This document shows, piece after piece, positions 1 through 64,000 of a stretch of 64,000 nucleotides of DNA; the first letter of the stretch is position 1; each line of letters begins with the position of its first letter. The stretch is from Methanolobus vulcani. GTDB lineage: Archaea; Halobacteriota; Methanosarcinia; Methanosarcinales; Methanosarcinaceae. The notes under the pieces are model-generated. The model was not told the origin of the DNA, searched no databases, and was given only the letters and a program-made list of their open reading frames with translations. The stretch lies in assembly GCF_900100715.1 (NCBI RefSeq), contig NZ_FNCA01000006.1, forward strand, positions 18,276 to 82,275. The letters run 5' to 3'. Both the position numbers and the translations under genes were made by a program.

Positions 1-147
1 TCAGAATTTGTACCTGAAGAAGTTCCTCTTGATCTTGAATCTTTGGATATGAGTCCCGATGATGTTCCAGTTGAGTTTGAGTCTTCAGAATTTGTTCCCG
101 AGGAAGTTCCTCTTGATCTTGAGTCTTTAGATCTTAGTCCCAATGAG
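1..147 (+). repeat. 84-bp tandem coding repeat
   Basis: Bases 1-63 recur at 85-147 with a period of exactly 84 bases (28 codons). Both copies start TCAGAATTTGT and encode SEFVPEEVPLDLESLD. Third-position changes (gta/gtt, gaa/gag) show that the copies have diverged under protein-level constraint. More copies probably lie upstream of the window. Confidence 0.85.
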
Positions 148-453
148 ATTTTGAAAAATCAAACGGATCTGACCCTGTCTGAAGCTGAAATTATCATACC
201 GGAAGCTCCTGAGCAGATACAGCCTATAAGATTAAAGGACATGCCTATAGAGGAAGTAATAGTCGGGCAACTTTCAATTGCAGGATCAGCAACCCTGAAA
301 CAGCTCGAGAAACAGATAAAAGAAAGCGGTTATCCGATAGACTTTGAAAAGCTCTCTCTTGTCATGGGCTATCTGGAACAGGAACAGATGGTGGATACTG
401 TCAAAAAAGGCAGGTATACTTTCTATTCGGTTGCAGGCACTGTAAATGTTTGA
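1..453 (+). CDS. Acidic repeat protein with C-terminal winged-helix-like region (5' end outside window)
   Basis: The reading frame is open from base 1, so the start lies upstream and only the last 150 codons are visible. The first ~55 residues are very acidic and made of a 28-residue unit (SEFVPEEVPLDLESLD...) present almost twice. The last ~70 residues, from MPIEEVIVGQ, have the helix pattern of a winged-helix domain with a final basic KKGRYTFYSV wing. It stops 16 bases before the next gene on the same strand and may be co-transcribed with it. No catalytic motif is visible. The function is unknown; an adaptor with a DNA- or protein-binding tail is inference only. Confidence 0.7.
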   Translation, partial: SEFVPEEVPLDLESLDMSPDDVPVEFESSEFVPEEVPLDLESLDLSPNEILKNQTDLTLSEAEIIIPEAPEQIQPIRLKDMPIEEVIVGQLSIAGSATLKQLEKQIKESGYPIDFEKLSLVMGYLEQEQMVDTVKKGRYTFYSVAGTVNV

Positions 454-469
454 GATCAGATGATTAAAA

Positions 470-1234
470 ATGTCAGTTGAAGGTATGAATATATTACACG
501 TAGCAGGAAACATCAGTTATGGTGTACTTGAAGCAGGCTCATCGGTGGATCAGCTTGATATTGATATTGGAAATTCTTCTAATATCGGCTTTAATTATTT
601 CCATAACAAGTTTGGTATGCCATACGATTTCCTGCTCAAAAGCTCTCTAAGTTCTGGTCATTCATTATTTGTTGCAGTTAAAGACACTAATAAACTACTT
701 GGTTTTGCAAGATTTGAGCAAATATCAGAGGAAACAGAAAGAACCTATCGTGGCAGAACCAATGTAGTAAATCATTCTATTCATTTGTTAAGAAGTATTG
801 AGATACATCCTGCACACAGGCATGTTGGCATAGGTCGCCTGCTTTTTGCTATTGCTGTTAATCGCTTGAAGACCAATGTAATTACAATGCCAGATAATTC
901 AGGTGCAGCACGTTTCTTCAAAAATAAACTGGGTTTTATTGCTCTGAATACTAAAAGCAGTGGCCTTTCTCCCAGGTATAAAGGATATCTGATGCTTCCA
1001 TATCCTCGTGCAAGGAGCATGCTGAAAATAATGGCTGAAGATTATCCCAGAATGGTGATGCCTGAACTTATTGGCAGTTACGAGGCACTCAAATTCAGAC
1101 GTAATATGGGAAAGAGCATCACTTCAGAAGATATAAGTGATTTTTTAACACTATTTGAAAGTTCAAAGGAGCTTCTGGATAGTAAACTGGAAGGCGAGAT
1201 GAACTCTTTTATCAGGGGATTTGACTTTAAATAA
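470..1234 (+). CDS. GNAT-family N-acetyltransferase-like protein
   Basis: A 254-residue protein. Residues ~65-170 form a GNAT fold: a strand FVAVKDTNKLLGFARFE, then motif A SIEIHPAHRHVGIGRLLF with the R-x-x-G-x-G/A acetyl-CoA pyrophosphate loop, then ARFFKNKLGF as motif B. The ~55 residues before it and ~85 after it match nothing I recognise. ATG 470 was chosen; ATG 485 is an alternative. It sits between the acidic repeat protein and another unknown gene, all on the plus strand with gaps of 16 and 21 bases, so an operon is likely. The acetyl acceptor is unknown. Confidence 0.75.
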   Translation: MSVEGMNILHVAGNISYGVLEAGSSVDQLDIDIGNSSNIGFNYFHNKFGMPYDFLLKSSLSSGHSLFVAVKDTNKLLGFARFEQISEETERTYRGRTNVVNHSIHLLRSIEIHPAHRHVGIGRLLFAIAVNRLKTNVITMPDNSGAARFFKNKLGFIALNTKSSGLSPRYKGYLMLPYPRARSMLKIMAEDYPRMVMPELIGSYEALKFRRNMGKSITSEDISDFLTLFESSKELLDSKLEGEMNSFIRGFDFK

Positions 1235-1255
1235 TCAGATAATTCAGGTGATATT

Positions 1256-1837
1256 TTGGCAAATTTAGATGTCCAGCGTTTGCGTAAGAATTTATTGAAA
1301 TATTACGGAAAGTTTAACGTATTACCGACTAATACGTATGAATTATCCTCTAATATGGATGGTAGTAATTGTGCGGCTATTATAGATGATATTACCAGCT
1401 ATCTTCTAAAACCAGCCGAGAAGAACATCAGACTGGAGTTGTCTCAGATATTTAAAGACTCTGAGAATCCGGAGATTCCTTATTTTGAAGTTGTTATGGA
1501 CATCATGCAGTTCATGAATGAATTTGTAGGTGATCCTCATACTGTTGAACTTATCTTTGCAAGGGTCAATAATGATGTGGCAAGAAAAAAGCTTGAGATT
1601 GAAGATAAGATATATTATACAAATGAGGAATGGACTCCTGAGGTAGCAGAGTCTGCAATGCAAAAACTCAGGGATGTAGGCACGGAAAGGGATTATCAAT
1701 TGATGGTTGACCAGCTTACAGACGTACTTTCACATTTCACCAGTGAGGAAGGAATAAAAACCGTACGTATGAGACTTAACAATATTATCAAGAACCATTG
1801 CCAGCGTGAACTGGATGACCTTACCATCCATCTTTGA
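1256..1837 (+). CDS. Conserved-looking hypothetical protein
   Basis: A 193-residue, largely alpha-helical, charged protein with no recognised domain, no membrane segment and no signal peptide. The start is a TTG at 1256 preceded by AGGTGAT at a normal spacing, which supports a non-ATG start. It is the third gene of a plus-strand run (1-1837) and converges on the KaiC-like gene, whose stop codon is at 1866. Association with the neighbouring ATPases is inferred from position only. Confidence 0.6.
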   Translation: MANLDVQRLRKNLLKYYGKFNVLPTNTYELSSNMDGSNCAAIIDDITSYLLKPAEKNIRLELSQIFKDSENPEIPYFEVVMDIMQFMNEFVGDPHTVELIFARVNNDVARKKLEIEDKIYYTNEEWTPEVAESAMQKLRDVGTERDYQLMVDQLTDVLSHFTSEEGIKTVRMRLNNIIKNHCQRELDDLTIHL

Positions 1838-1865
1838 AAAAGATGTTTTAGTGAACTAGAATCAT

Positions 1866-2552
1866 CTAAAAAGTAATTCCATCCTTTGTGATAGTAAACT
1901 TGTGTTTTCCGGCGATAAAATCACTTCCCCTCTCTTTGATTATCTCAAGGAAACGATAACTGCTGTCATCATAGATCATTGTATCAAGTACTATTACTGT
2001 GTCAAAGATATATGACCAGATACTTGAATTTATATTTTCAGCAGGTATCTCACCGGTAGCTAATAGAAGTATATCACTATCGTCAAATTCCTGGAACAGA
2101 TTTTGTACAAAAGCACGAAGTTCAGATTTGTGGAATGGCCGTTCATCGAAAGTACTTTCAATATCTTCCAGAACATTCATGGTATCAATTACAACTCTGG
2201 AAGGTTTGCTTTTCAGGATATTTTCATTGATGTATTCGAAAATAGCAAAATCACCTTTTGCCACAACATCTGAATTTATGGAAAATACTTTCAGCCTGTC
2301 ATCTATAAGTTTCTCATCATAAAATGAGAACGAAGACATTGCTCTGATTATCTTATCTTTTGATTCCGAAAGCAGTGAGACATAAGCACATTTTTCCCCT
2401 TCTCTGGCAGCATTGAAAAGTGATTGCATACAGAGATTTGTCTTACCCGTCCCACAAGAACCCGCGATCAGAATGGATGATGGCTTGATCAGTCCTCCGT
2501 AAAGAAGATCATCCAGCTTTGTGATATATGATGGGCTTCTCATTTCGTCCAC
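1866..2552 (-). CDS. KaiC-like RecA-superfamily ATPase
   Basis: A 228-residue single-domain KaiC/ArlH-type ATPase. The N-terminus ITKLDDLLYGGL is the standard KaiC lead-in. The Walker A is GSCGTGKT at about residues 32-39, and the Walker B strand is SRVVIDTMNVL around residue 120. The C-terminal part FDTVIVLDTMIYDDSSYRFLEIIKERGSD matches the end of the KaiC fold, where the R-x-h-x-I-x-K-x-R-G segment is typical. Such proteins act as ATP-dependent switches in archaeal signalling. It is divergent from the winged-helix/ParA pair and shares a 151-base promoter region with it. Confidence 0.85.
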   Translation of the reverse strand: MDEMRSPSYITKLDDLLYGGLIKPSSILIAGSCGTGKTNLCMQSLFNAAREGEKCAYVSLLSESKDKIIRAMSSFSFYDEKLIDDRLKVFSINSDVVAKGDFAIFEYINENILKSKPSRVVIDTMNVLEDIESTFDERPFHKSELRAFVQNLFQEFDDSDILLLATGEIPAENINSSIWSYIFDTVIVLDTMIYDDSSYRFLEIIKERGSDFIAGKHKFTITKDGITF

Positions 2553-2648
2553 TTTATCCCGTTTATGTATTGATATTTTATAAGGTTGTCGTAATTTTAA
2601 AAAGATTAACGATAATATATCATTTAATATAGAATGTATTTAAGCAAG

Positions 2649-2660
2649 CTTATATATAAT
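2649..2660 (+). promoter_or_regulatory. TATA box for the winged-helix/ParA pair
   Basis: CTTATATATAAT lies 44-55 bases before ATG 2704, in the 151-base gap between divergent genes. That distance leaves room for a start site near 2680 and a short leader. It is read from position and composition only, in an AT-rich gap. Confidence 0.4.
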
Positions 2661-2703
2661 CAGCCCTATTAAATTTGATATTACAATCAAATAATTCTTC
2701 TTC

Positions 2704-3123
2704 ATGTTGATTATCATGTCCGACCTTCAAAACAACAACGGGATTTTGGAATATCTTAGGGATATAAACGAGCGTTTGAAGTTACTGGAATTACGTATGG
2801 CAGATCTTGAAGCCCGTAATTCGCCAGCAATCAATGATAAAATGGCTGTTTTCCTGACAGTTCCTGATTCTATCCGTAAATCATTGTTCGCCGTTTCTAA
2901 ATTAGCTTCATGCACTGCAGATGAAGTGAGCGATATCACAGGAAGACATCGTTCAATAGAGAATAAATACCTCAATGAGCTTTACAGAGCCGGTTGGCTT
3001 GAAAGAGAGCGAAAAGGTAAAAAGATCTATTATTCTCTTAGCAAGAAAGTTGATAACAAGAACAATGAATATTGGTCTGCAGTGGAAGAGGTTGAGAACA
3101 AACTTGACCAATTACTTGGGTGA
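2704..3123 (+). CDS. Winged-helix transcriptional regulator (ArsR-like)
   Basis: A 139-residue protein. An N-terminal coiled-coil segment (EYLRDINERLKLLELRMADLEA) is followed by a winged helix at about residues 55-110 (LASCTADEVSDITGRHRSIENKYLNEL as helix-turn-helix, KGKKIYYSLS as the wing), then another charged helix. ATG 2704 and ATG 2716 are both possible and neither has a clear ribosome binding site. Its TGA overlaps the GTG at 3120, so it is translationally coupled to the ParA-like ATPase. This suggests a ParA/regulator pair. Confidence 0.75.
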   Translation: MLIIMSDLQNNNGILEYLRDINERLKLLELRMADLEARNSPAINDKMAVFLTVPDSIRKSLFAVSKLASCTADEVSDITGRHRSIENKYLNELYRAGWLERERKGKKIYYSLSKKVDNKNNEYWSAVEEVENKLDQLLG

Positions 3124-3128
3124 GTAAA

Positions 3129-3854
3129 ATGCTTTTGAGTTTTCATTCATATAAGGGTGGTACGGGAAAAACAACATTTGTTGGAAATCTGGGGGTCATG
3201 CTCTCTCAAAAGGGAAACAAAGTGTGCATAATCGATACTGATGTAAATGGTCCGGGTCTGCATTCTTTGTTTGATATAAGATATGATATGACACTCATCG
3301 ATTATCTGCAGGGTGTCTGCAGTGCAGAGGATGTTGTTTACAAATATGGTGACACAGGTGTCTATGTAGTTCCTTCTAAAGCATGTGAAGAAGACATATC
3401 TGCAATGTTTAACACACCCGGTGAAGCCCGGGATAAAATACTTTCTCTGGTAAAAAAACTTGAAGACAAGCTTGAGATTGATCATTTTCTCTTTGACTGC
3501 AGTCCGGGTATCAATAAATCAAGTCTTTTGACGATGAACATAGTTGATAAGGCAGTGATCGTTTCAACTATTGATATTCAGGATATCAGGGGGACCTATG
3601 TATTGTCCAGTATGTCTGCAAAACTGGAAACTCATGCAGCTCTTCTGTTTAACAGGATACCGGCTGAAAAAAGGGATGATATAATGTCTATTGTGTCTGA
3701 TTTCAGTAATAAGCTTGGTACTGAGCTATTAGGACTTATCACATACGATGATTACGTTGCAAAATCATGGTCTCGGAAGATCGCAATGCAGGACGATCCT
3801 GAATGTGAATATTGCCATGAGTTAAAAAAGATCGCAGAAAAGCTTGTAAATTAA
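3129..3854 (+). CDS. ParA/MinD-family ATPase
   Basis: A protein of about 241 residues. It begins almost directly with the deviant Walker A KGGTGKTT typical of ParA/MinD/Soj. It continues with VCIIDTDVNGPGLHSLF (Walker A') and DHFLFDCSPGINKSS (Walker B with the Cys-Ser-Pro seen in MinD-like proteins). These ATPases dimerise on ATP and position cargo on nucleoid or membrane. The C-terminus has a CEYCHELKKIAEKLVN helix with a CxxC. ATG 3129 is preferred because GGGTGA lies five bases upstream; GTG 3120, overlapping the previous stop, is the alternative. No parB gene or parS-like array is visible, so plasmid-type partitioning is unlikely. Confidence 0.88.
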   Translation: MLLSFHSYKGGTGKTTFVGNLGVMLSQKGNKVCIIDTDVNGPGLHSLFDIRYDMTLIDYLQGVCSAEDVVYKYGDTGVYVVPSKACEEDISAMFNTPGEARDKILSLVKKLEDKLEIDHFLFDCSPGINKSSLLTMNIVDKAVIVSTIDIQDIRGTYVLSSMSAKLETHAALLFNRIPAEKRDDIMSIVSDFSNKLGTELLGLITYDDYVAKSWSRKIAMQDDPECEYCHELKKIAEKLVN

Positions 3855-3875
3855 ATAGTTCTGGATAGGATTGGT

Positions 3876-4574
3876 TTATAGGGATGTCCTGTATTCTTCA
3901 AGACTCTCACCAACTATCCTGTCAAGTTCTTTCTTTTCTTCAGGTGTGAGACTGAAGATCTCTTTTATTTTATTCATATCATCCTGCATGAATGGTTCAA
4001 GGTAGACAGTATCACCTTTTATTGAATATTTAACATCAGAAAATCCTTCTCTGTTCTTTATTACTTTTCCTTCTGTAAGGAGGAATGCATTATTGAAATG
4101 GGGTATAAGTTCTGCCTTTACCAGTGGATTACTGCATTTCTCCCCGACAAGGGCTATCATGGTACTTTCATATTCCTCGCTTTTGCGAAGAAGTATTGAC
4201 AGGAAGCGAATATATGGACGTGAATTCTGTTCTATTTCAAGGTTGCTTATGTCCGATACAATTATCAGATGTTTTTTCTTAGAGAGCATCCTTTCAATTT
4301 TGATAAGTGTGGTGGTAAAATTCCTGAAAATATAGAATGAAGTTGTATTGCCTGCAAACCCCTCGTTATCCAATTCATTCTCATTCCAGCAGATCTTGAT
4401 CACAGGAATTCTATCTTCTTTTTCTATTTCCTGTGTGATCCTTGTCACAAATTCTGGTGCCTGCAAATTATCCTTATAGCAAAAAACTGAGCTTTTTTCC
4501 CTGAGCACAGCAAGAAAATCTATAAGTGTTCTCTCATGCGTACTATTGGCCATCTCTATCGTTACCACTGCCAT
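3876..4574 (-). CDS. Hypothetical protein, possibly a degenerate RecA/KaiC-fold protein
   Basis: A 232-residue soluble protein. It has alternating hydrophobic strands (HLIIVSDISNL, STMIALVGEK) and an arrangement like KaiC-family ATPases, but no Walker A lysine loop can be found. The C-terminus SLTPEEKKELDRIVGESLEEYRTSL is a charged helix. It converges on the ParA-like gene with 21 bases between stop codons. A non-catalytic partner of the KaiC-like or ParA-like ATPase is a reasonable guess, not a demonstrated role. Confidence 0.55.
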   Translation of the reverse strand: MAVVTIEMANSTHERTLIDFLAVLREKSSVFCYKDNLQAPEFVTRITQEIEKEDRIPVIKICWNENELDNEGFAGNTTSFYIFRNFTTTLIKIERMLSKKKHLIIVSDISNLEIEQNSRPYIRFLSILLRKSEEYESTMIALVGEKCSNPLVKAELIPHFNNAFLLTEGKVIKNREGFSDVKYSIKGDTVYLEPFMQDDMNKIKEIFSLTPEEKKELDRIVGESLEEYRTSL

Positions 4575-4758
4575 TTTATTATTTACGATGTATAATTACA
4601 CTGTACCGGGGAGAATTTATATCTTTCTAATTTATGCTGGACTTTTCCAGTATTTTAAAATCTAATATCGATTTGTATCTTATCTGTGAGGTAAGTATCC
4701 TATTTTTCCCGAAAAGGTTAATACCTATTGCAGCAGATTTTACTCGAGGTGTTTTCGT

Positions 4759-4884
4759 ATGTCAAAGTTCCATAAAAGAGACTATGAACGTAAGGGTGAA
4801 AAGAAGTACGAAGAACTAGATGCAAAACTTATACAGGAAAACCTCAAAGATTTAAGGTCCCCGGATGGTGAGATAGTAGAGTGA
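4759..4884 (+). CDS. Small basic/charged protein (41 aa)
   Basis: ATG 4759 opens a 41-codon frame encoding MSKFHKRDYERKGEKKYEEL and a second half ending SPDGEIVE. AGGTG at 4748-4752 lies six bases upstream. The stop TGA shares bases with the GTG start of the next gene (GTGA), an arrangement unlikely by chance. The N-terminal half is strongly basic and the C-terminal half acidic. It is too short for most gene callers. Coupling to a ubiquitin-like carrier protein suggests a related role. The function is unknown. Confidence 0.6.
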   Translation: MSKFHKRDYERKGEKKYEELDAKLIQENLKDLRSPDGEIVE

Positions 4885-5093
4885 CAATAACGCTTGACAT
4901 TGAACTGATCAATTCGGACCTTTCAAACAAAAAACTGACTGTTCCGGTTGATACTACTTATGAAAACGTTCTGGACATTCTTGGTATAAACCAGGAAACT
5001 GTCCTTCTTTTAAAAGATAAAAAAAGTGTTCCATTTGATGGAATTGCTGTGCCCGGCAATCTGACCATCATGTGTATTGCTTCACAAGGATGA
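4881..5093 (+). CDS. Ubiquitin-like beta-grasp sulfur-carrier-type protein
   Basis: A 70-residue MoaD/ThiS/SAMP-type beta-grasp protein. The pattern TVPVDTTYENVLDILGINQETVLLLKD...VPFDGIAVPG follows the SAMP family (strand, 'TYEDLLEELGINPETV' helix, strand, 'VP-D'). It ends CIASQG rather than the usual Gly-Gly, so only the last residue is glycine. In archaea these proteins deliver sulfur for tRNA thiolation or are conjugated to proteins. It starts with GTG overlapping the 41-aa gene. It converges on the regulator gene at 5119. No E1/Uba gene is in this window. Confidence 0.75.
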   Translation: MTITLDIELINSDLSNKKLTVPVDTTYENVLDILGINQETVLLLKDKKSVPFDGIAVPGNLTIMCIASQG

Positions 5094-5118
5094 TTCCGAC
5101 CGGACACACTTAAAAACT

Positions 5119-5499
5119 TTACATTCTTTTTGTAATGTCCTTAAGTTTAGTGATGGCGTCCATCGTTGTCTTAGTGTCTTCTATGATCTTCTGCTCATAG
5201 TGTTTGATGATATCTTCAACAGGAGCGGAAAGTCTGTAGATCTTTGTAGGTCTGCCTTTTCCGACTGCTTTCTTGTTGTGGATATCAATCCAGTTTCTTT
5301 CACGCATGTGCCTCATGGCCACGCTTACTTCTGGCTGCCTCAGACCAGTGCTCATCTCGATCTCCTGAGAAGATGCTTCTTCCACATTTGAAAGGTAGGT
5401 GAGTGTGGTTGCTACGTTCCTGGACATTCCCAGGCTTTTCAGTGCTTCAATGAACTTATAGTCTGTGTCATCAAGTATCTTTACTTCAAAATCTTTCAT
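5119..5499 (-). CDS. Winged-helix transcriptional regulator (TrmB/ArsR-like)
   Basis: A 126-residue regulator. Residues ~20-95 form a winged helix: SRNVATTLTYLSNVEEASSQ, the recognition helix LRQPEVSVAMRHMRER and the wing KGRPTKIYRLS. A C-terminal helix of about 30 residues is suited to dimerisation. This layout matches single-domain TrmB/ArsR-like regulators common in methanogens. An AT-rich promoter stretch with TATATTTAAAG lies about 60 bases before the start. The ligand and targets are unknown. The DUF2117-type gene lies upstream on the same strand, 99 bases away. Confidence 0.75.
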   Translation of the reverse strand: MKDFEVKILDDTDYKFIEALKSLGMSRNVATTLTYLSNVEEASSQEIEMSTGLRQPEVSVAMRHMRERNWIDIHNKKAVGKGRPTKIYRLSAPVEDIIKHYEQKIIEDTKTTMDAITKLKDITKRM

Positions 5500-5598
5500 A
5501 ATAACCCCTTATTACGTTATGCTCTAGTGAGCTCTACTTCATAGTATGACATTATTATATTTAAAGTTATATATGCGCAAATTTAAAGCAGATAATAA

Positions 5599-6774
5599 TT
5601 AATAATCTTTTCTAAAAATGATTAATTCTTTCGACAATGTGAATATATTGTTCACTAATGAATTAATCGAATTGAACTCAGCAACTGTATTTCCATTAAA
5701 AATCTCTTCTCGTATCCTTTTACCGATAATGTCATCATTACCTGGTTCAAGACGTATCACAACAGAGCCGGGATAAATGTGTTTCATGTGTGAAAACCCA
5801 TCAATATCCCCATCAGTTATTCCTATGATTGGTATTCTCAGCCTGTAGAGTATGTCCGCAGCAATATCTGTGGTATCATCACCTATGGTCACTGCAATGT
5901 CTGCATCGTCTATTAGTTCAAAAGTTCTTTCAGCTTCATGGTCAATGATAACAGCCTTTATCTTCTCTGATTCTGGATTTGTATTATTGCTTGTATCTGA
6001 GATGCTCGGTTCCGTTTTTTCATCGGTTTCAGAAGTTCTTTCTTTCCTGCGAACAGAGAACTTGCCATTTCTTAAAGGTCCACTTTTGACCCAGCATGCG
6101 CGTAGATCAATGGGGATCCTTTTATTGTAGCCATGCAGCTTCTCAAGACCGTGTTCTTTTATTCTGGCACCTGTAATCTCATGGATAAATCCATTCTCGC
6201 TTATAATACGGATATCTTCGGATTCTGCAAATCCTACGATTATTCCGTTGATCATGATCTTTTCTCCCACATGAACACCGTAAACATTTCTGATTATACG
6301 GTGTCCATGGTCTTCAATACTTATTGGCATGACAAGTTCAGGTACATCTTCAAGTTCCAGATCAAACATTTCTGAGATTTTCTTAGCTTCGTTTGTAGAT
6401 TTGAAATTCCATGGAATTATCTTTCCATCTAATAAACCCGGACGCTCGATCTGCACAAGCGGTTTTACATTTCTGTCTTCAATTCTTGAAACAACAATAT
6501 TTGCAAAAAGAAGGCCATTTTCAGTTGTCTTACCATGGTTCAGAAGTATGACCAGATCCTTTGTAAGAAAATATTCCTCTATACACCTGCTGGGCTTGAA
6601 ACTTTTACTTATGTCTATTATATTTTCAAGATGTGCGTCAAGGACTGCTGTTTTCCCGATGGTACCTGCCATGACCACAGAAACATTTCCAAGTTCCTTT
6701 GTCCTGTCAATTACTTTTGAGGCCATTCCTGTGTCCACAACATCTGGTCCATGCACGACAATGCCTATTTCCAT
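5599..6774 (-). CDS. DUF2117-type protein of methanogens
   Basis: A 391-residue soluble protein beginning MEIGIVVHGPDVVDTGMASK. This start and the later EITGARIKEHGLEKL segment match what I remember of the methanogen DUF2117 family, whose function is unknown. A low-complexity linker of acidic and polar residues (~245-270: SETDEKTEPSISDTSNNTN) separates an N-terminal half from a C-terminal alpha/beta half with AVTIGDDTTDIAADILYRL and IIGITDGDIDGF, reminiscent of a nucleotide-binding fold. It is divergent from the MBL-fold hydrolase with an 81-base shared promoter gap. Confidence 0.65.
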   Translation of the reverse strand: MEIGIVVHGPDVVDTGMASKVIDRTKELGNVSVVMAGTIGKTAVLDAHLENIIDISKSFKPSRCIEEYFLTKDLVILLNHGKTTENGLLFANIVVSRIEDRNVKPLVQIERPGLLDGKIIPWNFKSTNEAKKISEMFDLELEDVPELVMPISIEDHGHRIIRNVYGVHVGEKIMINGIIVGFAESEDIRIISENGFIHEITGARIKEHGLEKLHGYNKRIPIDLRACWVKSGPLRNGKFSVRRKERTSETDEKTEPSISDTSNNTNPESEKIKAVIIDHEAERTFELIDDADIAVTIGDDTTDIAADILYRLRIPIIGITDGDIDGFSHMKHIYPGSVVIRLEPGNDDIIGKRIREEIFNGNTVAEFNSINSLVNNIFTLSKELIIFRKDY

Positions 6775-6855
6775 GGCTAGTTATTCTGTTTCTCAGTTTA
6801 AATCTATTATTACTTCTGTCGACAAACTCTTATTCTGCTGTACTGTTTTTGCTTC

Positions 6856-7551
6856 ATGGATAATGTTGTACTTACCTGGATAGGTCATTCCTGTTTCAGG
6901 ATAGATGTGAATGACACCATGGTCCTTATTGATCCTTTTATTACAGGAAATCCTTCAGCAAAGGTCAAAGCAGATGAACTCTGGCCGGATATTATTGCAG
7001 TTACTCACGGGCACTGGGATCATCTTGGTGATACCGTGGAAATTGCTAAAAGAGCAGGTTGTACAGTGGTTTGCATACATGAGTTGTCCCAGTACCTGAA
7101 GTCTAAGGATATTAAAACAGAGGGCATGAATATAGGTGGGACAGTTAAGATAGGGAACTTAAGTTTTACGATGACCGATGCCAGGCATTCTTCTTCTATT
7201 GATGAAGCAGGAAGGAAGATAGATGGCGGCAGAGCTGCAGGTTTTGTTATAAAAGCATGTGAAAGGTCGATCTATCATGCAGGTGATACAGGACTTTTTG
7301 GTGACATGACACTTATATCCAGACTGTATGATCCAGAAATAGCACTTCTTCCAATTGGAGGACGTTACACCATGGGCCCCGAAGATGCCGCACTGGCAGT
7401 GGAGATGTTGCGCCCCAGAACGGTTGTACCTATGCATTACAATACCTTTGATGGTATTGCTCAGGATTCACAGTACTTTGTAAGTCTCGTAAAAACGGTG
7501 TCTGATGCGGAAGTGTTGATTATGGAAATTGACTGCCCTATAATTTTATAA
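6856..7551 (+). CDS. UPF0173-type metal-dependent hydrolase (MBL fold)
   Basis: A 231-residue metallo-beta-lactamase-fold protein of the UlaG/UPF0173 kind. Metal ligands are visible: THGHWDHLGD (HxHxDH, residues ~51-60), ARHSS, YHAGDTGLF (the third His and the Asp) and PMHYNTFD at the C-terminus. Length and motif order are typical, and no key residue is missing. The physiological substrate of the family is not established. The start at ATG 6856 fits the IGHSCFRI strand that normally opens the family. Confidence 0.9.
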   Translation: MDNVVLTWIGHSCFRIDVNDTMVLIDPFITGNPSAKVKADELWPDIIAVTHGHWDHLGDTVEIAKRAGCTVVCIHELSQYLKSKDIKTEGMNIGGTVKIGNLSFTMTDARHSSSIDEAGRKIDGGRAAGFVIKACERSIYHAGDTGLFGDMTLISRLYDPEIALLPIGGRYTMGPEDAALAVEMLRPRTVVPMHYNTFDGIAQDSQYFVSLVKTVSDAEVLIMEIDCPIIL

Positions 7552-7629
7552 GGGTTTTGCTATAAAATATTTTATTCTTCATTTATATACTACGGATAGC
7601 TTTATATTTCATTATGTCGAAGGAGTCAT

Positions 7630-7700
7630 AGGCAAAAGTCGAGTTACATTTATTTATAACATATATCCCCTCTAGTTCTCGTCATACGGCTTTTGCCTTT
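7630..7700 (+). ncRNA. Candidate small RNA: long stem with C-rich loop
   Basis: AGGCAAAAGTCG (7630-7641) pairs with CGGCTTTTGCCT (7687-7698), 12 pairs including one G-U, closing a 45-base loop. The loop holds TCCCCTCT at 7666-7673, complementary to purine-rich ribosome binding sites. TTTATATT at 7601-7608 is a TATA-like box 22-29 bases before the first stem base, the archaeal promoter distance. The end is only weakly T-rich. It could instead be a processing or terminator hairpin of the MBL-fold gene, 80 bases upstream. Confidence 0.42.
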
Positions 7701-7963
7701 ATAATTAGATTTATTGTAATCTTATTACTGATATCATCACTTGCCGCATGATGTATTATGTGCCAGGAAGGGCATGTACTATTATTTAGTATTTAATAAT
7801 GTTGATGTGTTCTTTAACCAAATCCATCTCATTAAATCATTATAAATATATTTTCTCAAAATGTAACTATGTTTCCTATTATTATATATACTAGTGAAGT
7901 ACTAAGACAACAAAAAAATGCAATGTTATTGCTTTTTTATTTCAAAGTGGCAGGTATTGAGTA
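7701..7963. other. AT-rich intergenic stretch before the histidine kinase
   Basis: No open frame with a supported start was found. The stretch is AT-rich and ends with TATTATATATACTAG (about 7878-7892), a plausible TATA region for the histidine kinase, roughly 75 bases before its start. No other structure was recognised. Confidence 0.4.
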
Positions 7964-9244
7964 GTGATAACTATGGAATATGGATTTACTGACCTTGTAA
8001 ATGTAGGAGAACTACATGAACTCATGGATGTTTTCTGCAGGGATTACAGTATATCTTGTACCGTGCTTGATTCATTTAATAATACAGTTTTGTCCTTACC
8101 GGATGATCAGTCTGTTCCATGTGAAGGGAACAATACAATCAGATGTTACACCTGTGGTTGTCTGCATTATGAAAAAGATAATGTGAATAATGAAACTGAC
8201 ATTGGTCAAAAAACCTATCATCTGTACCGATGCACCCATGATCTGACACATGCTATGTTCCAGTTTGTTTTTGAAGGCAGGCACATTGCCTCGATTTTTA
8301 TAGGTCCCTTCCTCCAGGAATATGATATGGGATGTAAGGGAGTTGTATGTAATGTACCGGTACTTAAAAATTCAGATATAGAGATGTTTATATCACGTAC
8401 ATGTAAATTCCTTGATCTTCTTGTAAATGCCGGAAAGCTCAATTTGAAACTCAGGACTTATGAATCGCTTCTGGTTGATTATGAAAAAGAGCTTTCTTCC
8501 AGCAGAGAAAAAATAAGTTCCCTGGATCAGATGAAAAAAGAATTGATATCCATTTTCAGTCATGAAATGAGAACTCCTTTATCAATCATCAAAGGCTACA
8601 ATGAACTTCTATATGACGGGATCTTAGGACCTGTTTGTAATGCCCAGAGCGAGGCACTTGATAAATCTCTTATTAATATTAACAAACTTGAAAGAATAGT
8701 TGACTCGTTACAATATGTGGGAATAGATCACTCAGATACTCACATATACGATTTTCTCCCACTGAATCTTTCTGACCTTGTAGAAACTACTCTTGTGCAT
8801 TCTGCACGTTCAATAAAGGAAAAGCAGTTGAAATTACACACGGAATTCCCAGATGATATGCCGGTCATTCGTGGTGATAGTAAAAAACTGTTCCATGCTT
8901 TTAGTTATCTGCTTGACAATGCGATCAAATTTTCTCCGCAAGGTAGCACTATATCCATATCTGCACGACATGAAGATGATCGTCTATATCTGAGTATCAG
9001 GGATAATGGGGTCGGTATTCCTGAAGAAAATATTTCCCGTATATTCGAAGAGTTCTATCAGGGAGACAGTTCACTAACACGGAAATATTCAGGTATGGGA
9101 CTTGGACTTAATATCTGTCAGAGGATTATTAATTGTCATAAGGGTAATATCAGGGTGGAGAGCAGAATTAATCAAGGTTCGACTTTCCATATTGATCTGC
9201 CTTTGATGAATCCTGAGAGTAATGTATTCTTTGAGGCTGAGTAA
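7964..9244 (+). CDS. Sensor histidine kinase with N-terminal PocR-type domain
   Basis: A 426-residue soluble kinase. Residues ~8-165 fit a PocR sensory domain, with cysteines 53, 61, 64, 66 and 90 and the segment HAMFQFVFEGRHIASIFIGPF. A coiled-coil linker leads to the HisKA box FSHEMRTPLSIIKGYNEL with phospho-acceptor His200. The ATPase then shows the N box DNAIKFSPQG, G1 RDNGVGIPEE, F box FEEFYQGDSS and G2 GMGLGLNICQRI. PocR domains are thought to bind small organic ligands. There is no transmembrane segment and no adjacent response regulator, so the partner is elsewhere. GTG 7964 (AGGT eight bases upstream) and ATG 7973 are both possible starts. Confidence 0.88.
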   Translation: MITMEYGFTDLVNVGELHELMDVFCRDYSISCTVLDSFNNTVLSLPDDQSVPCEGNNTIRCYTCGCLHYEKDNVNNETDIGQKTYHLYRCTHDLTHAMFQFVFEGRHIASIFIGPFLQEYDMGCKGVVCNVPVLKNSDIEMFISRTCKFLDLLVNAGKLNLKLRTYESLLVDYEKELSSSREKISSLDQMKKELISIFSHEMRTPLSIIKGYNELLYDGILGPVCNAQSEALDKSLININKLERIVDSLQYVGIDHSDTHIYDFLPLNLSDLVETTLVHSARSIKEKQLKLHTEFPDDMPVIRGDSKKLFHAFSYLLDNAIKFSPQGSTISISARHEDDRLYLSIRDNGVGIPEENISRIFEEFYQGDSSLTRKYSGMGLGLNICQRIINCHKGNIRVESRINQGSTFHIDLPLMNPESNVFFEAE

Positions 9245-9253
9245 GTCGTTTTC

Positions 9254-9282
9254 AAAAAAAGAAGTATGGGCAATTAATGCCC
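9254..9282 (-). terminator. Terminator of the first symporter module
   Basis: On the minus strand GGGCA-TTAAT-TGCCC is followed after a few bases by TTCTTTTTTT. It sits directly downstream of the symporter stop at 9299, between convergent genes. Confidence 0.65.
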
Positions 9283-9298
9283 GAATTTCGAATTGATC

Positions 9299-10885
9299 TT
9301 ATTTCTTAAAACAGGTATCAAGGTGTTCCTGCGGTGTTGGCTTTGTCATAAGACTGACTACGATAGCAACTACAAATGCAAGTGGTGTCGCCACAAGTAT
9401 CGGGTCTACGACAGTCCAGGTTCCTGTGAGGATAGTATCAACACCAAATATTGCCTTGCTGATTCCAAGTGGTACAGCTTCTGATTTGTGCACAAATGCC
9501 AGCCAGAACAAACTGCTGAAAGTACCAACAAGCAGACTTGCAATTGCTCCTTCCTTTGTCATACGCTTCCAGAAAAGTGCTCCTGTGTACATTGGCAGGA
9601 AAGCTGCTGCACAAAGTCCGAAGAATATCGCAGTTGCACGGGCAATGATACTGATCGGAAGTATGTATGCCAGCACGACACTTGCAAGGATTGTGAATGC
9701 GATTGCTGCCTTTGTGATATTGATAGTTTGACCGAGTTCTCCTTTTTTCAGGTATTCACGGTAGAAATCATGTCCTATTGATGTTCCCATTGTGTGGAAC
9801 TGTGAACTCAGTGTTGACATTGCTGCTGCCAGCAGGGTTAGCATGAACAGAACTACAAAAGTACTTGGCATCGCACTGTTGATAAATTCCGGCATGATAA
9901 GGTCAGTGTTTCCACCGGCAACGACAACTGATATCTTACCTAGTGTCTGGTAGAAGTATGCGTTTGAGAGCGCACCGACCGTAAAAGCTACTCCTGTCAT
10001 CATGAGGATAAAAGGTCCTCCGACAAGTACGGCTCTGTTGAGTGCAGTGTCGTTCTTTACTGTCATGAACCTGACTGCAAGTTGAGGTTGAGCAACTACA
10101 CCAATTCCTACTCCAAGTACAAGTGTTGATACAAGTGTCCACCATATTGGTGAGCCAAATGCAGGCATGGATGTCCATCCCAGATGTCCTCCTGCTGCAA
10201 GACTTTCAGGTACCAGATTATTCATAGCTGTGAGTGCTGAATGGGCTGCAGTTACTCCGCCAAGTTTTGCATATGTGAATACCAGAAGGAATGCCATTCC
10301 TATGAACATAAGTGTTCCCTGAAGGGCGTCTGTATACATAACAGCGATAAGTCCGCCTGTAATTACATAGGCTGCAACGATTACTGTGAGAATAAGGACT
10401 GCAACGTCATAGTTTATACTTAGGGTTGATTCAAGGAACCTTGCTCCTCCGATAAGTACAATACCTGCGTAGAGTGGCATGAAGATGCCTATTAATGCTC
10501 CTGAGAATCCCTGTATGAACCTTGACTGGAAACGCCTTCCGATAAGTTCTGGGAATGTAACCGCATTTAGGTTAAGTCCCATACGGCGGGTCTTGGAACC
10601 AAAGAATACGAATGCGATAAAGATACCTACAAAAATGTTCATAAATGCAAGCCATAAAAGTCCCATACCAAGGGCACCGGCGGCTCCACCAAAACCGATG
10701 ATGGCTGAAGTACTGATAAATGTTGCACCATAGGACAGTGCAAGAATATAAGGATGTATTTGCCTTCCGGCTACCATATAGTCTTCAGTCTGTTTTGTTT
10801 TCTTATATCCGAGCCACCCGAGGTAAAAGATCACCATGAGGTATATAAGAATAATTATTCCGAGAACTGGCGTACTTAGTACCAT
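9299..10885 (-). CDS. Sodium:solute symporter family permease, copy 1
   Basis: About 528 residues with 12-13 hydrophobic segments of the SSS/LeuT fold. Recognisable family stretches are YMVAGRQIHPYILALSYGA, TFPELIGRRFQSRFIQGF, YVITGGLIAVMYTDALQG and AAAMSTLSSQFHTMG. The substrate cannot be read from sequence. The start is placed at ATG 10885, because GGAGAGGTGG lies just upstream and the tandem copy starts at the same point; an upstream in-frame ATG at 10921 lies inside the small accessory gene. The ATG shares one base with that gene's stop (TAATG), so the two are translationally coupled. It is a close paralogue of the permease at 11950-13539. Confidence 0.9.
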   Translation of the reverse strand: MVLSTPVLGIIILIYLMVIFYLGWLGYKKTKQTEDYMVAGRQIHPYILALSYGATFISTSAIIGFGGAAGALGMGLLWLAFMNIFVGIFIAFVFFGSKTRRMGLNLNAVTFPELIGRRFQSRFIQGFSGALIGIFMPLYAGIVLIGGARFLESTLSINYDVAVLILTVIVAAYVITGGLIAVMYTDALQGTLMFIGMAFLLVFTYAKLGGVTAAHSALTAMNNLVPESLAAGGHLGWTSMPAFGSPIWWTLVSTLVLGVGIGVVAQPQLAVRFMTVKNDTALNRAVLVGGPFILMMTGVAFTVGALSNAYFYQTLGKISVVVAGGNTDLIMPEFINSAMPSTFVVLFMLTLLAAAMSTLSSQFHTMGTSIGHDFYREYLKKGELGQTINITKAAIAFTILASVVLAYILPISIIARATAIFFGLCAAAFLPMYTGALFWKRMTKEGAIASLLVGTFSSLFWLAFVHKSEAVPLGISKAIFGVDTILTGTWTVVDPILVATPLAFVVAIVVSLMTKPTPQEHLDTCFKK

Positions 10886-11010
10886 TAGTCCACCTCTCCA
10901 TCGTCGGAATCGTCGTTCCATTTAAGGGCTCCATAGATCATGCAGCCAATGGCGCTTACAAAGCATAGTATGTAAGCCAGCCATATCTGTGGGTCATCTA
11001 TTCCAAGCAT
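10885..11010 (-). CDS. Symporter small accessory protein, copy 1 (41 aa)
   Basis: A 41-residue protein starting MLGIDDPQIWLAYILCFVSA, with one transmembrane helix (~9-29) and an acidic tail KWNDDSDDGEVD. AAGGAGAAAAATG places a good ribosome binding site before ATG 11010. Its TAA shares a base with the permease ATG. The same gene with nearly the same sequence precedes the second symporter copy, which shows that it is a real conserved protein. I recall small ORFs of this kind being named symporter small accessory proteins in archaeal annotation. The role is presumably assembly or stability of the permease. Confidence 0.85.
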   Translation of the reverse strand: MLGIDDPQIWLAYILCFVSAIGCMIYGALKWNDDSDDGEVD

Positions 11011-11211
11011 TTTTCTCCTTCCATATATTTTGTATAAATAATAATGATAGTTGTTAACATGTCATTTGTTAGCATGGCACTGTATTTAAAGGTTAGTAAA
11101 TGAAATTGTATGCCTGCGGCTGGTAAAAAAGTTTTGATGAAGGTATTATTTTACTCATTAGAATTTTATGTGCTTAAGTATTTTCATAAAAACAATATAA
11201 AAAATATAAAT

Positions 11212-11378
11212 GCTGGCGTTTTGAAAGCAAACCATTATTTATAAAAGGGTGATGAAATGGGACTTTCTTTTATAGAGAGGAAACTTGTTGCCAGCATTTA
11301 TATAAATGTGATCATGCCACTGCATTTCTGTGGTGAAGGTTACTCTTCACAGATTTCCACGGTAAAGTGGCTTTTTAG
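11212..11378 (+). ncRNA. Structured intergenic region, possible small RNA or tiny mRNA
   Basis: Three nested or adjacent inverted repeats are seen: GCTGGC (11212) with GCCAGC (11291); TATAAAAG (11240) with CTTTTATA (11266); and GCCAC with GTGGC followed by TTTTT near 11374, which encloses a TCTGTG/CACAGA hairpin. An AT-rich TATA-like run precedes it at 11195-11210. The same stretch also holds a 52-codon frame from ATG 11257 (GGTGAT just upstream) starting MGLSFIERKLVASIYINVIM. Either a small RNA or a small peptide gene is possible, and the evidence does not choose. The rest of 11011-11549 shows nothing else. Confidence 0.3.
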
Positions 11379-11549
11379 TGATGACTTCTTCAACTACTCT
11401 CTTTCATCCATGTAGTTGATTGCAATTCATACAATATATGAACTAATATAAAAAAAGTCTGTAAATTTATATGAAATAATGTACATGAATATATACTATA
11501 TGTACTTAATACGAGATGTGATGGACATCTTATTTATAAAACACGTCTA

Positions 11550-11804
11550 TTGAGTTTGGTTTACTATGCCGAATATTTTTTTCCTGAACATATTTTATTT
11601 AACCATCAATATGTCGAACAAAACATATTTTTAGTTATTTGCATCGAAGTAAGTGAAACCATAGAGCAGATTCCTGCACCATCATCAATGAATGAGGAAG
11701 TAGAAGAACCTGTAGCAAAAGAAAAAACACAGGACACTCCTGGATTCACTGCTCTTGCAGGAATTGTATTTTTTTCACTCGCGGTTCTGACGAGAATAAA
11801 ATAA
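11550..11804 (+). pseudogene. Remnant of a surface protein: PGF-CTERM-like tail
   Basis: An 84-codon frame whose second half reads PAPSSMNEEVEEPVAKEKTQ then DTPGFTALAGIVFFSLAVLTRIK and stops. This is the layout of a cell-surface protein C-terminus: acidic linker, PGF motif, hydrophobic helix and basic end, processed by an archaeosortase in related proteins. The upstream half is unrelated, has no signal peptide and no clear start. It is best explained as the 3' end left after loss of a larger gene. A similar tail remnant lies at 33851-33944. Confidence 0.55.
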
Positions 11805-11888
11805 GGTTAAAGAAGAGCCATAAGCTATCTTTTCTTTTACTTTTTCTGACACAATTTTGTATTCATGCAAAATAGAAATCAAACCATT

Positions 11889-11933
11889 AAAAAAGAAAGA
11901 ACTGATCAACCAACGAATCCTGTTAATTGATCA
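11889..11933 (-). terminator. Terminator of the second symporter module
   Basis: On the minus strand TGATCAA (11933-11927) pairs with TTGATCA (11909-11903), followed by TTCTTTCTTTTTT. It starts 17 bases after the permease stop codon. Confidence 0.6.
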
Positions 11934-11949
11934 TTACCTAAAATGTATA

Positions 11950-13539
11950 TTAATTTTTCTTAAAACACTGTTCAACATGCTCTTTTGCCATTGGTTCTGT
12001 CATAAGGCTCACGATAATCGCCACCAAAAATGACAGTGGTGTAGCAACAAGGATCGGGTCTACAAGGGTCCATGTTCCCGTAAGAAGTGTTGCCTGTCCA
12101 AAAAGTGCCTGGCAGATTCCAAGCGCGGTAGCTTCCTTGGCATGCACAAATGTGAGCCAGAAAAGACTGCTGAAAGTACCAATAAGAAGACTTGCTACAG
12201 CTCCCTGTCTTGTCATACGCTTCCAGAAAATAGCTCCTGAGTACATCGGGAGGAAAGCTGCTGCACAGAGTCCGAAAAATATTGCTGTTGCTCTTGCAAT
12301 AATTCCCGGTGGGAGAATGTATGCAAGGACAACACTGATGAAAATTGTTACAGCGATACCGACTCTTGTAACAGTAATCGTCTTTCCTATCTTTCCATTC
12401 ATAACTCCCTGGCGATAGAAATCATGTCCAAAGGCAGTTCCCATGGCGTGGAACTGTGAACTTAGTGTTGACATAGCTGCTGCAAGAAGTGTCAGCAGGA
12501 AGAACACTACAAAATAATCTGGCATTGCGCTGTTAATGTATTCCGGCATTATCTTGTCGATATTTCCACCTGCAACCTCAAGTGAAATCATTCCCTGGGT
12601 GTTGAAGAAATATACATTGGACAGTGCACCGACAATGTATGCCACACCTGCCATCATGAAAATGAAAGGCCCGCCTGAAAGAACCGCTCTTTTAAGGGCA
12701 CGTGTGTTCTTTACGGTCATGAATCTCACTGCAAGTTGTGGCTGTGCAAGTACACCAATACCGACGCCAAGTATTATGGTTGATACAAGTGTCCACCATG
12801 TTGGTGAACCAAATGTTGGCATGGTAGTCCATCCCGTGTGTCCGATGGCAGCAAGGTTATCCGGCACAAGGTATGCCATATTTGTGAGTGCCTGGTGAGC
12901 TTCGGTGACCCCTCCCAGCTTTGAATAAGTGAATACAAGCAAAATGGCCATTCCTACGAACATAAGCACACCCTGCAGGGCATCAGTGTACATAACAGCA
13001 ATAAGTCCGCCTGTAATTACATAAGCTGCAACGATTATTGCAAGAATAAGGATAGCGATATTATAATCGATATTCAGGGCTGTTTCCATGAAACGTGCAC
13101 CGCCTATCAGAACACTGCCTGCATAAAGTGGCATGAATATAGTGATTAGTGCACCAGAGAATCCCTGGATGAACCTTGACTGGAACCTTCTTCCGATAAG
13201 CTCCGGGAAGGTGACAGCCTTGAGGTTTACACCCATGCGTCTTGTCCTTGATCCGAATACTACAAAAGCGATAAAGATTCCCACGAAGATATTCATGAAA
13301 ACCAGCCACAGTATTCCAAGACCGAATGCCCCGGCATAACCTCCGAATCCTATGATAGCTGAAGTACTGATAAATGCAGCACCATAGGAGAATGCAAGCA
13401 CAAAAGGATTGACTTTCCTTCCAGCAAGCATATAGTCGTCATTGTCTTTTGTTTGTTTGTAGCCGACCCAGCCCAGGTAGAAGACCACCATCATGTAGGC
13501 GAGTACAGCCAGTCCAAGAACAGGAGTACTGACAGCCAT
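11950..13539 (-). CDS. Sodium:solute symporter family permease, copy 2
   Basis: A 529-residue SSS-family permease starting MAVSTPVLGLAVLAYMMVVF. It aligns over its whole length with the permease at 9299-10885 (for example TFPELIGRRFQSRFIQGFSG is identical) and has the same 12-13 helix layout. The two differ mainly in loops and the last ~60 residues. ATG 13539 overlaps the stop of its own small accessory gene by one base (TGATG). The two modules, each small gene plus permease, arose by tandem duplication. The substrate is unknown. Confidence 0.9.
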   Translation of the reverse strand: MAVSTPVLGLAVLAYMMVVFYLGWVGYKQTKDNDDYMLAGRKVNPFVLAFSYGAAFISTSAIIGFGGYAGAFGLGILWLVFMNIFVGIFIAFVVFGSRTRRMGVNLKAVTFPELIGRRFQSRFIQGFSGALITIFMPLYAGSVLIGGARFMETALNIDYNIAILILAIIVAAYVITGGLIAVMYTDALQGVLMFVGMAILLVFTYSKLGGVTEAHQALTNMAYLVPDNLAAIGHTGWTTMPTFGSPTWWTLVSTIILGVGIGVLAQPQLAVRFMTVKNTRALKRAVLSGGPFIFMMAGVAYIVGALSNVYFFNTQGMISLEVAGGNIDKIMPEYINSAMPDYFVVFFLLTLLAAAMSTLSSQFHAMGTAFGHDFYRQGVMNGKIGKTITVTRVGIAVTIFISVVLAYILPPGIIARATAIFFGLCAAAFLPMYSGAIFWKRMTRQGAVASLLIGTFSSLFWLTFVHAKEATALGICQALFGQATLLTGTWTLVDPILVATPLSFLVAIIVSLMTEPMAKEHVEQCFKKN

Positions 13540-13658
13540 CAGTCTTCCTCCTCTTCATCGTCGTTCCAGTGTATAAGTCCATAGATGACACATCCAATGG
13601 CACTTACAAAGCATAAGATATATGCAATCCATATTTGTGGGTCTGTTATTCCCAGCAT
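13539..13658 (-). CDS. Symporter small accessory protein, copy 2 (39 aa)
   Basis: A 39-residue protein starting MLGITDPQIWIAYILCFVSA, with one transmembrane helix followed by HWNDDEEEED. About three quarters of its residues match copy 1 at 10885-11010. The ribosome binding site is weak (TTGGAGTTGC, ten bases before ATG 13658). The stop shares a base with the permease start. It is too short for standard length cut-offs, but the conserved pairing makes it secure. Confidence 0.85.
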   Translation of the reverse strand: MLGITDPQIWIAYILCFVSAIGCVIYGLIHWNDDEEEED

Positions 13659-13797
13659 AATTAGCAACTCCAATAGTGATAATGGCAATTGTTAACACGA
13701 AACGTACTTTAACTTTTCGATATAATTCAGACATTTAAATTTTATCTATTGGATTGAAGTCTGGCATTAATTATAAATAAAAACGAGTCACACTAGA

Positions 13798-13906
13798 TTT
13801 AGTGTTAAAAACAAGTAGTGATTGTAACACTGAACTAAAACGGTGCAATGACAAAAACATGTCAGGCACTTCCTCTTAAAAAGAGGACATTGCACATCTT
13901 TTTTCT
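13798..13906 (+). ncRNA. Candidate small RNA with three stems
   Basis: Stem 1 is TTTAGTGTTA (13798-13807) with TAACACTGAA (13825-13834). Stem 2 is GTGCAATG (13843-13850) with CATTGCAC (13888-13895); it encloses a perfect hairpin TCCTCTT-AAA-AAGAGGA (13871-13887) and an alternative TGACA/TGTCA pairing. The second stem is followed by ATCTTTTTT, a plus-strand terminator tail. TTATAAATAA at 13771-13780 is a TATA box about 25 bases before stem 1. There is no coding frame. I do not recognise a known RNA family. Confidence 0.48.
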
Positions 13907-14130
13907 GCGGGTGTCATGCGCCCGCTCCTCCTTATTATTAATAAAAAGATAACCAGTATCGATGAATGTATTATCAAAAAAGGTCATTCGCTAGCTAAGT
14001 CTATCTCTGCACGATCAACTATACAAAATAAACCATTTATAAGTTGTTTTAAGTTTATTTCGGGGACAGTAGACACTGTGTACTTTATAAAAATAGAATA
14101 TATTTAAATACTATGTACTCTCAACGATAT

Positions 14131-14272
14131 TGAGTTGAAGCAGGAACTTTACACAACCAACAAAGTACCACCCCTTCCCCAACCCCAATTCAATTTTGGT
14201 CCTGCTTCAATTATTGTTGACCACTTTCTCTAGAATTATCCACATCCTTTTTTGTGGTCAGCAATACTTTTT
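14131..14272 (+). ncRNA. Candidate small RNA: two long stems, C-rich loop, T-tail
   Basis: AGTTGAAGCAGGA (14133-14145) pairs with TCCTGCTTCAATT (14200-14212), 13 pairs including one G-U, around a 54-base loop containing ACCACCCCTTCCCCAACCCC (14168-14187). Directly after it ATTGTTGACCAC (14213-14224) pairs with GTGGTCAGCAAT (14254-14265), 12 pairs including one G-U, followed by ACTTTTT. TATTTAAATA at 14101-14110 is a TATA box 23-32 bases before the first stem. No open frame fits. The C-rich loop is complementary to ribosome binding sites. The orientation is set by the T-tail and the TATA box. Confidence 0.55.
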
Positions 14273-14303
14273 ATATTAAACTGTAAATGCAACTTTTGTT
14301 TGA

Positions 14304-15170
14304 TCAGCAGTTTACTTCAGCCTTTATAAAAACGGCTCTGCTTATCTGTTGTGTCTCAACTGAGAAACCCGCTTTCTCAAAGTGGTCTACCCAGTCCTGA
14401 ATACCTCTTTCAGTTCCATGGTGGTGGTCCAGTGGTTCAACTGCCAGTACAGTACCGTTCTTTGAAACCACTCTTCTGACCTCTGAAAGAGCCTTTGGAA
14501 TATCATCAAGATGATGTAGCATAAAGAAACAAGTTACAGTTTCATAACTCTCATTATCAAAAGGAAGTTCATAGACACTTTCAGCCTTGAACTCCGCATT
14601 TTTAATATCATATGCAATAGCGTTCAAGCGGCATTGTTCCATGGTCTTTTCCAGAAGATCGATTCCCATAACCTGTGACTCCGGATTCATCCTTGCCATC
14701 TGCAATGTAAGGCTTCCGACACCACATCCAACATCCAGTATGCTCTTGCCGTTGGCCTGTGGCATTGCAACTTCCATGGTCTGCTTCTTAAGTATCTCCA
14801 TTCCGGCTGGTGGAAAATCAGCATCCGGATTATCAAATGATGTGTAAGGAACAATTCCATAAACTGAAGCATGATTCATGGCAAAAAGACCTTTGAGATA
14901 GATCTGTTTTTCATTGACCTTTATAAGTTCAACAACGGACACACCTGCGTCCCCGCAGAATCTTTTATTCCACTCATCTCTCTTTTCCGGGAATTCCATG
15001 TCAAGAGGATCGTGGATTATAATGTAATGCGAATAATCCTCATAGATGAAATTTTCAGCATCTGTGTCCTCAAGCTCGACAATACTGACACTCTCTTTCC
15101 AGAGTGCAAGTAGCTGCATTGTTTTTTCATCTGCAAAATTAGATACTTTTCCAATGGCTTTCAGTGACAT
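14304..15170 (-). CDS. Class I SAM-dependent methyltransferase
   Basis: About 288 residues. The C-terminal ~150 residues are a Rossmann-fold methyltransferase: motif I ILDVGCGVGSL, the acidic loop MGIDLLEK, motif II/III ESYETVTCFFMLHHL, and RRVVSKNGTVLAVEPL. The N-terminal ~125 residues (LKAIGKVSNFADEK...) are a separate domain I cannot name. ATG 15170 is preferred over the in-frame TTG at 15179. No Shine-Dalgarno site is seen, so the mRNA may be leaderless. It lies downstream of the surface-protein gene pair on the same strand with a 95-base gap. The substrate is unknown. Confidence 0.8.
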   Translation of the reverse strand: MSLKAIGKVSNFADEKTMQLLALWKESVSIVELEDTDAENFIYEDYSHYIIIHDPLDMEFPEKRDEWNKRFCGDAGVSVVELIKVNEKQIYLKGLFAMNHASVYGIVPYTSFDNPDADFPPAGMEILKKQTMEVAMPQANGKSILDVGCGVGSLTLQMARMNPESQVMGIDLLEKTMEQCRLNAIAYDIKNAEFKAESVYELPFDNESYETVTCFFMLHHLDDIPKALSEVRRVVSKNGTVLAVEPLDHHHGTERGIQDWVDHFEKAGFSVETQQISRAVFIKAEVNC

Positions 15171-15265
15171 AGTGCACAATTGTATTTTTCAGATATACCT
15201 TTAATGGTGTGCTGAAAAACTAGTACTATTTGATGCAGTACTTAAAATCCCGAGTTTGTTATGTC

Positions 15266-15991
15266 TTATTGAACATTTATGACAGGTGCTTCGATCTTAT
15301 CTCCATTATCATAATTGTAAAACTCGACACGGTTGCGTATAGCCACAGGCGACACCAGACCCTGTACGTTCATCATGAATTCCGTATGGCTTTCTATGGC
15401 AGCAATTCGATAACTTTCCTTTTCGATAAAGAATCGGATGCTGTAGTCGGTCAGTCTCTCATCACCTTTCAGCTTCAGGCCAGCTTTTTCAGCTTCCTGT
15501 ATCAATGTACTATTATCCGGCAATGCAGTGAGGATAAGGTAGGAATCTGTTCTTTCCATGCTCAGTTCAGTTGAATTTGCTAATAGCAGGTTTGTCTGGG
15601 TCAACTGGTCATAATTGTCCCACATTTGCTGGTTGAGTTTTCTTTTATTCCAGGTATCATTATTATTTCTAGTGTAAGCATTTTCTTCAGCTACAATAAG
15701 GTCCATGGAATCTTCCATAGATAAAAGGCTGACAGACATTTCCCTGTCAGGATAATTCACTGATCCTGTTCCTTCCATCAGCCTGAAAGACTCACCTAGC
15801 ATTGAAATATTGCTATATATGTTGAATTGGTAGGAATCAACATCTTTTGAAGTATCGATGATCCTGCCTGCAAGAGCGTATGCATCATTTATTTCCCGGT
15901 GCTCAACATAAAACAGAGCAAAAACTATCAAAACACAGATGATACCAAGAATAACAAAAATCTGCCTGTCAATTCCCTTTTTATCAGACAC
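15266..15991 (-). CDS. Membrane-anchored exported protein (lipoprotein-carrier-like fold)
   Basis: A 241-residue protein with a short basic N-terminus, one membrane helix at ~11-29 (IFVILGIICVLIVFALFYV) and an outside domain. The domain has repeated beta-strand pairs (SYQFNIYSNISMLGESFRL, GTGSVNYPDREMSVSLL), as in DUF6612/LppX-like proteins. Seven possible N-glycosylation sequons fit an external location. The start is GTG 15991 with AGGTGAT five bases before it. It follows the giant surface protein by 59 bases on the same strand and is probably co-transcribed. The specific function is not recognisable. Confidence 0.65.
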   Translation of the reverse strand: MSDKKGIDRQIFVILGIICVLIVFALFYVEHREINDAYALAGRIIDTSKDVDSYQFNIYSNISMLGESFRLMEGTGSVNYPDREMSVSLLSMEDSMDLIVAEENAYTRNNNDTWNKRKLNQQMWDNYDQLTQTNLLLANSTELSMERTDSYLILTALPDNSTLIQEAEKAGLKLKGDERLTDYSIRFFIEKESYRIAAIESHTEFMMNVQGLVSPVAIRNRVEFYNYDNGDKIEAPVINVQ

Positions 15992-16050
15992 TTTGAATCA
16001 CCTGCGTTTTACAAACATGTTTGTTTTCTCAATGCCAGTTATTTTAGTTT

Positions 16051-19000
16051 CTATTTCTTCCTCTTCAGAACAACAATCACACATGCCAGCAGGACTATAA
16101 TACCTGCAACAGCAAACCAGATATAATTCACAGGTGCTGTACTTTCAGGCACAGGAATCTCCTGTATATCTGTGTGCAGTTCAGATTCTTCAGCGGGAAC
16201 TTCTATTACTGTATCGTCAGCATTTTCCTGCACAGATCTAAACGCCACCAGAGGTTCATCATCTTTTGAATCGATTATGCCATCGCCATCAGTATCCGGG
16301 TTGAACGGATCGGTTCCTATCCTGTACTCAACCACATTTGGCAATCCATCCCTGTCTGAATCCAGGGGAGCACCATCATCTTCCGGTGTGATCTGTTTTC
16401 CTGCCAGGGCAAAGCTGGAAAGATGTGAGACTCTTGCCCACACATGACCTTCATAGACCTCTCCATACATTTCTACATTGGAAGTGTCCACACCTGCATT
16501 AGATAACTTTGTCCACCTGCCGGTATTTTCATCCAGATAGTATATGCACAGAGTGTTCTCATTAATGTCAGTCCTGTCAGTAAGGTCTCCGTCACCATTG
16601 CGGTCCAGTTCATTGAAGCGATAGTATATCGTGATCAGGGTACCATTGATAATATCAGTAGTTGCATTCTCGACATTCTCACTGACTATAATATCAAGGT
16701 ATTTTCCAATTGCATATTCATTTGATGCAAGTCCGGTGCCCGAAGTCAAGGTACGTACCGATGAACCTGATTTTCTGATCTTGATCCATGGTGTTACATT
16801 GGCATCAAGGACCATTCCTACTGTTGAGTCAGTCCTTTTAATCAAATCGGCGGAATCGATTACAAAAATATTAGAAGGCGCCATGAATTCTGTCAGTACA
16901 GAGTCAGAGGAAGTTGTGACACGCTGGCTTCTGAATGTGTGCAGTATCCTGCAATAATCATACATGTAGGGTTGAGAAAGCACGAAAACTGTTTGCGTGC
17001 TGTTCCATACTCCATACCTGACAACCATCCGGTCATAATCAGATGCCAGCATCCTGGAAAGTGTATCTTCATCGTTACTGAGCACATTATAGCTGATGTT
17101 GCCGGCTGTTCCATTCACATTCTCCGGTCTTCCCAGCAGAAGTACGTAAGTTTCATCCGAATGGTTCATCAAAAACTCATCTGCAGAATAAACGCTAATG
17201 TTGGTATACCTGCTCAAGGTGTCCAGCAGTTCTTCATTGTCCTCGCTTGCATCATATACGACCGTAATGTTCCTGACATTTGCCAGAACCGAATCAGTAT
17301 CAAGTGAGTCATTGATGTTATCGCCATCAGTATCTTCCTTTAATGGATTGGTGGCAAAGTTGATTTCCTGAAGATCAGTATATCCATCGTTATCGGTATC
17401 TGCAGACAATGGATTTGTCTTCATTTCAAGTTCTTCATTGTCTCTAAGTCCGTCGAAGTCTGTATCATTCAGCAGGGGACTTGTACCGGAACCATACACT
17501 TCTGTACCGTCAGACAGGCCATCGTCATCGGTGTCAGGATCGAGCGGATCTGATGTGAAAGACTTCTCAAGACTATCGAATAGTCCGTCATCGTCGGAAT
17601 CCGGTTTGAGAGGGTTTGAATTGAACAATACTTCTTCATAATCCGTCAGGTTGTCATCATCCGTATCTTTCTTCAGTGGGTTGGATGACAGAACGAACTC
17701 TGCAAGGTCATTAAGGCCTTCACCATCCGTATCCTGGATAAGTGGATCACTTCCGAAGAATACCTCCGTACTGTCATCCAGCCCGTCTCCATCAGTATCA
17801 TAATTAATCAGGCTGGTGTTAAGTGATTTTTCAGTGAAATCATTAAGACCGTCATTATCCGTGTCGGAGTTTCTGGGATTAGAACTACTGTTCTCATCAA
17901 GGTAGCATTCTTCGTGGTCGGTAAGACCATCAAAGTCACTATCCTTGTAGCGGGGATCACTTGTAACGTGGATGGTGTATGTACCTGACGAATTGGTAAT
18001 GGTTACTGACCAGCCTATCTGTTCATTTTCATCTATGAGGCTGTCCTTATCCTTGTCAGCACCGGAGTTTACCCATCCTTCCCTGGCAGGATAATAGCTG
18101 GTGTCAACTATTCCTATGATCTCCCTGTCATCTTCAGCAGGAGCGGGCATGGATGTATTCCATGTCTGGTAGAATCTAAGTGCAAAGATGTCAGTACTAT
18201 TAGGTGCAGTAAAGTTCAGGGTCGCAGATCCATAGGTCTCATTACCAATGGCAGGTGTGCCGTTGTATATTTCCTCATGCAGTGTGGAATTATCCAGACT
18301 TACAAAGAGCCAGCACCTTGCAGGTTCATTTGTGGAATTTACCTTTCCAATCAGTGTATAATCGATAACTGCTGTGATGTTCGTTTCAGGGTCTGTCTTT
18401 ATATTCCTTCCCATGCCGTTCATGTCTACATTGCTGACATAAGCCTTAGCTGTGAAGTTCGTGTCATAAAGGTCTGAAATACCGTTTCCGTTAGTATCTT
18501 TGGATCTGGGGTTCAATCCTTTGAGGAACTCATAGAAATCGGTAAGTCCGTCATCATCCGTATCATTGACCAATGGGCTTGACCACACGTGCTGCGAAAA
18601 GGTCTCATCATAAAAATCAAATTCAATGTCCCATCCATGATACTCTTCGAAGTCACTGAGCTTGTCACCATCGGTGTCCCATACAAGCGGATCATAACCA
18701 TAACGCAGTTCAAGCCCATCCTCAAGTCCGTCACCATCTGTATCCTTGTTCACAGGAATGGTGCCATACTCGATCTCATATCCATCGGACAATCCGTCAT
18801 TGTCGGTGTCCAGTCTCAGGTAACTTGTGCCATTAAGCAGCTCATCAGTGTAGAGGACACCATCACCATCGGGATCATTGGGTGAAATGGCTGTCCACTC
18901 TAAGAATTCATCAATATCTGCAGGCATGACATCAAAGTAGAGTGTAGAAGGATCTGAATCAGAGATGCCTGAATTGCTTTTCTCACTGCAGTGCCATCCA

Positions 19001-22000
19001 AAGAGCCACCAGCATTTATCATAGTATACTCTATAGCCTGTACTCAGCCAGAACTTAAATGGGAAGTTAACAGCTGCATCAGGTTCAACCCACAGATCAG
19101 TCGTATATTCTGTTTCTTTCTTATAGTAATTATTCAGATAGGTCGTCAAACCCTCTGTAGTGGAACTGCTACCTGCTAATGTATATGCGGAACTGTACTG
19201 GTAATTGGGGCGTATGTAGCTATTTTGTAGGTTTGTATATGATCCACGGGATGTTCTTGTAACAATTCCCTTGAACTTGCTTTCCATCTCGATACGGTCA
19301 CCTGCTGTCAGGCCGTTTTCAGTATAGTCCACTACATTCACCGAAGTATCCAGCATTTTCAGGTCCACTTCAGTCTTGACCCTCACATCAAGGAAAAGCC
19401 CGATAAACCATTCAAAGAACATCTGGGACCAGCCTTTACCGAATATCCATCCTACTATCAGGTCTGACAGGGCAACAAGTAATGCGATGGCCCATCCCAC
19501 CACAGGAATCGCAGCTATAGCTGCCAGAGCAACTGCATATATGATCATGAGCACAGCATACATTGTACCAACGAATATACCATATCCTGACCAACCTTCA
19601 CTGGAAGCTATTGACCAAAAGGCGTAGAATGCGATAGCACCTATGACGACCCAGCCTATTGCAGATAATACACTGGATATCCTGTTAACTGCACCAAGGA
19701 AACCATTACGTATCTCTGAGACCGATTCGGTCATTGCTGCCATGAGTTTCCAGCTAGTCTGACCTGCAATTGGTGCGAGTGGCTCTAGCTTTACAAAGGT
19801 GAGATATGAATAGAGTGCAGCTCCTCCGATTATCAGGTTACATACAAAGTCAATAGCTGATATACCGTAACTATCAATGGCATCAAGTACATCATTTCCT
19901 TCAGGGAAATTAAAATCAGTCTCTACCTGGCCGATTTTTGTCACCGTTGATTCGCCGGTCTCCCAGGCGATCATGAGATTCATAAATGTTGCAAGTGTTT
20001 CAACATCAAGATTCCTCGACAGACCCCATTGCCTGGTTTCTTCCAGCATTTCTTCAGTAGTGATACTTTCATTTGTGTCAGTATCGTACCATGTCATCTT
20101 CATGCTCTTTGAGGTGATAAGAGGCTGACTCCTAAGTCCGATATCAAAACTATTCCCTGTAATATATGAGCCCATAGCCATGTCATCCATGGACTGATAT
20201 CTGAATTCATCCTCAAACAAACCTATTACAGGCAGTATCATACCGGAAGGCAGGGTTGACAGTATATCTGAGGTCATTTCACCAGTTATCTTTGCAAGGG
20301 CTTCGTCCTGATGGCTTGCAGAGCCGGTTTCATAGTTAATAGTCACATTATACTCATTCTGCAACTTTTCTGGCATCTGTTCAAAGGGTGTCTGGTCCCT
20401 TAAGTATGCATAGGAAAAAACGAAACCAGCTTCAAAGGTTCGGTTCTTATCATCACTATAGAATAGTCCGAAATCCGACCTCTGGTTCTCTTCAACATTA
20501 AAGCCAGTGAGCATAAAATTCTCGTGATACTGTGCAAGGGTTGTGGTAACCGATTCATATTCACTTGTTTCCAGTGTGAAAGTTTCCCAGTCTCCTCTTT
20601 TATCACTGTTCGCAATTAGTGTGGATCCTCCACCATTTTTTGCGGAAACGTAAAGTCCGTTGTCAGCTTTAAGAGCTATCTGGTTATTTTCAAGATCAAG
20701 CAGTTCAAATATCTCACTGCTACCAATGTCATTGCTGCCTGCAATTAGTTTATGTTCTTCTGTATCGGAAACATATGCATATTTTCCACTGGAGGATTTC
20801 AATGCGACTTTGTTGTTATTGAGGTACACTATCTCAAATGTTTCAGCGCTTGCTACTGAGGTACTTTCTGCAACAAGTCTGGAGTCTGTATTATCTATTG
20901 ATACATATTGATCCTTGAACGCTTTTAGCAGTACTTTCTTTGGCCTGTCGGTCTTTCCTGACACCATCCACGTAAGTTGTGCCTGCGTAATCGTTTCCAG
21001 TGAGGAGTCCTGTGGATAGAACATGCGACCGTTCAAAGCCACGGTATCACCAAAATCCTTCACAGGAGAAAGGGGAACGTAGGCTTTGCCCAGTGTGGTG
21101 ACAATTCCATAATTCTCTTTAGCATCAGAATCGGATGCTATACCACCAACAAGTTCAATTTCCCATAACTGCAGATCTGATCCGGTAGAACTATTCTGGA
21201 CCACAGTGGTTCCATTGATATCGGAATGTATTTCCAGACACTTATCACTGTGTCTGGCAGTGATCTGATAGACCCCGTCGCTGTTTAGTTCCAGTTTCCA
21301 GAGCTGATATTCATCGCCTGTGTAGTTTCCAAGGGTGACATTTGCTATATCCTCTGTGCTGGCATTGAAAACCTCAAGGCATTTGCTGCTGTTACTGGAA
21401 ATAATTCTATAATAACCATCATCTCTCAATTCAAGTCTCCAGAGCTGATAGTCTTCACCGGAATAATTACCAGTGGTTACATTCAGTTTACCAGCATCTG
21501 TAGGAGCTTGCAGACTTTCTCCGTTCTCAACAGATATTATCCTGCAGTCAACAGGAATTGTCAGTTCCAGCATTGGAGTGACCGTGACATCCTCTGTAGA
21601 ACCATTTAGATCCTTCATGGTTGCAAGTGAATCATCAGGCCAGTCCCAGCTCTGGGAAAGCAATTTCAAATGCTCTTCGTTTTCCGGTCTTATCTGGAAG
21701 TTGAGGTAGGTGGGATTTCCATTCGATGATATATTGAATTCAAAGCTCTCATTTGGGCTGGATCTTGAAAAAGGAGAAAGATCAAGGGCATCGATAACAC
21801 CGTCATTGTCGTTATCAAGGTCCCATGCGTTTACAAATCCATCGCCATCGATGTCATTCGATGAAACATTGTGAACTTCAAAATAATCTGCAAGGCCATC
21901 ATAATTAGAATCAGGTTCAAGGGGATCAAGGTCGTTATTGATCTCAAAGAGGTCATCAAGCTGGTCAAAATCAGAATCAGTGTTATTAATATCTGTTCCC

Positions 22001-22416
22001 AGTATAAGTTCAACAGAGTCAGGGATACCGTCCCCGTCACTGTCTGGACCGTATTTTGTCAGGTTCATATCAATATCAGAAACATCAGTTGCAAGTGCAC
22101 GGATACCCTGAAACGTTCCATTGTTATTTTGATTTGTAATATTGTTTTGTATCGAGACTATTATAGTATCAATATCCACTCCAGGATTATGCTGGTTCGC
22201 AAAAGCAACAGATTGTGCAAGTGCATTTAGTGAAGAAATTTCAGAGGGTGAAATAGATGTTTTTTCCTCGGAAGAATTGTAAAAGTTGTTATCGTTGGAA
22301 GTAGCTAAAGCAGGGTAAATGCTCGATCCTATCAACAGGTAAATTGTACAGAGCGCAAAAAGCTTAATCGCTTTCTTGTGGTAAGAGGAATATATGCCAG
22401 CTATCCGGACAGACAT
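16051..22416 (-). CDS. Giant calcium-binding surface protein with beta-trefoils and TSP3 repeats (2121 aa)
   Basis: An N-terminal signal sequence (~15-38) and a C-terminal helix YIWFAVAGIIVLLACVIVVL with RKK end mark a cell-surface protein. In order: a TSP3-type DxDxDGxxD block (~115-225); a ricin-like trefoil (~290-430) with three QLW motifs; a fascin-like trefoil (~475-620) with KYAYVSDTEEHKLIAGS-type repeats; a region of unknown fold; a strongly hydrophobic, Gly/Ala-rich core of four or five segments (~855-1010); a Tyr/Trp-rich module; TSP3 blocks at ~1180-1310 and ~1490-1710; a domain with Ig-like or GW-like strands; and a last TSP3 pair (~2015-2055). The trefoils suggest glycan binding. 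The internal membrane-like stretch is unusual for an adhesin and resembles the hydrophobic part of translocating toxins. Start ATG 22416; a TATA-like AATATAAAATATG lies upstream. Confidence 0.8.
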   Translation of the reverse strand: MSVRIAGIYSSYHKKAIKLFALCTIYLLIGSSIYPALATSNDNNFYNSSEEKTSISPSEISSLNALAQSVAFANQHNPGVDIDTIIVSIQNNITNQNNNGTFQGIRALATDVSDIDMNLTKYGPDSDGDGIPDSVELILGTDINNTDSDFDQLDDLFEINNDLDPLEPDSNYDGLADYFEVHNVSSNDIDGDGFVNAWDLDNDNDGVIDALDLSPFSRSSPNESFEFNISSNGNPTYLNFQIRPENEEHLKLLSQSWDWPDDSLATMKDLNGSTEDVTVTPMLELTIPVDCRIISVENGESLQAPTDAGKLNVTTGNYSGEDYQLWRLELRDDGYYRIISSNSSKCLEVFNASTEDIANVTLGNYTGDEYQLWKLELNSDGVYQITARHSDKCLEIHSDINGTTVVQNSSTGSDLQLWEIELVGGIASDSDAKENYGIVTTLGKAYVPLSPVKDFGDTVALNGRMFYPQDSSLETITQAQLTWMVSGKTDRPKKVLLKAFKDQYVSIDNTDSRLVAESTSVASAETFEIVYLNNNKVALKSSSGKYAYVSDTEEHKLIAGSNDIGSSEIFELLDLENNQIALKADNGLYVSAKNGGGSTLIANSDKRGDWETFTLETSEYESVTTTLAQYHENFMLTGFNVEENQRSDFGLFYSDDKNRTFEAGFVFSYAYLRDQTPFEQMPEKLQNEYNVTINYETGSASHQDEALAKITGEMTSDILSTLPSGMILPVIGLFEDEFRYQSMDDMAMGSYITGNSFDIGLRSQPLITSKSMKMTWYDTDTNESITTEEMLEETRQWGLSRNLDVETLATFMNLMIAWETGESTVTKIGQVETDFNFPEGNDVLDAIDSYGISAIDFVCNLIIGGAALYSYLTFVKLEPLAPIAGQTSWKLMAAMTESVSEIRNGFLGAVNRISSVLSAIGWVVIGAIAFYAFWSIASSEGWSGYGIFVGTMYAVLMIIYAVALAAIAAIPVVGWAIALLVALSDLIVGWIFGKGWSQMFFEWFIGLFLDVRVKTEVDLKMLDTSVNVVDYTENGLTAGDRIEMESKFKGIVTRTSRGSYTNLQNSYIRPNYQYSSAYTLAGSSSTTEGLTTYLNNYYKKETEYTTDLWVEPDAAVNFPFKFWLSTGYRVYYDKCWWLFGWHCSEKSNSGISDSDPSTLYFDVMPADIDEFLEWTAISPNDPDGDGVLYTDELLNGTSYLRLDTDNDGLSDGYEIEYGTIPVNKDTDGDGLEDGLELRYGYDPLVWDTDGDKLSDFEEYHGWDIEFDFYDETFSQHVWSSPLVNDTDDDGLTDFYEFLKGLNPRSKDTNGNGISDLYDTNFTAKAYVSNVDMNGMGRNIKTDPETNITAVIDYTLIGKVNSTNEPARCWLFVSLDNSTLHEEIYNGTPAIGNETYGSATLNFTAPNSTDIFALRFYQTWNTSMPAPAEDDREIIGIVDTSYYPAREGWVNSGADKDKDSLIDENEQIGWSVTITNSSGTYTIHVTSDPRYKDSDFDGLTDHEECYLDENSSSNPRNSDTDNDGLNDFTEKSLNTSLINYDTDGDGLDDSTEVFFGSDPLIQDTDGEGLNDLAEFVLSSNPLKKDTDDDNLTDYEEVLFNSNPLKPDSDDDGLFDSLEKSFTSDPLDPDTDDDGLSDGTEVYGSGTSPLLNDTDFDGLRDNEELEMKTNPLSADTDNDGYTDLQEINFATNPLKEDTDGDNINDSLDTDSVLANVRNITVVYDASEDNEELLDTLSRYTNISVYSADEFLMNHSDETYVLLLGRPENVNGTAGNISYNVLSNDEDTLSRMLASDYDRMVVRYGVWNSTQTVFVLSQPYMYDYCRILHTFRSQRVTTSSDSVLTEFMAPSNIFVIDSADLIKRTDSTVGMVLDANVTPWIKIRKSGSSVRTLTSGTGLASNEYAIGKYLDIIVSENVENATTDIINGTLITIYYRFNELDRNGDGDLTDRTDINENTLCIYYLDENTGRWTKLSNAGVDTSNVEMYGEVYEGHVWARVSHLSSFALAGKQITPEDDGAPLDSDRDGLPNVVEYRIGTDPFNPDTDGDGIIDSKDDEPLVAFRSVQENADDTVIEVPAEESELHTDIQEIPVPESTAPVNYIWFAVAGIIVLLACVIVVLKRKK
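17299..17949 (-). repeat. Main TSP3-type calcium-binding repeat block in the giant surface protein
   Basis: About eleven consecutive units of roughly 18-19 codons, each with D-[ST]-D-x-D-G-L-x-D followed by x-E-x-x-x-x-[ST]-[DN]-P-L. The DNA copies are diverged (GTCATCGTCGGAATCCGG-like) but keep the codon phase. Two smaller blocks lie near 18480-18870 and 21770-22050. Confidence 0.85.
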
Positions 22417-22580
22417 AGTGTAAAGTTCAACCCCCGAACTTTGATCCTTACATACATATTTTATATTTCATCTATAATAATCTTCCCAAATTGCTTTTAA
22501 TTGTTTCATGTTTATTATATACTTAGATTTGGATATTATTGTTCTTGAAGATGGAAATAATGATATGATTTATTAGTATC

Positions 22581-23696
22581 TTGAATTCAGTTATCGAAGA
22601 TATTTCAAAAACATTTGAAACCAAATCTATAAATAGTATTTCAACATATTTTGAAACAATGACATCTTACATCATAGACCTGGCTTATATTGGTATTGCA
22701 TCGGTCAAAGAGTACCTTGCCCTGCACGTACTACTTTGTTTGATCCCTGCCTTTTTCCTGGCAGGTGCAATAGCTTCGCTCTTCTCGAAAGAGTCGGTCT
22801 TGAAATTCTTCGGGGCTGACGCACCAAAATATGTTTCCTATTCGGTTGCCGCCATTTCCGGTTGTCTCCTTGCCGTGTGTAGTTGCACGGTCCTGCCACT
22901 TTTTGCAGGTATCTATAAGAGAGGCGCCGGAATCGGCCCGGCCACCACGTTTCTGTTCTCAGCCCCGGCTATCAATGTACTGGCCATTGTTTATACTGCA
23001 AAGATACTCGGATACGACCTTGGTGTTGCAAGAGCTGTCATTGCAATTCTGCTTTCAGTTTTCATAGGTCTTGTAATGTCTTTCCTATACGAAAGAAAGG
23101 ATGTCGAGAAAAAAGGTATCAAGACATTCGGTGACGAAAAGCATGCTCATACAGTATGGCTTTTCCTTTTGCTGCTTGCAATCCTTGTAACACCGGAAAT
23201 CCTGCCAACATGGAATCCAATGCTCTTTGTGGAGATTCCCCTGATACTTATCACAGTATATGTATCTCTGAAATGGTTTGACAGGGATGAACTTGAAAGC
23301 TGGATGGGAGAAACCTGGTTCCTTGTGAAACAGATTACCCCGCTTCTGCTTATAGGTGTATTCTTTGCAGGTATCATTGTGGAACTTCTTCCAGCAGAAT
23401 ACGTTGTTAAATACGTAGGTGGAACCACTGTAACCTCCTACATAATTGCCTCGGTTGCTGCAGCTCTGATGTATTTCTCCACACTGACAGAGGTCCCCAT
23501 CATAAGTGCACTCACAATTCTTGGAATGGGAAAAGGTCCTGCTCTGTCAATGCTGCTTGCAGGCCCGGCACTGAGTCTTCCAAATATGATCGTAATAAAC
23601 AGGATAATGGGTTTCCAGAAAGGAATGACCTATATTTCTCTTGTAGTAGTAGTAGCAGCAATAGCAGGATACGTGTTTGGAATGTATATTTTTTAA
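22581..23696 (+). CDS. Permease of the ArsP_1/DUF318 family
   Basis: About 371 residues and 9-10 membrane helices. The family hallmark SGCLLAVCSCTVLPLFAGIY is present at about residues 93-112, followed by RGAGIGPATTFLFSAPAINV. It recurs in the second half as YFSTLTEVPIISAL and GPALSLPNMIVI, giving the two-repeat layout of the family. Some members export organoarsenicals; for most the substrate is unknown. The first start is a TTG at 22581 without a clear ribosome binding site, and ATG 22662 (MTSYIIDLAY) is a serious alternative. It heads a five-gene plus-strand run with redox proteins. Confidence 0.85.
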   Translation: MNSVIEDISKTFETKSINSISTYFETMTSYIIDLAYIGIASVKEYLALHVLLCLIPAFFLAGAIASLFSKESVLKFFGADAPKYVSYSVAAISGCLLAVCSCTVLPLFAGIYKRGAGIGPATTFLFSAPAINVLAIVYTAKILGYDLGVARAVIAILLSVFIGLVMSFLYERKDVEKKGIKTFGDEKHAHTVWLFLLLLAILVTPEILPTWNPMLFVEIPLILITVYVSLKWFDRDELESWMGETWFLVKQITPLLLIGVFFAGIIVELLPAEYVVKYVGGTTVTSYIIASVAAALMYFSTLTEVPIISALTILGMGKGPALSMLLAGPALSLPNMIVINRIMGFQKGMTYISLVVVVAAIAGYVFGMYIF

Positions 23697-23738
23697 CACA
23701 TAATTCCCAATTACTAAAACTAAAAGATTGGTGCTAAG

Positions 23739-24428
23739 ATGAAAATATTACTTATATCAGACATTCACGGAAATAAGGAAGCTCTTGATGCCGCAATGTC
23801 TGTTCGCCATGATATAGTTGTATGCCTTGGTGATCTTGCGGATTATGGTCCCTCACCTTCCGAATGTATTGATTTTATCATGGAGAACAAAATCGAAACT
23901 GTTCTTGGAAACCATGATGCTGCGGTAGGTTCACGTATGGAATGTGGCTGTGGTTATAAGTACAAGCATCTTTCAGTTGCAACCCGGGATTATACATGGG
24001 ATGTGACATCTGAAAAACAGATGGATTTTTTACGCCATCTTCCATTCAGTATCCAGAAGGAAATTGATGGGCTAAAACTATATTTCACACACGGAAGTCC
24101 GAGATCAAATTATGAGTACATGAAACCGGAAACTCCTGATGATGAATTTGAAGAGATGATCTGTGGAATTGATGCAGACGTTCTTTTTATTGGTCATTCA
24201 CATCAACCGTTTGTCAGAAAGTTCAAGGATATGCTGATAGTAAATCCTGGTTCCGTAGGTCAGCCAAGAGATGGTGAATGTAAAGCCAGTTGTGCAGTGT
24301 TTGACACTGCATCAGGTGAAGCTGAGATTATCCGACTTGATTATGATATTGATAGAACATGCTGTAAAATAGAAGAAAGTATGCCTCATCCTGATGAACT
24401 GATAGCTATATTAAAGAGAGGGTACTGA
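23739..24428 (+). CDS. Calcineurin-like metallophosphoesterase
   Basis: A 229-residue protein with the complete motif set: SDIHGN (residues 7-12), GDLADYGPSPSEC, GNHDAA, THGSPRSNYEY and GHSHQPF near residue 157. It therefore has two-metal phosphodiesterase chemistry. It has four cysteines in MECGCGYKYKH and CC near the C-terminus. The start ATG 23739 is preceded by GGTGCTAAG. It lies 42 bases after the permease gene and 40 before the ferredoxin gene, so it is probably in the same operon. The substrate is unknown. Confidence 0.85.
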   Translation: MKILLISDIHGNKEALDAAMSVRHDIVVCLGDLADYGPSPSECIDFIMENKIETVLGNHDAAVGSRMECGCGYKYKHLSVATRDYTWDVTSEKQMDFLRHLPFSIQKEIDGLKLYFTHGSPRSNYEYMKPETPDDEFEEMICGIDADVLFIGHSHQPFVRKFKDMLIVNPGSVGQPRDGECKASCAVFDTASGEAEIIRLDYDIDRTCCKIEESMPHPDELIAILKRGY

Positions 24429-24468
24429 CATTCTCATACAAGTCCATTAAAGGACAGGAAGTATTCTA

Positions 24469-24651
24469 ATGGTATTTGTTGCAGTTTATGATAAAAAATG
24501 TACAGGCTGCGGATCATGTGTTGATGCATGCCAGAACGGTATCCTTGAGCTTAAGGATGGAATCTGTTTCCCTGCAAGGATGGATTCATGTAAATATTGC
24601 ATGACTTGCGTTCATGCCTGTGATTTTGACGCTATAAAAGTGTTTCCTTGA
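24469..24651 (+). CDS. Two-[4Fe-4S] ferredoxin
   Basis: A 60-residue ferredoxin. The first cluster motif is CTGCGSCVDAC (C-x2-C-x2-C-x3-C, completed by the later CxxxCDF), and the second is CKYCMTCVHAC. All eight cysteines are present. It follows the phosphoesterase by 40 bases and precedes the thioredoxin-like gene by 19, so it is likely the electron-carrier component of this small redox/permease operon. Confidence 0.9.
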   Translation: MVFVAVYDKKCTGCGSCVDACQNGILELKDGICFPARMDSCKYCMTCVHACDFDAIKVFP

Positions 24652-24670
24652 GTTGATTTGAGTTTAAGAG

Positions 24671-24913
24671 ATGAATAATATGAAAATAGAGATATTGGGT
24701 ACAGGTTGCGCTAAATGCGACAAGACAAAGAGGTTCGTTGAAGAAGCAGTTGCCAAGGCAGGTGTTGATGCTGAGATCGTGAAGGTAGAGGACATGGATG
24801 ATATAATTGCATATGGTGTTCTCATAACTCCTGCAGTTGTCGTAGACGGCGATGTTAAGATCGTTGGCAGGGTTCCAAAGGTCGAGGAGGTTATTGAATG
24901 GATAACACAGTAA
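24671..24913 (+). CDS. Small thioredoxin-fold protein (redox-active disulfide protein 2 type)
   Basis: An 80-residue, MTH895-like single thioredoxin fold starting MKIEILGTGCAKCDKTKRF, with the CxxC GCAKC near the N-terminus and a cis-Pro loop LITPAVVVDG. In many archaea and bacteria such proteins are encoded beside ArsP_1-type permeases, as here. Starts at ATG 24671 and ATG 24680 are both possible. The 3' end overlaps the next gene by 16 bases, indicating coupled translation. Confidence 0.88.
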   Translation: MNNMKIEILGTGCAKCDKTKRFVEEAVAKAGVDAEIVKVEDMDDIIAYGVLITPAVVVDGDVKIVGRVPKVEEVIEWITQ

Positions 24914-25293
24914 TACCTGTGTCTGAGAAAGCAAAATGTTCATGTGGTGCTTCTATTATAGGAATATTCCCATGCGCAGGTGCATCTAATGTAGGTCAGC
25001 TAAGCAACGCTATTGCTGTAGAGTTACATAAGAAGGGTACTGGTAATATGATGTGCACCGTAGGTATCGGTGGCAAACGCTCAGGTCTGCTTAAGTCTGC
25101 AGAAGCCTGTGAATCTATTATAGTGATTGACGGTTGCCCGGTAAACTGTGCAAAGGCAACAATGGAAGAAGCAGGTATTCCAATAGGTAAACACATACTG
25201 CTCACCGACATGGATATCAAAAAGAATAAGGAACTTGACCTTGACCCTTCACAGGTTCAGGAATTCCTGTCAAAGGTGGAGGAGATGCTCTAA
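24898..25293 (+). CDS. DGC-domain putative zinc-binding protein
   Basis: A 131-residue protein of the DGC family, with the segments FPCAGASNVGQLSNA, GIGGKRSGLLKSAEA, the family-naming VIDGCPVNCAKATME and CSCGAS near the start. The conserved cysteines (CSC, PC, DGCPVNC) suggest metal or sulfur binding. The start lies inside the thioredoxin gene. The DGC protein, thioredoxin and permease together suggest handling of a thiol-reactive metal or metalloid; this is inference. It converges on the phosphodiesterase gene, with 12 bases between stop codons. Confidence 0.82.
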   Translation: MDNTVIPVSEKAKCSCGASIIGIFPCAGASNVGQLSNAIAVELHKKGTGNMMCTVGIGGKRSGLLKSAEACESIIVIDGCPVNCAKATMEEAGIPIGKHILLTDMDIKKNKELDLDPSQVQEFLSKVEEML

Positions 25294-25305
25294 AGCATCC
25301 CTTTA

Positions 25306-25794
25306 TCATATCTCTACTATTTCCACTCCAAGTTCCGGATCTAGCAGTGCAACAGTGCGTTTCCCAGTGAGCACCCCGGCTGTCTCACCTGGATTGATCA
25401 ATAGTGTGTCATTAATTTCAGTAACGCCGGCGTGATGGGTGTGTCCCCTTATAACCACATCAAAATCTCCTGATTCTGCAAGAGCATCAACGGGAGCTTC
25501 ATATATTCCGTGGATGAGTGCAATGCGCATTCCTTCTATCTCAAGATCACCGAACTCACCACAGCATTCAGCTCCGATTTCTTCAAACTTCTGCTTCAGA
25601 AGCAATTTGTCACCATCATTGTTCCCAAAAATAAAATACAGATCAGCTTCAAGTTTGCTGAAAGCAGATACAGTAAAAGGTGATATTATATCTCCTGCAT
25701 GAAGAACGGTTTTTACTTTCTTCTTGTTGAATAATTCCACAGCAGCTTTGATAGCATCCATATTGTCATGCGAGTCTGACATGATTCCGATCAT
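25306..25794 (-). CDS. YfcE/MJ0936-type phosphodiesterase
   Basis: A 162-residue metallophosphoesterase of the short YfcE/MJ0936 class. It shows SDSHDN (residues 6-11), HAGDIISPF, FGNNDGD, ALIHGIYE and RGHTHHAGV, i.e. all metal-ligand motifs. Length is normal. It would hydrolyse phosphodiesters with Mn2+ or Ni2+ in vitro by family knowledge. It is monocistronic and convergent with the redox operon. Confidence 0.9.
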   Translation of the reverse strand: MIGIMSDSHDNMDAIKAAVELFNKKKVKTVLHAGDIISPFTVSAFSKLEADLYFIFGNNDGDKLLLKQKFEEIGAECCGEFGDLEIEGMRIALIHGIYEAPVDALAESGDFDVVIRGHTHHAGVTEINDTLLINPGETAGVLTGKRTVALLDPELGVEIVEI

Positions 25795-26209
25795 TTTATC
25801 TCTCCACTACTAAAGAATGGTTCGGAGAGGATTTATTCTTTTTCAGATGCCCCGGTCACAAACATTCGAAAGTTATGTTAATGTTTTAACTAGCTAATTT
25901 TGTTCCGATAATATATAGAACCATCCATTGTCCAGAACTTTCCTAATAACATCCAATGAGGTCGGCTATTGTAAAAAAGCCATACCAGTTTCAATAAAAC
26001 ATTCTTGGTTACCTTTCAGGGCATATGATGTCATTGCAAAATTATTGGTGTACCCTTATTGAGTATCTTTGATTCGGAAGTTCTGATCATTTTTGTAACT
26101 TTCATATTGTTTTTATCTTAAAACATATGTTTGAACTTTTCCCAACACATGAAAAACCTACAATATCAGTAGTTACTTGAAAGCAACATTCCGATTATTT
26201 TATTTATAT
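25795..26209. other. Intergenic region without recognised genes
   Basis: 415 bases of AT-rich sequence between two minus-strand genes. Only short chance inverted repeats were found, and no frame with start and ribosome binding site. The part nearest 25795 must hold the promoter of the phosphodiesterase gene, and AATATATAG near 25910 is a possible TATA element. Confidence 0.4.
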
Positions 26210-27496
26210 TCATATAAATTTTCTACGTTGCAGGAATAGAACAACAGATATTGAAATAAATAATACCAACGCACTATTCTGTGAGAGCTTTGCAGAACTT
26301 GCTTTATCGCTAATTGATGTGGAAGCCACATCAGTAACCTGTTTTAATTCGATCTCTTCAATTTGCTCGTCAGGACTGTTGTCATCGTAAGATGAAGCTG
26401 CATTGACCTGTTCATTTTCTGTTATATTTTTGCTTGCCACATTTGCTGTAATTGCAAACGGGGAGAATCCCGGTGTAGTTGCTTCAAAGAAATAGAAATC
26501 ATTATCCTCTCCGGTCATTTCGGTATCAAGGACCTGCCAGTTTTCATCATGGTAGCGGTTTAAGCGGATGTCCGTAGTTTTAACACCATTGACCTGAACC
26601 CAGTTTTTAGGCACTGCAAAGGAGATTTTCATGTCTTCCATATTGCTTTCAGTTGCGTATCCTGCTTTTCCGATCCAGATATTCATATTTCTGTAAATAA
26701 GGCCACCAGGTTTTTGTGGGACCATTGTAGAAACATCTTTCAGGACTTCAATTGTACTGCTGATAAAGCCTGCATTCTTAAGTGAAGTGTAGCTGATGGC
26801 TTTTACAGGATTATCGTTTTCATCAAAAGTGTAAGTAACAGCAGTGTTTCCTATGATGTATAATTTGTTGACTTCCTTGAGTTCGATGTTGTCAGTGTTC
26901 TCTCCGGTGTCTCCACCACCGCCACCTGAACTTGCTGATACTTCTCCTGTGATATCCGTTGTTGAATTTCCTGTTATAGTAACATGTGCATTTTCAATGC
27001 TAGTGGGAATCGCATTTCCGCTTGCATCACTTAATATCACATTTGAGAGATAAATGGTGCTTTCTCCTGACTGGTTGCCTGCTGTTAAAGTAATATGTGC
27101 GAAGGTTCCGGGAGATTCTATCTCAACCTGTCCCAGAGTGACTGCAAATAGTCCGCTGACAAGTCCCTGCTGGTTATCGACAGTGCCGGGGATAAAGATC
27201 GACATAACATTATTCTTGTCAAAGAAGTCACCTTCTTCAACATTATTCACCATTAACATATCGCTGTCAAAATTGAGATCAAGTTGCGCACCTGCAACTG
27301 CTGTTACTGGCGTTATATTGATGTATATTTCAAAAACGCTATCTTGCTGCACTTCCGGTGTTACCTTTTCTATGCTTACTACAGAAGATGCAGATGCAGT
27401 AAACACAAGAATGCTTAGAAGTAGTGTTGCAACTATTATCAGAAAAAATGGCTTCTTTATACTGCCATGTCCCCATACCTTTTGTACCCTGATCAT
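26210..27496 (-). CDS. Cohesin-domain / PGF-pre-PGF surface protein
   Basis: About 428 residues. A signal peptide at ~15-40 (PFFLIIVATLLLSILVFTAS) is followed by a cohesin-like domain at ~45-180 (VAGAQLDLNFDSDMLMVNNV and GTFAHITLTAGNQSGESTIY). After a Gly-rich linker comes a PGF-pre-PGF domain (~215-360: YTSLKNAGFISSTIEVLKD, RNMNIWIGKAGYATESNMED, ATTPGFSPFAI). The protein ends with a helix ALVLFISISVVLFLQRRKFI but lacks a PGF motif right before it. It is predicted to be cell-surface anchored. ATG 27496, behind AGGTG, is preferred over GTG 27502. Possible partners are dockerin proteins; none is in the window. Confidence 0.82.
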   Translation of the reverse strand: MIRVQKVWGHGSIKKPFFLIIVATLLLSILVFTASASSVVSIEKVTPEVQQDSVFEIYINITPVTAVAGAQLDLNFDSDMLMVNNVEEGDFFDKNNVMSIFIPGTVDNQQGLVSGLFAVTLGQVEIESPGTFAHITLTAGNQSGESTIYLSNVILSDASGNAIPTSIENAHVTITGNSTTDITGEVSASSGGGGGDTGENTDNIELKEVNKLYIIGNTAVTYTFDENDNPVKAISYTSLKNAGFISSTIEVLKDVSTMVPQKPGGLIYRNMNIWIGKAGYATESNMEDMKISFAVPKNWVQVNGVKTTDIRLNRYHDENWQVLDTEMTGEDNDFYFFEATTPGFSPFAITANVASKNITENEQVNAASSYDDNSPDEQIEEIELKQVTDVASTSISDKASSAKLSQNSALVLFISISVVLFLQRRKFI

Positions 27497-27632
27497 TCTC
27501 ACACCTGAAACTGTGAGAATTACATTAGTTAGTATATATTTATATTTTATTATTTTAGTCAGATACTTAGCATTAAGACTGACAATCTACAATTCCAGCT
27601 CTTCAGGAGCCAATTAGCTATTGAAAAAACGT

Positions 27633-27773
27633 TCAGATGCAGGCACTAAAGTCCAGTCCGTTGGTAGACATTTCTTCCAGGGACAGATCTGCAATACACT
27701 CCCTGCAAACTCTTTTGCCACGTATCAGAAGTGCATCATTAACTGTTTTTCCACAAACTTCGCATTTGTGCAT
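27633..27773 (-). CDS. Small zinc-ribbon protein (46 aa)
   Basis: A 46-residue protein starting MHKCEVCGKTVNDALLIRGK and continuing RVCRECIADLSLEEM. The C-x2-C...C-x2-C spacing is a one-knuckle-pair zinc ribbon. GAGAGG lies a few bases before ATG 27773, a clear ribosome binding site. It follows the GNAT gene on the same strand by 34 bases. Too short for common length filters. A nucleic-acid or protein-binding role is plausible but not shown. Confidence 0.7.
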   Translation of the reverse strand: MHKCEVCGKTVNDALLIRGKRVCRECIADLSLEEMSTNGLDFSACI

Positions 27774-27807
27774 TTTCCTCTCACTTAACTTTAAGAGCTT
27801 GTATAAT

Positions 27808-28347
27808 TTAAACTTTATTACCGGAAAGATATTTCTCTCTTGTCAGTAAAAAATAATGTGCATCCCTGTCTTTTTCCTGAACAATGGTCTGCTGTTGCAT
27901 TCCTATTCTTTTTGCAAGGTTCATGGACGCAATATTCTCAGGATGGCAATAAATGCAGATCCTGTCAATATCAAGAACAAGTATCATGTACTCGATCAAT
28001 TTTTCCATAGCTTCAGTTGCAAATCCATTGTTCCTGAACTCCGGTTCAAGTGCATAATATATTTGCGTGTCATTTGAGAAGTCAACTGCAGCGAATCCAC
28101 AGGAACCTATCACATTCTCGGTTTCCTTAAGGCAGATGGCCATTGCAGCAACAGGTTCTTCTGTGGTATATGAATCAATGAGCATTTGGAGAAAAGCTTC
28201 TGTTTCTTCTTTACTTGTATTCAATGGCATGTCAGTTAAGCCGATAACATCCTTATTGTTCAGGAATTCATGCAACATCTCCAGATCATTTGCAGTATAT
28301 CTCCGGATGATTAGACGACATGTTTCCAGCCTTTTGGGAATTCTCAT
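27808..28347 (-). CDS. RimJ/RimL-type GNAT acetyltransferase
   Basis: A 179-residue protein starting LETCRLIIRRYTANDLEMLHEF, the usual beginning of RimJ/RimL-like GNATs. Motif A is YYALEPEFRNNGFATEAMEKL (R-x-x-G-x-A), followed by ICIYCHPENIASMNLAKRIGM as motif B. It transfers acetyl from acetyl-CoA to an N-terminal or other amine; the acceptor is unknown. It is followed at 34 bases by the small zinc-ribbon gene on the same strand. Confidence 0.88.
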   Translation of the reverse strand: MRIPKRLETCRLIIRRYTANDLEMLHEFLNNKDVIGLTDMPLNTSKEETEAFLQMLIDSYTTEEPVAAMAICLKETENVIGSCGFAAVDFSNDTQIYYALEPEFRNNGFATEAMEKLIEYMILVLDIDRICIYCHPENIASMNLAKRIGMQQQTIVQEKDRDAHYFLLTREKYLSGNKV

Positions 28348-28398
28348 GTTCTGCTATTTTCCTGACTTATACTAAAAAGTTTTGATTTTTTAGGCAGA

Positions 28399-29106
28399 TC
28401 AAACTAACCCTGCTATTTTAAGGAAGTTGCTGAAAAGTGTGTAACCGTTGTTACTGTATTCCTCAGCAAGCTCTTCAAAATCATGAAGAAGCTTATTTTT
28501 GTCAAGTTCCATAAGTTCAGGGTCATTATCTAGCCAGATATTGAACATTTCAGGAGTAAGCTCAAAATGACCCTGAATTCCGTAAGCATTGCTACCGACT
28601 TTGATTATTTGATTCCTGCAGTATTTCCCAGTAGCCAGCAATTCAATATTGTCATTCAGATCCACGGTTTCACCGTGCAGATGAAATATTTTGACAGGAT
28701 TTTCCAGCCCGCTGAACAGAGGATCATTCATCCATTCATCTTCAATATTGACAGAATAATACTTTCCATCCTCAGCTCTAAAACCAATTTCTCTTACTTC
28801 GTTCTTGCGAACAACAGCTCCCTGGGATTTTGCGAGTGTCTGCATTCCAAGACAGATGCCAAGATAAGGAATTTTAAGTTCGATTGCCTTTTTTATCATT
28901 GTAAGTTCTCGTTCCATCTTTATGTTCTTGTCATTGGCACTATCCGGTCCACCATATACAATAACCGCAGAGTAATTGTCAGGTTCCGGTAGTTTTTCTC
29001 CTGAATCCAGATCAACAATATGGAAATCAATATTGTTTTTCTTCAGTATATTTTCCAGTATACCGGGTCCTTCCCTGGTGATGTTCTTTACGATAAGCAG
29101 GCTCAT
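28399..29106 (-). CDS. Class I glutamine amidotransferase, GMP-synthase-like
   Basis: About 235 residues from ATG 29106, chosen because SLLIVKNITREGPG is the normal family start; an in-frame upstream extension adds 21 hydrophobic residues with no support. The nucleophile elbow is GICLGMQTLA and the His-Glu pair is YGIQGHFELTPEM. Domain length matches free-standing GATases annotated as GMP synthase glutamine amidotransferase-like. The true acceptor is uncertain, because no synthetase domain is adjacent. Confidence 0.85.
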   Translation of the reverse strand: MSLLIVKNITREGPGILENILKKNNIDFHIVDLDSGEKLPEPDNYSAVIVYGGPDSANDKNIKMERELTMIKKAIELKIPYLGICLGMQTLAKSQGAVVRKNEVREIGFRAEDGKYYSVNIEDEWMNDPLFSGLENPVKIFHLHGETVDLNDNIELLATGKYCRNQIIKVGSNAYGIQGHFELTPEMFNIWLDNDPELMELDKNKLLHDFEELAEEYSNNGYTLFSNFLKIAGLV

Positions 29107-29186
29107 GACTTTTAGTATGCAGAAATCTGATAAATGATTTATGAATAAGCTAGCTAGCAGAAATAGCAAAGCGCAATAAAAGAGTA

Positions 29187-29314
29187 CCCTGAACAGGATC
29201 CCATGTTTGTTTTTTAAAGTGCTGATAACAGAACTTTTTTTGTTTTTCTATTAGGGAATCCTGTTCTACGGGCCTGCTTACCGGAAAATCCCGGTAACCA
29301 CCAACCAATTTTTT
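29187..29314 (+). ncRNA. Candidate small RNA between divergent genes
   Basis: GAACAGGATCCC (29191-29202) pairs with GGG-A-ATCCTGTTC (29254-29266), 12 pairs with one bulged base. Next comes TTACCGG (29278-29284) with CCGGTAA (29291-29297), then ACCACCAACCAATTTTTT. The second hairpin plus T-run reads as a plus-strand terminator. An AT-rich box ATTTATGAATAAG near 29137-29149 could be its promoter. A 69-codon minus-strand frame across the region has no start signal and low plausibility. Confidence 0.33.
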
Positions 29315-29491
29315 ACCAACCAACCTACCGTACCACACGGATAAGTTCCATGCCTGCAAGGCTTTTTAAGTCTGGTGTCTTTATCTCCGAACCAAACTTA
29401 TTATGAGTTAACCTTGAATTCATATTATAAATAGATATCGTTGGTGTGAAATATACTAATTCTCATAATGATGATGCATCGAAAATCCTAT

Positions 29492-30034
29492 TTATTCAAT
29501 AGTGTATATTTCTGATACAGCAATCTCAAGTGCACTTGAATAAAAATGGTAGGCTTCGTCATTAAAGCAAATAAGCCTGATATCTTCAAACGACCCACCA
29601 TTCTCCATATGTTCCAGAATTGTTCTCACAGCCAGTACGGACGCCCTGCTAACCGGAAAACCATATGCTCCTATGCTAATCCCCGGGAATGCGATACTTT
29701 TTATATCATATTTCTCTGCCAGTAAAAGAGAATTCCTGTAAGCACTTACAAGAAGCTCATCCTCCTGATCATATCCTCCGTTCCAGATAGGACCCACGGT
29801 ATGTATCACCCACTTTGTAGGCAGAAGATGACCTCCTGTTATCCTGGCGTCTCCTGTAGGACATCCTCCTAGAGTGCGGCATTCCTCCAGAAGTCCGGGA
29901 CCTGCTGCACGATGGATAGCACCGTCAACACCCCCTCCACCAAGCAGGGAATTGTTAGCTGCATTCACTATTGCATCAACTTCCTGCTCAACGATATCAC
30001 CTAAGATCACACTTATCATGTCATGATAGCCCAT
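29492..30034 (-). CDS. Macrodomain protein (O-acetyl-ADP-ribose deacetylase type)
   Basis: A 180-residue protein consisting of one macrodomain. [21 protein letters not shown], then [14 protein letters not shown] (ADP-ribose loop), [22 protein letters not shown], and the second loop [12 protein letters not shown] are complete and of the MacroD/YmdB subclass, which removes ADP-ribose esters. ATG 30034 or ATG 30019 (MISVILGD) can serve as start. It is a single gene, divergent from the peptidase gene. Confidence 0.92.
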
Positions 30035-30206
30035 GTCAGTTCCTCATTTTTACCATGTATTCGTGGATTTTTCTATAGAATGAGATTATCCAGATTATTC
30101 TTATCTTTGTTGTATGATATAATTTTATACAGAGCATGCAGTATTGTAGTAACGACAAGAATTATTTCAGTATAAGTAGTAAAAGGCAGAAAGGCAGGTA
30201 AGACAC

Positions 30207-31727
30207 ATGGACAATATCACAGAACAAATCCTTTCACATTTCAGGGAAGTCAGTAGAATACCCAGATGCTCCAGAAATGAGGAAAAAATAGCCATGTGGC
30301 TTAAAAAGTGGGCATTACATCACGGTTTCAGTGTGAAATTCGACAGCATGAATAATATTGTTATAGGAGTTCCGGGTTCAAAAGGATGTGAGTACCTGCC
30401 TTCAATTGTAATCCAGGGTCATATGGACATGGTATGCGAGAAGACGCAGGACAGTAGCCATGATTTCAGTAAGGATCCGATAATTCCTGTTGTGGATGAT
30501 GAATGGCTCAGGGCTCAGGGTACTACTCTGGGTGCTGACAACGGCATAGCTATTGCACTTGCACTTGCACTGGCGGAAGATAAAAGCTTAAAGCATCCTC
30601 CACTTGAACTTCTCTTCACGGTGGATGAGGAAACCGGTCTTACCGGAGCCAATGCCCTGACACCTGATTTTATCTCCGGGTACGTATTGCTTAATGTTGA
30701 TTCTGAAGACGAGGGTATATTCACCGTAGGATGTGCCGGTGGGCTTAATACTACAATAAAGATGCCACTCAGATTTTCCCCGCTACCTGATAACATGCTG
30801 ACTTTCAGTCTTGTTGTCGATGGTCTTTCTGGTGGACATTCAGGTGTGGATATTCATGAAGGCCGTGCAAACGCCAACAAACTGATTGCAGGAGCTTTAA
30901 GCCTGATCGCTGACAGGATAGATGTGAGAATTCTGGATGTAAGCGGTGGTTCTGCTCATAATGCGATTCCCCGTTATGCTCAAGTTATGGTTGCTGCTGC
31001 TACTGATAATAAAGAAGTAATATTGGATATGATATCTGATTTTGAAAGTAAAATGAAGTCAGAGTATTCAGAGATCGAAAACGGTATCAATATAAGAGTT
31101 AAAGCTGATTCTTCTGATCTACAAAAAGAAATAACAGACTCAATAGACTCTGAAACAACATCCAAGATCATCGGACTTTTGCAGGAGCTTCCGCATGGCG
31201 TTACTTGCATGTCACCTGATATAGAAGGACTTGTAGAAACTTCAAGTAATCTGGCTACGATCAACATTGATGATGGAGAACTTATAATTATCTCAAGCCA
31301 GCGCAGTTCCAGTGATCAGGGACTTTCGTCTCTCACTTCATCAATCGAGAAAATTGCAAAGAAATATGGTGCAGCTTATGAGCATAATTCTGGCTATCCT
31401 GCATGGCAGCCGGATATGTCTTCACCTTTATTGAAACGCTGCATGGAAGTCTATTCATCTGTTTTTGATGAAAAAGCAAAGATAGAGATAATACATGCAG
31501 GTCTGGAATGTGCTGTTATCGGTTCAAAGTTTGAGAATATGGATATGATATCCTTTGGTCCTACCATAATAAATCCACATTCACCGGATGAATGTCTTCA
31601 CATTCCTTCCATCAGGAAAATATGGGATTTCCTGATTGCATTGCTGGAATCTTTTGCCGAGAAAGAGGAAAGCAAAAAAAGTGGCAAGTCTAAAAAGAGA
31701 TCCAAAGGTAAGAAATCAAGGTCATAA
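30207..31727 (+). CDS. pepD: Aminoacyl-histidine dipeptidase (M20 family, PepD-like)
   Basis: A 506-residue zinc dipeptidase. Metal ligands are visible in IQGHMDMV (His/Asp), TTLGADNGIAIALALA, VDEETGLTGAN (catalytic Glu-Glu), NVDSEDEGIF, and the C-terminal IHAGLECAV. The layout matches bacterial PepD (cytosol non-specific dipeptidase). The last ~25 residues (KEESKKSGKSKKRSKGKKS) are a lysine-rich tail that PepD normally lacks. Start ATG 30207 with AGGCAGGTAAG upstream. It is followed by the DUF523/DUF1722 gene after 30 bases, so it may be the first gene of a three-gene operon. Confidence 0.9.
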   Translation: MDNITEQILSHFREVSRIPRCSRNEEKIAMWLKKWALHHGFSVKFDSMNNIVIGVPGSKGCEYLPSIVIQGHMDMVCEKTQDSSHDFSKDPIIPVVDDEWLRAQGTTLGADNGIAIALALALAEDKSLKHPPLELLFTVDEETGLTGANALTPDFISGYVLLNVDSEDEGIFTVGCAGGLNTTIKMPLRFSPLPDNMLTFSLVVDGLSGGHSGVDIHEGRANANKLIAGALSLIADRIDVRILDVSGGSAHNAIPRYAQVMVAAATDNKEVILDMISDFESKMKSEYSEIENGINIRVKADSSDLQKEITDSIDSETTSKIIGLLQELPHGVTCMSPDIEGLVETSSNLATINIDDGELIIISSQRSSSDQGLSSLTSSIEKIAKKYGAAYEHNSGYPAWQPDMSSPLLKRCMEVYSSVFDEKAKIEIIHAGLECAVIGSKFENMDMISFGPTIINPHSPDECLHIPSIRKIWDFLIALLESFAEKEESKKSGKSKKRSKGKKSRS

Positions 31728-31757
31728 TTATAATCCATCAGTTACAATATTATTAAC

Positions 31758-32741
31758 ATGGAAAAGTTTCCAAGACCGGTGCTTCTGGTAAGCAGGTGCC
31801 TTGAATTTGATAAAGTGCGATTTAATGGACAGAAGGTAAGCTCTCCTATTGTTCGGGACCTGATGCAATTTGCAGATGTGAAAACAGTCTGTCCGGAAGT
31901 TGAAATTGGTCTTGGTGTTCCCAGAGCACCTCTAAGGATAATCAGAAAGAATGATGAATACAGGCTTGTTCAGCCCGACACAGGTCTGGACCTAACAGAG
32001 AAAATGAATAAGTTTGCTGACAATTTTCTTGACGGTCTGGGAAAGGTTGATGGTTTTATTTTCAAGGGACTTTCTCCTAGCATGGGTCTTGGAAATGTGA
32101 AGGTCTATGCCAGGGATGCAATGTCTCCGGTTGTCGAAAGGTCTGCAGGATTCTTTGCAGGTCATGTTATCAACAGATACCTTGGTTATCCCATGGAAGA
32201 GAGTGAAAGACTGCTGAATCCACGCATACGGCATCATTTCCTGACAAGTCTCTATGCCTTTGCAGATTTCAGGCAGATGAGAGCCAATGCTTCCATAGGT
32301 TCACTGCTGGATTTTAATGAGGAGAACCGTTTTCTTTTCATGTCATGCAATCCGGCAGTGTTTGATAAGATGTCCGGATTGCTTGCAGACGCTGAGAATA
32401 CAGGCCAGGTATTTGAAGAGTACATGTCACTTTTGAAGGAAATACTAAGAAAACCTGGTTCTGACGTTCTAAAAATTGAAACTGCGAGGAAGATGTTCTT
32501 AATGTTTGCTGACAAAGATAATAAAGAAACTTCTTTCTTTGAGGAAATGCTGGGACGCTATGCTGAAAACAGGATTAGCTGGGATGCTATTATTGAAGTT
32601 CTCAGAATGATCTCCTTTAGGTTTCTTGATGAGGATTCATATAAAGATAGGTTCCTTTATCCTTATCCTGAGGAGTTAAAAGCTCCGGCAGATGAGAATA
32701 GGGACAAAGATTACTGGGATAATGAATGGAATCAAAGGTGA
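31758..32741 (+). CDS. DUF523-DUF1722 protein
   Basis: A 327-residue protein. Residues ~5-145 are DUF523: PVLLVSRCLEFDKVRFNG, TVCPEVEIGLGVPRAPLRI and FIFKGLSPSMGLGNVKVY, with the conserved Cys residues. Residues ~190-300 are DUF1722: LLNPRIRHHFLTSLYAF in front, then the helical domain. DUF523 proteins are linked to thiouracil desulfuration and bind an Fe-S cluster in characterised relatives. The stop TGA lies two bases before the next start, so it is coupled to the HdrD-like gene. Confidence 0.85.
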   Translation: MEKFPRPVLLVSRCLEFDKVRFNGQKVSSPIVRDLMQFADVKTVCPEVEIGLGVPRAPLRIIRKNDEYRLVQPDTGLDLTEKMNKFADNFLDGLGKVDGFIFKGLSPSMGLGNVKVYARDAMSPVVERSAGFFAGHVINRYLGYPMEESERLLNPRIRHHFLTSLYAFADFRQMRANASIGSLLDFNEENRFLFMSCNPAVFDKMSGLLADAENTGQVFEEYMSLLKEILRKPGSDVLKIETARKMFLMFADKDNKETSFFEEMLGRYAENRISWDAIIEVLRMISFRFLDEDSYKDRFLYPYPEELKAPADENRDKDYWDNEWNQR

Positions 32742-32742
32742 A

Positions 32743-33852
32743 ATGATGAATAAATTCGAGCTTGAGGTAAGTTATTGTATCGACTGCAAGAAATGCTGGG
32801 ATGTTTGTCCTGTGAATAAGGTTACAGAAGGTAACATTTACACTCCACAGGGTAAGATAGAGAGTCTTGCAAAGGTAGTTGCAGGTGAGGAGCTTACAAA
32901 GGAAGAGTACGACAACATTTATCTTTCAACCCGCTGCGGTGCATGTGATGATGTCTGTCCTGTAAATATACCAATTACCGATATCATCCAGTATGAGAGG
33001 CAATTGCTGGCAGAACAGGGAAGAGAGCCTGCAAAGACCACAACTATTTCAAATAATATCATTGAGCACAACAGTCCAGGTGCTAAAGATCCTTCAAAGA
33101 GATTTGACTGGATTACTGATGACATTGACCTTGCCGAAAGTTCAGAGATTGCTTACATGGCAGGCTGCTGGGTATCATATAGTCAGCAAGAAGTTGCCAG
33201 AGCCACTATCCGCCTGCTTAATCATGCAGGAATAAGACCCATGATTCTAAAAGAGGAGAAATGCTGCGGACTTTTCCTTATTGATAGTGGTCATTTTGAG
33301 CAGGCTGCTGAGCATGCAAAGAAGTTCGTGGATTATATTGAGTCACTTGGAGTAAAGAAGGTTATAGCCTCATGTCCGGGTTGTTATCTTGTCCTGAGTC
33401 ATGATTATCCTGAACTTTATCGTGAACTGAACTTTGAGGTTGAGCATTCCCTGAATGTATTTAAGGATATGATAGCAGATGGCACACTCAAGCCGAAGAA
33501 ACTTGATCTCACTGTTGCTGTCAGGGATGCCTGTCCACTGAGAGATTCAAAGGATGTTCCACGTAGTATCCTTGAAAGCATGGGCGTGGAAATAAAAGAG
33601 CTCTTTGACGGCGAACAGGTATGCTGTGGAGGACCAGCCGGTCTGAAACCAAACTTCCCGGATATTGCAAATGACATCGCCATGCTGACGGTGCAGAGTT
33701 ACAAAGATAAGGCTGATATGCTTGCTTCATACTGTCCTTTCTGTGTGCATCACATGGAAGGTGCCTGCAAGTCTAAGGACGAGGAAATGAATATCAAGGA
33801 TGTTTCGGTGTTGCTGGCTGAAAGTGTGCTTGGTGAGGATTTCATTAGATAA
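32743..33852 (+). CDS. HdrD-like iron-sulfur protein with two CCG domains
   Basis: About 369 residues. The N-terminal ferredoxin domain has CIDCKKCWDVCP (a full C-x2-C-x2-C-x3-C). A second motif, STRCGACDDVCP, has Ser where the first cysteine of the usual four stands, so only three cysteines are present. Two cysteine-rich CCG domains follow: CCGLFLIDSG with CPGCY, then CCGGPAG with CPFCVHHME. This is the heterodisulfide reductase/GlpC layout, thiol-disulfide electron transfer. No membrane partner is adjacent. ATG 32743 or ATG 32746, behind AAAGGTGA, is the start rather than the in-frame ATG 32692 inside the previous gene. Confidence 0.85.
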   Translation: MMNKFELEVSYCIDCKKCWDVCPVNKVTEGNIYTPQGKIESLAKVVAGEELTKEEYDNIYLSTRCGACDDVCPVNIPITDIIQYERQLLAEQGREPAKTTTISNNIIEHNSPGAKDPSKRFDWITDDIDLAESSEIAYMAGCWVSYSQQEVARATIRLLNHAGIRPMILKEEKCCGLFLIDSGHFEQAAEHAKKFVDYIESLGVKKVIASCPGCYLVLSHDYPELYRELNFEVEHSLNVFKDMIADGTLKPKKLDLTVAVRDACPLRDSKDVPRSILESMGVEIKELFDGEQVCCGGPAGLKPNFPDIANDIAMLTVQSYKDKADMLASYCPFCVHHMEGACKSKDEEMNIKDVSVLLAESVLGEDFIR

Positions 33853-33944
33853 AACAACTTCTGATACCTCAGACAGACTGTGCTTGCAGGAATCGTATTT
33901 TTTCACTAGCATTCCTTGTAAACAGAAGACAGAAATCAGAATAA
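33851..33944 (+). pseudogene. Frameshifted remnant of a surface-protein C-terminal tail
   Basis: GTGCTTGCAGGAATCGTA (from 33880) encodes VLAGIV. After a run of six T the frame must shift to continue as FSLAFLVNRRQKSE and stop at 33944. The intact-looking relative at 11750-11804 has seven T at the same place (LAGIVFFSLAVLTRIK). A one-base deletion in a homopolymer therefore explains the break. No gene body precedes it. The remnant now forms the 3' trailer of the HdrD-like gene. Confidence 0.5.
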
Positions 33945-33985
33945 GAAAGAGCAGTTTTAATGCTCTTTTCATTTTTTTCTTTCTT
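33945..33985 (+). terminator. Terminator after the peptidase/DUF523/HdrD-like run
   Basis: GAAAGAGCA (33945-33953), loop GTTTTAA, TGCTCTTTT (33961-33969), then CATTTTTTTCTTTCTTT. A nine-pair stem, including one G-U, with T-rich tail on the plus strand. Confidence 0.7.
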
Positions 33986-34003
33986 TGAAATAAAATAATA
34001 ATG

Positions 34004-34360
34004 TCAGATATGGTATCCGACACAGAACCGGTAAACGACTCTTATCTCATACAGTTCTTTTGAATCAAACTGAAGTTCACCAGTATTTGCTGAATACTTC
34101 ATATCTTCAAAATCCTTGAAGACAACTTCACAGTTTATATTTTCAGGGACCTGAGACTTAAAATAATCACATTTTCCTGTAATCTCAGTGACAAGTCTTT
34201 TAGTTTCCTCTGAATTAAAAGATGTAGATTCTGCAGGAGAATAAACAAGTTCCGTTGTCAGCTTTTCCCTGTCTATAAGATTCATCCAGAAGCCATTGAT
34301 TACTGTATCATCAAGCATGTAGTCCTGTATCTCAAAACTTTTGCTTATTACATTCTTCAA
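34004..34360 (-). CDS. Hypothetical protein (118 aa)
   Basis: A soluble 118-residue protein starting MKNVISKSFEIQDYMLDDTV, with alternating charged helices and beta-strands at the end (ELYEIRVVYRFCVGYHI). No family is recognised. It is monocistronic, between the terminator of the upstream plus-strand run and the terminator of the symporter. The start ATG 34360 lacks a strong ribosome binding site. Confidence 0.55.
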   Translation of the reverse strand: MKNVISKSFEIQDYMLDDTVINGFWMNLIDREKLTTELVYSPAESTSFNSEETKRLVTEITGKCDYFKSQVPENINCEVVFKDFEDMKYSANTGELQFDSKELYEIRVVYRFCVGYHI

Positions 34361-34441
34361 ATCAGAACACCTGATATTTTCATAGATTTAAAGACTTAAA
34401 ACTGTTTTTGTGATACGGTTTCAGGCTATTGCAATAATGTA

Positions 34442-34473
34442 TAAAAAAAGACATTGCGGAGTAATTCTCCGCA
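34442..34473 (-). terminator. Terminator of the third symporter module
   Basis: On the minus strand TGCGGAG-AATTA-CTCCGCA is followed by ATGTCTTTTTTTATAC. It starts about 33 bases after the permease stop codon. Confidence 0.75.
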
Positions 34474-34505
34474 TAGTTTCAAATCATTTTTTTTAAATTC
34501 TTTTA

Positions 34506-35921
34506 TTAATTGTCTGTTCCGGCTGCCTGTGTAGGACTTGCAAGACTGCCACCCAGATAAGCCACAGTTCCGCATATCAGCCCGATGAAAACCGGATGGA
34601 TAAGTGGGTTGCCAAAGAGCTGCCACAGGACAATGGAGCCAAAACTTGCAATAAGGCTTGCAATGAATCCGGTTGATGTACCGCGTTTCCAGTAAAGGCC
34701 GAAGAAAAGTGGTACGAAAACACAGCATGCGATAACCCCCATACTTACGGAAACAAGGGGCACGATAAGTTGTGGTACATCAATTGCAAAGAAAGCAGAG
34801 ACAATGATGATAACAACTCCGACCATTCTTGTTATCCTTAGCTCTGTATCATCTGTTGTTTCCGGTTTGAAGTACTTCAATATGTCTGAAGTAAGGGATG
34901 TTGTTGTAACAAGTACAATTGCACTCATAGTGGACATTGCGGCTGAAATAGCTGCAAGAAGAACTATGCTGTCAAATCCTGTTGGAAGAAGTGAAGTTGC
35001 AAGGAATGGCACAAGTCCGTCAGGGTTTGCGATGTAAGGTGCAAGCTGTTCCTGACTGAAAGCTCCGTATGCCAGAATTCCCAGTGAGAAGATACACAGG
35101 GCGTAGATTGTGATGGAGATCGGTCCGTATATTCCTGCAAATCTAACAACTCTCTTATCCTTTGCTGAGAACAGCATGATAAGCAGGTCAGGAAGTGCCA
35201 GCAGTCCAAGACTTATGGCAAAGGCAGTTCCGAATGTCTTTTGCCACGGAACCATGGCTCCACTCATGTTCAGTATATCTGCAGGAATAGCGGTCCATAT
35301 GTCAGCACCGCCGCCACTTGATATAAGTCCGCCATACAGGAATACGGCACCAACTAACATGATAAGTCCCTGAAGGAAACTGATCCAGAGAATGGCTGGC
35401 AGTCCACCGATCACATAATAGAGAGCAACAATTATTACAGCTATTATCAGTCCCTGAACATAGGTTACTCCTAGAAGTCCCTGGAAAAGATTTGCACATC
35501 CTTTAAAGATGGCAACCAGATAAACAGTGTACATCAGGAGCATTATGGCCGCAAGGAGCACCTTTCCTTTCTGGGAACCGTAGCGACGTTCCAGAAGCTG
35601 TGGCACTGTTTTTGCGTCGTATTCCTGTGAAGCTGCCCATATTTTTGGAGCAACAAGGAATGCTATACATGCAAAAGCAACGTGGAAGAAAACTGCCCAT
35701 ATTACCCATGGCAGTCCTGCAACCAGTCCGTATCCACCGCCTCCAAGGAATGAGGCTGCACTGAAATATGCTGCCATGTATGCTATACCGATAACAGCAG
35801 GGTGTGTGATATTACGGTCTGATATCACAAATCCTGAAAAGGTCCCCTGTTTGAGTTTCAATGATAAAAACAATATTCCGATAACGTATAAAACAAGAAG
35901 TATCTGGTTAATCATGGTCAC
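34506..35921 (-). CDS. Sodium:solute symporter family permease, copy 3 (divergent)
   Basis: About 471 residues with 13 predicted helices of the SSS family: GTFSGFVISDRNITHP, YMAAYFSAASFLGGGGYG, KTVPQLLERRYGSQKG, YVIGGLPAILWISFLQG and ISAAMSTMSAIVLVTTTSL. It is clearly more distant from the two tandem copies than they are from each other, closer to the pantothenate/proline-type branch in its N-terminal layout. The substrate is unknown. GTG 35921 and ATG 35915 are both possible starts; both lie inside the 3' end of a 29-aa leader gene, which implies coupling. Confidence 0.88.
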   Translation of the reverse strand: MTMINQILLVLYVIGILFLSLKLKQGTFSGFVISDRNITHPAVIGIAYMAAYFSAASFLGGGGYGLVAGLPWVIWAVFFHVAFACIAFLVAPKIWAASQEYDAKTVPQLLERRYGSQKGKVLLAAIMLLMYTVYLVAIFKGCANLFQGLLGVTYVQGLIIAVIIVALYYVIGGLPAILWISFLQGLIMLVGAVFLYGGLISSGGGADIWTAIPADILNMSGAMVPWQKTFGTAFAISLGLLALPDLLIMLFSAKDKRVVRFAGIYGPISITIYALCIFSLGILAYGAFSQEQLAPYIANPDGLVPFLATSLLPTGFDSIVLLAAISAAMSTMSAIVLVTTTSLTSDILKYFKPETTDDTELRITRMVGVVIIIVSAFFAIDVPQLIVPLVSVSMGVIACCVFVPLFFGLYWKRGTSTGFIASLIASFGSIVLWQLFGNPLIHPVFIGLICGTVAYLGGSLASPTQAAGTDN

Positions 35922-35997
35922 GCCTCAGTACGAAAAAGAAAGTTATTCCAAGCATAACAATAACAGCCGCAATTAAATATAGATAAGGCAATGGCAT
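35908..35997 (-). CDS. Tiny membrane protein upstream of the third symporter (29 aa)
   Basis: MPLPYLYLIAAVIVMLGITF followed by FFVLRRDHD: a single membrane helix with a basic-then-acidic end. GGAGG at 36006-36010 lies eight bases before ATG 35997, an ideal ribosome binding site. The stop overlaps the start of the symporter by about 10 bases. It is different in sequence from the two ~40-aa accessory proteins but has the same position, topology and overlap. Likely a functional equivalent. Confidence 0.65.
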   Translation of the reverse strand: MPLPYLYLIAAVIVMLGITFFFVLRRDHD

Positions 35998-36271
35998 CAG
36001 CTTTTCCTCCGTTCATCCACATAGCGGGGTTTGAAGTAAACTTCAGCTAAAATGTTGCGTATCAACACCAAGTATTAATCTCCTCCTTCAATGAACTAAA
36101 ATGTGCTTTAATGCACAATACAAAATATCAATATTTTAAAAAGGTTTTGATTACTTTGTACGGAATTTACTGCAATTAAGGTGAGCGGTAGCATATATCT
36201 GTGATGTGGTTCCTTTCTATGTTATACAAAATGACCTTACATTTTAATTCATATTACATGGAAATTCAACT

Positions 36272-37000
36272 ATGCCAGAAAAAACAAAAATAGAAGAGCT
36301 AGCTGATGAGTACAAAAACAGTTCTCCACAGGAGATACTCGAGTACGCACTAAACAGGTTTGGCAAGGATATCACCATTGCATTCAGTGGTGCCGAGGAC
36401 GTTGTGCTCATTGATATGGCTACAAAGATAATTCCTGAGGTAAGTGTTTTCTCTCTGGATACAGGTCGCCTCCATCCTGAAACATACAGTTTCTTCGATG
36501 TTGTAAAAGAGCACTATAAAATCCCGCTTGAGATTTTCTTCGCTAACAGGGAAAAGACCGAAGAACTTGTCCTGAAAAAGGGTATGTTCTCATTCTACAA
36601 AGACGGACATAGTGAATGTTGTGCTGCCAGAAAGGTGGATCCTCTCAGGCGTTCACTGAGCACAAGAGCTGCGTGGATAACAGGACAGCGCAAAGACCAG
36701 AGTCCGAATACACGTGCAAATATCCCTGTGATAGAGTTAGATCCTGTATTTGGAGATGGTAATCTTATAAAGTTCAATCCTCTGGCAAACTGGAGCTCAA
36801 AACAGGTCTGGGACTATATAAGGGAGAACAATGTTCCTTATAATGAGCTTCATGAGAAAGGATACGTTAGTATTGGATGTGAACCATGTACCAGGCCTGT
36901 CCTGCCGGGACAACATGAGCGCGAAGGACGCTGGTGGTGGGAAGAGGCTACAAAGAAGGAATGCGGTCTGCATTCAGGAAATATAAAGTCTCAAAAATGA
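36272..37000 (+). CDS. cysH: Adenylyl-sulfate (APS/PAPS) reductase, [4Fe-4S] type
   Basis: A 242-residue CysH-family reductase. The PP-loop [14 protein letters not shown] and [12 protein letters not shown] bind the nucleotide. Cys116-Cys117 in ECCAARK and Cys203/Cys206 in IGCEPCTRP are the four ligands of the [4Fe-4S] cluster found in APS-using enzymes. ECGLH near the C-terminus carries catalytic Cys231. [12 protein letters not shown] is also family-typical. It would reduce APS to sulfite. It precedes cysD by 91 bases, with ATTAATGGAGG before cysD, giving the operon cysH-cysD-cysN. No sulfite reductase is in the window. Confidence 0.92.
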
Positions 37001-37091
37001 CAGAAGGCCGGGAATATCATATCAATGGACAATTCTAAGGACAATTACGAATGTCACTGAAATCACCTATAACAATTAATGGAGGTTCTGC

Positions 37092-38000
37092 ATGAAAACT
37101 ACGGAAGAATCTTACCATCTTTCAAATCTGAAAACACTTGAAGCTGAAAGTATTGGTATCATCAGGGAAGTAGCTGCGGAGTTCGAGAATCCTGTAATGC
37201 TGTATTCTGTGGGAAAGGATTCATCGGTAATGACCCATCTTGCTATCAAGGCCTTTTACCCTAAAAAAGTGCCTTTCCCGTTGTTGCATATCGATACCGG
37301 ATACAAGTTCCCTGAAATGTATGAATTCAGAGATGAGTATACAAAGAAAAATGGGCTTGACCTGAGGGTTCTTAGGAATGAGGAAGCTCTCAAAAGAGGA
37401 GTGAATCCTCTCTCAGTTGGAACTGTCAAGTGCTGTGCAGATCTTAAAACAAAAGCACTTCTTGATTCACTGAAAGAAGGCGGCTATGATGCTGCATTCG
37501 GAGGTGCAAGAAGGGATGAGGAGAAATCAAGGGCAAAGGAGAGGATATATTCTTTCCGTGACAAACATGGTCAGTGGAATCCAAAGAACCAGAAGCCTGA
37601 ACTGTGGAACCTCTTCAATTCAAAGATAGACCAAGGGGAATCAATCAGGGTATTCCCACTTTCTAACTGGACAGAGCTTGATATCTGGACTTACATCTAT
37701 CATGAGAATATCGATATTGTTCCTCTCTACTTTGCGAAGGAAAGACCTGTTATTGAAAAGAATGGCCAGCTTATTCCTGTTTATACAGATGAGTATGAGG
37801 ACGAGGTCAAGGATGTTATGTGTCGCTTCAGGACGCTTGGATGCCATTATTGTACAGGTGCAGTGAGGTCTGAGGCTGATACTCTGGAGAAGATCATCGA
37901 GGAGATGATGGTTGCACGTCACTCAGAGCGTATTACAAGGGTGATAGACCACGATCAGGATAGCTCTATGGAGCAAAAGAAGAGGGAGGGATACTTTTGA
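37092..38000 (+). CDS. cysD: Sulfate adenylyltransferase subunit 2
   Basis: A 302-residue ATP-sulfurylase small subunit, nearly identical in layout to bacterial CysD. It has [15 protein letters not shown] (PP-loop), [34 protein letters not shown], and the C-terminal [20 protein letters not shown]. With CysN it makes APS and pyrophosphate from ATP and sulfate, with GTP hydrolysis as drive. Start ATG 37092 has GGAGG eight bases upstream. The stop overlaps the TTG start of cysN. Such close similarity to bacterial enzymes suggests acquisition by transfer. Confidence 0.95.
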
Positions 38001-39541
38001 GTTCCGAATCTCTCATCGAACAGAGCCAGAATATCGATCTGCTGCGCTTTGCCACTGCAGGTAGTGTCGATGATGGAAAATCCACTCTCATAGGCAGGTT
38101 GCTCTACGATTCAAAATCAATATTCGAGGATCAGCTAAACACTATTAAGACCTTTTCCAGAACCCACAGGAATCAGGAAATAGATTATTCACTGGTTACC
38201 GACGGTCTGAAGTCGGAAAGAGAGCAGGGAATAACCATAGATGTTGCTTACAGGTTCTTCTCAACTCCAAAGAGACGCTTCATTATTGCTGACACACCGG
38301 GTCATGAACAATATACAAGGAACATGGCTACAGGTGCATCCAATGCATCACTTGCTCTGATCCTTATTGATGCAAGGAACGGAGTTGTTACACAAACTAA
38401 AAGGCATTCATTCATCTCATCACTTCTTGGTATCCGTAACTTCGTTATTGCTGTCAATAAGATGGATCTGGTAGACTATTCGCAAGAGGTGTTCGAGAAT
38501 ATTGTGAATGAGTTCAATGCTTTTGCTGACAAGTTAGCGGATGAATCTGTTTACTATATTCCAATAAGTGCGCTTGAAGGCGATAATGTCATTGAGCGAA
38601 GTGAGAATATGCCCTGGTATAAGGGTTCCACATTGCTTGACTATCTGGAGAATGTGAACGTTTCCGGTGGGCGTAATATGAATGATCTCAGGTTCCCTGT
38701 CCAGTATGTGAATTGGGGTGGTGGCGATGATTTCAGGGGTTATTGTGGTACAATAGCTTCAGGTGTGGTCCATAAAGGTGATAAAATAAGGGTGCTTCCA
38801 TCTGGTAAGACAAGCAAGGTCTCAAGGATTGTAACTTATGATGGAGACTTAGATTATGCCTTTGCTCCTATGGCAGTGACACTTTGTCTTGAAGATGATA
38901 TCGATATAAGTCGCGGTGATATGATCGCCAAGGCAGACGATATTCCTGCTATTGCCGGTAGTTTTGAGGCGAATATAGTCTGGATGGACAACACTCCGAT
39001 GGAGATTGGTAAGGATTACCTGATCAAGCATACAACCAGTGTAGTAAAGGGTAATTTCGAAGAAGTGATACATGAGTTCGACCCTGACGATATCAGCATG
39101 AAGTCATCGCAGTCCCTGGGACTGAATAGTATCGGTAAGGCCAAGGTTGAATTGAAGAGTCCGGTATTTGCAGATCTCTATTCCGAGAACAGGGCAACTG
39201 GTTCTTTTATAGTTATTGACCCTCACACGAATCAAACCGCTGCTGCTGGTATGGTAACAAAATACAAACAGGTATCACCTGATAAAGGATGCAAATCTGT
39301 AAAGGTCAGGGTCATTTCCTATCCTGCTGACAAAAAAGAAGAAGCAATGGCAAAATATGATCGTCTTTCCATGCATGGTACACATTGCATTTATGTGGAT
39401 GATGATCTCCTGAAGGAAACTCTCCGTAAGGGAAAATCAGTTGACAGTGACGAATATTCTGAAATGATAGAGAACCTGTGTAAGATAGTTACAAGATCTG
39501 GTGTATCAGTTGTTGTATGCTCGGACAATTTTAAAAGTTGA
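37997..39541 (+). CDS. cysN: Sulfate adenylyltransferase subunit 1 (GTPase)
   Basis: A 514-residue EF-Tu-like GTPase subunit. G1 is [16 protein letters not shown], switch I includes the [14 protein letters not shown] stretch, G3 is [18 protein letters not shown] and G4 is AVNKMDLV. It ends after the beta-barrel domains and has an extra ~80 residues (from [12 protein letters not shown]) but no complete APS kinase domain: no second P-loop of the CysC kind is seen. That tail resembles the C-terminal part of a kinase without its catalytic motifs. Start TTG 37997 overlaps the cysD stop. The extra tail should be compared with CysN/C fusions. Confidence 0.92.
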
Positions 39542-39549
39542 ATTTAGAT

Positions 39550-39590
39550 AACGCCATCTGTTTAAGGTGGCGTTCTTCATCTTTTTTGTT
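39550..39590 (+). terminator. Terminator of cysH-cysD-cysN
   Basis: AACGCCATC (39550-39558), loop TGTTTAA, GGTGGCGTT (39566-39574): nine pairs with one G-U, then CTTCATCTTTTTT. It lies 8 bases after the cysN stop and ends the operon clearly. Confidence 0.85.
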
Positions 39591-39753
39591 CTTTTTTGAT
39601 TAGTCCTATGAACTCCAAAAATCTACCGTCAAAACATTTATATTTCATCAAACAAGTGCATAGGTCAGCATTAATCGATATATGGATTCATATTCCACAT
39701 ATGCATATCTTAAACTCGCTTTCTTATCTTCTAATTATCTTCATTCAAGAGGA

Positions 39754-41637
39754 ATGACATTGACCGGTAAACGTATACTAATGGGCAACGAAGCCATTGC
39801 TTTTGGAGCCATGAAAGCTGGCCTCCAGATCGCAAGCGGTTATCCTGGCACACCATCCAGTGAGGTCATGGAAACTATCATTTCACATGCAAAAAAGTAC
39901 GGCATCTATGCCGAATGGGCAACCAATGAGAAAGTAGCACTTGAAACAGCAGTCGGAGCTGCATATTCCGGTGCGAACACTATAGTAACAATGAAACAGG
40001 TCGGCTTGAATGTAGCTTCAGACCCTCTCATGAGTCTTTCCTACATAGGCATCAAAGGCTCACTTGTAATTCTCGTTTCCGATGATCCCGGACCACATTC
40101 GTCCCAGACCGAGCAGGACACAAGAGCGTTCGGTCACTTTTCCAACATTCCGGTTCTTGATCCCTCAAACCCACAGGAAGCCTATGACATGACAAAACTG
40201 GCCTTTAAGCTTTCACATGAGCTTGAAACTCCGGTTATACTGAGAACGACTACAAGGGTTTCCCACGGCTGCGAGGATGTGCTTATCGAGGATATCGATC
40301 CGGTATCAAAGGACATTGAAGGATTTGTGAAAGACAGCAGATGGATTATATTCCCAAAACTGACAGCCCAGCGCCATCCTCTTCTTGAAGAGCTGCAGGT
40401 CAAAATGTCTGACCTTTTCTCAGAGTACTTTAACGATAATACTTTCAACTCTATCACAAAAGGAAGCAGCAAGATAGGAATTGCAGCTTCCGGTGTTTCC
40501 TCTCTTTACGCAAAGGAAGCAATAAAGGAGCATTCTGATGTTTTCTCCATTTTCAAAGCAGGCACTGCATATCCTTTCCCGGAAAAAGCGGCTCTTGAGT
40601 TCATGAAAGGTTTAACCGATCTGATAGTTGTGGAGGAACTTGACCCTTATATGGAAGAACAGTTCCTGCAGATAGCAGGCAAATATCATCTTAGTATCAA
40701 TATCCGCGGAAAGAAGAACGGTTCTTTCCCTGTAAGTGGCGAGTATAATGTTGATGTTGTTGTCGATAGCATCAACCGTGTACTTGATAAAATAGGTACT
40801 GAGAATATCGTTCTCTCTCATTCAACTGCAGCTGTAAAACCAGAGGATATTCCACCACTTCCAATTCGTGCTCCGACATTATGTGCAGGTTGCATGCACC
40901 GCACAGTATTCTATGCTTTCAAGAAAGCCGCTGCTAAAATGAAAAAGCAGTCAGGAATCGATTCTGTATTCTCAGGTGATATTGGATGTTACACTCTTGG
41001 AAATGCCCGTCCTCTTAACATGGTGGACACCTGTCTTTGTATGGGTGCAGGCATAAGCATTGCAGCAGGTCTTTCTCATACTCCTGAATTCATGCAGGGT
41101 AAGAAAGCAAAACAGGTGGCCTTCATAGGAGATTCCACATTCTTCCATTCGGGAATTGCTGCTGTGGTCAGTGCTGTCTATAATAATGCTGACATAACGA
41201 TTGCAGTGCTTGATAATCGCACAACAGCAATGACAGGACACCAGCCTCATCCTGGTATAGGTTTGACAGCCATGGGTTCACCTGCAAAGATGATCGATAT
41301 TGCAGAAGTTCTCAAAAGCTGTGGCGTCGGCATGGTAAAGACAATTGAAGCCGATGACCTCGATAAGTGTATGGATATAGCCATCGAGGCAATGGAATTT
41401 GAAGGTCCGTCTGCTGTGGTGTTCAAAGGTAAATGTGTTGCTATATGCAAGGCAACAGGACAATATGTCGTTGATGAGGACAAATGCACCAACTGTAAGT
41501 TATGCATCAACCAGCTTGGTTGTCCTGCCATATTCTCAATCGCATCTGGAATTCCGGTAATTCAGGACACATGCAGTGGCTGTGGCCTGTGTGCACAGAT
41601 ATGTCCGGCTGGTGCAATTGTACTGAAGGAGGCCTGA
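39754..41637 (+). CDS. iorA: Indolepyruvate:ferredoxin oxidoreductase, alpha subunit
   Basis: About 627 residues. It begins GKRILMGNEAIAFGAMKAG, the usual IorA start, which supports ATG 39754; an in-frame ATG 39682 would add 24 unusual residues. The thiamine diphosphate domain has PTLCAGCMHRTVFYAF and GDIGCYTLG...VDTCLCMGAG. A C-terminal ferredoxin domain has CTNCKLCINQLGCP and CSGCGLCAQICP, for two clusters. It oxidatively decarboxylates aryl pyruvates to aryl-acyl-CoA, or the reverse for biosynthesis. Followed at 2 bases by iorB. Confidence 0.93.
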   Translation: MTLTGKRILMGNEAIAFGAMKAGLQIASGYPGTPSSEVMETIISHAKKYGIYAEWATNEKVALETAVGAAYSGANTIVTMKQVGLNVASDPLMSLSYIGIKGSLVILVSDDPGPHSSQTEQDTRAFGHFSNIPVLDPSNPQEAYDMTKLAFKLSHELETPVILRTTTRVSHGCEDVLIEDIDPVSKDIEGFVKDSRWIIFPKLTAQRHPLLEELQVKMSDLFSEYFNDNTFNSITKGSSKIGIAASGVSSLYAKEAIKEHSDVFSIFKAGTAYPFPEKAALEFMKGLTDLIVVEELDPYMEEQFLQIAGKYHLSINIRGKKNGSFPVSGEYNVDVVVDSINRVLDKIGTENIVLSHSTAAVKPEDIPPLPIRAPTLCAGCMHRTVFYAFKKAAAKMKKQSGIDSVFSGDIGCYTLGNARPLNMVDTCLCMGAGISIAAGLSHTPEFMQGKKAKQVAFIGDSTFFHSGIAAVVSAVYNNADITIAVLDNRTTAMTGHQPHPGIGLTAMGSPAKMIDIAEVLKSCGVGMVKTIEADDLDKCMDIAIEAMEFEGPSAVVFKGKCVAICKATGQYVVDEDKCTNCKLCINQLGCPAIFSIASGIPVIQDTCSGCGLCAQICPAGAIVLKEA

Positions 41638-41639
41638 AA

Positions 41640-42260
41640 ATGAAATTCGATATTATCATTGCAGGTGTCGGTGGTCAGGGTGTTGTGCTGGCTTCCCGTT
41701 TGCTTGCTACCGCTGCCATGGATGCAGGTTATCATGTAGCCACTGCCGAAACCATAGGAATGGCCCAGAGGGAAGGTTCTGTTACCAGCCATGTGAGAAT
41801 TGGTGAGGATGTATGCGGTTCACTTATACCACATGGAAAAGCAGACCTGCTTATAGGTCTTGAACCTGCCGAGGCTGCAAGGAATATTCTTTTCCTTGGA
41901 AAAGATGGTAATATGCTTGTCAATGAGCATGCCATTATGCCTTCAACACAGGGTTTCGATGAATACGACCCAGAAACGATTCTGAAATTCCTGAAGGACA
42001 GTTGTCCGCAAACCATTACAGCTGATTTCACCGGACTTGCAAGGGATGCCGGAACATACAAGGCTGCTAATGTTGCCATGATAGCAGCGGCAGCAGGTGC
42101 TGGTCTTCTTCCATTCTCCGAAGAATATCTGTGGGGTGTGCTTGAGAAGATGATTCCTGAAAAGTACAGGGAAGTCAACCGCAGGGTCTTTGATAATGCT
42201 ATTGAAAGTGTTTCAGGAAAATCAGAAAAATCCGGCAAGGAAGCAAATGAGGCTAAATGA
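41640..42260 (+). CDS. iorB: Indolepyruvate:ferredoxin oxidoreductase, beta subunit
   Basis: A 206-residue gamma/beta-type subunit: FDIIIAGVGGQGVVLASRLL, TAETIGMAQREGSVTSHVRIG and the later TGLARDAGTYKAANVAMIAA, as in IorB. Start ATG 41640 has GGAGG upstream within the end of iorA; in-frame upstream ATGs lie inside iorA and are not used. It is separated from paaK by 16 bases, giving the iorA-iorB-paaK operon. Confidence 0.93.
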   Translation: MKFDIIIAGVGGQGVVLASRLLATAAMDAGYHVATAETIGMAQREGSVTSHVRIGEDVCGSLIPHGKADLLIGLEPAEAARNILFLGKDGNMLVNEHAIMPSTQGFDEYDPETILKFLKDSCPQTITADFTGLARDAGTYKAANVAMIAAAAGAGLLPFSEEYLWGVLEKMIPEKYREVNRRVFDNAIESVSGKSEKSGKEANEAK

Positions 42261-42276
42261 TCACAGGGTGAGTTGA

Positions 42277-43611
42277 ATGTGTAACTGTCATGATAATAAC
42301 GGCAAGAAGCTTGCAGATAAAGAGAATAACGATGCTGATTACCGCAATCTCTGTGATTATGATACATCCGTGGAAACAAGAACTGCCAGTCTTATGGCCC
42401 TTCTGAAAAGAGTTACTGAAGGCAGTCCATTTTACAGGAAAAAATTTGCAGAAGCAGGCGTTGACATTAACGAGATAAAATCTCTTGAAGATATCAGCAA
42501 GCTTCCTTTCACTACAAAAGAAGAACTCAGGGATGCCTATCCACTGGGGCTGCAGGCTGTTCCCGATGAAGAAATCGTGAGAATACATTCATCTTCCGGA
42601 ACAACCGGAAGTCCTGTTATAATCCCGTACACAAAGGGTGATGTGGAAATCTGGGCTGATATGATGATGCGCTGCTATAAGATGGCAGGGCTCACAAATA
42701 CGGACAGGATACAGATAACTCCCGGTTACGGATTATGGACCGCAGGTATCGGATTCCAGGCAGGTGCGGAACTTCTGGGTGCAATGGCTGTTCCTATGGG
42801 TCCGGGAAACACAGAGAAACAACTTCGGATGATGCAGGATCTGAAATCTACAGCTCTTGCGAGCACTTCATCCTATGCTCTCCTTCTTGCAGAGGAGATT
42901 ACAAAAAGAGGACTGAAGGACAAGATACACCTGACTACGGGTATTATAGGTTCTGAACGATGGAGTCCTAAAATGAGAGCACGTATCGAAGACGAACTGG
43001 GAATAGATACCTATGATATCTTTGGCCTGACCGAGATTTACGGACCTGGAATTGCTCTTGACTGTTCACTGCACGATGGTCTTCATTACTGGTCTGACCA
43101 TCTGCTCTTTGAGATAATAGACCCCGTGACAGGTGAAACCCTGCCGGATGGAACCCTCGGTGAGCTTGTGATTACCACACTCACAAAAGAAGGTGCTCCG
43201 CTCATACGTTACAGGACAAGGGACCTGACACGTATCTACCCGGAACCATGTAAATGCGGATGTCCTTTCCCGCGTATTGACCGTCTGCTGGGACGTACTG
43301 ATGACCGCATCAAGATCAAGGCTGTGAATGTCTACCCCGGACAGATAGAGGATGTCATCATGAGGGTGGAAGGTGTTAGCAGTGAATACCAGATCATCCT
43401 TGAAAGGGAAGGCGGAAGGGACAGTATGCTCTTCAGGGTTGAGATCGAGAATGCTGATGACCCAGAGGTCAACAAAGAAAGATCAAAGCAGATGAACAAG
43501 GCTTTCCATGATTTCATAGGTGTAAGCGTTGATGTGGAATGTGTTCCGATTGGAGCATTGCCACGTAGTGAAAAGAAGAGTAAAAGAGTTATTGATAACA
43601 GGGAAATGTGA
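42277..43611 (+). CDS. paaK: Phenylacetate-CoA ligase
   Basis: A 444-residue PaaK-type acyl-adenylate ligase. It has the AMP-binding loop HSSSGTTGSPVIIPYT, FGLTEIYGPG and RYRTRDLTRIY, with DDRIKIKAVNVYPGQIED as the C-terminal hinge. The N-terminal ~30 residues (MCNCHDNNGKKLADK...) form a Cys/Asp-rich extension not seen in bacterial PaaK. It would join arylacetates to CoA with ATP. With IorAB it interconverts aryl acids, aryl-acyl-CoA and aryl pyruvates, a known route to aromatic amino acids in methanogens. Start ATG 42277 with GGGTGA upstream. Confidence 0.92.
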   Translation: MCNCHDNNGKKLADKENNDADYRNLCDYDTSVETRTASLMALLKRVTEGSPFYRKKFAEAGVDINEIKSLEDISKLPFTTKEELRDAYPLGLQAVPDEEIVRIHSSSGTTGSPVIIPYTKGDVEIWADMMMRCYKMAGLTNTDRIQITPGYGLWTAGIGFQAGAELLGAMAVPMGPGNTEKQLRMMQDLKSTALASTSSYALLLAEEITKRGLKDKIHLTTGIIGSERWSPKMRARIEDELGIDTYDIFGLTEIYGPGIALDCSLHDGLHYWSDHLLFEIIDPVTGETLPDGTLGELVITTLTKEGAPLIRYRTRDLTRIYPEPCKCGCPFPRIDRLLGRTDDRIKIKAVNVYPGQIEDVIMRVEGVSSEYQIILEREGGRDSMLFRVEIENADDPEVNKERSKQMNKAFHDFIGVSVDVECVPIGALPRSEKKSKRVIDNREM

Positions 43612-43632
43612 ATTAGTCTTTACTAAATGTTT

Positions 43633-43956
43633 TCACAAATTTTTTTTGTTATCATTTTTACTAATGTTATTTTCTTCACTTGTAACGCAATCACTGTCTT
43701 TTGAAACTAATATGTTAAGTTGGTCTATCTTGTCATTTAAATAGACAAACATGAGAATTAGCAACACTACCAGCACTATAAATACAAAAGATATTTTATT
43801 CTCTACTGTTAAACCTGTGTAGTATGCATAAATGTTTGTATTGAATCCAATTGTGCTAAAAATGACTAATAATGCTGAAAATGTCATAATTTTTGTAGGA
43901 ATATAATTTCCAAAATGACGATTTATTTGTCTATCAATCCATTCTGAAAATGACAT
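43633..43956 (-). CDS. Small two-helix membrane protein
   Basis: A 107-residue protein. After a charged N-terminus (SEWIDRQINRHFG) there are two membrane helices (~22-46 and ~54-73) and a hydrophilic tail of about 30 residues rich in Asp, Ser and Asn (SKDSDCVTSEENNISKNDNK). It has no recognised family. Its start is one base after the stop of the 58-aa upstream gene, so the two form a pair. AT content is higher than in neighbouring genes, which could mean recent acquisition. Confidence 0.6.
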   Translation of the reverse strand: MSFSEWIDRQINRHFGNYIPTKIMTFSALLVIFSTIGFNTNIYAYYTGLTVENKISFVFIVLVVLLILMFVYLNDKIDQLNILVSKDSDCVTSEENNISKNDNKKNL

Positions 43957-43957
43957 T

Positions 43958-44134
43958 TTATCTCCCTTTCAACAATGTGGCAAAAATAGCCAGTCCCATT
44001 AGAATGAACCCTAAAGTAAAAATTCCACTGAATTGCACAACACCTGTTGCATCTTCCAGTGCAGGAAGGACAACAAAAAGAAAAACAATAATCATAGCGA
44101 GTGCACTTATACCCGCAGCTAGTCCATCACTCAT
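43958..44134 (-). CDS. Tiny two-helix membrane protein (58 aa)
   Basis: Starts MSDGLAAGISALAMIIVFLF and continues to LKGR, with two membrane helices separated by PALEDATGVVQFSG. The stop TAA is separated by one base from the ATG of the next gene, which has no other clear upstream signal. Hence a coupled two-gene unit of small membrane proteins. The size and topology recall holins or transporter accessory subunits; neither is shown. Confidence 0.55.
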   Translation of the reverse strand: MSDGLAAGISALAMIIVFLFVVLPALEDATGVVQFSGIFTLGFILMGLAIFATLLKGR

Positions 44135-44240
44135 ATTATTACTTCTATCTTACTATTAATTATTGTATATTTTGATGCAATATTATAAACTTTATGACTT
44201 ATGGTCGGAAATTAGAATGTCCTTTATTTCAAGATGATTA

Positions 44241-46412
44241 TTACTCTTTATCCACAAGCACTGCATTGGTGATAACCACTTTTGCTGTGTATTCGTCCCT
44301 CTCGATAACTTCCATTTCCTTAATTTCTATCTTTTTGTGATACATCGGTCCGTCAGTTACAAAGCTCTCAAATTCGCCGCCTTCGCCTGCAACGTTTAAT
44401 CCTATCTTCTCGTTGAGCTTTACAAGTTTTTCAATATCTTTCTCGCTGATAATACGGCCTACCCAGCTTTTGTTGAGTCCGTATGCAGCTACACTGCTGA
44501 AGATGAATTCAAAACCAAGGTCAAGGAGCTGGTACATTTCTTTCTCCTGGTCAATATGCCACAGAGGTGAAAATGCTTTGAGTCCGAGTTCGTCACAAAC
44601 TCTCTCTATTCTCTCACGCTGGTAATTTGAGTAAAGGGCACCTGTGATAACTCCTTCAATACCGAACTCATCTTTAGCACGGATAATGGCATTCTTCATG
44701 TCATCTAGCTCTTTTTCTTTCTCCCCTTTTGTGAGTTCTTCGATGAGTGGAAGTTCCATTGCTTCTGCCTGCAGGCGTGCAAGGTCAATGTTAGGAGTGT
44801 GGAACATGTATGAATCAAGATTCTGGCTTTTGATCGTGATAAGGCACTCAATTGAGTAGTTCTGCTGCTGCATCACATGCATCGCATAATTACTGTCCTT
44901 GCCTGAACTGAATAGCACGCCGAGTTTGAGGTTTGGCTGTCCGTAAAACTGCTTCAGATAGTCAGTCTTAGTTTTACATCCTGCTTTCTTTGCAAGTTTG
45001 CCGATGGCTTTGTCAAAGCGACTTCCATATTGTGCAGCTTGTTTCCTGCGCTGACTGACTTCGGCAGGAATACCAATCTCTTCTGCAAGCATGCGGAGTA
45101 TGAGCTTGTTCTGTTCTTCATTGATCTTGTATTCAGGTGGGATCTTCAGACAATAATCAACGAACCTTTTGTCAAGATAAGGAACACGTAATTCAATGTT
45201 GTTGTTCATGGAAACAACATCGTCACGGTAGGTATTTTTCTCGTATATCTTCAGAACATCAGCATAACAGTCCCTGCTTATATCTGTGGAGCGTTTGTGG
45301 CGATCATAACCTGCAAATATCTCATCGGCTCCTGAGCCTGAGAACATCACCCTGATGCCGTCTTCTCTTGCAGCAATACATGCTGCATATATGGTGAGAG
45401 CAACACCAACTTTTGGAACGTTGCTGTCCTCAACAAGAGGAACCACATCTTTGAGATATTCCTCTACTTCGTCAAGGTCTATGATTTTGATTTTCAGATC
45501 GAGTCCGAGTTCTTCTGCCATTTTCTTTGCATATTCCACATCAGGTGGGAGCTGAACTCCTGCAAGACCTGCTGTGTAACATGTAAAATCAATTCCAGGC
45601 TTTTTTCCCATGAGTTTGCACAGGGAGGCTATTATTGTAGAATCAAGTCCTCCTGAAAAAAGGATACCAAACTTCTCTTCCGGCATGCGGATAGATATAG
45701 CATCTTCCAGTTTTTCAAGCATTACTTTTTCAATTTCAGCAATGCTGCCTTCGTGTTCCGGCGTAATGGAAAAAAATTCCCTGTTAAATTTTTCAAGGTT
45801 TCCGGTTCTGATATTGTAGGCAAGTATCTCTCTTGGATTCAGTTCTTTGATATCTGCAAAACCATTTCTGGCAAGTGCTTTTTTCTCAGAGCAAAATGCA
45901 AATCCATCAGAACCAGAGTTGCTGTACCAGAGTGGTTTAAGGCCAACAATATCCCTTGCAATATAAACTGTATCCCCCAGCCAGTATGCGATGGCATAGA
46001 CACCGATAACCTCACGGAGAACCTCGTCTATGAGATGCATCATGTTGCTCTCATTATCTCCGTTTCTCTTCTCAATTAGCTGTATCAGCAGATCAGTATC
46101 ATTCTCGGCTTCGATCTCATATTTCTCAGCTAGCTCTTTCCAGTTGTATATCTCACAATTAGCAACTATCCTGCCTTTATAGACAAGAGGCTGAAGGACG
46201 AAGTTGACCATTGAATGTAGCCTATGTCCCAGTACATTACTTTCTGGAATTTCAGTGTTTATTCTAAGTGAATCAACATTTTCTGCACGAAAAACACTTT
46301 CAGCAGTGCAGATCCCAATACCATCGAGCCCTCTGTTCTTTGTGATCTCAAGGGAACTGAGGGTATACTCCAGTGAGTTGTCATTGTTAAAAAAGCCTGT
46401 AATTGAGCACAT
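44241..46412 (-). CDS. Asparagine synthetase (AsnB-like) fused to a Dph6-type diphthine-ammonia ligase domain
   Basis: A 723-residue fusion. Cys2 after the initiator Met and residues ~1-220 form an Ntn class II glutaminase (FSITP and GFAFCSEKKALAR parts are visible). The AsnB synthetase has its PP-loop FGILFSGGLDSTIIASL near residue 250 and GADEIFAGYDRHK. From ~490 a second PP-loop GVLFSSGKDSNYAMHVM opens an ATP_bind_4/Dph6 domain with EGVITGALYSNYQRERIERVC, GLKAFSPLWH and GEGGEFESFVTDGPMYHKKI. The glutaminase could supply ammonia to the diphthamide step. No other gene is co-transcribed. Confidence 0.88.
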   Translation of the reverse strand: MCSITGFFNNDNSLEYTLSSLEITKNRGLDGIGICTAESVFRAENVDSLRINTEIPESNVLGHRLHSMVNFVLQPLVYKGRIVANCEIYNWKELAEKYEIEAENDTDLLIQLIEKRNGDNESNMMHLIDEVLREVIGVYAIAYWLGDTVYIARDIVGLKPLWYSNSGSDGFAFCSEKKALARNGFADIKELNPREILAYNIRTGNLEKFNREFFSITPEHEGSIAEIEKVMLEKLEDAISIRMPEEKFGILFSGGLDSTIIASLCKLMGKKPGIDFTCYTAGLAGVQLPPDVEYAKKMAEELGLDLKIKIIDLDEVEEYLKDVVPLVEDSNVPKVGVALTIYAACIAAREDGIRVMFSGSGADEIFAGYDRHKRSTDISRDCYADVLKIYEKNTYRDDVVSMNNNIELRVPYLDKRFVDYCLKIPPEYKINEEQNKLILRMLAEEIGIPAEVSQRRKQAAQYGSRFDKAIGKLAKKAGCKTKTDYLKQFYGQPNLKLGVLFSSGKDSNYAMHVMQQQNYSIECLITIKSQNLDSYMFHTPNIDLARLQAEAMELPLIEELTKGEKEKELDDMKNAIIRAKDEFGIEGVITGALYSNYQRERIERVCDELGLKAFSPLWHIDQEKEMYQLLDLGFEFIFSSVAAYGLNKSWVGRIISEKDIEKLVKLNEKIGLNVAGEGGEFESFVTDGPMYHKKIEIKEMEVIERDEYTAKVVITNAVLVDKE

Positions 46413-46571
46413 ATTCTGATCGGTGACCTGTTTTAGTTCAAAGAAGCGTTAAAGTCTGATAAATGCTTTGAGTATTGTGGTGTGAAAAGTAAAAAATGAA
46501 AAAGAGAGGATTATTTGAACAAAATGAATAAACTTTAGTTGAATTGTAAATAAAGTTAAAAGAAAATGTGC

Positions 46572-46958
46572 TCAGGGCTTGCATTCCAGAGCAACACGTT
46601 CTTCGGGTGAAAGTGATATGTAGAATCTCAAAATATCATCAGGGTTCATATCAAGGCCAAGGTTGTACCCATTGGCTCTTCCGGCCCTGAGGAAATTCTC
46701 TTCCTTTTCGTGCTTCCTGAGCATAAGAGCCTGAATTTTTTCGTTGCTGAGTTTGGACATGTCAACTTTCCTGAGAAGACCAATGAGCAGGAAATTGTTC
46801 TCTATACGTTCGTAGTAGTTCTCGGTCTGGCTTTCTGCCTTCTTTTCAGGCTCGAACAGATATGCGGTCTCTCCATTGGAGTCCTTATAGGCAAGTGATA
46901 TCTTCCTCAGTACCAGCTTTCCGTTCTCGCATACCAGAATCTTACGTTCGGTCTTCAT
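46572..46958 (-). CDS. Hypothetical protein (128 aa)
   Basis: A 128-residue charged soluble protein beginning MKTERKILVCENGKLVLRKI, a beta-hairpin-like N-terminus. A helical middle follows (ENNFLLIGLLRKVDMSKLS) and the end is DILRFYISLSPEERVALECKP. No family recognised. ATG 46958, no strong ribosome binding site. It is an isolated gene, 159 bases upstream of asnB-like on the same strand. Confidence 0.6.
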   Translation of the reverse strand: MKTERKILVCENGKLVLRKISLAYKDSNGETAYLFEPEKKAESQTENYYERIENNFLLIGLLRKVDMSKLSNEKIQALMLRKHEKEENFLRAGRANGYNLGLDMNPDDILRFYISLSPEERVALECKP

Positions 46959-47220
46959 TTACTATCCTCGATTTTTTTAGCAGAAAGGGTACAAAACCCC
47001 AGGTATTTTCACAACTTGATTTTTCTATCCTGCGAAATCACTAACTGCAATTGCAGCTTTCTCAATTAACTATTTAAGTTTTTCTCTACTATACTGTCTG
47101 ATGAGTATCATTATGATGAGGTACTCTATTTACTCTGTGGCCTTTTATTTCATAAAATGCAACAGATGAAATAGAATGAGATTCTAGATAGTTACAACCA
47201 TTACAGGACAGAGGAATATA

Positions 47221-47808
47221 ATGTTCAGTGAACTCAAAGATACTATCAGGTCTTCGATATTACCGTTTGTGAAATGGATTCCATTATCTCCGAATTCGCT
47301 TACCATAATCGGTCTTCTGATTAGCGTCTGGGCTGCGTTTGTTTTCGCTACAGGTGACCTGATTACAGGAGGTTTACTTATCCTTTTCAGCGGTTTCTTC
47401 GATATGATAGACGGTGCTGTTGCCCGGGCAAAAGGCCGTATGACAATATTCGGGGCTGTACTGGATTCCGTATGTGACAGGTATGCAGATGCAATTATAT
47501 TCGCTGGTATCATTTACGGTTCAGTAACCGGTGCTATTTTTCAGACCAGTTTTTTCTCCGTTCCACTCTGGTTATGGGTCGTCTTTGCCATCATGGGTTC
47601 GTACCTTGTGAGTTACGTGCGTTCCAGGGCAGAGAGTGCAGGTGTAGCTTCAATGAACATAGGTATTGCCGAAAGACCGGAACGTATGCTAATCCTTGTT
47701 GCAGGTTCACTTAGCGGATATCTTGTAGAATCCATTGTCCTGATAGTTATCCTTACACACATAACAATGGTTCAGCGTTTGCTATATGCAAAAAAAGAGC
47801 TTTCATGA
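47221..47808 (+). CDS. CDP-alcohol phosphatidyltransferase (archaetidylinositol-phosphate-synthase-like)
   Basis: A 195-residue membrane enzyme with 5-6 helices. The family signature D-G-x2-A-R-x8-G-x3-D-x3-D is intact as DGAVARAKGRMTIFGAVLDS plus VCD near residues 63-85. It joins CDP-archaeol to an alcohol head group; inositol phosphate is likely by family resemblance, but glycerol phosphate is possible. The conserved RAESAG and ERPERM segments fit the archaetidylinositol group. Start ATG 47221, GAGGAATATA upstream. Confidence 0.85.
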   Translation: MFSELKDTIRSSILPFVKWIPLSPNSLTIIGLLISVWAAFVFATGDLITGGLLILFSGFFDMIDGAVARAKGRMTIFGAVLDSVCDRYADAIIFAGIIYGSVTGAIFQTSFFSVPLWLWVVFAIMGSYLVSYVRSRAESAGVASMNIGIAERPERMLILVAGSLSGYLVESIVLIVILTHITMVQRLLYAKKELS

Positions 47809-47974
47809 TCTTCTATTTTATGATCTCATCATTGTTATTTTTGTTTTTATTTTTGTGTTCGGGAATTGGAAATAGCATGTCCCAATGCAAAGCTTATAAT
47901 ATAAGGCGTTATTATTAATTGCCTAGTTAACTGTCATATTATTATCAATATACATCATCAAATGAGGATTCCAA

Positions 47975-48226
47975 ATGCAATATCAGGCAGATGTAACCAT
48001 TGAACTTAAAAGCGGTATGCTTGACCCTGAAGGCACAACCATCAAAAGGGCACTCGAACATTTAGGCTATAAGACCGACAGTGTAAAAACAGCAAAGAAA
48101 TACACAATCGATCTTCAGGCAGAGAACATCCACGATGCCAGAGAAATAGTCGAACAGATGTGCCAGAAGCTCATCGCAAACCCGATCATCCATAATTATG
48201 CTATCTCCCTGAGGGAACTGCAATGA
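47975..48226 (+). CDS. purS: Phosphoribosylformylglycinamidine synthase subunit PurS
   Basis: An 83-residue protein with the family features TIELKSGMLDPEGTTIKRAL, HLGYKTDSVKTAKKY and a C-terminal NPIIHNYAI. It is the structural subunit linking PurL and PurQ in purine synthesis. ATG 47975. The stop overlaps the purQ start (ATGA), so it is coupled. purL is not in the window. Confidence 0.95.
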   Translation: MQYQADVTIELKSGMLDPEGTTIKRALEHLGYKTDSVKTAKKYTIDLQAENIHDAREIVEQMCQKLIANPIIHNYAISLRELQ

Positions 48227-48918
48227 GTATAGGTATTGTACAGTTTGGTGGCAGCAATTGTGACCTTGACGTGTTGCATGTCTTAAAGGATGTTCTCGGA
48301 GTTGACGCTGAACTTGTATGGTACAAGGAAGAAGACCTTTCCCGTTTTGACGGGATAGTTGTCCCGGGAGGATTCTCATACGGAGATTACCTTAGAGCCG
48401 GTGCCATTGCAGCACGTACTCCTGTCATGTCTTCCATCAAAACACTTGCAGAAGCAGGTAAACCTGTAATAGGTATATGCAACGGTTTCCAGATTCTCAC
48501 TGAATCAGGTCTCTTGGATGGAGCTCTTACGACCAACAACTATCCGAAATTCAAATGTGAATCCACACTTCTGAGAGTTGAAACAACTGACACACCATTT
48601 ACATCGAAATTCAAGAAAGGCGAAGTAGTCAGTATTCCTATTGCTCACATGGAAGGCAATTTCTACGCAGACGAAGAAACCCTTTCAAGACTTGAGGACA
48701 ACGGTCAGGTCGCATTCAGATATGTTGACAAGGAAGGTAAAGTCACAGACGAAGCAAATCCTAATGGCTCACAGGAGAACATTGCAGGCATTGTAAGTGC
48801 AAAGAAGAACGTACTTGGTATGATGCCACACCCTGAGAGAGCTTCCGAGGAAATACTCGGTTCAAAAGACGGTATCAGAATATTCGAATCAATGGTGGAG
48901 TTCATCTCCAAAAATTGA
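48223..48918 (+). CDS. purQ: Phosphoribosylformylglycinamidine synthase subunit PurQ
   Basis: A 231-residue class I glutaminase. The nucleophile elbow is GICNGFQIL with the active Cys. LVWYKEEDLSRFDGIVVPGG and GMMPHPERASEE (His/Glu) are conserved, so the enzyme is complete. It supplies ammonia for formylglycinamide ribonucleotide amidation. Followed by a T-rich stretch CTACTCTTTTTT after the stop, a plausible terminator tract. Confidence 0.95.
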   Translation: MSIGIVQFGGSNCDLDVLHVLKDVLGVDAELVWYKEEDLSRFDGIVVPGGFSYGDYLRAGAIAARTPVMSSIKTLAEAGKPVIGICNGFQILTESGLLDGALTTNNYPKFKCESTLLRVETTDTPFTSKFKKGEVVSIPIAHMEGNFYADEETLSRLEDNGQVAFRYVDKEGKVTDEANPNGSQENIAGIVSAKKNVLGMMPHPERASEEILGSKDGIRIFESMVEFISKN

Positions 48919-48968
48919 TTCTACTCTTTTTTATTTAAACTCCAATTAATTTTAATTCTGACTTTTCT

Positions 48969-49640
48969 CTATTCCTGATTGATTTCATTTTCAGCATTCT
49001 TGATTACATTCTCCACCGTCTTCCAGGAATGTCTCACATAATCAGGTAATTCTCCATGCTCACCATACCAGTCAGCAAGGAACTTTTTTGTTTTAGGGTC
49101 TGAAGGATATCCGCTTCCAAAATCCACACCATTCTCAGCTTTTAAATCCTCTATAAGCTGGTCCCTGCGAACTTTAGCAACGATTGATGCAGCAGATACT
49201 ATAGGATGACTTGCATCTGCCCTATGTTTTGAAACAATTGTCAGATGATCAGCTTTTTCAGGATTGTTTTTCCTGTATTCTTCCAGAAGTCTGACACCAA
49301 ATCTTTCCTCATTTACATCTGCAGCATCGGCATATGCAGTTTCAGGATGGAGCTGTTCAAGCACCTTTGAGAATGCCAGCACCATGATATCGTTCATACT
49401 CATAAGGGTTCTGAGTTCGTCGATCTGCTGTGCAGAGATTTCTAAAACAAATACCTTTTCAGAATACTTCTCTATCTGGCCGGCAAGCTGGGATCTTTTC
49501 TTAGGACTGAGTTTCTTTGAGTCCGCAACTCCAAGATTCTTTAATGTGCTTTCCTTATCACCATCAATCATAACTCCGCCAATGCACATTGGTCCTATTA
49601 CCGGTCCCTTTCCAGCTTCGTCTAATCCGGCTATTTTCAT
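48969..49640 (-). CDS. rnhB: Ribonuclease HII
   Basis: About 223 residues. The catalytic acids sit in IAGLDEAGKGPVIGPM (Asp-Glu), YADAADVNEERFGVRL and the later KHRADASHPIVSAASIVAKV; FGSGYPSDPKTKKFL is the C-terminal conserved block. It removes RNA from RNA-DNA hybrids, including Okazaki primers. ATG 49640 preferred, with GAGGATTTGTTC upstream; TTG 49646 is an alternative. Convergent with purQ. Confidence 0.93.
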   Translation of the reverse strand: MKIAGLDEAGKGPVIGPMCIGGVMIDGDKESTLKNLGVADSKKLSPKKRSQLAGQIEKYSEKVFVLEISAQQIDELRTLMSMNDIMVLAFSKVLEQLHPETAYADAADVNEERFGVRLLEEYRKNNPEKADHLTIVSKHRADASHPIVSAASIVAKVRRDQLIEDLKAENGVDFGSGYPSDPKTKKFLADWYGEHGELPDYVRHSWKTVENVIKNAENEINQE

Positions 49641-49743
49641 GAACAAATCCTCTTTACTAACAGTACAAAGGATTCTGATTCTAAAAAAGTATTTGCCAGG
49701 ACAAGTTTAACTTCCTGGCATTTATTCTCCAAAATTCGTTCTA

Positions 49744-51951
49744 TCAGACAAAAAGCGTGAATATCGCATATCCGATTGCCACCATGATAACAGAGTGTTT
49801 CAGGCCGGACATGACATTTCCTTCTCCCATGGCACCTGCCATGAGTCCTGAACTCATTCCCTGGATTATGGATGCATGCTTGAACAGGCGTGTGTATGCT
49901 TCAAGGTCAAAGCTACCAAGGAAGCCTCCCGTCTGTGAGCCCGAAGCTGCCATCTGCTGTCCTGCTTCTGCCATCTCAGTAAGGAAGGTCGTGGAAATGA
50001 CAAAGATAACACCGACAAAAACGAAGAAAGATATGTAGATAATGACGATATAGATCATCATGCTCATGCTACGTTCTCTCTTCATACCCTGCTCGGATGC
50101 TGCATCCCTTGCAGCTACCATCAGAACCTCACCTATATCTCCACTTGACTCATTGGCTTTAGTGATAAGTGAGAGTGACCTTGTGACCACCTGAGTTCTC
50201 AGACGATTTGCAAATCGTATCAATGAATCATTGATCTCAAGTCCCCAGAAGATATCATGCCAGATCTTCCTGATCTCCTTGCTCAGTGTGTCGGTATCGG
50301 ACTTGGCCATAAGCCTGATCGAATCTCTGAGTGTCATACCAGTTTCGTTGGTACTGGCAAGTTTCTTCATGAAATCCGGGAAGCTGTTCTCAAGCTTTCT
50401 TTTCCTTCTGGTCTTTATCTCATGGAATATTGAAAGTGGTAAAATGATTATGAACAGTGCAAGTACTATCTTGTCATCGATAAAATCCACGAAGAAGACT
50501 GGATTGCGTATCATGTTCATGTTCATTAGCATGGGTATAAGGACTACAAGCAAAGCCAGTGGGATTGTGATGGCAAGTGTGGTAAGCGGCTCTTTAAGCA
50601 TTGGTTTTAGAGGGTTCAATGCTATACCCTTCAAAGCAAGGGATTTCTTGGATTTGATGAAACCTTCGAAATAACCTCTATTACGGACTTTATCTTCAGT
50701 CTCATCTAGAAGCTCACCCTCGTCATCATAAATCTGTTTCAGATTTTCTGGAACATCCGGTATCCCGTGGTTCAGCGTTTCGGTGGTAGGAAGCAGCTTT
50801 GGTTCACCAAGCTCTGTCGGTGTGATAATACTGATCATCACAACGAACATTATGGAACCTATGGGCAATACTGCGTAGATGATGGCATATACCATGGTGG
50901 TGGTTCCTGAACCCATTACAGCCATCATGACACCCATGATGATAATAAAAAGTGGACCTGCTACAAAGGCAGTTACGTATGATTCAGCCAGTAGTCCCAG
51001 GGTTTCAAGGAATCCTTTCTGATCTACTTCTGCCTTGATAAGGTATTGTTCTGATTTGTCACGGAAATAGTTAGGTATATTTCCTCCACTGTCAATGACA
51101 GTAAGAAGGTTATACATAAGGTCCTGGAACCTTTCTGATGGAGTTGTTTCCGAAGCGCTTGAAAGTGCAGTTCTCAGATCATGTCCGAAATAATCCATAT
51201 CCCTTACGATGGAATCTATTTCTTTGGATACTTCTCCATATGTGTCCTCGGATCTTGCAAGTGCCCTGAACACATCAATGATATTCATTCCGCCTTTACT
51301 GAGCGCATACATGAATGTAACAGCATAAGGGAGTTGCATGTCAATTTTTGCTTTTCTTTCACTTGCCTGGAATCCCGGAAAAAGCATGAAAAGCGCATAG
51401 ACTATTCCTCCCATTCCTACTATGAAAATAGCCGTAATGAAAACGCCGACAAATAGTTCCTTAAAGGACAGTAACCACGCCATTCTTGGACTGAATGTGA
51501 CATTTGTTAACTGGTCCGGTAATCCTACAAGGACAACCACTGTATATGTAAGGAATAATCCTATAAGAGCGCCTGCAATTCCTGCAACAATAGAATAGAA
51601 TATGGCATTTGAGATATACATCTCGTGAGATATTGGTATACGTGCCTGGTTAAGCTGTTTTTGAAGGTTTTCATAGTTTTCTCTTCTGGCTTTTATCTTG
51701 TCGCCAAGAAGTACGTAAGGTATCTTTTTAAGTATCTCTACATAAATTGAAGCCTTCTTTATGTATTGATCAAGGTCCAAATTATTCTTTGACTTTTTTG
51801 ATCTCTTTTTCTTTTTTCCCTTCTGATCATCAGTTGCCAGTTCCTGAGCTGTCTGATCTTCGGCAGATATATCCCCATCTTCTATTTTATCGATAATATC
51901 TTCCTGGACATTCTCTGTCAGTATCTCAGAACTTTCATTTGTCTCAGTCAC
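49744..51951 (-). CDS. Archaeal type IV pilus / secretion platform protein (TadC/ArlJ-type)
   Basis: A 735-residue membrane protein with a highly charged N-terminus (~1-60, KGKKKKRSKKSKNN) and two T2SSF/GspF domains. These are visible as repeated DLRTALSSASETTPSERFQDL and MTLRDSIRLMAKSD-like helices, with about nine membrane segments. It is the inner-membrane platform on which the pilin filament is built. It lies 29 bases downstream of the ATPase gene on the same strand: an ATPase-platform pair as in archaeal pilus and archaellum loci. No pilin or prepilin peptidase gene is adjacent. Confidence 0.88.
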   Translation of the reverse strand: MTETNESSEILTENVQEDIIDKIEDGDISAEDQTAQELATDDQKGKKKKRSKKSKNNLDLDQYIKKASIYVEILKKIPYVLLGDKIKARRENYENLQKQLNQARIPISHEMYISNAIFYSIVAGIAGALIGLFLTYTVVVLVGLPDQLTNVTFSPRMAWLLSFKELFVGVFITAIFIVGMGGIVYALFMLFPGFQASERKAKIDMQLPYAVTFMYALSKGGMNIIDVFRALARSEDTYGEVSKEIDSIVRDMDYFGHDLRTALSSASETTPSERFQDLMYNLLTVIDSGGNIPNYFRDKSEQYLIKAEVDQKGFLETLGLLAESYVTAFVAGPLFIIIMGVMMAVMGSGTTTMVYAIIYAVLPIGSIMFVVMISIITPTELGEPKLLPTTETLNHGIPDVPENLKQIYDDEGELLDETEDKVRNRGYFEGFIKSKKSLALKGIALNPLKPMLKEPLTTLAITIPLALLVVLIPMLMNMNMIRNPVFFVDFIDDKIVLALFIIILPLSIFHEIKTRRKRKLENSFPDFMKKLASTNETGMTLRDSIRLMAKSDTDTLSKEIRKIWHDIFWGLEINDSLIRFANRLRTQVVTRSLSLITKANESSGDIGEVLMVAARDAASEQGMKRERSMSMMIYIVIIYISFFVFVGVIFVISTTFLTEMAEAGQQMAASGSQTGGFLGSFDLEAYTRLFKHASIIQGMSSGLMAGAMGEGNVMSGLKHSVIMVAIGYAIFTLFV

Positions 51952-51980
51952 ATTATCACACCCAGTTTTTTACACCAGCA

Positions 51981-54068
51981 TTATACCAGTTGTAATTTCT
52001 TCAGGACCTTTTCCGGTGTGGACTGGTAAGCGTTGATTATATCAGAGATCTCCTGGAAATCTGTGATACCGTTGTTTGCCATGTATTCAAGGATCTTCTG
52101 ACGATAGTACAATTCCTGGTCTACCTTACCCTGTGCCCAACCACGTCTCATCTTAATATCGAAAAGTGCTTTTGATTCACCAGTACGTATGAACATGTCA
52201 GACTCTGAATCCCAGACAAAGATGTCGTTTGTCCTGATGTTCCTTGTATTAGGATCAATGTCAACGATTTCTACCAGTTTGATGTTCCTTCTTACACGCT
52301 TACCTTTTGTGTATGTCTGGGACTGGATACTCATGATATCCAGCGCCTGGATCATTGTACGTGGAACACTTATTGGCGGGTTCTCAAGTCTGTGAATGGC
52401 AGATGCAACAGAGTCAGCGTGCATTGTCGAGAATGTGGTGTGTCCTGTTGACATTGCCTGGAAAAGTGTGAGTGCTTCTTTACCTCTTACTTCACCCACA
52501 AGCAGGAATTCAGGTCTCTGCCTGAGGGCTGCCTTTAGCAGGTCATACATGTCAACAGCTCCTCTTTCATCTGCTGTGAATGAATCTCTTGTGATACTTG
52601 GGATCCAGTTAGGATGTGGAAGTTTGAGTTCCCTTGTATCTTCAAGTGTGATGACCTTGGCTTTTTCAGGAATAAAGAGTGAAACTGCGTTAAGTGAAGA
52701 AGTCTTACCTGATGCAGTACCTCCTGCATAGATCAGACTCTTGTTGTTCTCAATGCAAAGCCAGAGATATGCCATTGATTCTGAGGAGAAGGTTCCCCAT
52801 TTGATAAGGTCAACAGGTGTAATTGGTGTGTCGCTGAACTTACGGATGGTAAATGTACTGCCGTGTGCTGTAACACTTGTACCCAGTGTCATCTGTATCC
52901 TTGAACCATCCGGCATGGTCGCATCAACCATAGGTTCTGCAACTGAGATGTGTTTTCCACTTCTCTGAGCCATCTGAATAATGAAAGAGTTCAGTTCATC
53001 TTCTTCATAGACGACATTGGTAGCGATATTCTGGTGTGCCCTGTGGTAAAGGAAAATTGGGACATCATGGCCATTGCCGGACACATCTTCAATGGAGTCA
53101 TCCATCATCAGGGCATCTATCTTTCCGAACCTGACAAAGTCCCTTTTGATGAAATATGAGATCTTTTCCAGCATTGGTGGTGTAATTTCGATAGTGTAAT
53201 CTTTAATAATTGACCTTATCTTGGAGTCAAGAACAGCTTCTTTGTCATCTTCCTCTTCGTTGATCTCTTCCACTAAAAGCACATCTCTTAACCTGTCTTT
53301 TATTTCAAGAAGGAAAGTATGTTCAAAATCAGTAAGTTCAGGTTCAACGATATAATAAAGATGACTGTTGCGTTCTTCGTTGTATAGGATAACTATGAAT
53401 GCATATGGTTCATTGACCCAGTAGCGTTCAACTTCTTCATATCCTTCCACGCCTTTAAACTCAGCAATAGGCCCGTGGAGCTCAGGATCATACGGATCGA
53501 TCTCTATCTCGGTTTGCTTGAAGAGGTTTTTGATCTTATCAACAAATCCCAGTTTCTCTTCTATCTCTTCCGTCTGCTCTTGAGGAGCTTCCTCTTCTTC
53601 ATTTTCGGAGTCGATTTCCAGAGTATCCGCTGATATTGATTCTTCTTCCAACGAGATACTCTCAATTTCTTCTGTGTTGGTATTGGTCTCTTCTTCCTTT
53701 CCAGTGATCTCTTCTTCTATAGTCGTTTCTGGAGTTTTTTCCACGTCAATATTATCAGTGATCAATGGCTTTGGAGGACCGAAATTAGGTGATCTTGGAA
53801 GTAATATCCCAAAGTCATCATCATTTTCCTCTTCTGTTTCCTGATCCTCGTTGTCTTCAGCAGTTATGGCCTCAGTGGTACTAAGCAGTTGAGCAAAATC
53901 TTTCTCGAATTTCTCTCGGTCTTTTTCTATTTCCGACATTTCCTTCATTATATCCGTGTTCAGGATCTCATCATCAGTTCCCTGATCACTGGAAACTTCT
54001 TTAGGATTATCTTTTTTATTATGAATGGAAGATTCTTCCTCAGAAACATTAGATTGATCATCGGCCAT
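51981..54068 (-). CDS. Archaeal type IV pilus / secretion ATPase (GspE/VirB11-type)
   Basis: About 695 residues. The first ~195 residues are acidic and low-complexity (EEEITGKEEETNTNTEEIES). The ATPase follows: DALMMDDSIEDVSGNGHDVP, IQMTLGTSVTAHGSTFTIRK, Walker A YAGGTASGKTSSLNAV (~455), TLEDTRELKLPHPNW (Asp box) and Walker B PEFLLVGEVRGKEAL, then GHTTFSTMHADS (His box). It drives pilus assembly or secretion. ATG 54068 is preferred because GGTGAA lies upstream; ATG 54101 is possible. The long acidic N-terminus is an unusual extension. Confidence 0.88.
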   Translation of the reverse strand: MADDQSNVSEEESSIHNKKDNPKEVSSDQGTDDEILNTDIMKEMSEIEKDREKFEKDFAQLLSTTEAITAEDNEDQETEEENDDDFGILLPRSPNFGPPKPLITDNIDVEKTPETTIEEEITGKEEETNTNTEEIESISLEEESISADTLEIDSENEEEEAPQEQTEEIEEKLGFVDKIKNLFKQTEIEIDPYDPELHGPIAEFKGVEGYEEVERYWVNEPYAFIVILYNEERNSHLYYIVEPELTDFEHTFLLEIKDRLRDVLLVEEINEEEDDKEAVLDSKIRSIIKDYTIEITPPMLEKISYFIKRDFVRFGKIDALMMDDSIEDVSGNGHDVPIFLYHRAHQNIATNVVYEEDELNSFIIQMAQRSGKHISVAEPMVDATMPDGSRIQMTLGTSVTAHGSTFTIRKFSDTPITPVDLIKWGTFSSESMAYLWLCIENNKSLIYAGGTASGKTSSLNAVSLFIPEKAKVITLEDTRELKLPHPNWIPSITRDSFTADERGAVDMYDLLKAALRQRPEFLLVGEVRGKEALTLFQAMSTGHTTFSTMHADSVASAIHRLENPPISVPRTMIQALDIMSIQSQTYTKGKRVRRNIKLVEIVDIDPNTRNIRTNDIFVWDSESDMFIRTGESKALFDIKMRRGWAQGKVDQELYYRQKILEYMANNGITDFQEISDIINAYQSTPEKVLKKLQLV

Positions 54069-54101
54069 TTTTTCACCGCTGGATGAATAATTTGATTTCA
54101 T

Positions 54102-54437
54102 AATCTATTATTAATTATTTGATAATGTTTAAGGTATCAGAAGCATGATTGATTATATTATATTCTTATTATAATTATACTATACTGGTAATTAAAGGTA
54201 TTGTAGGAATGTAACTTTTCTCTCTTACATTATTAGTTTATTTCGATAGTTCCTACATATCTGCAGACTTTAAATGCAGAAATTCCCAATATCATTACTT
54301 TTCATCCTTCGTAGTTTCGTAGATATTTATCTAAGTGGTGTATGTTCATTGGTATATACTAGATGTACATATTTTTTTCTATAAATATACAATTATATTC
54401 ATTATATTGACATGCATGTCCAAAGTTATCAACTTTT
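54102..54437. other. Promoter region between the pilus ATPase and the UbiA-like gene
   Basis: 336 bases of AT-rich sequence. TGTAGGAA (54202-54209) is inverted as TTCCTACA (54250-54257), enclosing a smaller AATGTAA/TTACATT repeat (54208-54231). A CTGCA/TGCAG hairpin follows near 54265-54280. These could be a leader structure of the pilus genes on the minus strand or operator sites. TATAAATATAC near 54380 fits the UbiA gene. No other gene is seen. Confidence 0.45.
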
Positions 54438-55346
54438 ATGAGTTCTAATGTACATGCAGTCAGTTCCGGATTAGGATTTAGAAATGATATCGTAATGCTT
54501 ATGAATATGCTCTGGAGAGAACTCGTCTTTGGTGGACATCTCTTCGCTATAGGGTCAGTTTCTGTTGTAATGGCTTGCTGCATTATGTTTATGATCCCTG
54601 TGAGCTGGGATATTCTTTTTGTGACATATCTTATGTTCTACGCGATCTATCTTTATGATTATACACAGGGGGCCTCTTCTGATGAAGCTACAAACAGCAG
54701 CCGTGCAAAGTATCTATTATGCAAGAACAAGAGCAAATGTACAGTTATTATCTCATCTACGGTATTTTTTACTATAATGATATTCTTCACATCATTCACT
54801 ATAACTGCAATAGGAATTGCAATCCTGGTTCTTGGTCTTCTTTATGGAAGCCACTTTAAGAAGCTTACAAAAAAGATACCGGCATTCAAGAACGTCTTTG
54901 TTTCTATCGTCTGGGCATTCATGGCAATTTTTGCTTTTGTCTATTATTCATTACCAATAACATACGGTGCAATGATGCTTGCACTTTTTGTCTTCATCCG
55001 CATGATGAATATACAGATCCTCTTTGATGTAAGAGATATGGAAGGCGACCGTAAAGATGGTCTTCTGACAGTTCCTGCCATTCTTGGAGACAGAAAATAC
55101 CCATTTATTCTCAGACTTATCAATATAGTATCAATCATCTTCATGCTGGAATGTGTTGTAATGGGTATACTACCAGCTTTCACACTTGCAATTATTCCAA
55201 TGTTCTATTATGCTGTAAGCTACATTAACAGGGTTGTAAGGTCCAGAAAAGAATACACATCTTACGTCTTCGCAGCATTTGAACCTATCATGTGGTCAAT
55301 ATTCATATTTGCAGGAAAATACGTTGCAATGCTCAGTGTTTTCTGA
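54438..55346 (+). CDS. UbiA-family prenyltransferase
   Basis: A 302-residue integral membrane protein with about eight helices. The second Asp-rich motif DVRDMEGDRKDGLLTVP is intact. The first is replaced by YLYDYTQGASSDEATNSSRA, a variant of N-D-x-x-D-x-x-x-D. It transfers a prenyl chain to an acceptor lipid or ring; the acceptor is not readable from sequence. It is divergent from the pilus ATPase gene. ATG 54438; the mRNA may be short-leadered. Confidence 0.82.
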   Translation: MSSNVHAVSSGLGFRNDIVMLMNMLWRELVFGGHLFAIGSVSVVMACCIMFMIPVSWDILFVTYLMFYAIYLYDYTQGASSDEATNSSRAKYLLCKNKSKCTVIISSTVFFTIMIFFTSFTITAIGIAILVLGLLYGSHFKKLTKKIPAFKNVFVSIVWAFMAIFAFVYYSLPITYGAMMLALFVFIRMMNIQILFDVRDMEGDRKDGLLTVPAILGDRKYPFILRLINIVSIIFMLECVVMGILPAFTLAIIPMFYYAVSYINRVVRSRKEYTSYVFAAFEPIMWSIFIFAGKYVAMLSVF

Positions 55347-55561
55347 GCATTTAATCTTACATTCGATCTTAGCATTCATAATGTTTCAGGCATAGGGTTC
55401 CAATTCCTCTAAAAAAACGAACAAGAACTCTCCAAACTAACTACATGTCTCCCTGAAAACCCCATTTATCCACATTTAAACACAAATATTAAATGTAAAG
55501 TTGGATATGTTCTGCTAGATTATAGCTAGAACAAAACAGGGAAGGAACTGAGGAAAACCCT

Positions 55562-57181
55562 ATGCCTATTATAACCTTACCATATGATGACCTTGAAAAA
55601 TTAACTGGAACAGACAAGGATACTATTATTAAACGCGTGCCGATGATAGGCGCAGATATCGAGCGTATAGAAGATGATTCTATTGATATCGAATTCTTCC
55701 CTGACCGCCCGGACCTTTACAGTGTTGAGGGTGTTGCACGTGCACTGCGTGGTTTTCTGGATATTGATCCCGGTTTCAGGGAATATGAGGTCAAACCTTA
55801 CACAGTAGAGATCACAAAGGATGAGAATATAGATTCAGTCCGTCCTGTTTTTGGCTGTGCAATAGTCCGTGGTGTAAAGTTTACTTCAAGTGCTATCAAG
55901 ACCCTGATGGACCTTCAGGAATCACTCCACTGGGGACTTGGACGTGACCGTAAGAAAGTATCAATAGGTGTGCACGACCTCTCAAAAGTACAGCCTCCTT
56001 TCAGATACATCGCAGCTGACCCGGATTATAGTTTTGTTCCTCTTGATTTCACAGAACCAATGACCATGAGGGAAATACTTGAGAAGCATCCGAAAGGAAC
56101 ACGCTTTGCACATATCCTTGATGGTTTTGACATGTATCCACTTATCCTTGATGCAAACAACAATGTACTCTCATTCCCGCCAATCATTAACGGTACACTT
56201 ACAATGGTAACTGAGGATACAACTGATCTTCTGGTGGATGTTACAGGACTTAGCAACGAAGTGTACACAGCTCTGAACATAGTCACAACAGCTCTTGCAG
56301 AACGTGGCGGAGAGATTGAGTATGTTAAGGTTGTAAATGCAGATGGAACCGAATCTATCCCTCTTGACCTGAGCCCAAGGTTAAAAGTACTCGAAAGAGA
56401 AGAGATCGATGGTCTTATTGGTATGGAACTTCCGGCTGATGAGATAATTAACCAGCTTGGAAGAATGGGTTTTGGTGCAAAAGAACTTGCTGACGGACGC
56501 ATTGAAGTACAGATCCCACGTTACCGTGCGGATATTCTTGATAACTCAGATATCATTGAAGATATTGCAGTCGGATATGGCTTTGACAAGATCCCTGCAG
56601 TATTCCCAATGAATGCAACAGTAGGTAAGTCACACATGCTTTCAGACATTAGCTCTGATATGCGTGAGATTATGACCGGACTTGGATATCTTCAGGTCAT
56701 GCCTTTCACACTTACTAGCGACAGGGTTCACTTCGACTGGATGTGCAGGGAAAAGACCGATGATGTCACCTATGTAATGCATCCGATAAGCGAGGATCAG
56801 ACTATGGTCAGGACAACTATCCTGCCTAACCTCATTGAGATCCTTTCCATGAACCAGCACAGGGAGCTTCCACAGAGGATCTTTGAGGCTGGTGATGTTG
56901 TTATCGACGGAAAGAACGGTCTGCACCTTGCAGCAGTTTCCATAAGCCCACAGGCAAACTTCACTGAAGTAAGGGAACTCGTTGATGCACTTATGCGTGA
57001 AAGACTTGTGGAATATGAGGTTGTAGAATCAGAAGACCCTGCATTTATGGAAGGCAGAAGGGCTGACATTCTCGTAAATGGCAAAAAAATAGGTGTCATG
57101 GGAGAACTGTTCCCACAGGTTATAGTTAACTTCGGCCTTGGTCAGCCGGTTGTCGGATTTGAGATCGATCTTCTGGATTGA
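55562..57181 (+). CDS. pheT: Phenylalanine-tRNA ligase beta subunit
   Basis: A 539-residue archaeal-length PheT. It starts [19 protein letters not shown] and has the [24 protein letters not shown]-like [13 protein letters not shown] and [20 protein letters not shown] blocks (B5). The core QVMPFTLTS and [20 protein letters not shown] complete it. It forms an alpha2-beta2 enzyme with PheS, which is not in the window. ATG 55562 with GAGGAAAACCCT upstream. A TATA-like AAATATTAAATG lies about 70 bases before the start; the leader has a weak hairpin GTTCTGCT/AGCTAGAAC. Confidence 0.95.
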
Positions 57182-57242
57182 TCTTCAAACTCAATTTTCT
57201 TTTTTAAATTGTATTCTAATTTTTGATTCCCGGTTGAAAAGC

Positions 57243-57262
57243 GGAAAGTATCAGCACTTTCC
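57243..57262 (-). terminator. Hairpin at the end of the ABC/radical-SAM operon
   Basis: GGAAAGT-GCTGAT-ACTTTCC on the minus strand overlaps the ATPase stop codon at 57251 and is followed by GCTTTTC. A weak, short-tailed terminator or 3'-end stabiliser between convergent genes. Confidence 0.4.
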
Positions 57263-58045
57263 ACTTCCACATGGGACGCATACTTTTCTGTTAATGTCAG
57301 TGATATCTCTCACAGTGACATCTATGCCATAGACCGATGACATTATCTGACTGTTCACAACCGATGGAACCGGTCCGCAAGCGAGCAGTTTTCCACCTGT
57401 CAGAGCAACAGCATTGCTGCCTACCAGGAAAGCATGGTCAGGCATGTGAGTGTTCATAACAATTGACATTCCTGATGCTGAAAGTTTCTGAACGGTTTCA
57501 AGGACCAACACCTGATTTCCAAAATCCAGGTGTGCAGTAGGCTCATCCAGTAAAAGCAGTGCAGGTTCCTGTGCAAGAGCACGGGCTATCAGCACCATCT
57601 GTCGCTGTCCTCCACTGAGGCTGTTCAGTGTCCTGTCAGAAAGGTGTTCAACACCGACTGTTTCAAGGGACTTCCATGCAATTTCCATATCTTCCTCTCC
57701 GGGTGAACCGAAGATTGAAAGATGAGGTGTTCGTCCCATAACTACAAAGTCAAGTACATCGAATGGAAAAACGGTCTCGTTCTGTTGTGGTACATATCCG
57801 ACTTTCTTTGAAATAGACCCTGAAGTCATTGTTTGAGTATCTTCACCCTGTATACGGACAGAACCAGCAGCAGGTTTGAAAATACCTGCAATACATTTGA
57901 TAAGTGTGGACTTGCCAACTCCATTGGGTCCGAGTACACACATTACTTCTCCGCCTTTCATTGAAAATGATACATCCTCAAAGACGGGTCCTTTACCATA
58001 CGAATATGCCAGTGAATCTACTTCTAAAATTAATTCTAATTCCAT
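57251..58045 (-). CDS. ABC transporter ATP-binding protein (FecE/BtuD type)
   Basis: A 264-residue ATPase: Walker A LGPNGVGKSTLIKCI near residue 38, Q-loop GYVPQQNETVFPFDV, signature LNSLSGGQRQMVLIARALA, Walker B LLLLDEPTAHLD and H-loop VMNTHMPDH. The YVPQQ and DFVVMGRTPHL segments are typical of iron-complex/cobalamin importers. The C-terminus has a short extension ending CGSGKC. The start overlaps the permease gene by 10 bases. It powers uptake together with the FecCD-type permease. Confidence 0.93.
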   Translation of the reverse strand: MELELILEVDSLAYSYGKGPVFEDVSFSMKGGEVMCVLGPNGVGKSTLIKCIAGIFKPAAGSVRIQGEDTQTMTSGSISKKVGYVPQQNETVFPFDVLDFVVMGRTPHLSIFGSPGEEDMEIAWKSLETVGVEHLSDRTLNSLSGGQRQMVLIARALAQEPALLLLDEPTAHLDFGNQVLVLETVQKLSASGMSIVMNTHMPDHAFLVGSNAVALTGGKLLACGPVPSVVNSQIMSSVYGIDVTVRDITDINRKVCVPCGSGKC

Positions 58046-59055
58046 CCCATACGCCCCCTTTTCAGAAGATATGCGAATAACGGTGCACCAAGCAGGGAAG
58101 TGATTATTCCCAGCGGTATTTCAGTTGCAGTTACAGTTCTTGCAAGGTCATCTACCAGAAGCATGAATGATGCACCAATCACCATACTCATTGGCAAAAG
58201 CCGGTTGTAATTAGGACCTACGATCATCCTTGCAATATGTGGTACGACCAGTCCCACCCATCCGATAACGCCGCTGATACTCACTGCAGCCGATGTGACA
58301 AGAGTGGCACAGACAATGATTATCAAGCGTATCTGATCAACATTCACACCAAGAGAACGAGCTTCTTCATCTCCAAGTGATAGAATGTTAATTCTCCACC
58401 TCAGGAGGAAAAGTACCAATGTTCCTGAGAGCATTGGTACAATGATCCAGAGCAGGTCGTTATATCTGATAGAAGACAGGCTTCCCATGAGCCAGAATAC
58501 GATTTCCGGCAGGTCATCATAAGGATCAGCCACATATTTTGCAAGTGATATCAGGGCTGTGAATATCGAACCCACGATAATTCCCGAGAGAACGAATACA
58601 AGAGTTCCTGTTCCTTTGCTGACCTTACCCATACTGATTGCGCCAAACATTGCTATCAGTCCACAGGTAAATGACAGCAGTTGTATTGCAAGCTGACTGT
58701 TCCAGAGCAGTATACCTACACATGCACCAAAACCTGCACCGGCACCAACTCCAAGAATATAAGGTGATACCAGGGGATTTCTAAAAACACCCTGGAATGA
58801 TACTCCTGCAAGTGAAAGTGATGAGCCTACAAGCAAGGCTGCAAGTATTCTTGGTAATCTCACACTGAAAAGTACAGTGTGCTGGGTGGACATCGGGCTT
58901 GCAGTTCCTGATATAAAGGAAATTACTGTATTCACGATGTCAGCAACAACAAGTGATGCTGGCATCTGGTATCTGCCAACAAAGAGTGAAGCAACTAACA
59001 GCAATATTGGAAGCAAATAAATTGAAATGGTGGCACATCGCCTGTGATCAGGCAT
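58036..59055 (-). CDS. FecCD-family ABC transporter permease
   Basis: A 339-residue permease with about ten helices: RLPRILAALLVGSSLSLAGV, FQGVFRNPLVSPYILGVGAG and IGWVGLVVPHIARMIVGPNY are diagnostic of the BtuC/FecCD group, including the coupling helix EEARSLGV. A homodimer is expected because only one permease gene is present. The start overlaps the radical SAM gene by eight bases, a strong sign of one transcript. Ligands of this class include iron siderophores, haem and corrinoids. Confidence 0.93.
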   Translation of the reverse strand: MPDHRRCATISIYLLPILLLVASLFVGRYQMPASLVVADIVNTVISFISGTASPMSTQHTVLFSVRLPRILAALLVGSSLSLAGVSFQGVFRNPLVSPYILGVGAGAGFGACVGILLWNSQLAIQLLSFTCGLIAMFGAISMGKVSKGTGTLVFVLSGIIVGSIFTALISLAKYVADPYDDLPEIVFWLMGSLSSIRYNDLLWIIVPMLSGTLVLFLLRWRINILSLGDEEARSLGVNVDQIRLIIIVCATLVTSAAVSISGVIGWVGLVVPHIARMIVGPNYNRLLPMSMVIGASFMLLVDDLARTVTATEIPLGIITSLLGAPLFAYLLKRGRMGWN

Positions 59056-60820
59056 GAGTGCACCTCACAACCTCCTTTGGCCAGATTCCTGAAGATGGCC
59101 TGTGGAAAGACCTGTTAGGTTTTGCTTCGCTGTAATATATACCGTAGTAGCGCCAGTAGAATGTATTTGCTTCCTGCTCAACGTCGATTCCAAGTTTACC
59201 CGGATAGAGTTTATCTGCAATGTAAAGGAGCCCGAGTATCCAGCGTGGGCTTCCGAAATCCCATGAAGGTGGAAGCGCATATATCCTCTGCTGCTTTACT
59301 GCATCTGCTTCTATTCCATAATACTTGCAGAGACCGTAGAACTCATAAAGCGGACGGGAAAGAAAACCGGAGATGAATATCGTTTTGGGGTTATTGTCGT
59401 TGATAAATCCTGGCTCAACATTAAAACCTGGTTTACCTTCTTTCTGAAGTAATTTGTTGATACTCTGTCCTCCGGCAAAATTAACAAGGTTGTTTTCCAT
59501 TCTTCCGGCATTCAGTGCAAAGAGCGGTGAACCCATGCAGTAGTATGCGCTTCCGCCATCATTTTCCGAGGCTATTTTTTCAATCAGCTCCAGACGCTTG
59601 CTGATAAATGTTATAAGATCTTCACCTTTCTCCTGCACACCTGCTTTGTCAGCGATCAATCTGATATATTCCAGATATGAGGTTGGGTTCTGTATCATGT
59701 GGTGAATGTCCATGAGTGCTTCTGAACTGGAAATTTCCTTCCATACTTCAAGCATCCTTTCTTCTTCGGGAATTCCCAGGCATGTAAGAACAGCATGAAC
59801 CATTCCAAAAGCACGGCTTATCCTGTATCCGCCCATAAATCCTGATTCACTGAAACTCTCAATGGCTCCTGTACCTGTGACCGGAATATCATGGCCGCAT
59901 TTACAGGTGTAATTACTCCATGGTTTCAGGAGTCTGGAACCCATAGGTCCGTAGAATTCTCTTTCTGTAACGATTTCACCGCATTCAGGACAATAAGTAT
60001 GCATTAATCCTGTACCGGGAGAGTTGAAGAGGTACACATGTTCCAGATGGTCATGCAGGCTGTTGCACAGTCTTTCCGATGCACCAATGGAAGGTTCAAG
60101 GGTTATCGGTGCATCACCGAATGGAATGAATCTCATGAGCTGCAAAGGAATTGAGGTTGATATGTTTGCAAGAGTCCTGGCAACCTGAATAACATCATCT
60201 TCGTTTCCTTTTAAGTAGACTGCCGAGACCTCAACGTGTACTCCCATCCGATGTAACTTCGCGATATTACGAAATACTGGCTTGGAGGACAGGACGCCAC
60301 AATTCCTGTAAGCGTCATCAGAATGTCCCTTTACTCCAACATTCATGAAATTGACAAATTGAGCAAGTTCCTCAATAGTTTCTTCCGTAAAGTAGCAGTT
60401 AGATGAACATCCAACAAGGAGGCCTTTTTCCTTAGCTTTTAGTGCCAGTTCACGGAACATGTAAAAATTAGCAGCAGGTTCATTGAGTGTGGAAACAATT
60501 CCCTTGCAACCAAGTTTTAGTGCAGTTTCGATTACCTGGTCAGGACTTAGGGTTGGCCATCCAAGCGATCTTCTTGAAGCCAGCAGTCTTGCAATGCATC
60601 CAGGACACTGGAAGTTACAACCAGTGCTGAATACCTGAAGGAATTTTCCTGCAGGATAGTAATGGAGCATAGGGATTGTCTCTATTGAAACAGGAAACGC
60701 TCCGAGATACCCACTATCAGGGTCCTGAATTATTTTGTCACCATCAAGCTGGTAGGTTTTGCATCTGCCTGTACTATGCTTGTTGATGTCACAAGCCATT
60801 TCACATATCTTGCACTTCAC
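59048..60820 (-). CDS. Radical SAM enzyme fused to a binding-protein-like C-terminal domain
   Basis: A 590-residue cytoplasmic protein. Cys3, Cys6, Cys10 and Cys20 form a Cys-rich start. Then comes GCNFQCPGC with the radical SAM cysteines 68, 72 and 75, in a PflA/AmmeMemoRadiSam-like context (HYYPAGKFLQVFSTG). A zinc-ribbon-like CPEC (277-280) and CKC (306-308) pair follows. Residues ~335-565 resemble the lobes of FecB/FepB binding proteins: RLELIEKIAS, NFAGGQSIN, VEPGFINDNNPKTIFISG and DAVKQQRIYALPP, aligning with CGGINVA, EWDPEVILTT and IDAVQSKRVYLAP in the two binding proteins of this operon. GTG 60820 follows GGAGG by seven bases. Substrate unknown. Confidence 0.85.
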   Translation of the reverse strand: MKCKICEMACDINKHSTGRCKTYQLDGDKIIQDPDSGYLGAFPVSIETIPMLHYYPAGKFLQVFSTGCNFQCPGCIARLLASRRSLGWPTLSPDQVIETALKLGCKGIVSTLNEPAANFYMFRELALKAKEKGLLVGCSSNCYFTEETIEELAQFVNFMNVGVKGHSDDAYRNCGVLSSKPVFRNIAKLHRMGVHVEVSAVYLKGNEDDVIQVARTLANISTSIPLQLMRFIPFGDAPITLEPSIGASERLCNSLHDHLEHVYLFNSPGTGLMHTYCPECGEIVTEREFYGPMGSRLLKPWSNYTCKCGHDIPVTGTGAIESFSESGFMGGYRISRAFGMVHAVLTCLGIPEEERMLEVWKEISSSEALMDIHHMIQNPTSYLEYIRLIADKAGVQEKGEDLITFISKRLELIEKIASENDGGSAYYCMGSPLFALNAGRMENNLVNFAGGQSINKLLQKEGKPGFNVEPGFINDNNPKTIFISGFLSRPLYEFYGLCKYYGIEADAVKQQRIYALPPSWDFGSPRWILGLLYIADKLYPGKLGIDVEQEANTFYWRYYGIYYSEAKPNRSFHRPSSGIWPKEVVRCTHA

Positions 60821-60839
60821 TTTTTTGCCTCCTTTTTCC

Positions 60840-61457
60840 TTACTTGTTCATAACCACCCAGAAGCCTGCATCATCATCCACAACTCTGAATAGCAGTCCT
60901 GTGCTGACACAGGCATTTTTCATTGCCTGTTTGTTCTCTGGACTGAGCCTTTTTTTAGAACCTTCCCGCCACTGCGGATCACGTTCTTCCATTGTCTTTG
61001 CTATCTGCTGGCGAAGCTCAGCGGTACCAAAACCACCACCTATCCAGGCTTCACCTCCAGGGGCAAGTACCCTGGCAATCTCACTGAAAGCAACAGGAAG
61101 ATCATCCCAGAAAAACACAGAGCCGCGGCTTACAATGAGGTTTGCAAAATCATCATCAAAAGGAAGTTTATGTACATCTGCAAGCAGAGGTTCCAGCCTG
61201 TCAGAAACACCGTGTCTGGCTGCTTTTTCAATTGACAGCTCATGCATTTTCTCTGAGATGTCTACAGCATAGACCATAAGTTCCGTCTGCTCTGCAAAAG
61301 CAATGCCAAGGGATGCGATTCCACATCCAAGGTCAAGGCATATACCTTCTTTTATACCACTGGAAGCAGCAATGTCGGCTGCTATCACAGGATAGATCGG
61401 TGCAAAGACATTCTCTGCAATATCCGGAAAGTTCCCGGATTTTTCATCCATACTCAT
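60840..61457 (-). CDS. Class I SAM-dependent methyltransferase
   Basis: A 205-residue UbiE/COQ5-like methyltransferase: GICLDLGCGIASLGIAF (motif I), VYAVDISEKMHELSIEKAA, LEPLLADVHKLPFDDDFAN and IARVLAPGGEAWIGGG (post-III). Its ATG overlaps the stop of the binding-protein gene (ATGA), so it is translationally coupled. It is followed after 19 bases by the radical SAM gene. The substrate is unknown. Position suggests action on the imported ligand or on a metal-binding product made with the radical SAM enzyme. Confidence 0.85.
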   Translation of the reverse strand: MSMDEKSGNFPDIAENVFAPIYPVIAADIAASSGIKEGICLDLGCGIASLGIAFAEQTELMVYAVDISEKMHELSIEKAARHGVSDRLEPLLADVHKLPFDDDFANLIVSRGSVFFWDDLPVAFSEIARVLAPGGEAWIGGGFGTAELRQQIAKTMEERDPQWREGSKKRLSPENKQAMKNACVSTGLLFRVVDDDAGFWVVMNK

Positions 61458-62578
61458 GCTGATGCCTCCGTTTCAGGATGCAACAGATTATCCATTTCTT
61501 CATCACTGAGGTCATAATGGAAGAATTCCGAATAGAACTTGGTTGTCAGTTCTTCAAGTTCAGTGTCTGAGAACAGTTCCGGATAGAGTACATTGGCTGT
61601 CCATGCAGCTCCTATCACGCGGTGCACACCGTATGGTCTGTCTATCCAGCAGAACGGGTTCTGTGGTGCAAGATATACACGCTTGCTCTGCACGGCATCA
61701 ATGTTTGCCCATAATGGATCGGAATAAACGGAGTTGTAGAACTCGGAATCTGTTGTCAGTATGACCTCTGGGTCCCATTCTGCTACCTGTTCAATAGACA
61801 CAGGTGTCATTCCCATTCCTGGTGTGACCTGACAGTCTGCGACATTAATACCACCACATATAGTGATTGCTTCAGAATGCAATGAACCGGAAGGATCTGT
61901 TTTAAGACCGGTGGAACCCTCTGCATAATAAACACGTACCTTTTCATCATCCGGTATGTCGCCTACTTTATCTTGTATGTCATTGAGGACAGATGACCTG
62001 AAGTTTATGAAGTCAGTAGCCTGCTCTTCACAATCAAGCAGTTGACCCAGATATTCTATAGTGTCATCTCCATCTGCTATGGCAATAATAGAACCATTGA
62101 TGGCAACCACAGGAATGCTTCCGAATTTCTCCTGTCTTTCAGTAACCTGTTCACTTATCTGTCCGTTTTTGCTTACGGTGTATCCTTCAATAACAATTTC
62201 AGGATCAAGACCAATGACAGTTTCATAGTTTGCTGTCTGGGCATTTCCCCATGAACCAACTACAGGAAGAGATGTATACCGCTCGTCCATAAGCATGTGG
62301 TCTATAGGAGTAAATGTGTTCCAGCCTGCAAGTTTTTCAGGTGCAAGCATGTAAACAAGTATGGAATAAGGGCCAGTTGCAGTTACAACACTATCTATTT
62401 CAGAAGGCACTGTCAGGTTCCTGCCCAACATATCGGTTATTTCGACTGTCTCTACCGTTTCTTCTTGCTGGACTATGGATTGCTGTGTCTGGTCAGTGCA
62501 ACCGCTGATTGCAGTTGCTAAAATTAGAATTAATAAAAAAATACCTAAGGAAATACCTGGATAGAATTTCTTATCCAT
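61454..62578 (-). CDS. Extracytoplasmic FecB-type binding lipoprotein, copy 2
   Basis: A 374-residue substrate-binding lipoprotein. The signal sequence ends at lipobox-like AISGC (Cys ~27). Two Rossmann-like lobes are visible: VEITDMLGRNLTVPSEIDSV, YSILVYMLAPEKLAGWNTF and VIGLDPEIVIEGY, then RVYYAEGSTGLKTDPSGS, CGGINVADC and AEWDPEVILTTDS. The C-terminal INAN-type helix is QSKRVYLAPQNPFCWIDRP. It is closely related to copy 1 (62668-63753). ATG 62578 follows AGGTAG; the stop overlaps the methyltransferase start. Confidence 0.92.
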   Translation of the reverse strand: MDKKFYPGISLGIFLLILILATAISGCTDQTQQSIVQQEETVETVEITDMLGRNLTVPSEIDSVVTATGPYSILVYMLAPEKLAGWNTFTPIDHMLMDERYTSLPVVGSWGNAQTANYETVIGLDPEIVIEGYTVSKNGQISEQVTERQEKFGSIPVVAINGSIIAIADGDDTIEYLGQLLDCEEQATDFINFRSSVLNDIQDKVGDIPDDEKVRVYYAEGSTGLKTDPSGSLHSEAITICGGINVADCQVTPGMGMTPVSIEQVAEWDPEVILTTDSEFYNSVYSDPLWANIDAVQSKRVYLAPQNPFCWIDRPYGVHRVIGAAWTANVLYPELFSDTELEELTTKFYSEFFHYDLSDEEMDNLLHPETEASA

Positions 62579-62609
62579 TTTTTCACTACCTTTTGTTTTA
62601 TTTTAAATA

Positions 62610-62647
62610 AAGCACAGGTAGGAAGGTTTGTGCGAATACCTGTGCTT
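62610..62647 (-). promoter_or_regulatory. Hairpin between the two binding-protein genes
   Basis: AAGCACAGGTA (62610-62620) is perfectly inverted as TACCTGTGCTT (62637-62647), an 11-pair stem with a 16-base loop in the 89-base gap. On the minus strand it is followed by TATTTAAAATAAAA, not a T-run. It may act as an attenuator or mRNA-end stabiliser that gives more transcript for the first binding protein than for the rest of the operon. Confidence 0.6.
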
Positions 62648-62667
62648 ATCATTATTTTTGAATCCGG

Positions 62668-63753
62668 TTAAGGATTCAGCAGTGATTTCAGTTCCTCGTC
62701 TGTGAGATTATAATGCAGGAACTGTGAATAGAAATCACGTGTAGTCTGTTCCATATCCATATCTTCGAAAAGATCTGGATACAATACTGTGGCTGTCCAT
62801 GCGGTTCCGATAATGAGATGTGGTCCCTGTGGCCTGTCTATCCAGCAGAATGGATTTAGTGGTGACAGGTAGACACGCTTGTTCTGTACAGCGTCGATGT
62901 TCTCCCAGAGTGGATCGGAGTAAACTGTATTGTAGAACTGGGCATTGGATGTGAGGATTACTTCCGGATTCCATTCGATTACCTGTTCAATGGATACTGG
63001 TGTCATTCCATTTCCAGGGGTAAGGGAACAGTTAGCAACATTTATACCGCCACATATATCGATTACCTGTGAATGCTGTGATCCCGAAGGGTCTGTAGCA
63101 AGTCCTTTTGGTCCTTCTGCATAGTAGACTCTTACCTTTTCATCGTCTGGAATATCGGATACCTTGCTTTCAATTTCATCAAGGACCCCGGCTCTGAAGT
63201 TTATGAAGTCAGTAGCCTGTTCTTCACAATCAAGGAGTTTTCCTACATACTCAATTGTAGGGTCGGAGTCTTCTACAAAAATAATCGAATCATCAACGGC
63301 TACAACCGGAATATTTCCGAATGATTCCTGCCTGCGTTCGATTGCTTCATTTATCTGGCCGTCGGTTGTGTATCCTTCTATTACGATATCAGGATGAATG
63401 TTGATGATTGTCTCGTAATTCCCTGTCTGTGTGCCGAACCACCCGCCAAGAACTGGCAAATTGAGGTATTCGTCATTCATCAATGTGTGATTAAAAGTGT
63501 TAAGAAAATTCCAGCCTGCTACTTTTTCAGGTGCAAGCATGTAAACAAGGATTGTAGAAGGAGGGGATGTAGCGTAAACCGATGTGATATCTTCGGGTAC
63601 TGTCAGTTCCCTGCCAAGCATATCCGTGATTTCCACCGTATTATTTGTAGTATACTGTACCTGTTCTGCTCCGGTCTGTTCCATGCAACCACATGCAGTA
63701 ACAGCCAGCAGAACCATAAAAATGAGGAGTAATGTACCATTTTTTACGTTCAT
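62668..63753 (-). CDS. Extracytoplasmic FecB-type binding lipoprotein, copy 1
   Basis: A 361-residue binding protein that heads the operon. The signal sequence ends with lipobox-like TACGC. It has the same two-lobe layout as copy 2: VEITDMLGRELTVPEDITSV, STILVYMLAPEKVAGWNFL, INIHPDIVIEGY, VRVYYAEGPKGLATDPSG, CGGINVANCSL and DAVQNKRVYLSPLNPF. The two paralogues may bind different forms of one ligand. ATG 63753 with AGGTG five bases upstream. Confidence 0.92.
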   Translation of the reverse strand: MNVKNGTLLLIFMVLLAVTACGCMEQTGAEQVQYTTNNTVEITDMLGRELTVPEDITSVYATSPPSTILVYMLAPEKVAGWNFLNTFNHTLMNDEYLNLPVLGGWFGTQTGNYETIINIHPDIVIEGYTTDGQINEAIERRQESFGNIPVVAVDDSIIFVEDSDPTIEYVGKLLDCEEQATDFINFRAGVLDEIESKVSDIPDDEKVRVYYAEGPKGLATDPSGSQHSQVIDICGGINVANCSLTPGNGMTPVSIEQVIEWNPEVILTSNAQFYNTVYSDPLWENIDAVQNKRVYLSPLNPFCWIDRPQGPHLIIGTAWTATVLYPDLFEDMDMEQTTRDFYSQFLHYNLTDEELKSLLNP

Positions 63754-63787
63754 GACAACACCTGTAAAACATTAATTGTTTTTATCG

Positions 63788-63807
63788 TTATGTTCTGAGA
63801 AACATAA
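63788..63807. promoter_or_regulatory. Palindromic candidate operator of the ABC/radical-SAM operon
   Basis: TTATGTT-CTGAGA-AACATAA, a 7-7 inverted repeat with six-base spacer. It lies between a minus-strand TATA-like box (TTTTTATACC, 63808-63820) and the expected transcription start about 35 bases before ATG 63753. A regulator bound here would block RNA polymerase, as in metal-responsive repression. The regulator gene is not in view. Confidence 0.5.
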
Positions 63808-63820
63808 TGGTATAAAAAGA

Positions 63821-64000
63821 TATACGTTGAATGGCTTATGAGCTAAATATTATATTTCCAATGTAGGCTTTCAATTCATTCAAAAAAGTGGTAACTTTTA
63901 ACGATTACACCTGCCGAGTGCTAAAAAAGTAATAGTGTCAACTCAGGTATCAACATCAAATAAAACAACGAATTTGATAAATAATAAATTAAAGAACGGG
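63821..64000. other. Right-end intergenic sequence
   Basis: AT-rich, no frame with a supported start; only the upstream part of the operon promoter is recognised. The next gene lies beyond the window. Confidence 0.4.

Follow-up and report, generated by a model that had tools for sequence, protein, structure and literature searches.

The closest described systems come from Methanosarcina mazei and from the genus Methanolobus itself. In M. mazei, sRNA154, which is under nitrogen control, folds into a stable two-loop structure that carries an anti-RBS sequence in loop 2, and sRNA41 has been proposed to mask ribosome binding sites (RBSs) within polycistronic mRNAs (PMC5867862). The 191-nt sRNA162 of the same organism, which has cis and trans targets, contains three stem-loops, the second and third (SL2 and SL3) being separated by a 39-nt linker, and its homologues have been found only in Methanosarcina (PMC3510493). 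In Methanolobus psychrophilus R15, cold-induced sRNAs share a conserved 'cold box' located 5' of their promoters (PMC5378194).

We analysed a candidate small RNA gene in a 64,000-nt stretch of DNA (the window) from a Methanolobus genome of 2.95 Mb in 20 contigs. Like sRNA154, the candidate is an intergenic archaeal sRNA with two loops from a related genus; unlike sRNA154, which is reported as conserved in Methanosarcina, its model has no family match outside Methanolobus, the two RNAs being compared here by description rather than by sequence. It resembles sRNA162 as a lineage-restricted intergenic sRNA composed of stem-loops and a single-stranded region, and it resembles the cold-box sRNAs, from the same genus, in having a shared motif 5' of the promoter, a likeness judged by the position of the motif. 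The mechanism described for sRNA41 is the one proposed for this locus by the initial annotation, and the RBS preference that it implies is absent from loop 1 of the Methanolobus RNA (see below).

The unit lies on the plus strand, and all the parts named in the initial annotation (a TATA box, two long stems, a 54-base C-rich loop and a T-tail) were located in the window. The TATA box TTTAAATA (14103–14110) has an A-rich BRE-like stretch 5' of it. Stem-loop 1 (14134–14211) is built from a 12-bp stem with arms GTTGAAGCAGGA (14134–14145) and TCCTGCTTCAAT (14200–14211), which encloses the 54-nt C-rich loop 1 (14146–14199) containing the conserved ACCA...UACCACCC. Stem-loop 2 (14212–14266) follows directly, with a 13-bp stem formed by TATTGTTGACCAC (14212–14224) and GTGGTCAGCAATA (14254–14266) and a 29-nt loop (14225–14253) containing the conserved UAUCCACAUCC. 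The T-rich tail at 14267–14275, a possible termination site, is present in most copies at this locus. It is weak in some orthologues, including G001, and absent from the second copy type described below, and no bacterial-type intrinsic terminator was called at the locus. The description of the locus as a complete transcription unit thus stands for the TATA box, the stems and the T-rich tail, and does not extend to a terminator.

The unit is flanked by two minus-strand genes, a convergent SAM-dependent methyltransferase (14304–15179; Pfam Methyltransf_25 and related domains) and, upstream, a sodium:solute symporter (11950–13539; Pfam SSF, E = 1e-60) that together with a 49-aa ORF spans 11950–13688. 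This ORF (13539–13688) has a similar counterpart at 10885–11010 on the same strand; each of the two (MLGITDPQIWIAYILCFVSAIG... and MLGIDDPQIWLAYILCFVSAIG...) lies directly 5' of a sodium:solute symporter gene, and both are probably small accessory membrane proteins. At about 13750–13830 on the minus strand, a GTGTTACAA...TTTTTAACAC dyad that looks like an operator is located 5' of the TATA-like TTTTTATTTATAA of the symporter, and it recurs in several Methanolobus species. Elsewhere in the window, the minus strand encodes at 16051–22416 a protein of 2121 aa that has a membrane helix at its C terminus and many calcium-binding repeats of the DxDxDG type; it is probably a large surface protein.

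The hairpin region folds far more stably than expected from its composition, with a minimum free energy of −37.3 kcal/mol compared with −18.3 ± 3.0 for shuffled sequences (z = −6.4; equalled by 0 of 200 shuffles). The minus strand reaches −36.1 kcal/mol, and since both strands fold almost equally, the assignment of the strand rests on the promoter. Loop 1 varies between 46 and 57 nt in the seven orthologues by steps that are not multiples of three, which indicates that the hairpin region is non-coding; a small protein-coding ORF was accordingly rejected, as its frame is lost across loop 1. Neither strand carries an ORF that spans the hairpins and reaches 40 aa, and the view that the unit has no coding frame is borne out. 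The loops are C-rich and poor in G (55 G in 787 nt, about 7%, vs 14% in the intergenic region). Searches against 4227 Rfam families gave no match at the gathering threshold in the window and none at E ≤ 1 for 13300–14420, and no tRNA or tmRNA was found in the window.

A predicted promoter of the unit's own lies within the intergenic region. In all nine copies of the unit identified, the TATA box reads TTTAAATA, TTTATATA or one of these with a single base changed. Each copy has 24–25 nt between the end of this box and stem 1, though the sequence of that spacer is not the same in the two copy types. Because the TATA-to-start distance is reported as 19–22 nt in M. psychrophilus (PMC5378194), the predicted transcription start falls at the foot of stem 1, at about 14130–14133, 20–23 nt past the TATA box.

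Upstream of the promoter is a conserved element (14026–14060, plus strand), a putative regulator site, that forms a perfect 8-bp dyad AAATAAAC-N19-GTTTATTT around AGTTGTTTTAAGT (14042–14054). It is near-invariant in seven species, and a scan of the window allowing up to 3 mismatches returned only the element itself, with 0. The 13-mer AGTTGTTTTRAGT, which sits inside this dyad at the present locus, is also found upstream of the second copy type; measured from start to start, it precedes the TATA box by 61 nt in the former and 21 nt in the latter. Elsewhere in the four genomes searched, AGTTGTTTTRAGT has only two matches, both within coding sequence; the two extra AGTTGTTTTGAGT matches likewise lie in coding sequence.

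Orthologues of the unit were identified by blastn among 60 relatives in six further Methanolobus genomes, at the same place and with 74–84% DNA identity to the window. A covariance model agreed with this set, giving seven carriers among 27 Methanolobus genomes, and a later model, run with stricter filters on 112 genomes of the family, had no match beyond the carrier clade. Across the oriented alignment of these copies, hereafter type A, the stem arms, the TATA box, the upstream element and the ACCA... loop word are near-invariant. The loop word UACCACCC is kept in most of the seven copies; the C-rich core is altered to ACCAGCC in G007 and to AGCACCC in G010.

The neighbouring methyltransferase gene is present in 26 of the 27 Methanolobus genomes, and the seven carriers form one branch of its tree with support of 98/99. 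The gap between the methyltransferase and the symporter is 749–769 bp in five carriers and 518 bp in G007, figures that leave out the carrier M. vulcani, where other genes intervene; in non-carriers the gap is 295–447 bp, except for one at 636. Because the carriers form one clade and the non-carriers are without some 350 bp at the locus, the comparison indicates that the sRNA unit was gained once, as a cassette of about 350 bp whose approximate limits, judged from the intergenic gap sizes, are 13945–14290.

A second conserved structured element was observed 3' of the methyltransferase stop in many Methanolobus species. This hairpin, GGAGGAGCGGG(T/C)G...C(A/G)CCCGC (window 13889–13935, minus strand), has a stem with paired changes, such as GCGGGTG/CACCCGC and GCAGACG/CGCCTGC. 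It lies 11–31 nt past the stop in non-carriers; among the carriers it was recognised in four, at 368–377 nt past the stop.

A second type of copy, type B, was detected at another place in M. bombayensis by the covariance model (36 bits, E = 4e-5), and a DNA search then recovered the M. vulcani orthologue at 81% identity. The two type B copies occupy places unrelated to the type A locus and have differing neighbourhoods, within a block of about 310 bp. The genomes hold one or two copies each, and the window's own genome contains no further copy, even at E ≤ 10. Stem 1 of type B is of the GCGGGAUGAUAA/UUAUCCCGC type, the type A counterpart being GUUGAAGCAGGA/UCCUGCUUCAAU, while stem 2 is kept, as AUUGUUGGCCAC/GUGGCCAACAAU in M. 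bombayensis and AUUGUUGGUCAC/GUGACCAACAAU in M. vulcani. The type B loop words read UACCAACUAA(G/A)AACC(C)ACCCC, so that UACCA and CCACCCC are retained; loop 2 is almost wholly different between A and B.

The two copy types provide the comparison by which pairing of the stems can be judged. With both types aligned, 97.7% of paired cells can pair, compared with 25–62% when the structure is slid along the alignment. Four pairs, in 6 cells, are changed on both sides, a count matched by 1 of 500 shuffles, and the covariation score is attained by 0 of 500. These double changes comprise A-U to G-C in stem 1, and A-U/G-U to G-C and C-G to U-A in stem 2; the fourth pair, at the foot of stem 1, is uncertain. 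Since the alignment had been adjusted to the structure, with differences in just two lineages, the count is best read as about three independent events. Among the seven type A copies the stems show one-sided changes and no double change, so the covariation support rests on the comparison of A with B; the mismatches within type A are a C-U in stem 2 of one copy and a C-A in stem 1 of another. In stem 2, 8 of the 13 pairs are invariant across both types. The compensatory stem changes in relatives that the initial annotation had named as a check are therefore present in both stems between A and B. Together with the orthologues and the fixed TATA-to-stem spacing, they uphold its small RNA reading, and the comparison supports a structured plus-strand small RNA at the locus.

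The initial annotation had further suggested that the C-rich loop pairs with purine-rich RBSs and represses many mRNAs, in the manner of sRNA41 or of loop 2 of sRNA154. The loop word CCACCC is indeed common to A and B, and GGGTGGT occurs just 5' of the start codon in mrpE and certain other genes that are conserved in the carriers. This proposal found no support in comparison with shuffled sequences. Against the RBS regions of 47 genes of the window, with start codons assigned by a simple rule, loop 1 has a mean energy of −9.5 kcal/mol and its shuffled versions −11.1, a rough test that a single specific target would escape; 149 of 150 shuffles pair with RBSs as well as or better than the native loop. 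Loop 1 therefore shows no sign of a general tuning to RBSs, and its affinity for them is a product of C content alone. In five carriers, GGGTGGT before ATG occurs at about 28–35 places per genome compared with about 14–25 for the reversed pattern, many of them within coding sequence. The pattern search pointed to mrpE (Pfam MNHE), an RnfA-like gene and a few others. The RBS of mrpE reads GGGTGGT in all five genomes examined, with energies inside the shuffled-loop range; across the carriers, most GGGTGGT-RBS candidates deviated in energy from shuffled loops by no more than 2 sd, and the results were not reproduced from one species to another. Among the window RBSs and the selected starts in carriers, no target emerged as conserved. 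With the C-rich core also altered in G007 and G010, a general RBS blocker is unlikely, and we give very little credence to broad repression of many mRNAs.

By its position the unit could also act in cis. The RNA 3' end would lie some 40 nt away from the stop codon of the methyltransferase, in opposite orientation, and this arrangement is common to the seven carriers, so that a plus-strand RNA overlapping the 3' UTR of the convergent mRNA might use its perfect complementarity to control the methyltransferase or any read-through that enters the symporter operon. In M. vulcani the end of a convergent gene faces the type B copy as well, and sRNA162 works both in cis and in trans (PMC3510493). However, a pure antisense mode requires neither a conserved loop nor compensatory stems, the M. 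bombayensis copy is not convergent with its neighbour, and type B has no adjoining methyltransferase, all of which make this explanation an unlikely one. The near-invariance of stem 2, which exceeds the needs of pairing alone, and the open, G-poor loops would also be in keeping with an RNA that binds or sequesters an RNA-binding protein, rather than mRNAs, through its C/A/U-rich loops or through stem 2, but the almost complete divergence of loop 2 between A and B leaves such a role with a rather slim chance of being correct.

The most improbable account is that of an untranscribed DNA element, or a small MITE-like mobile cassette, with inverted repeats and a chance promoter. It would fit the single gain of about 350 bp, the occurrence of the type B block (about 310 bp) at unrelated sites, and the near-palindromic nature of stem 2 on both strands. 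Counting against it are inverted repeats that are not at the cassette ends, with stem 2 at one side only, the low copy number, and the conservation of the promoter, the TATA-to-stem spacing and the single-stranded loop words; the terminal inverted repeats and several copies expected of a MITE-like element were not seen. Phage and plasmid records gave no match to the sRNA locus. One match of the stem-2 pattern in a viral contig, with a model score of 33 bits, was dismissed as chance because it falls inside a long coding sequence.

In some species, TTAAAAC-N12-GTTTTAA-like dyads were also seen in the intergenic region that separates the genes of an RND-type exporter and of a TrmB-like regulator (L097:2970–2997, L098:3036–3048, L105:1502–1529), and they resemble the element 5' of the type B sRNA genes; we regard this likeness as a lead and not as a result. 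A wider scenario would have a self-contained cassette, consisting of regulator site, promoter and two-hairpin RNA, arise in or enter one Methanolobus clade and then be copied to new places, with the stems changed and the loop words kept. In that scenario the promoter dyad, AATAAAAC-N12-GTTTTAA-like, would be common to the sRNA unit and the intergenic region of the RND-exporter/TrmB-like regulator pair, so that sRNA and regulator might make up one circuit. We consider this scenario speculative and unlikely as a whole.

The explanation that we favour, and hold to be probably correct, is a plus-strand intergenic non-coding sRNA of about 135–145 nt, confined to one Methanolobus clade; less certainly, it would pair in trans with one or a few mRNAs. 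Its 5' end would coincide with the foot of stem 1 and its 3' end would lie near or past stem 2. The stems may serve as scaffold and protection, while the C-rich loop (ACCA...UACCACCC) would provide the pairing with the target mRNAs. With similar caution, a regulator acting on the putative dyad site 5' of the promoter might set the amount of the sRNA. Trans action is favoured because the type B copies sit in different neighbourhoods, and pairing with a few mRNAs appears the most likely mode by analogy with the M. mazei sRNAs (PMC5867862, PMC3510493).

The locus thus appears to represent an sRNA family that is new and specific to one clade, with copies of two types; it is of an ordinary kind and well supported by comparison. 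Few archaeal sRNAs have been characterised, most of them from one or few species. Here, nine diverged copies mark the constrained parts, namely the loop words, stem 2, the promoter spacing and the upstream dyad, and two paralogue types, whose differences lie chiefly in the stems, are accompanied by a natural series of presence and absence at one locus. For these reasons the family would offer a convenient case for studying the birth of an archaeal sRNA gene and for locating the part of it that bears the function.
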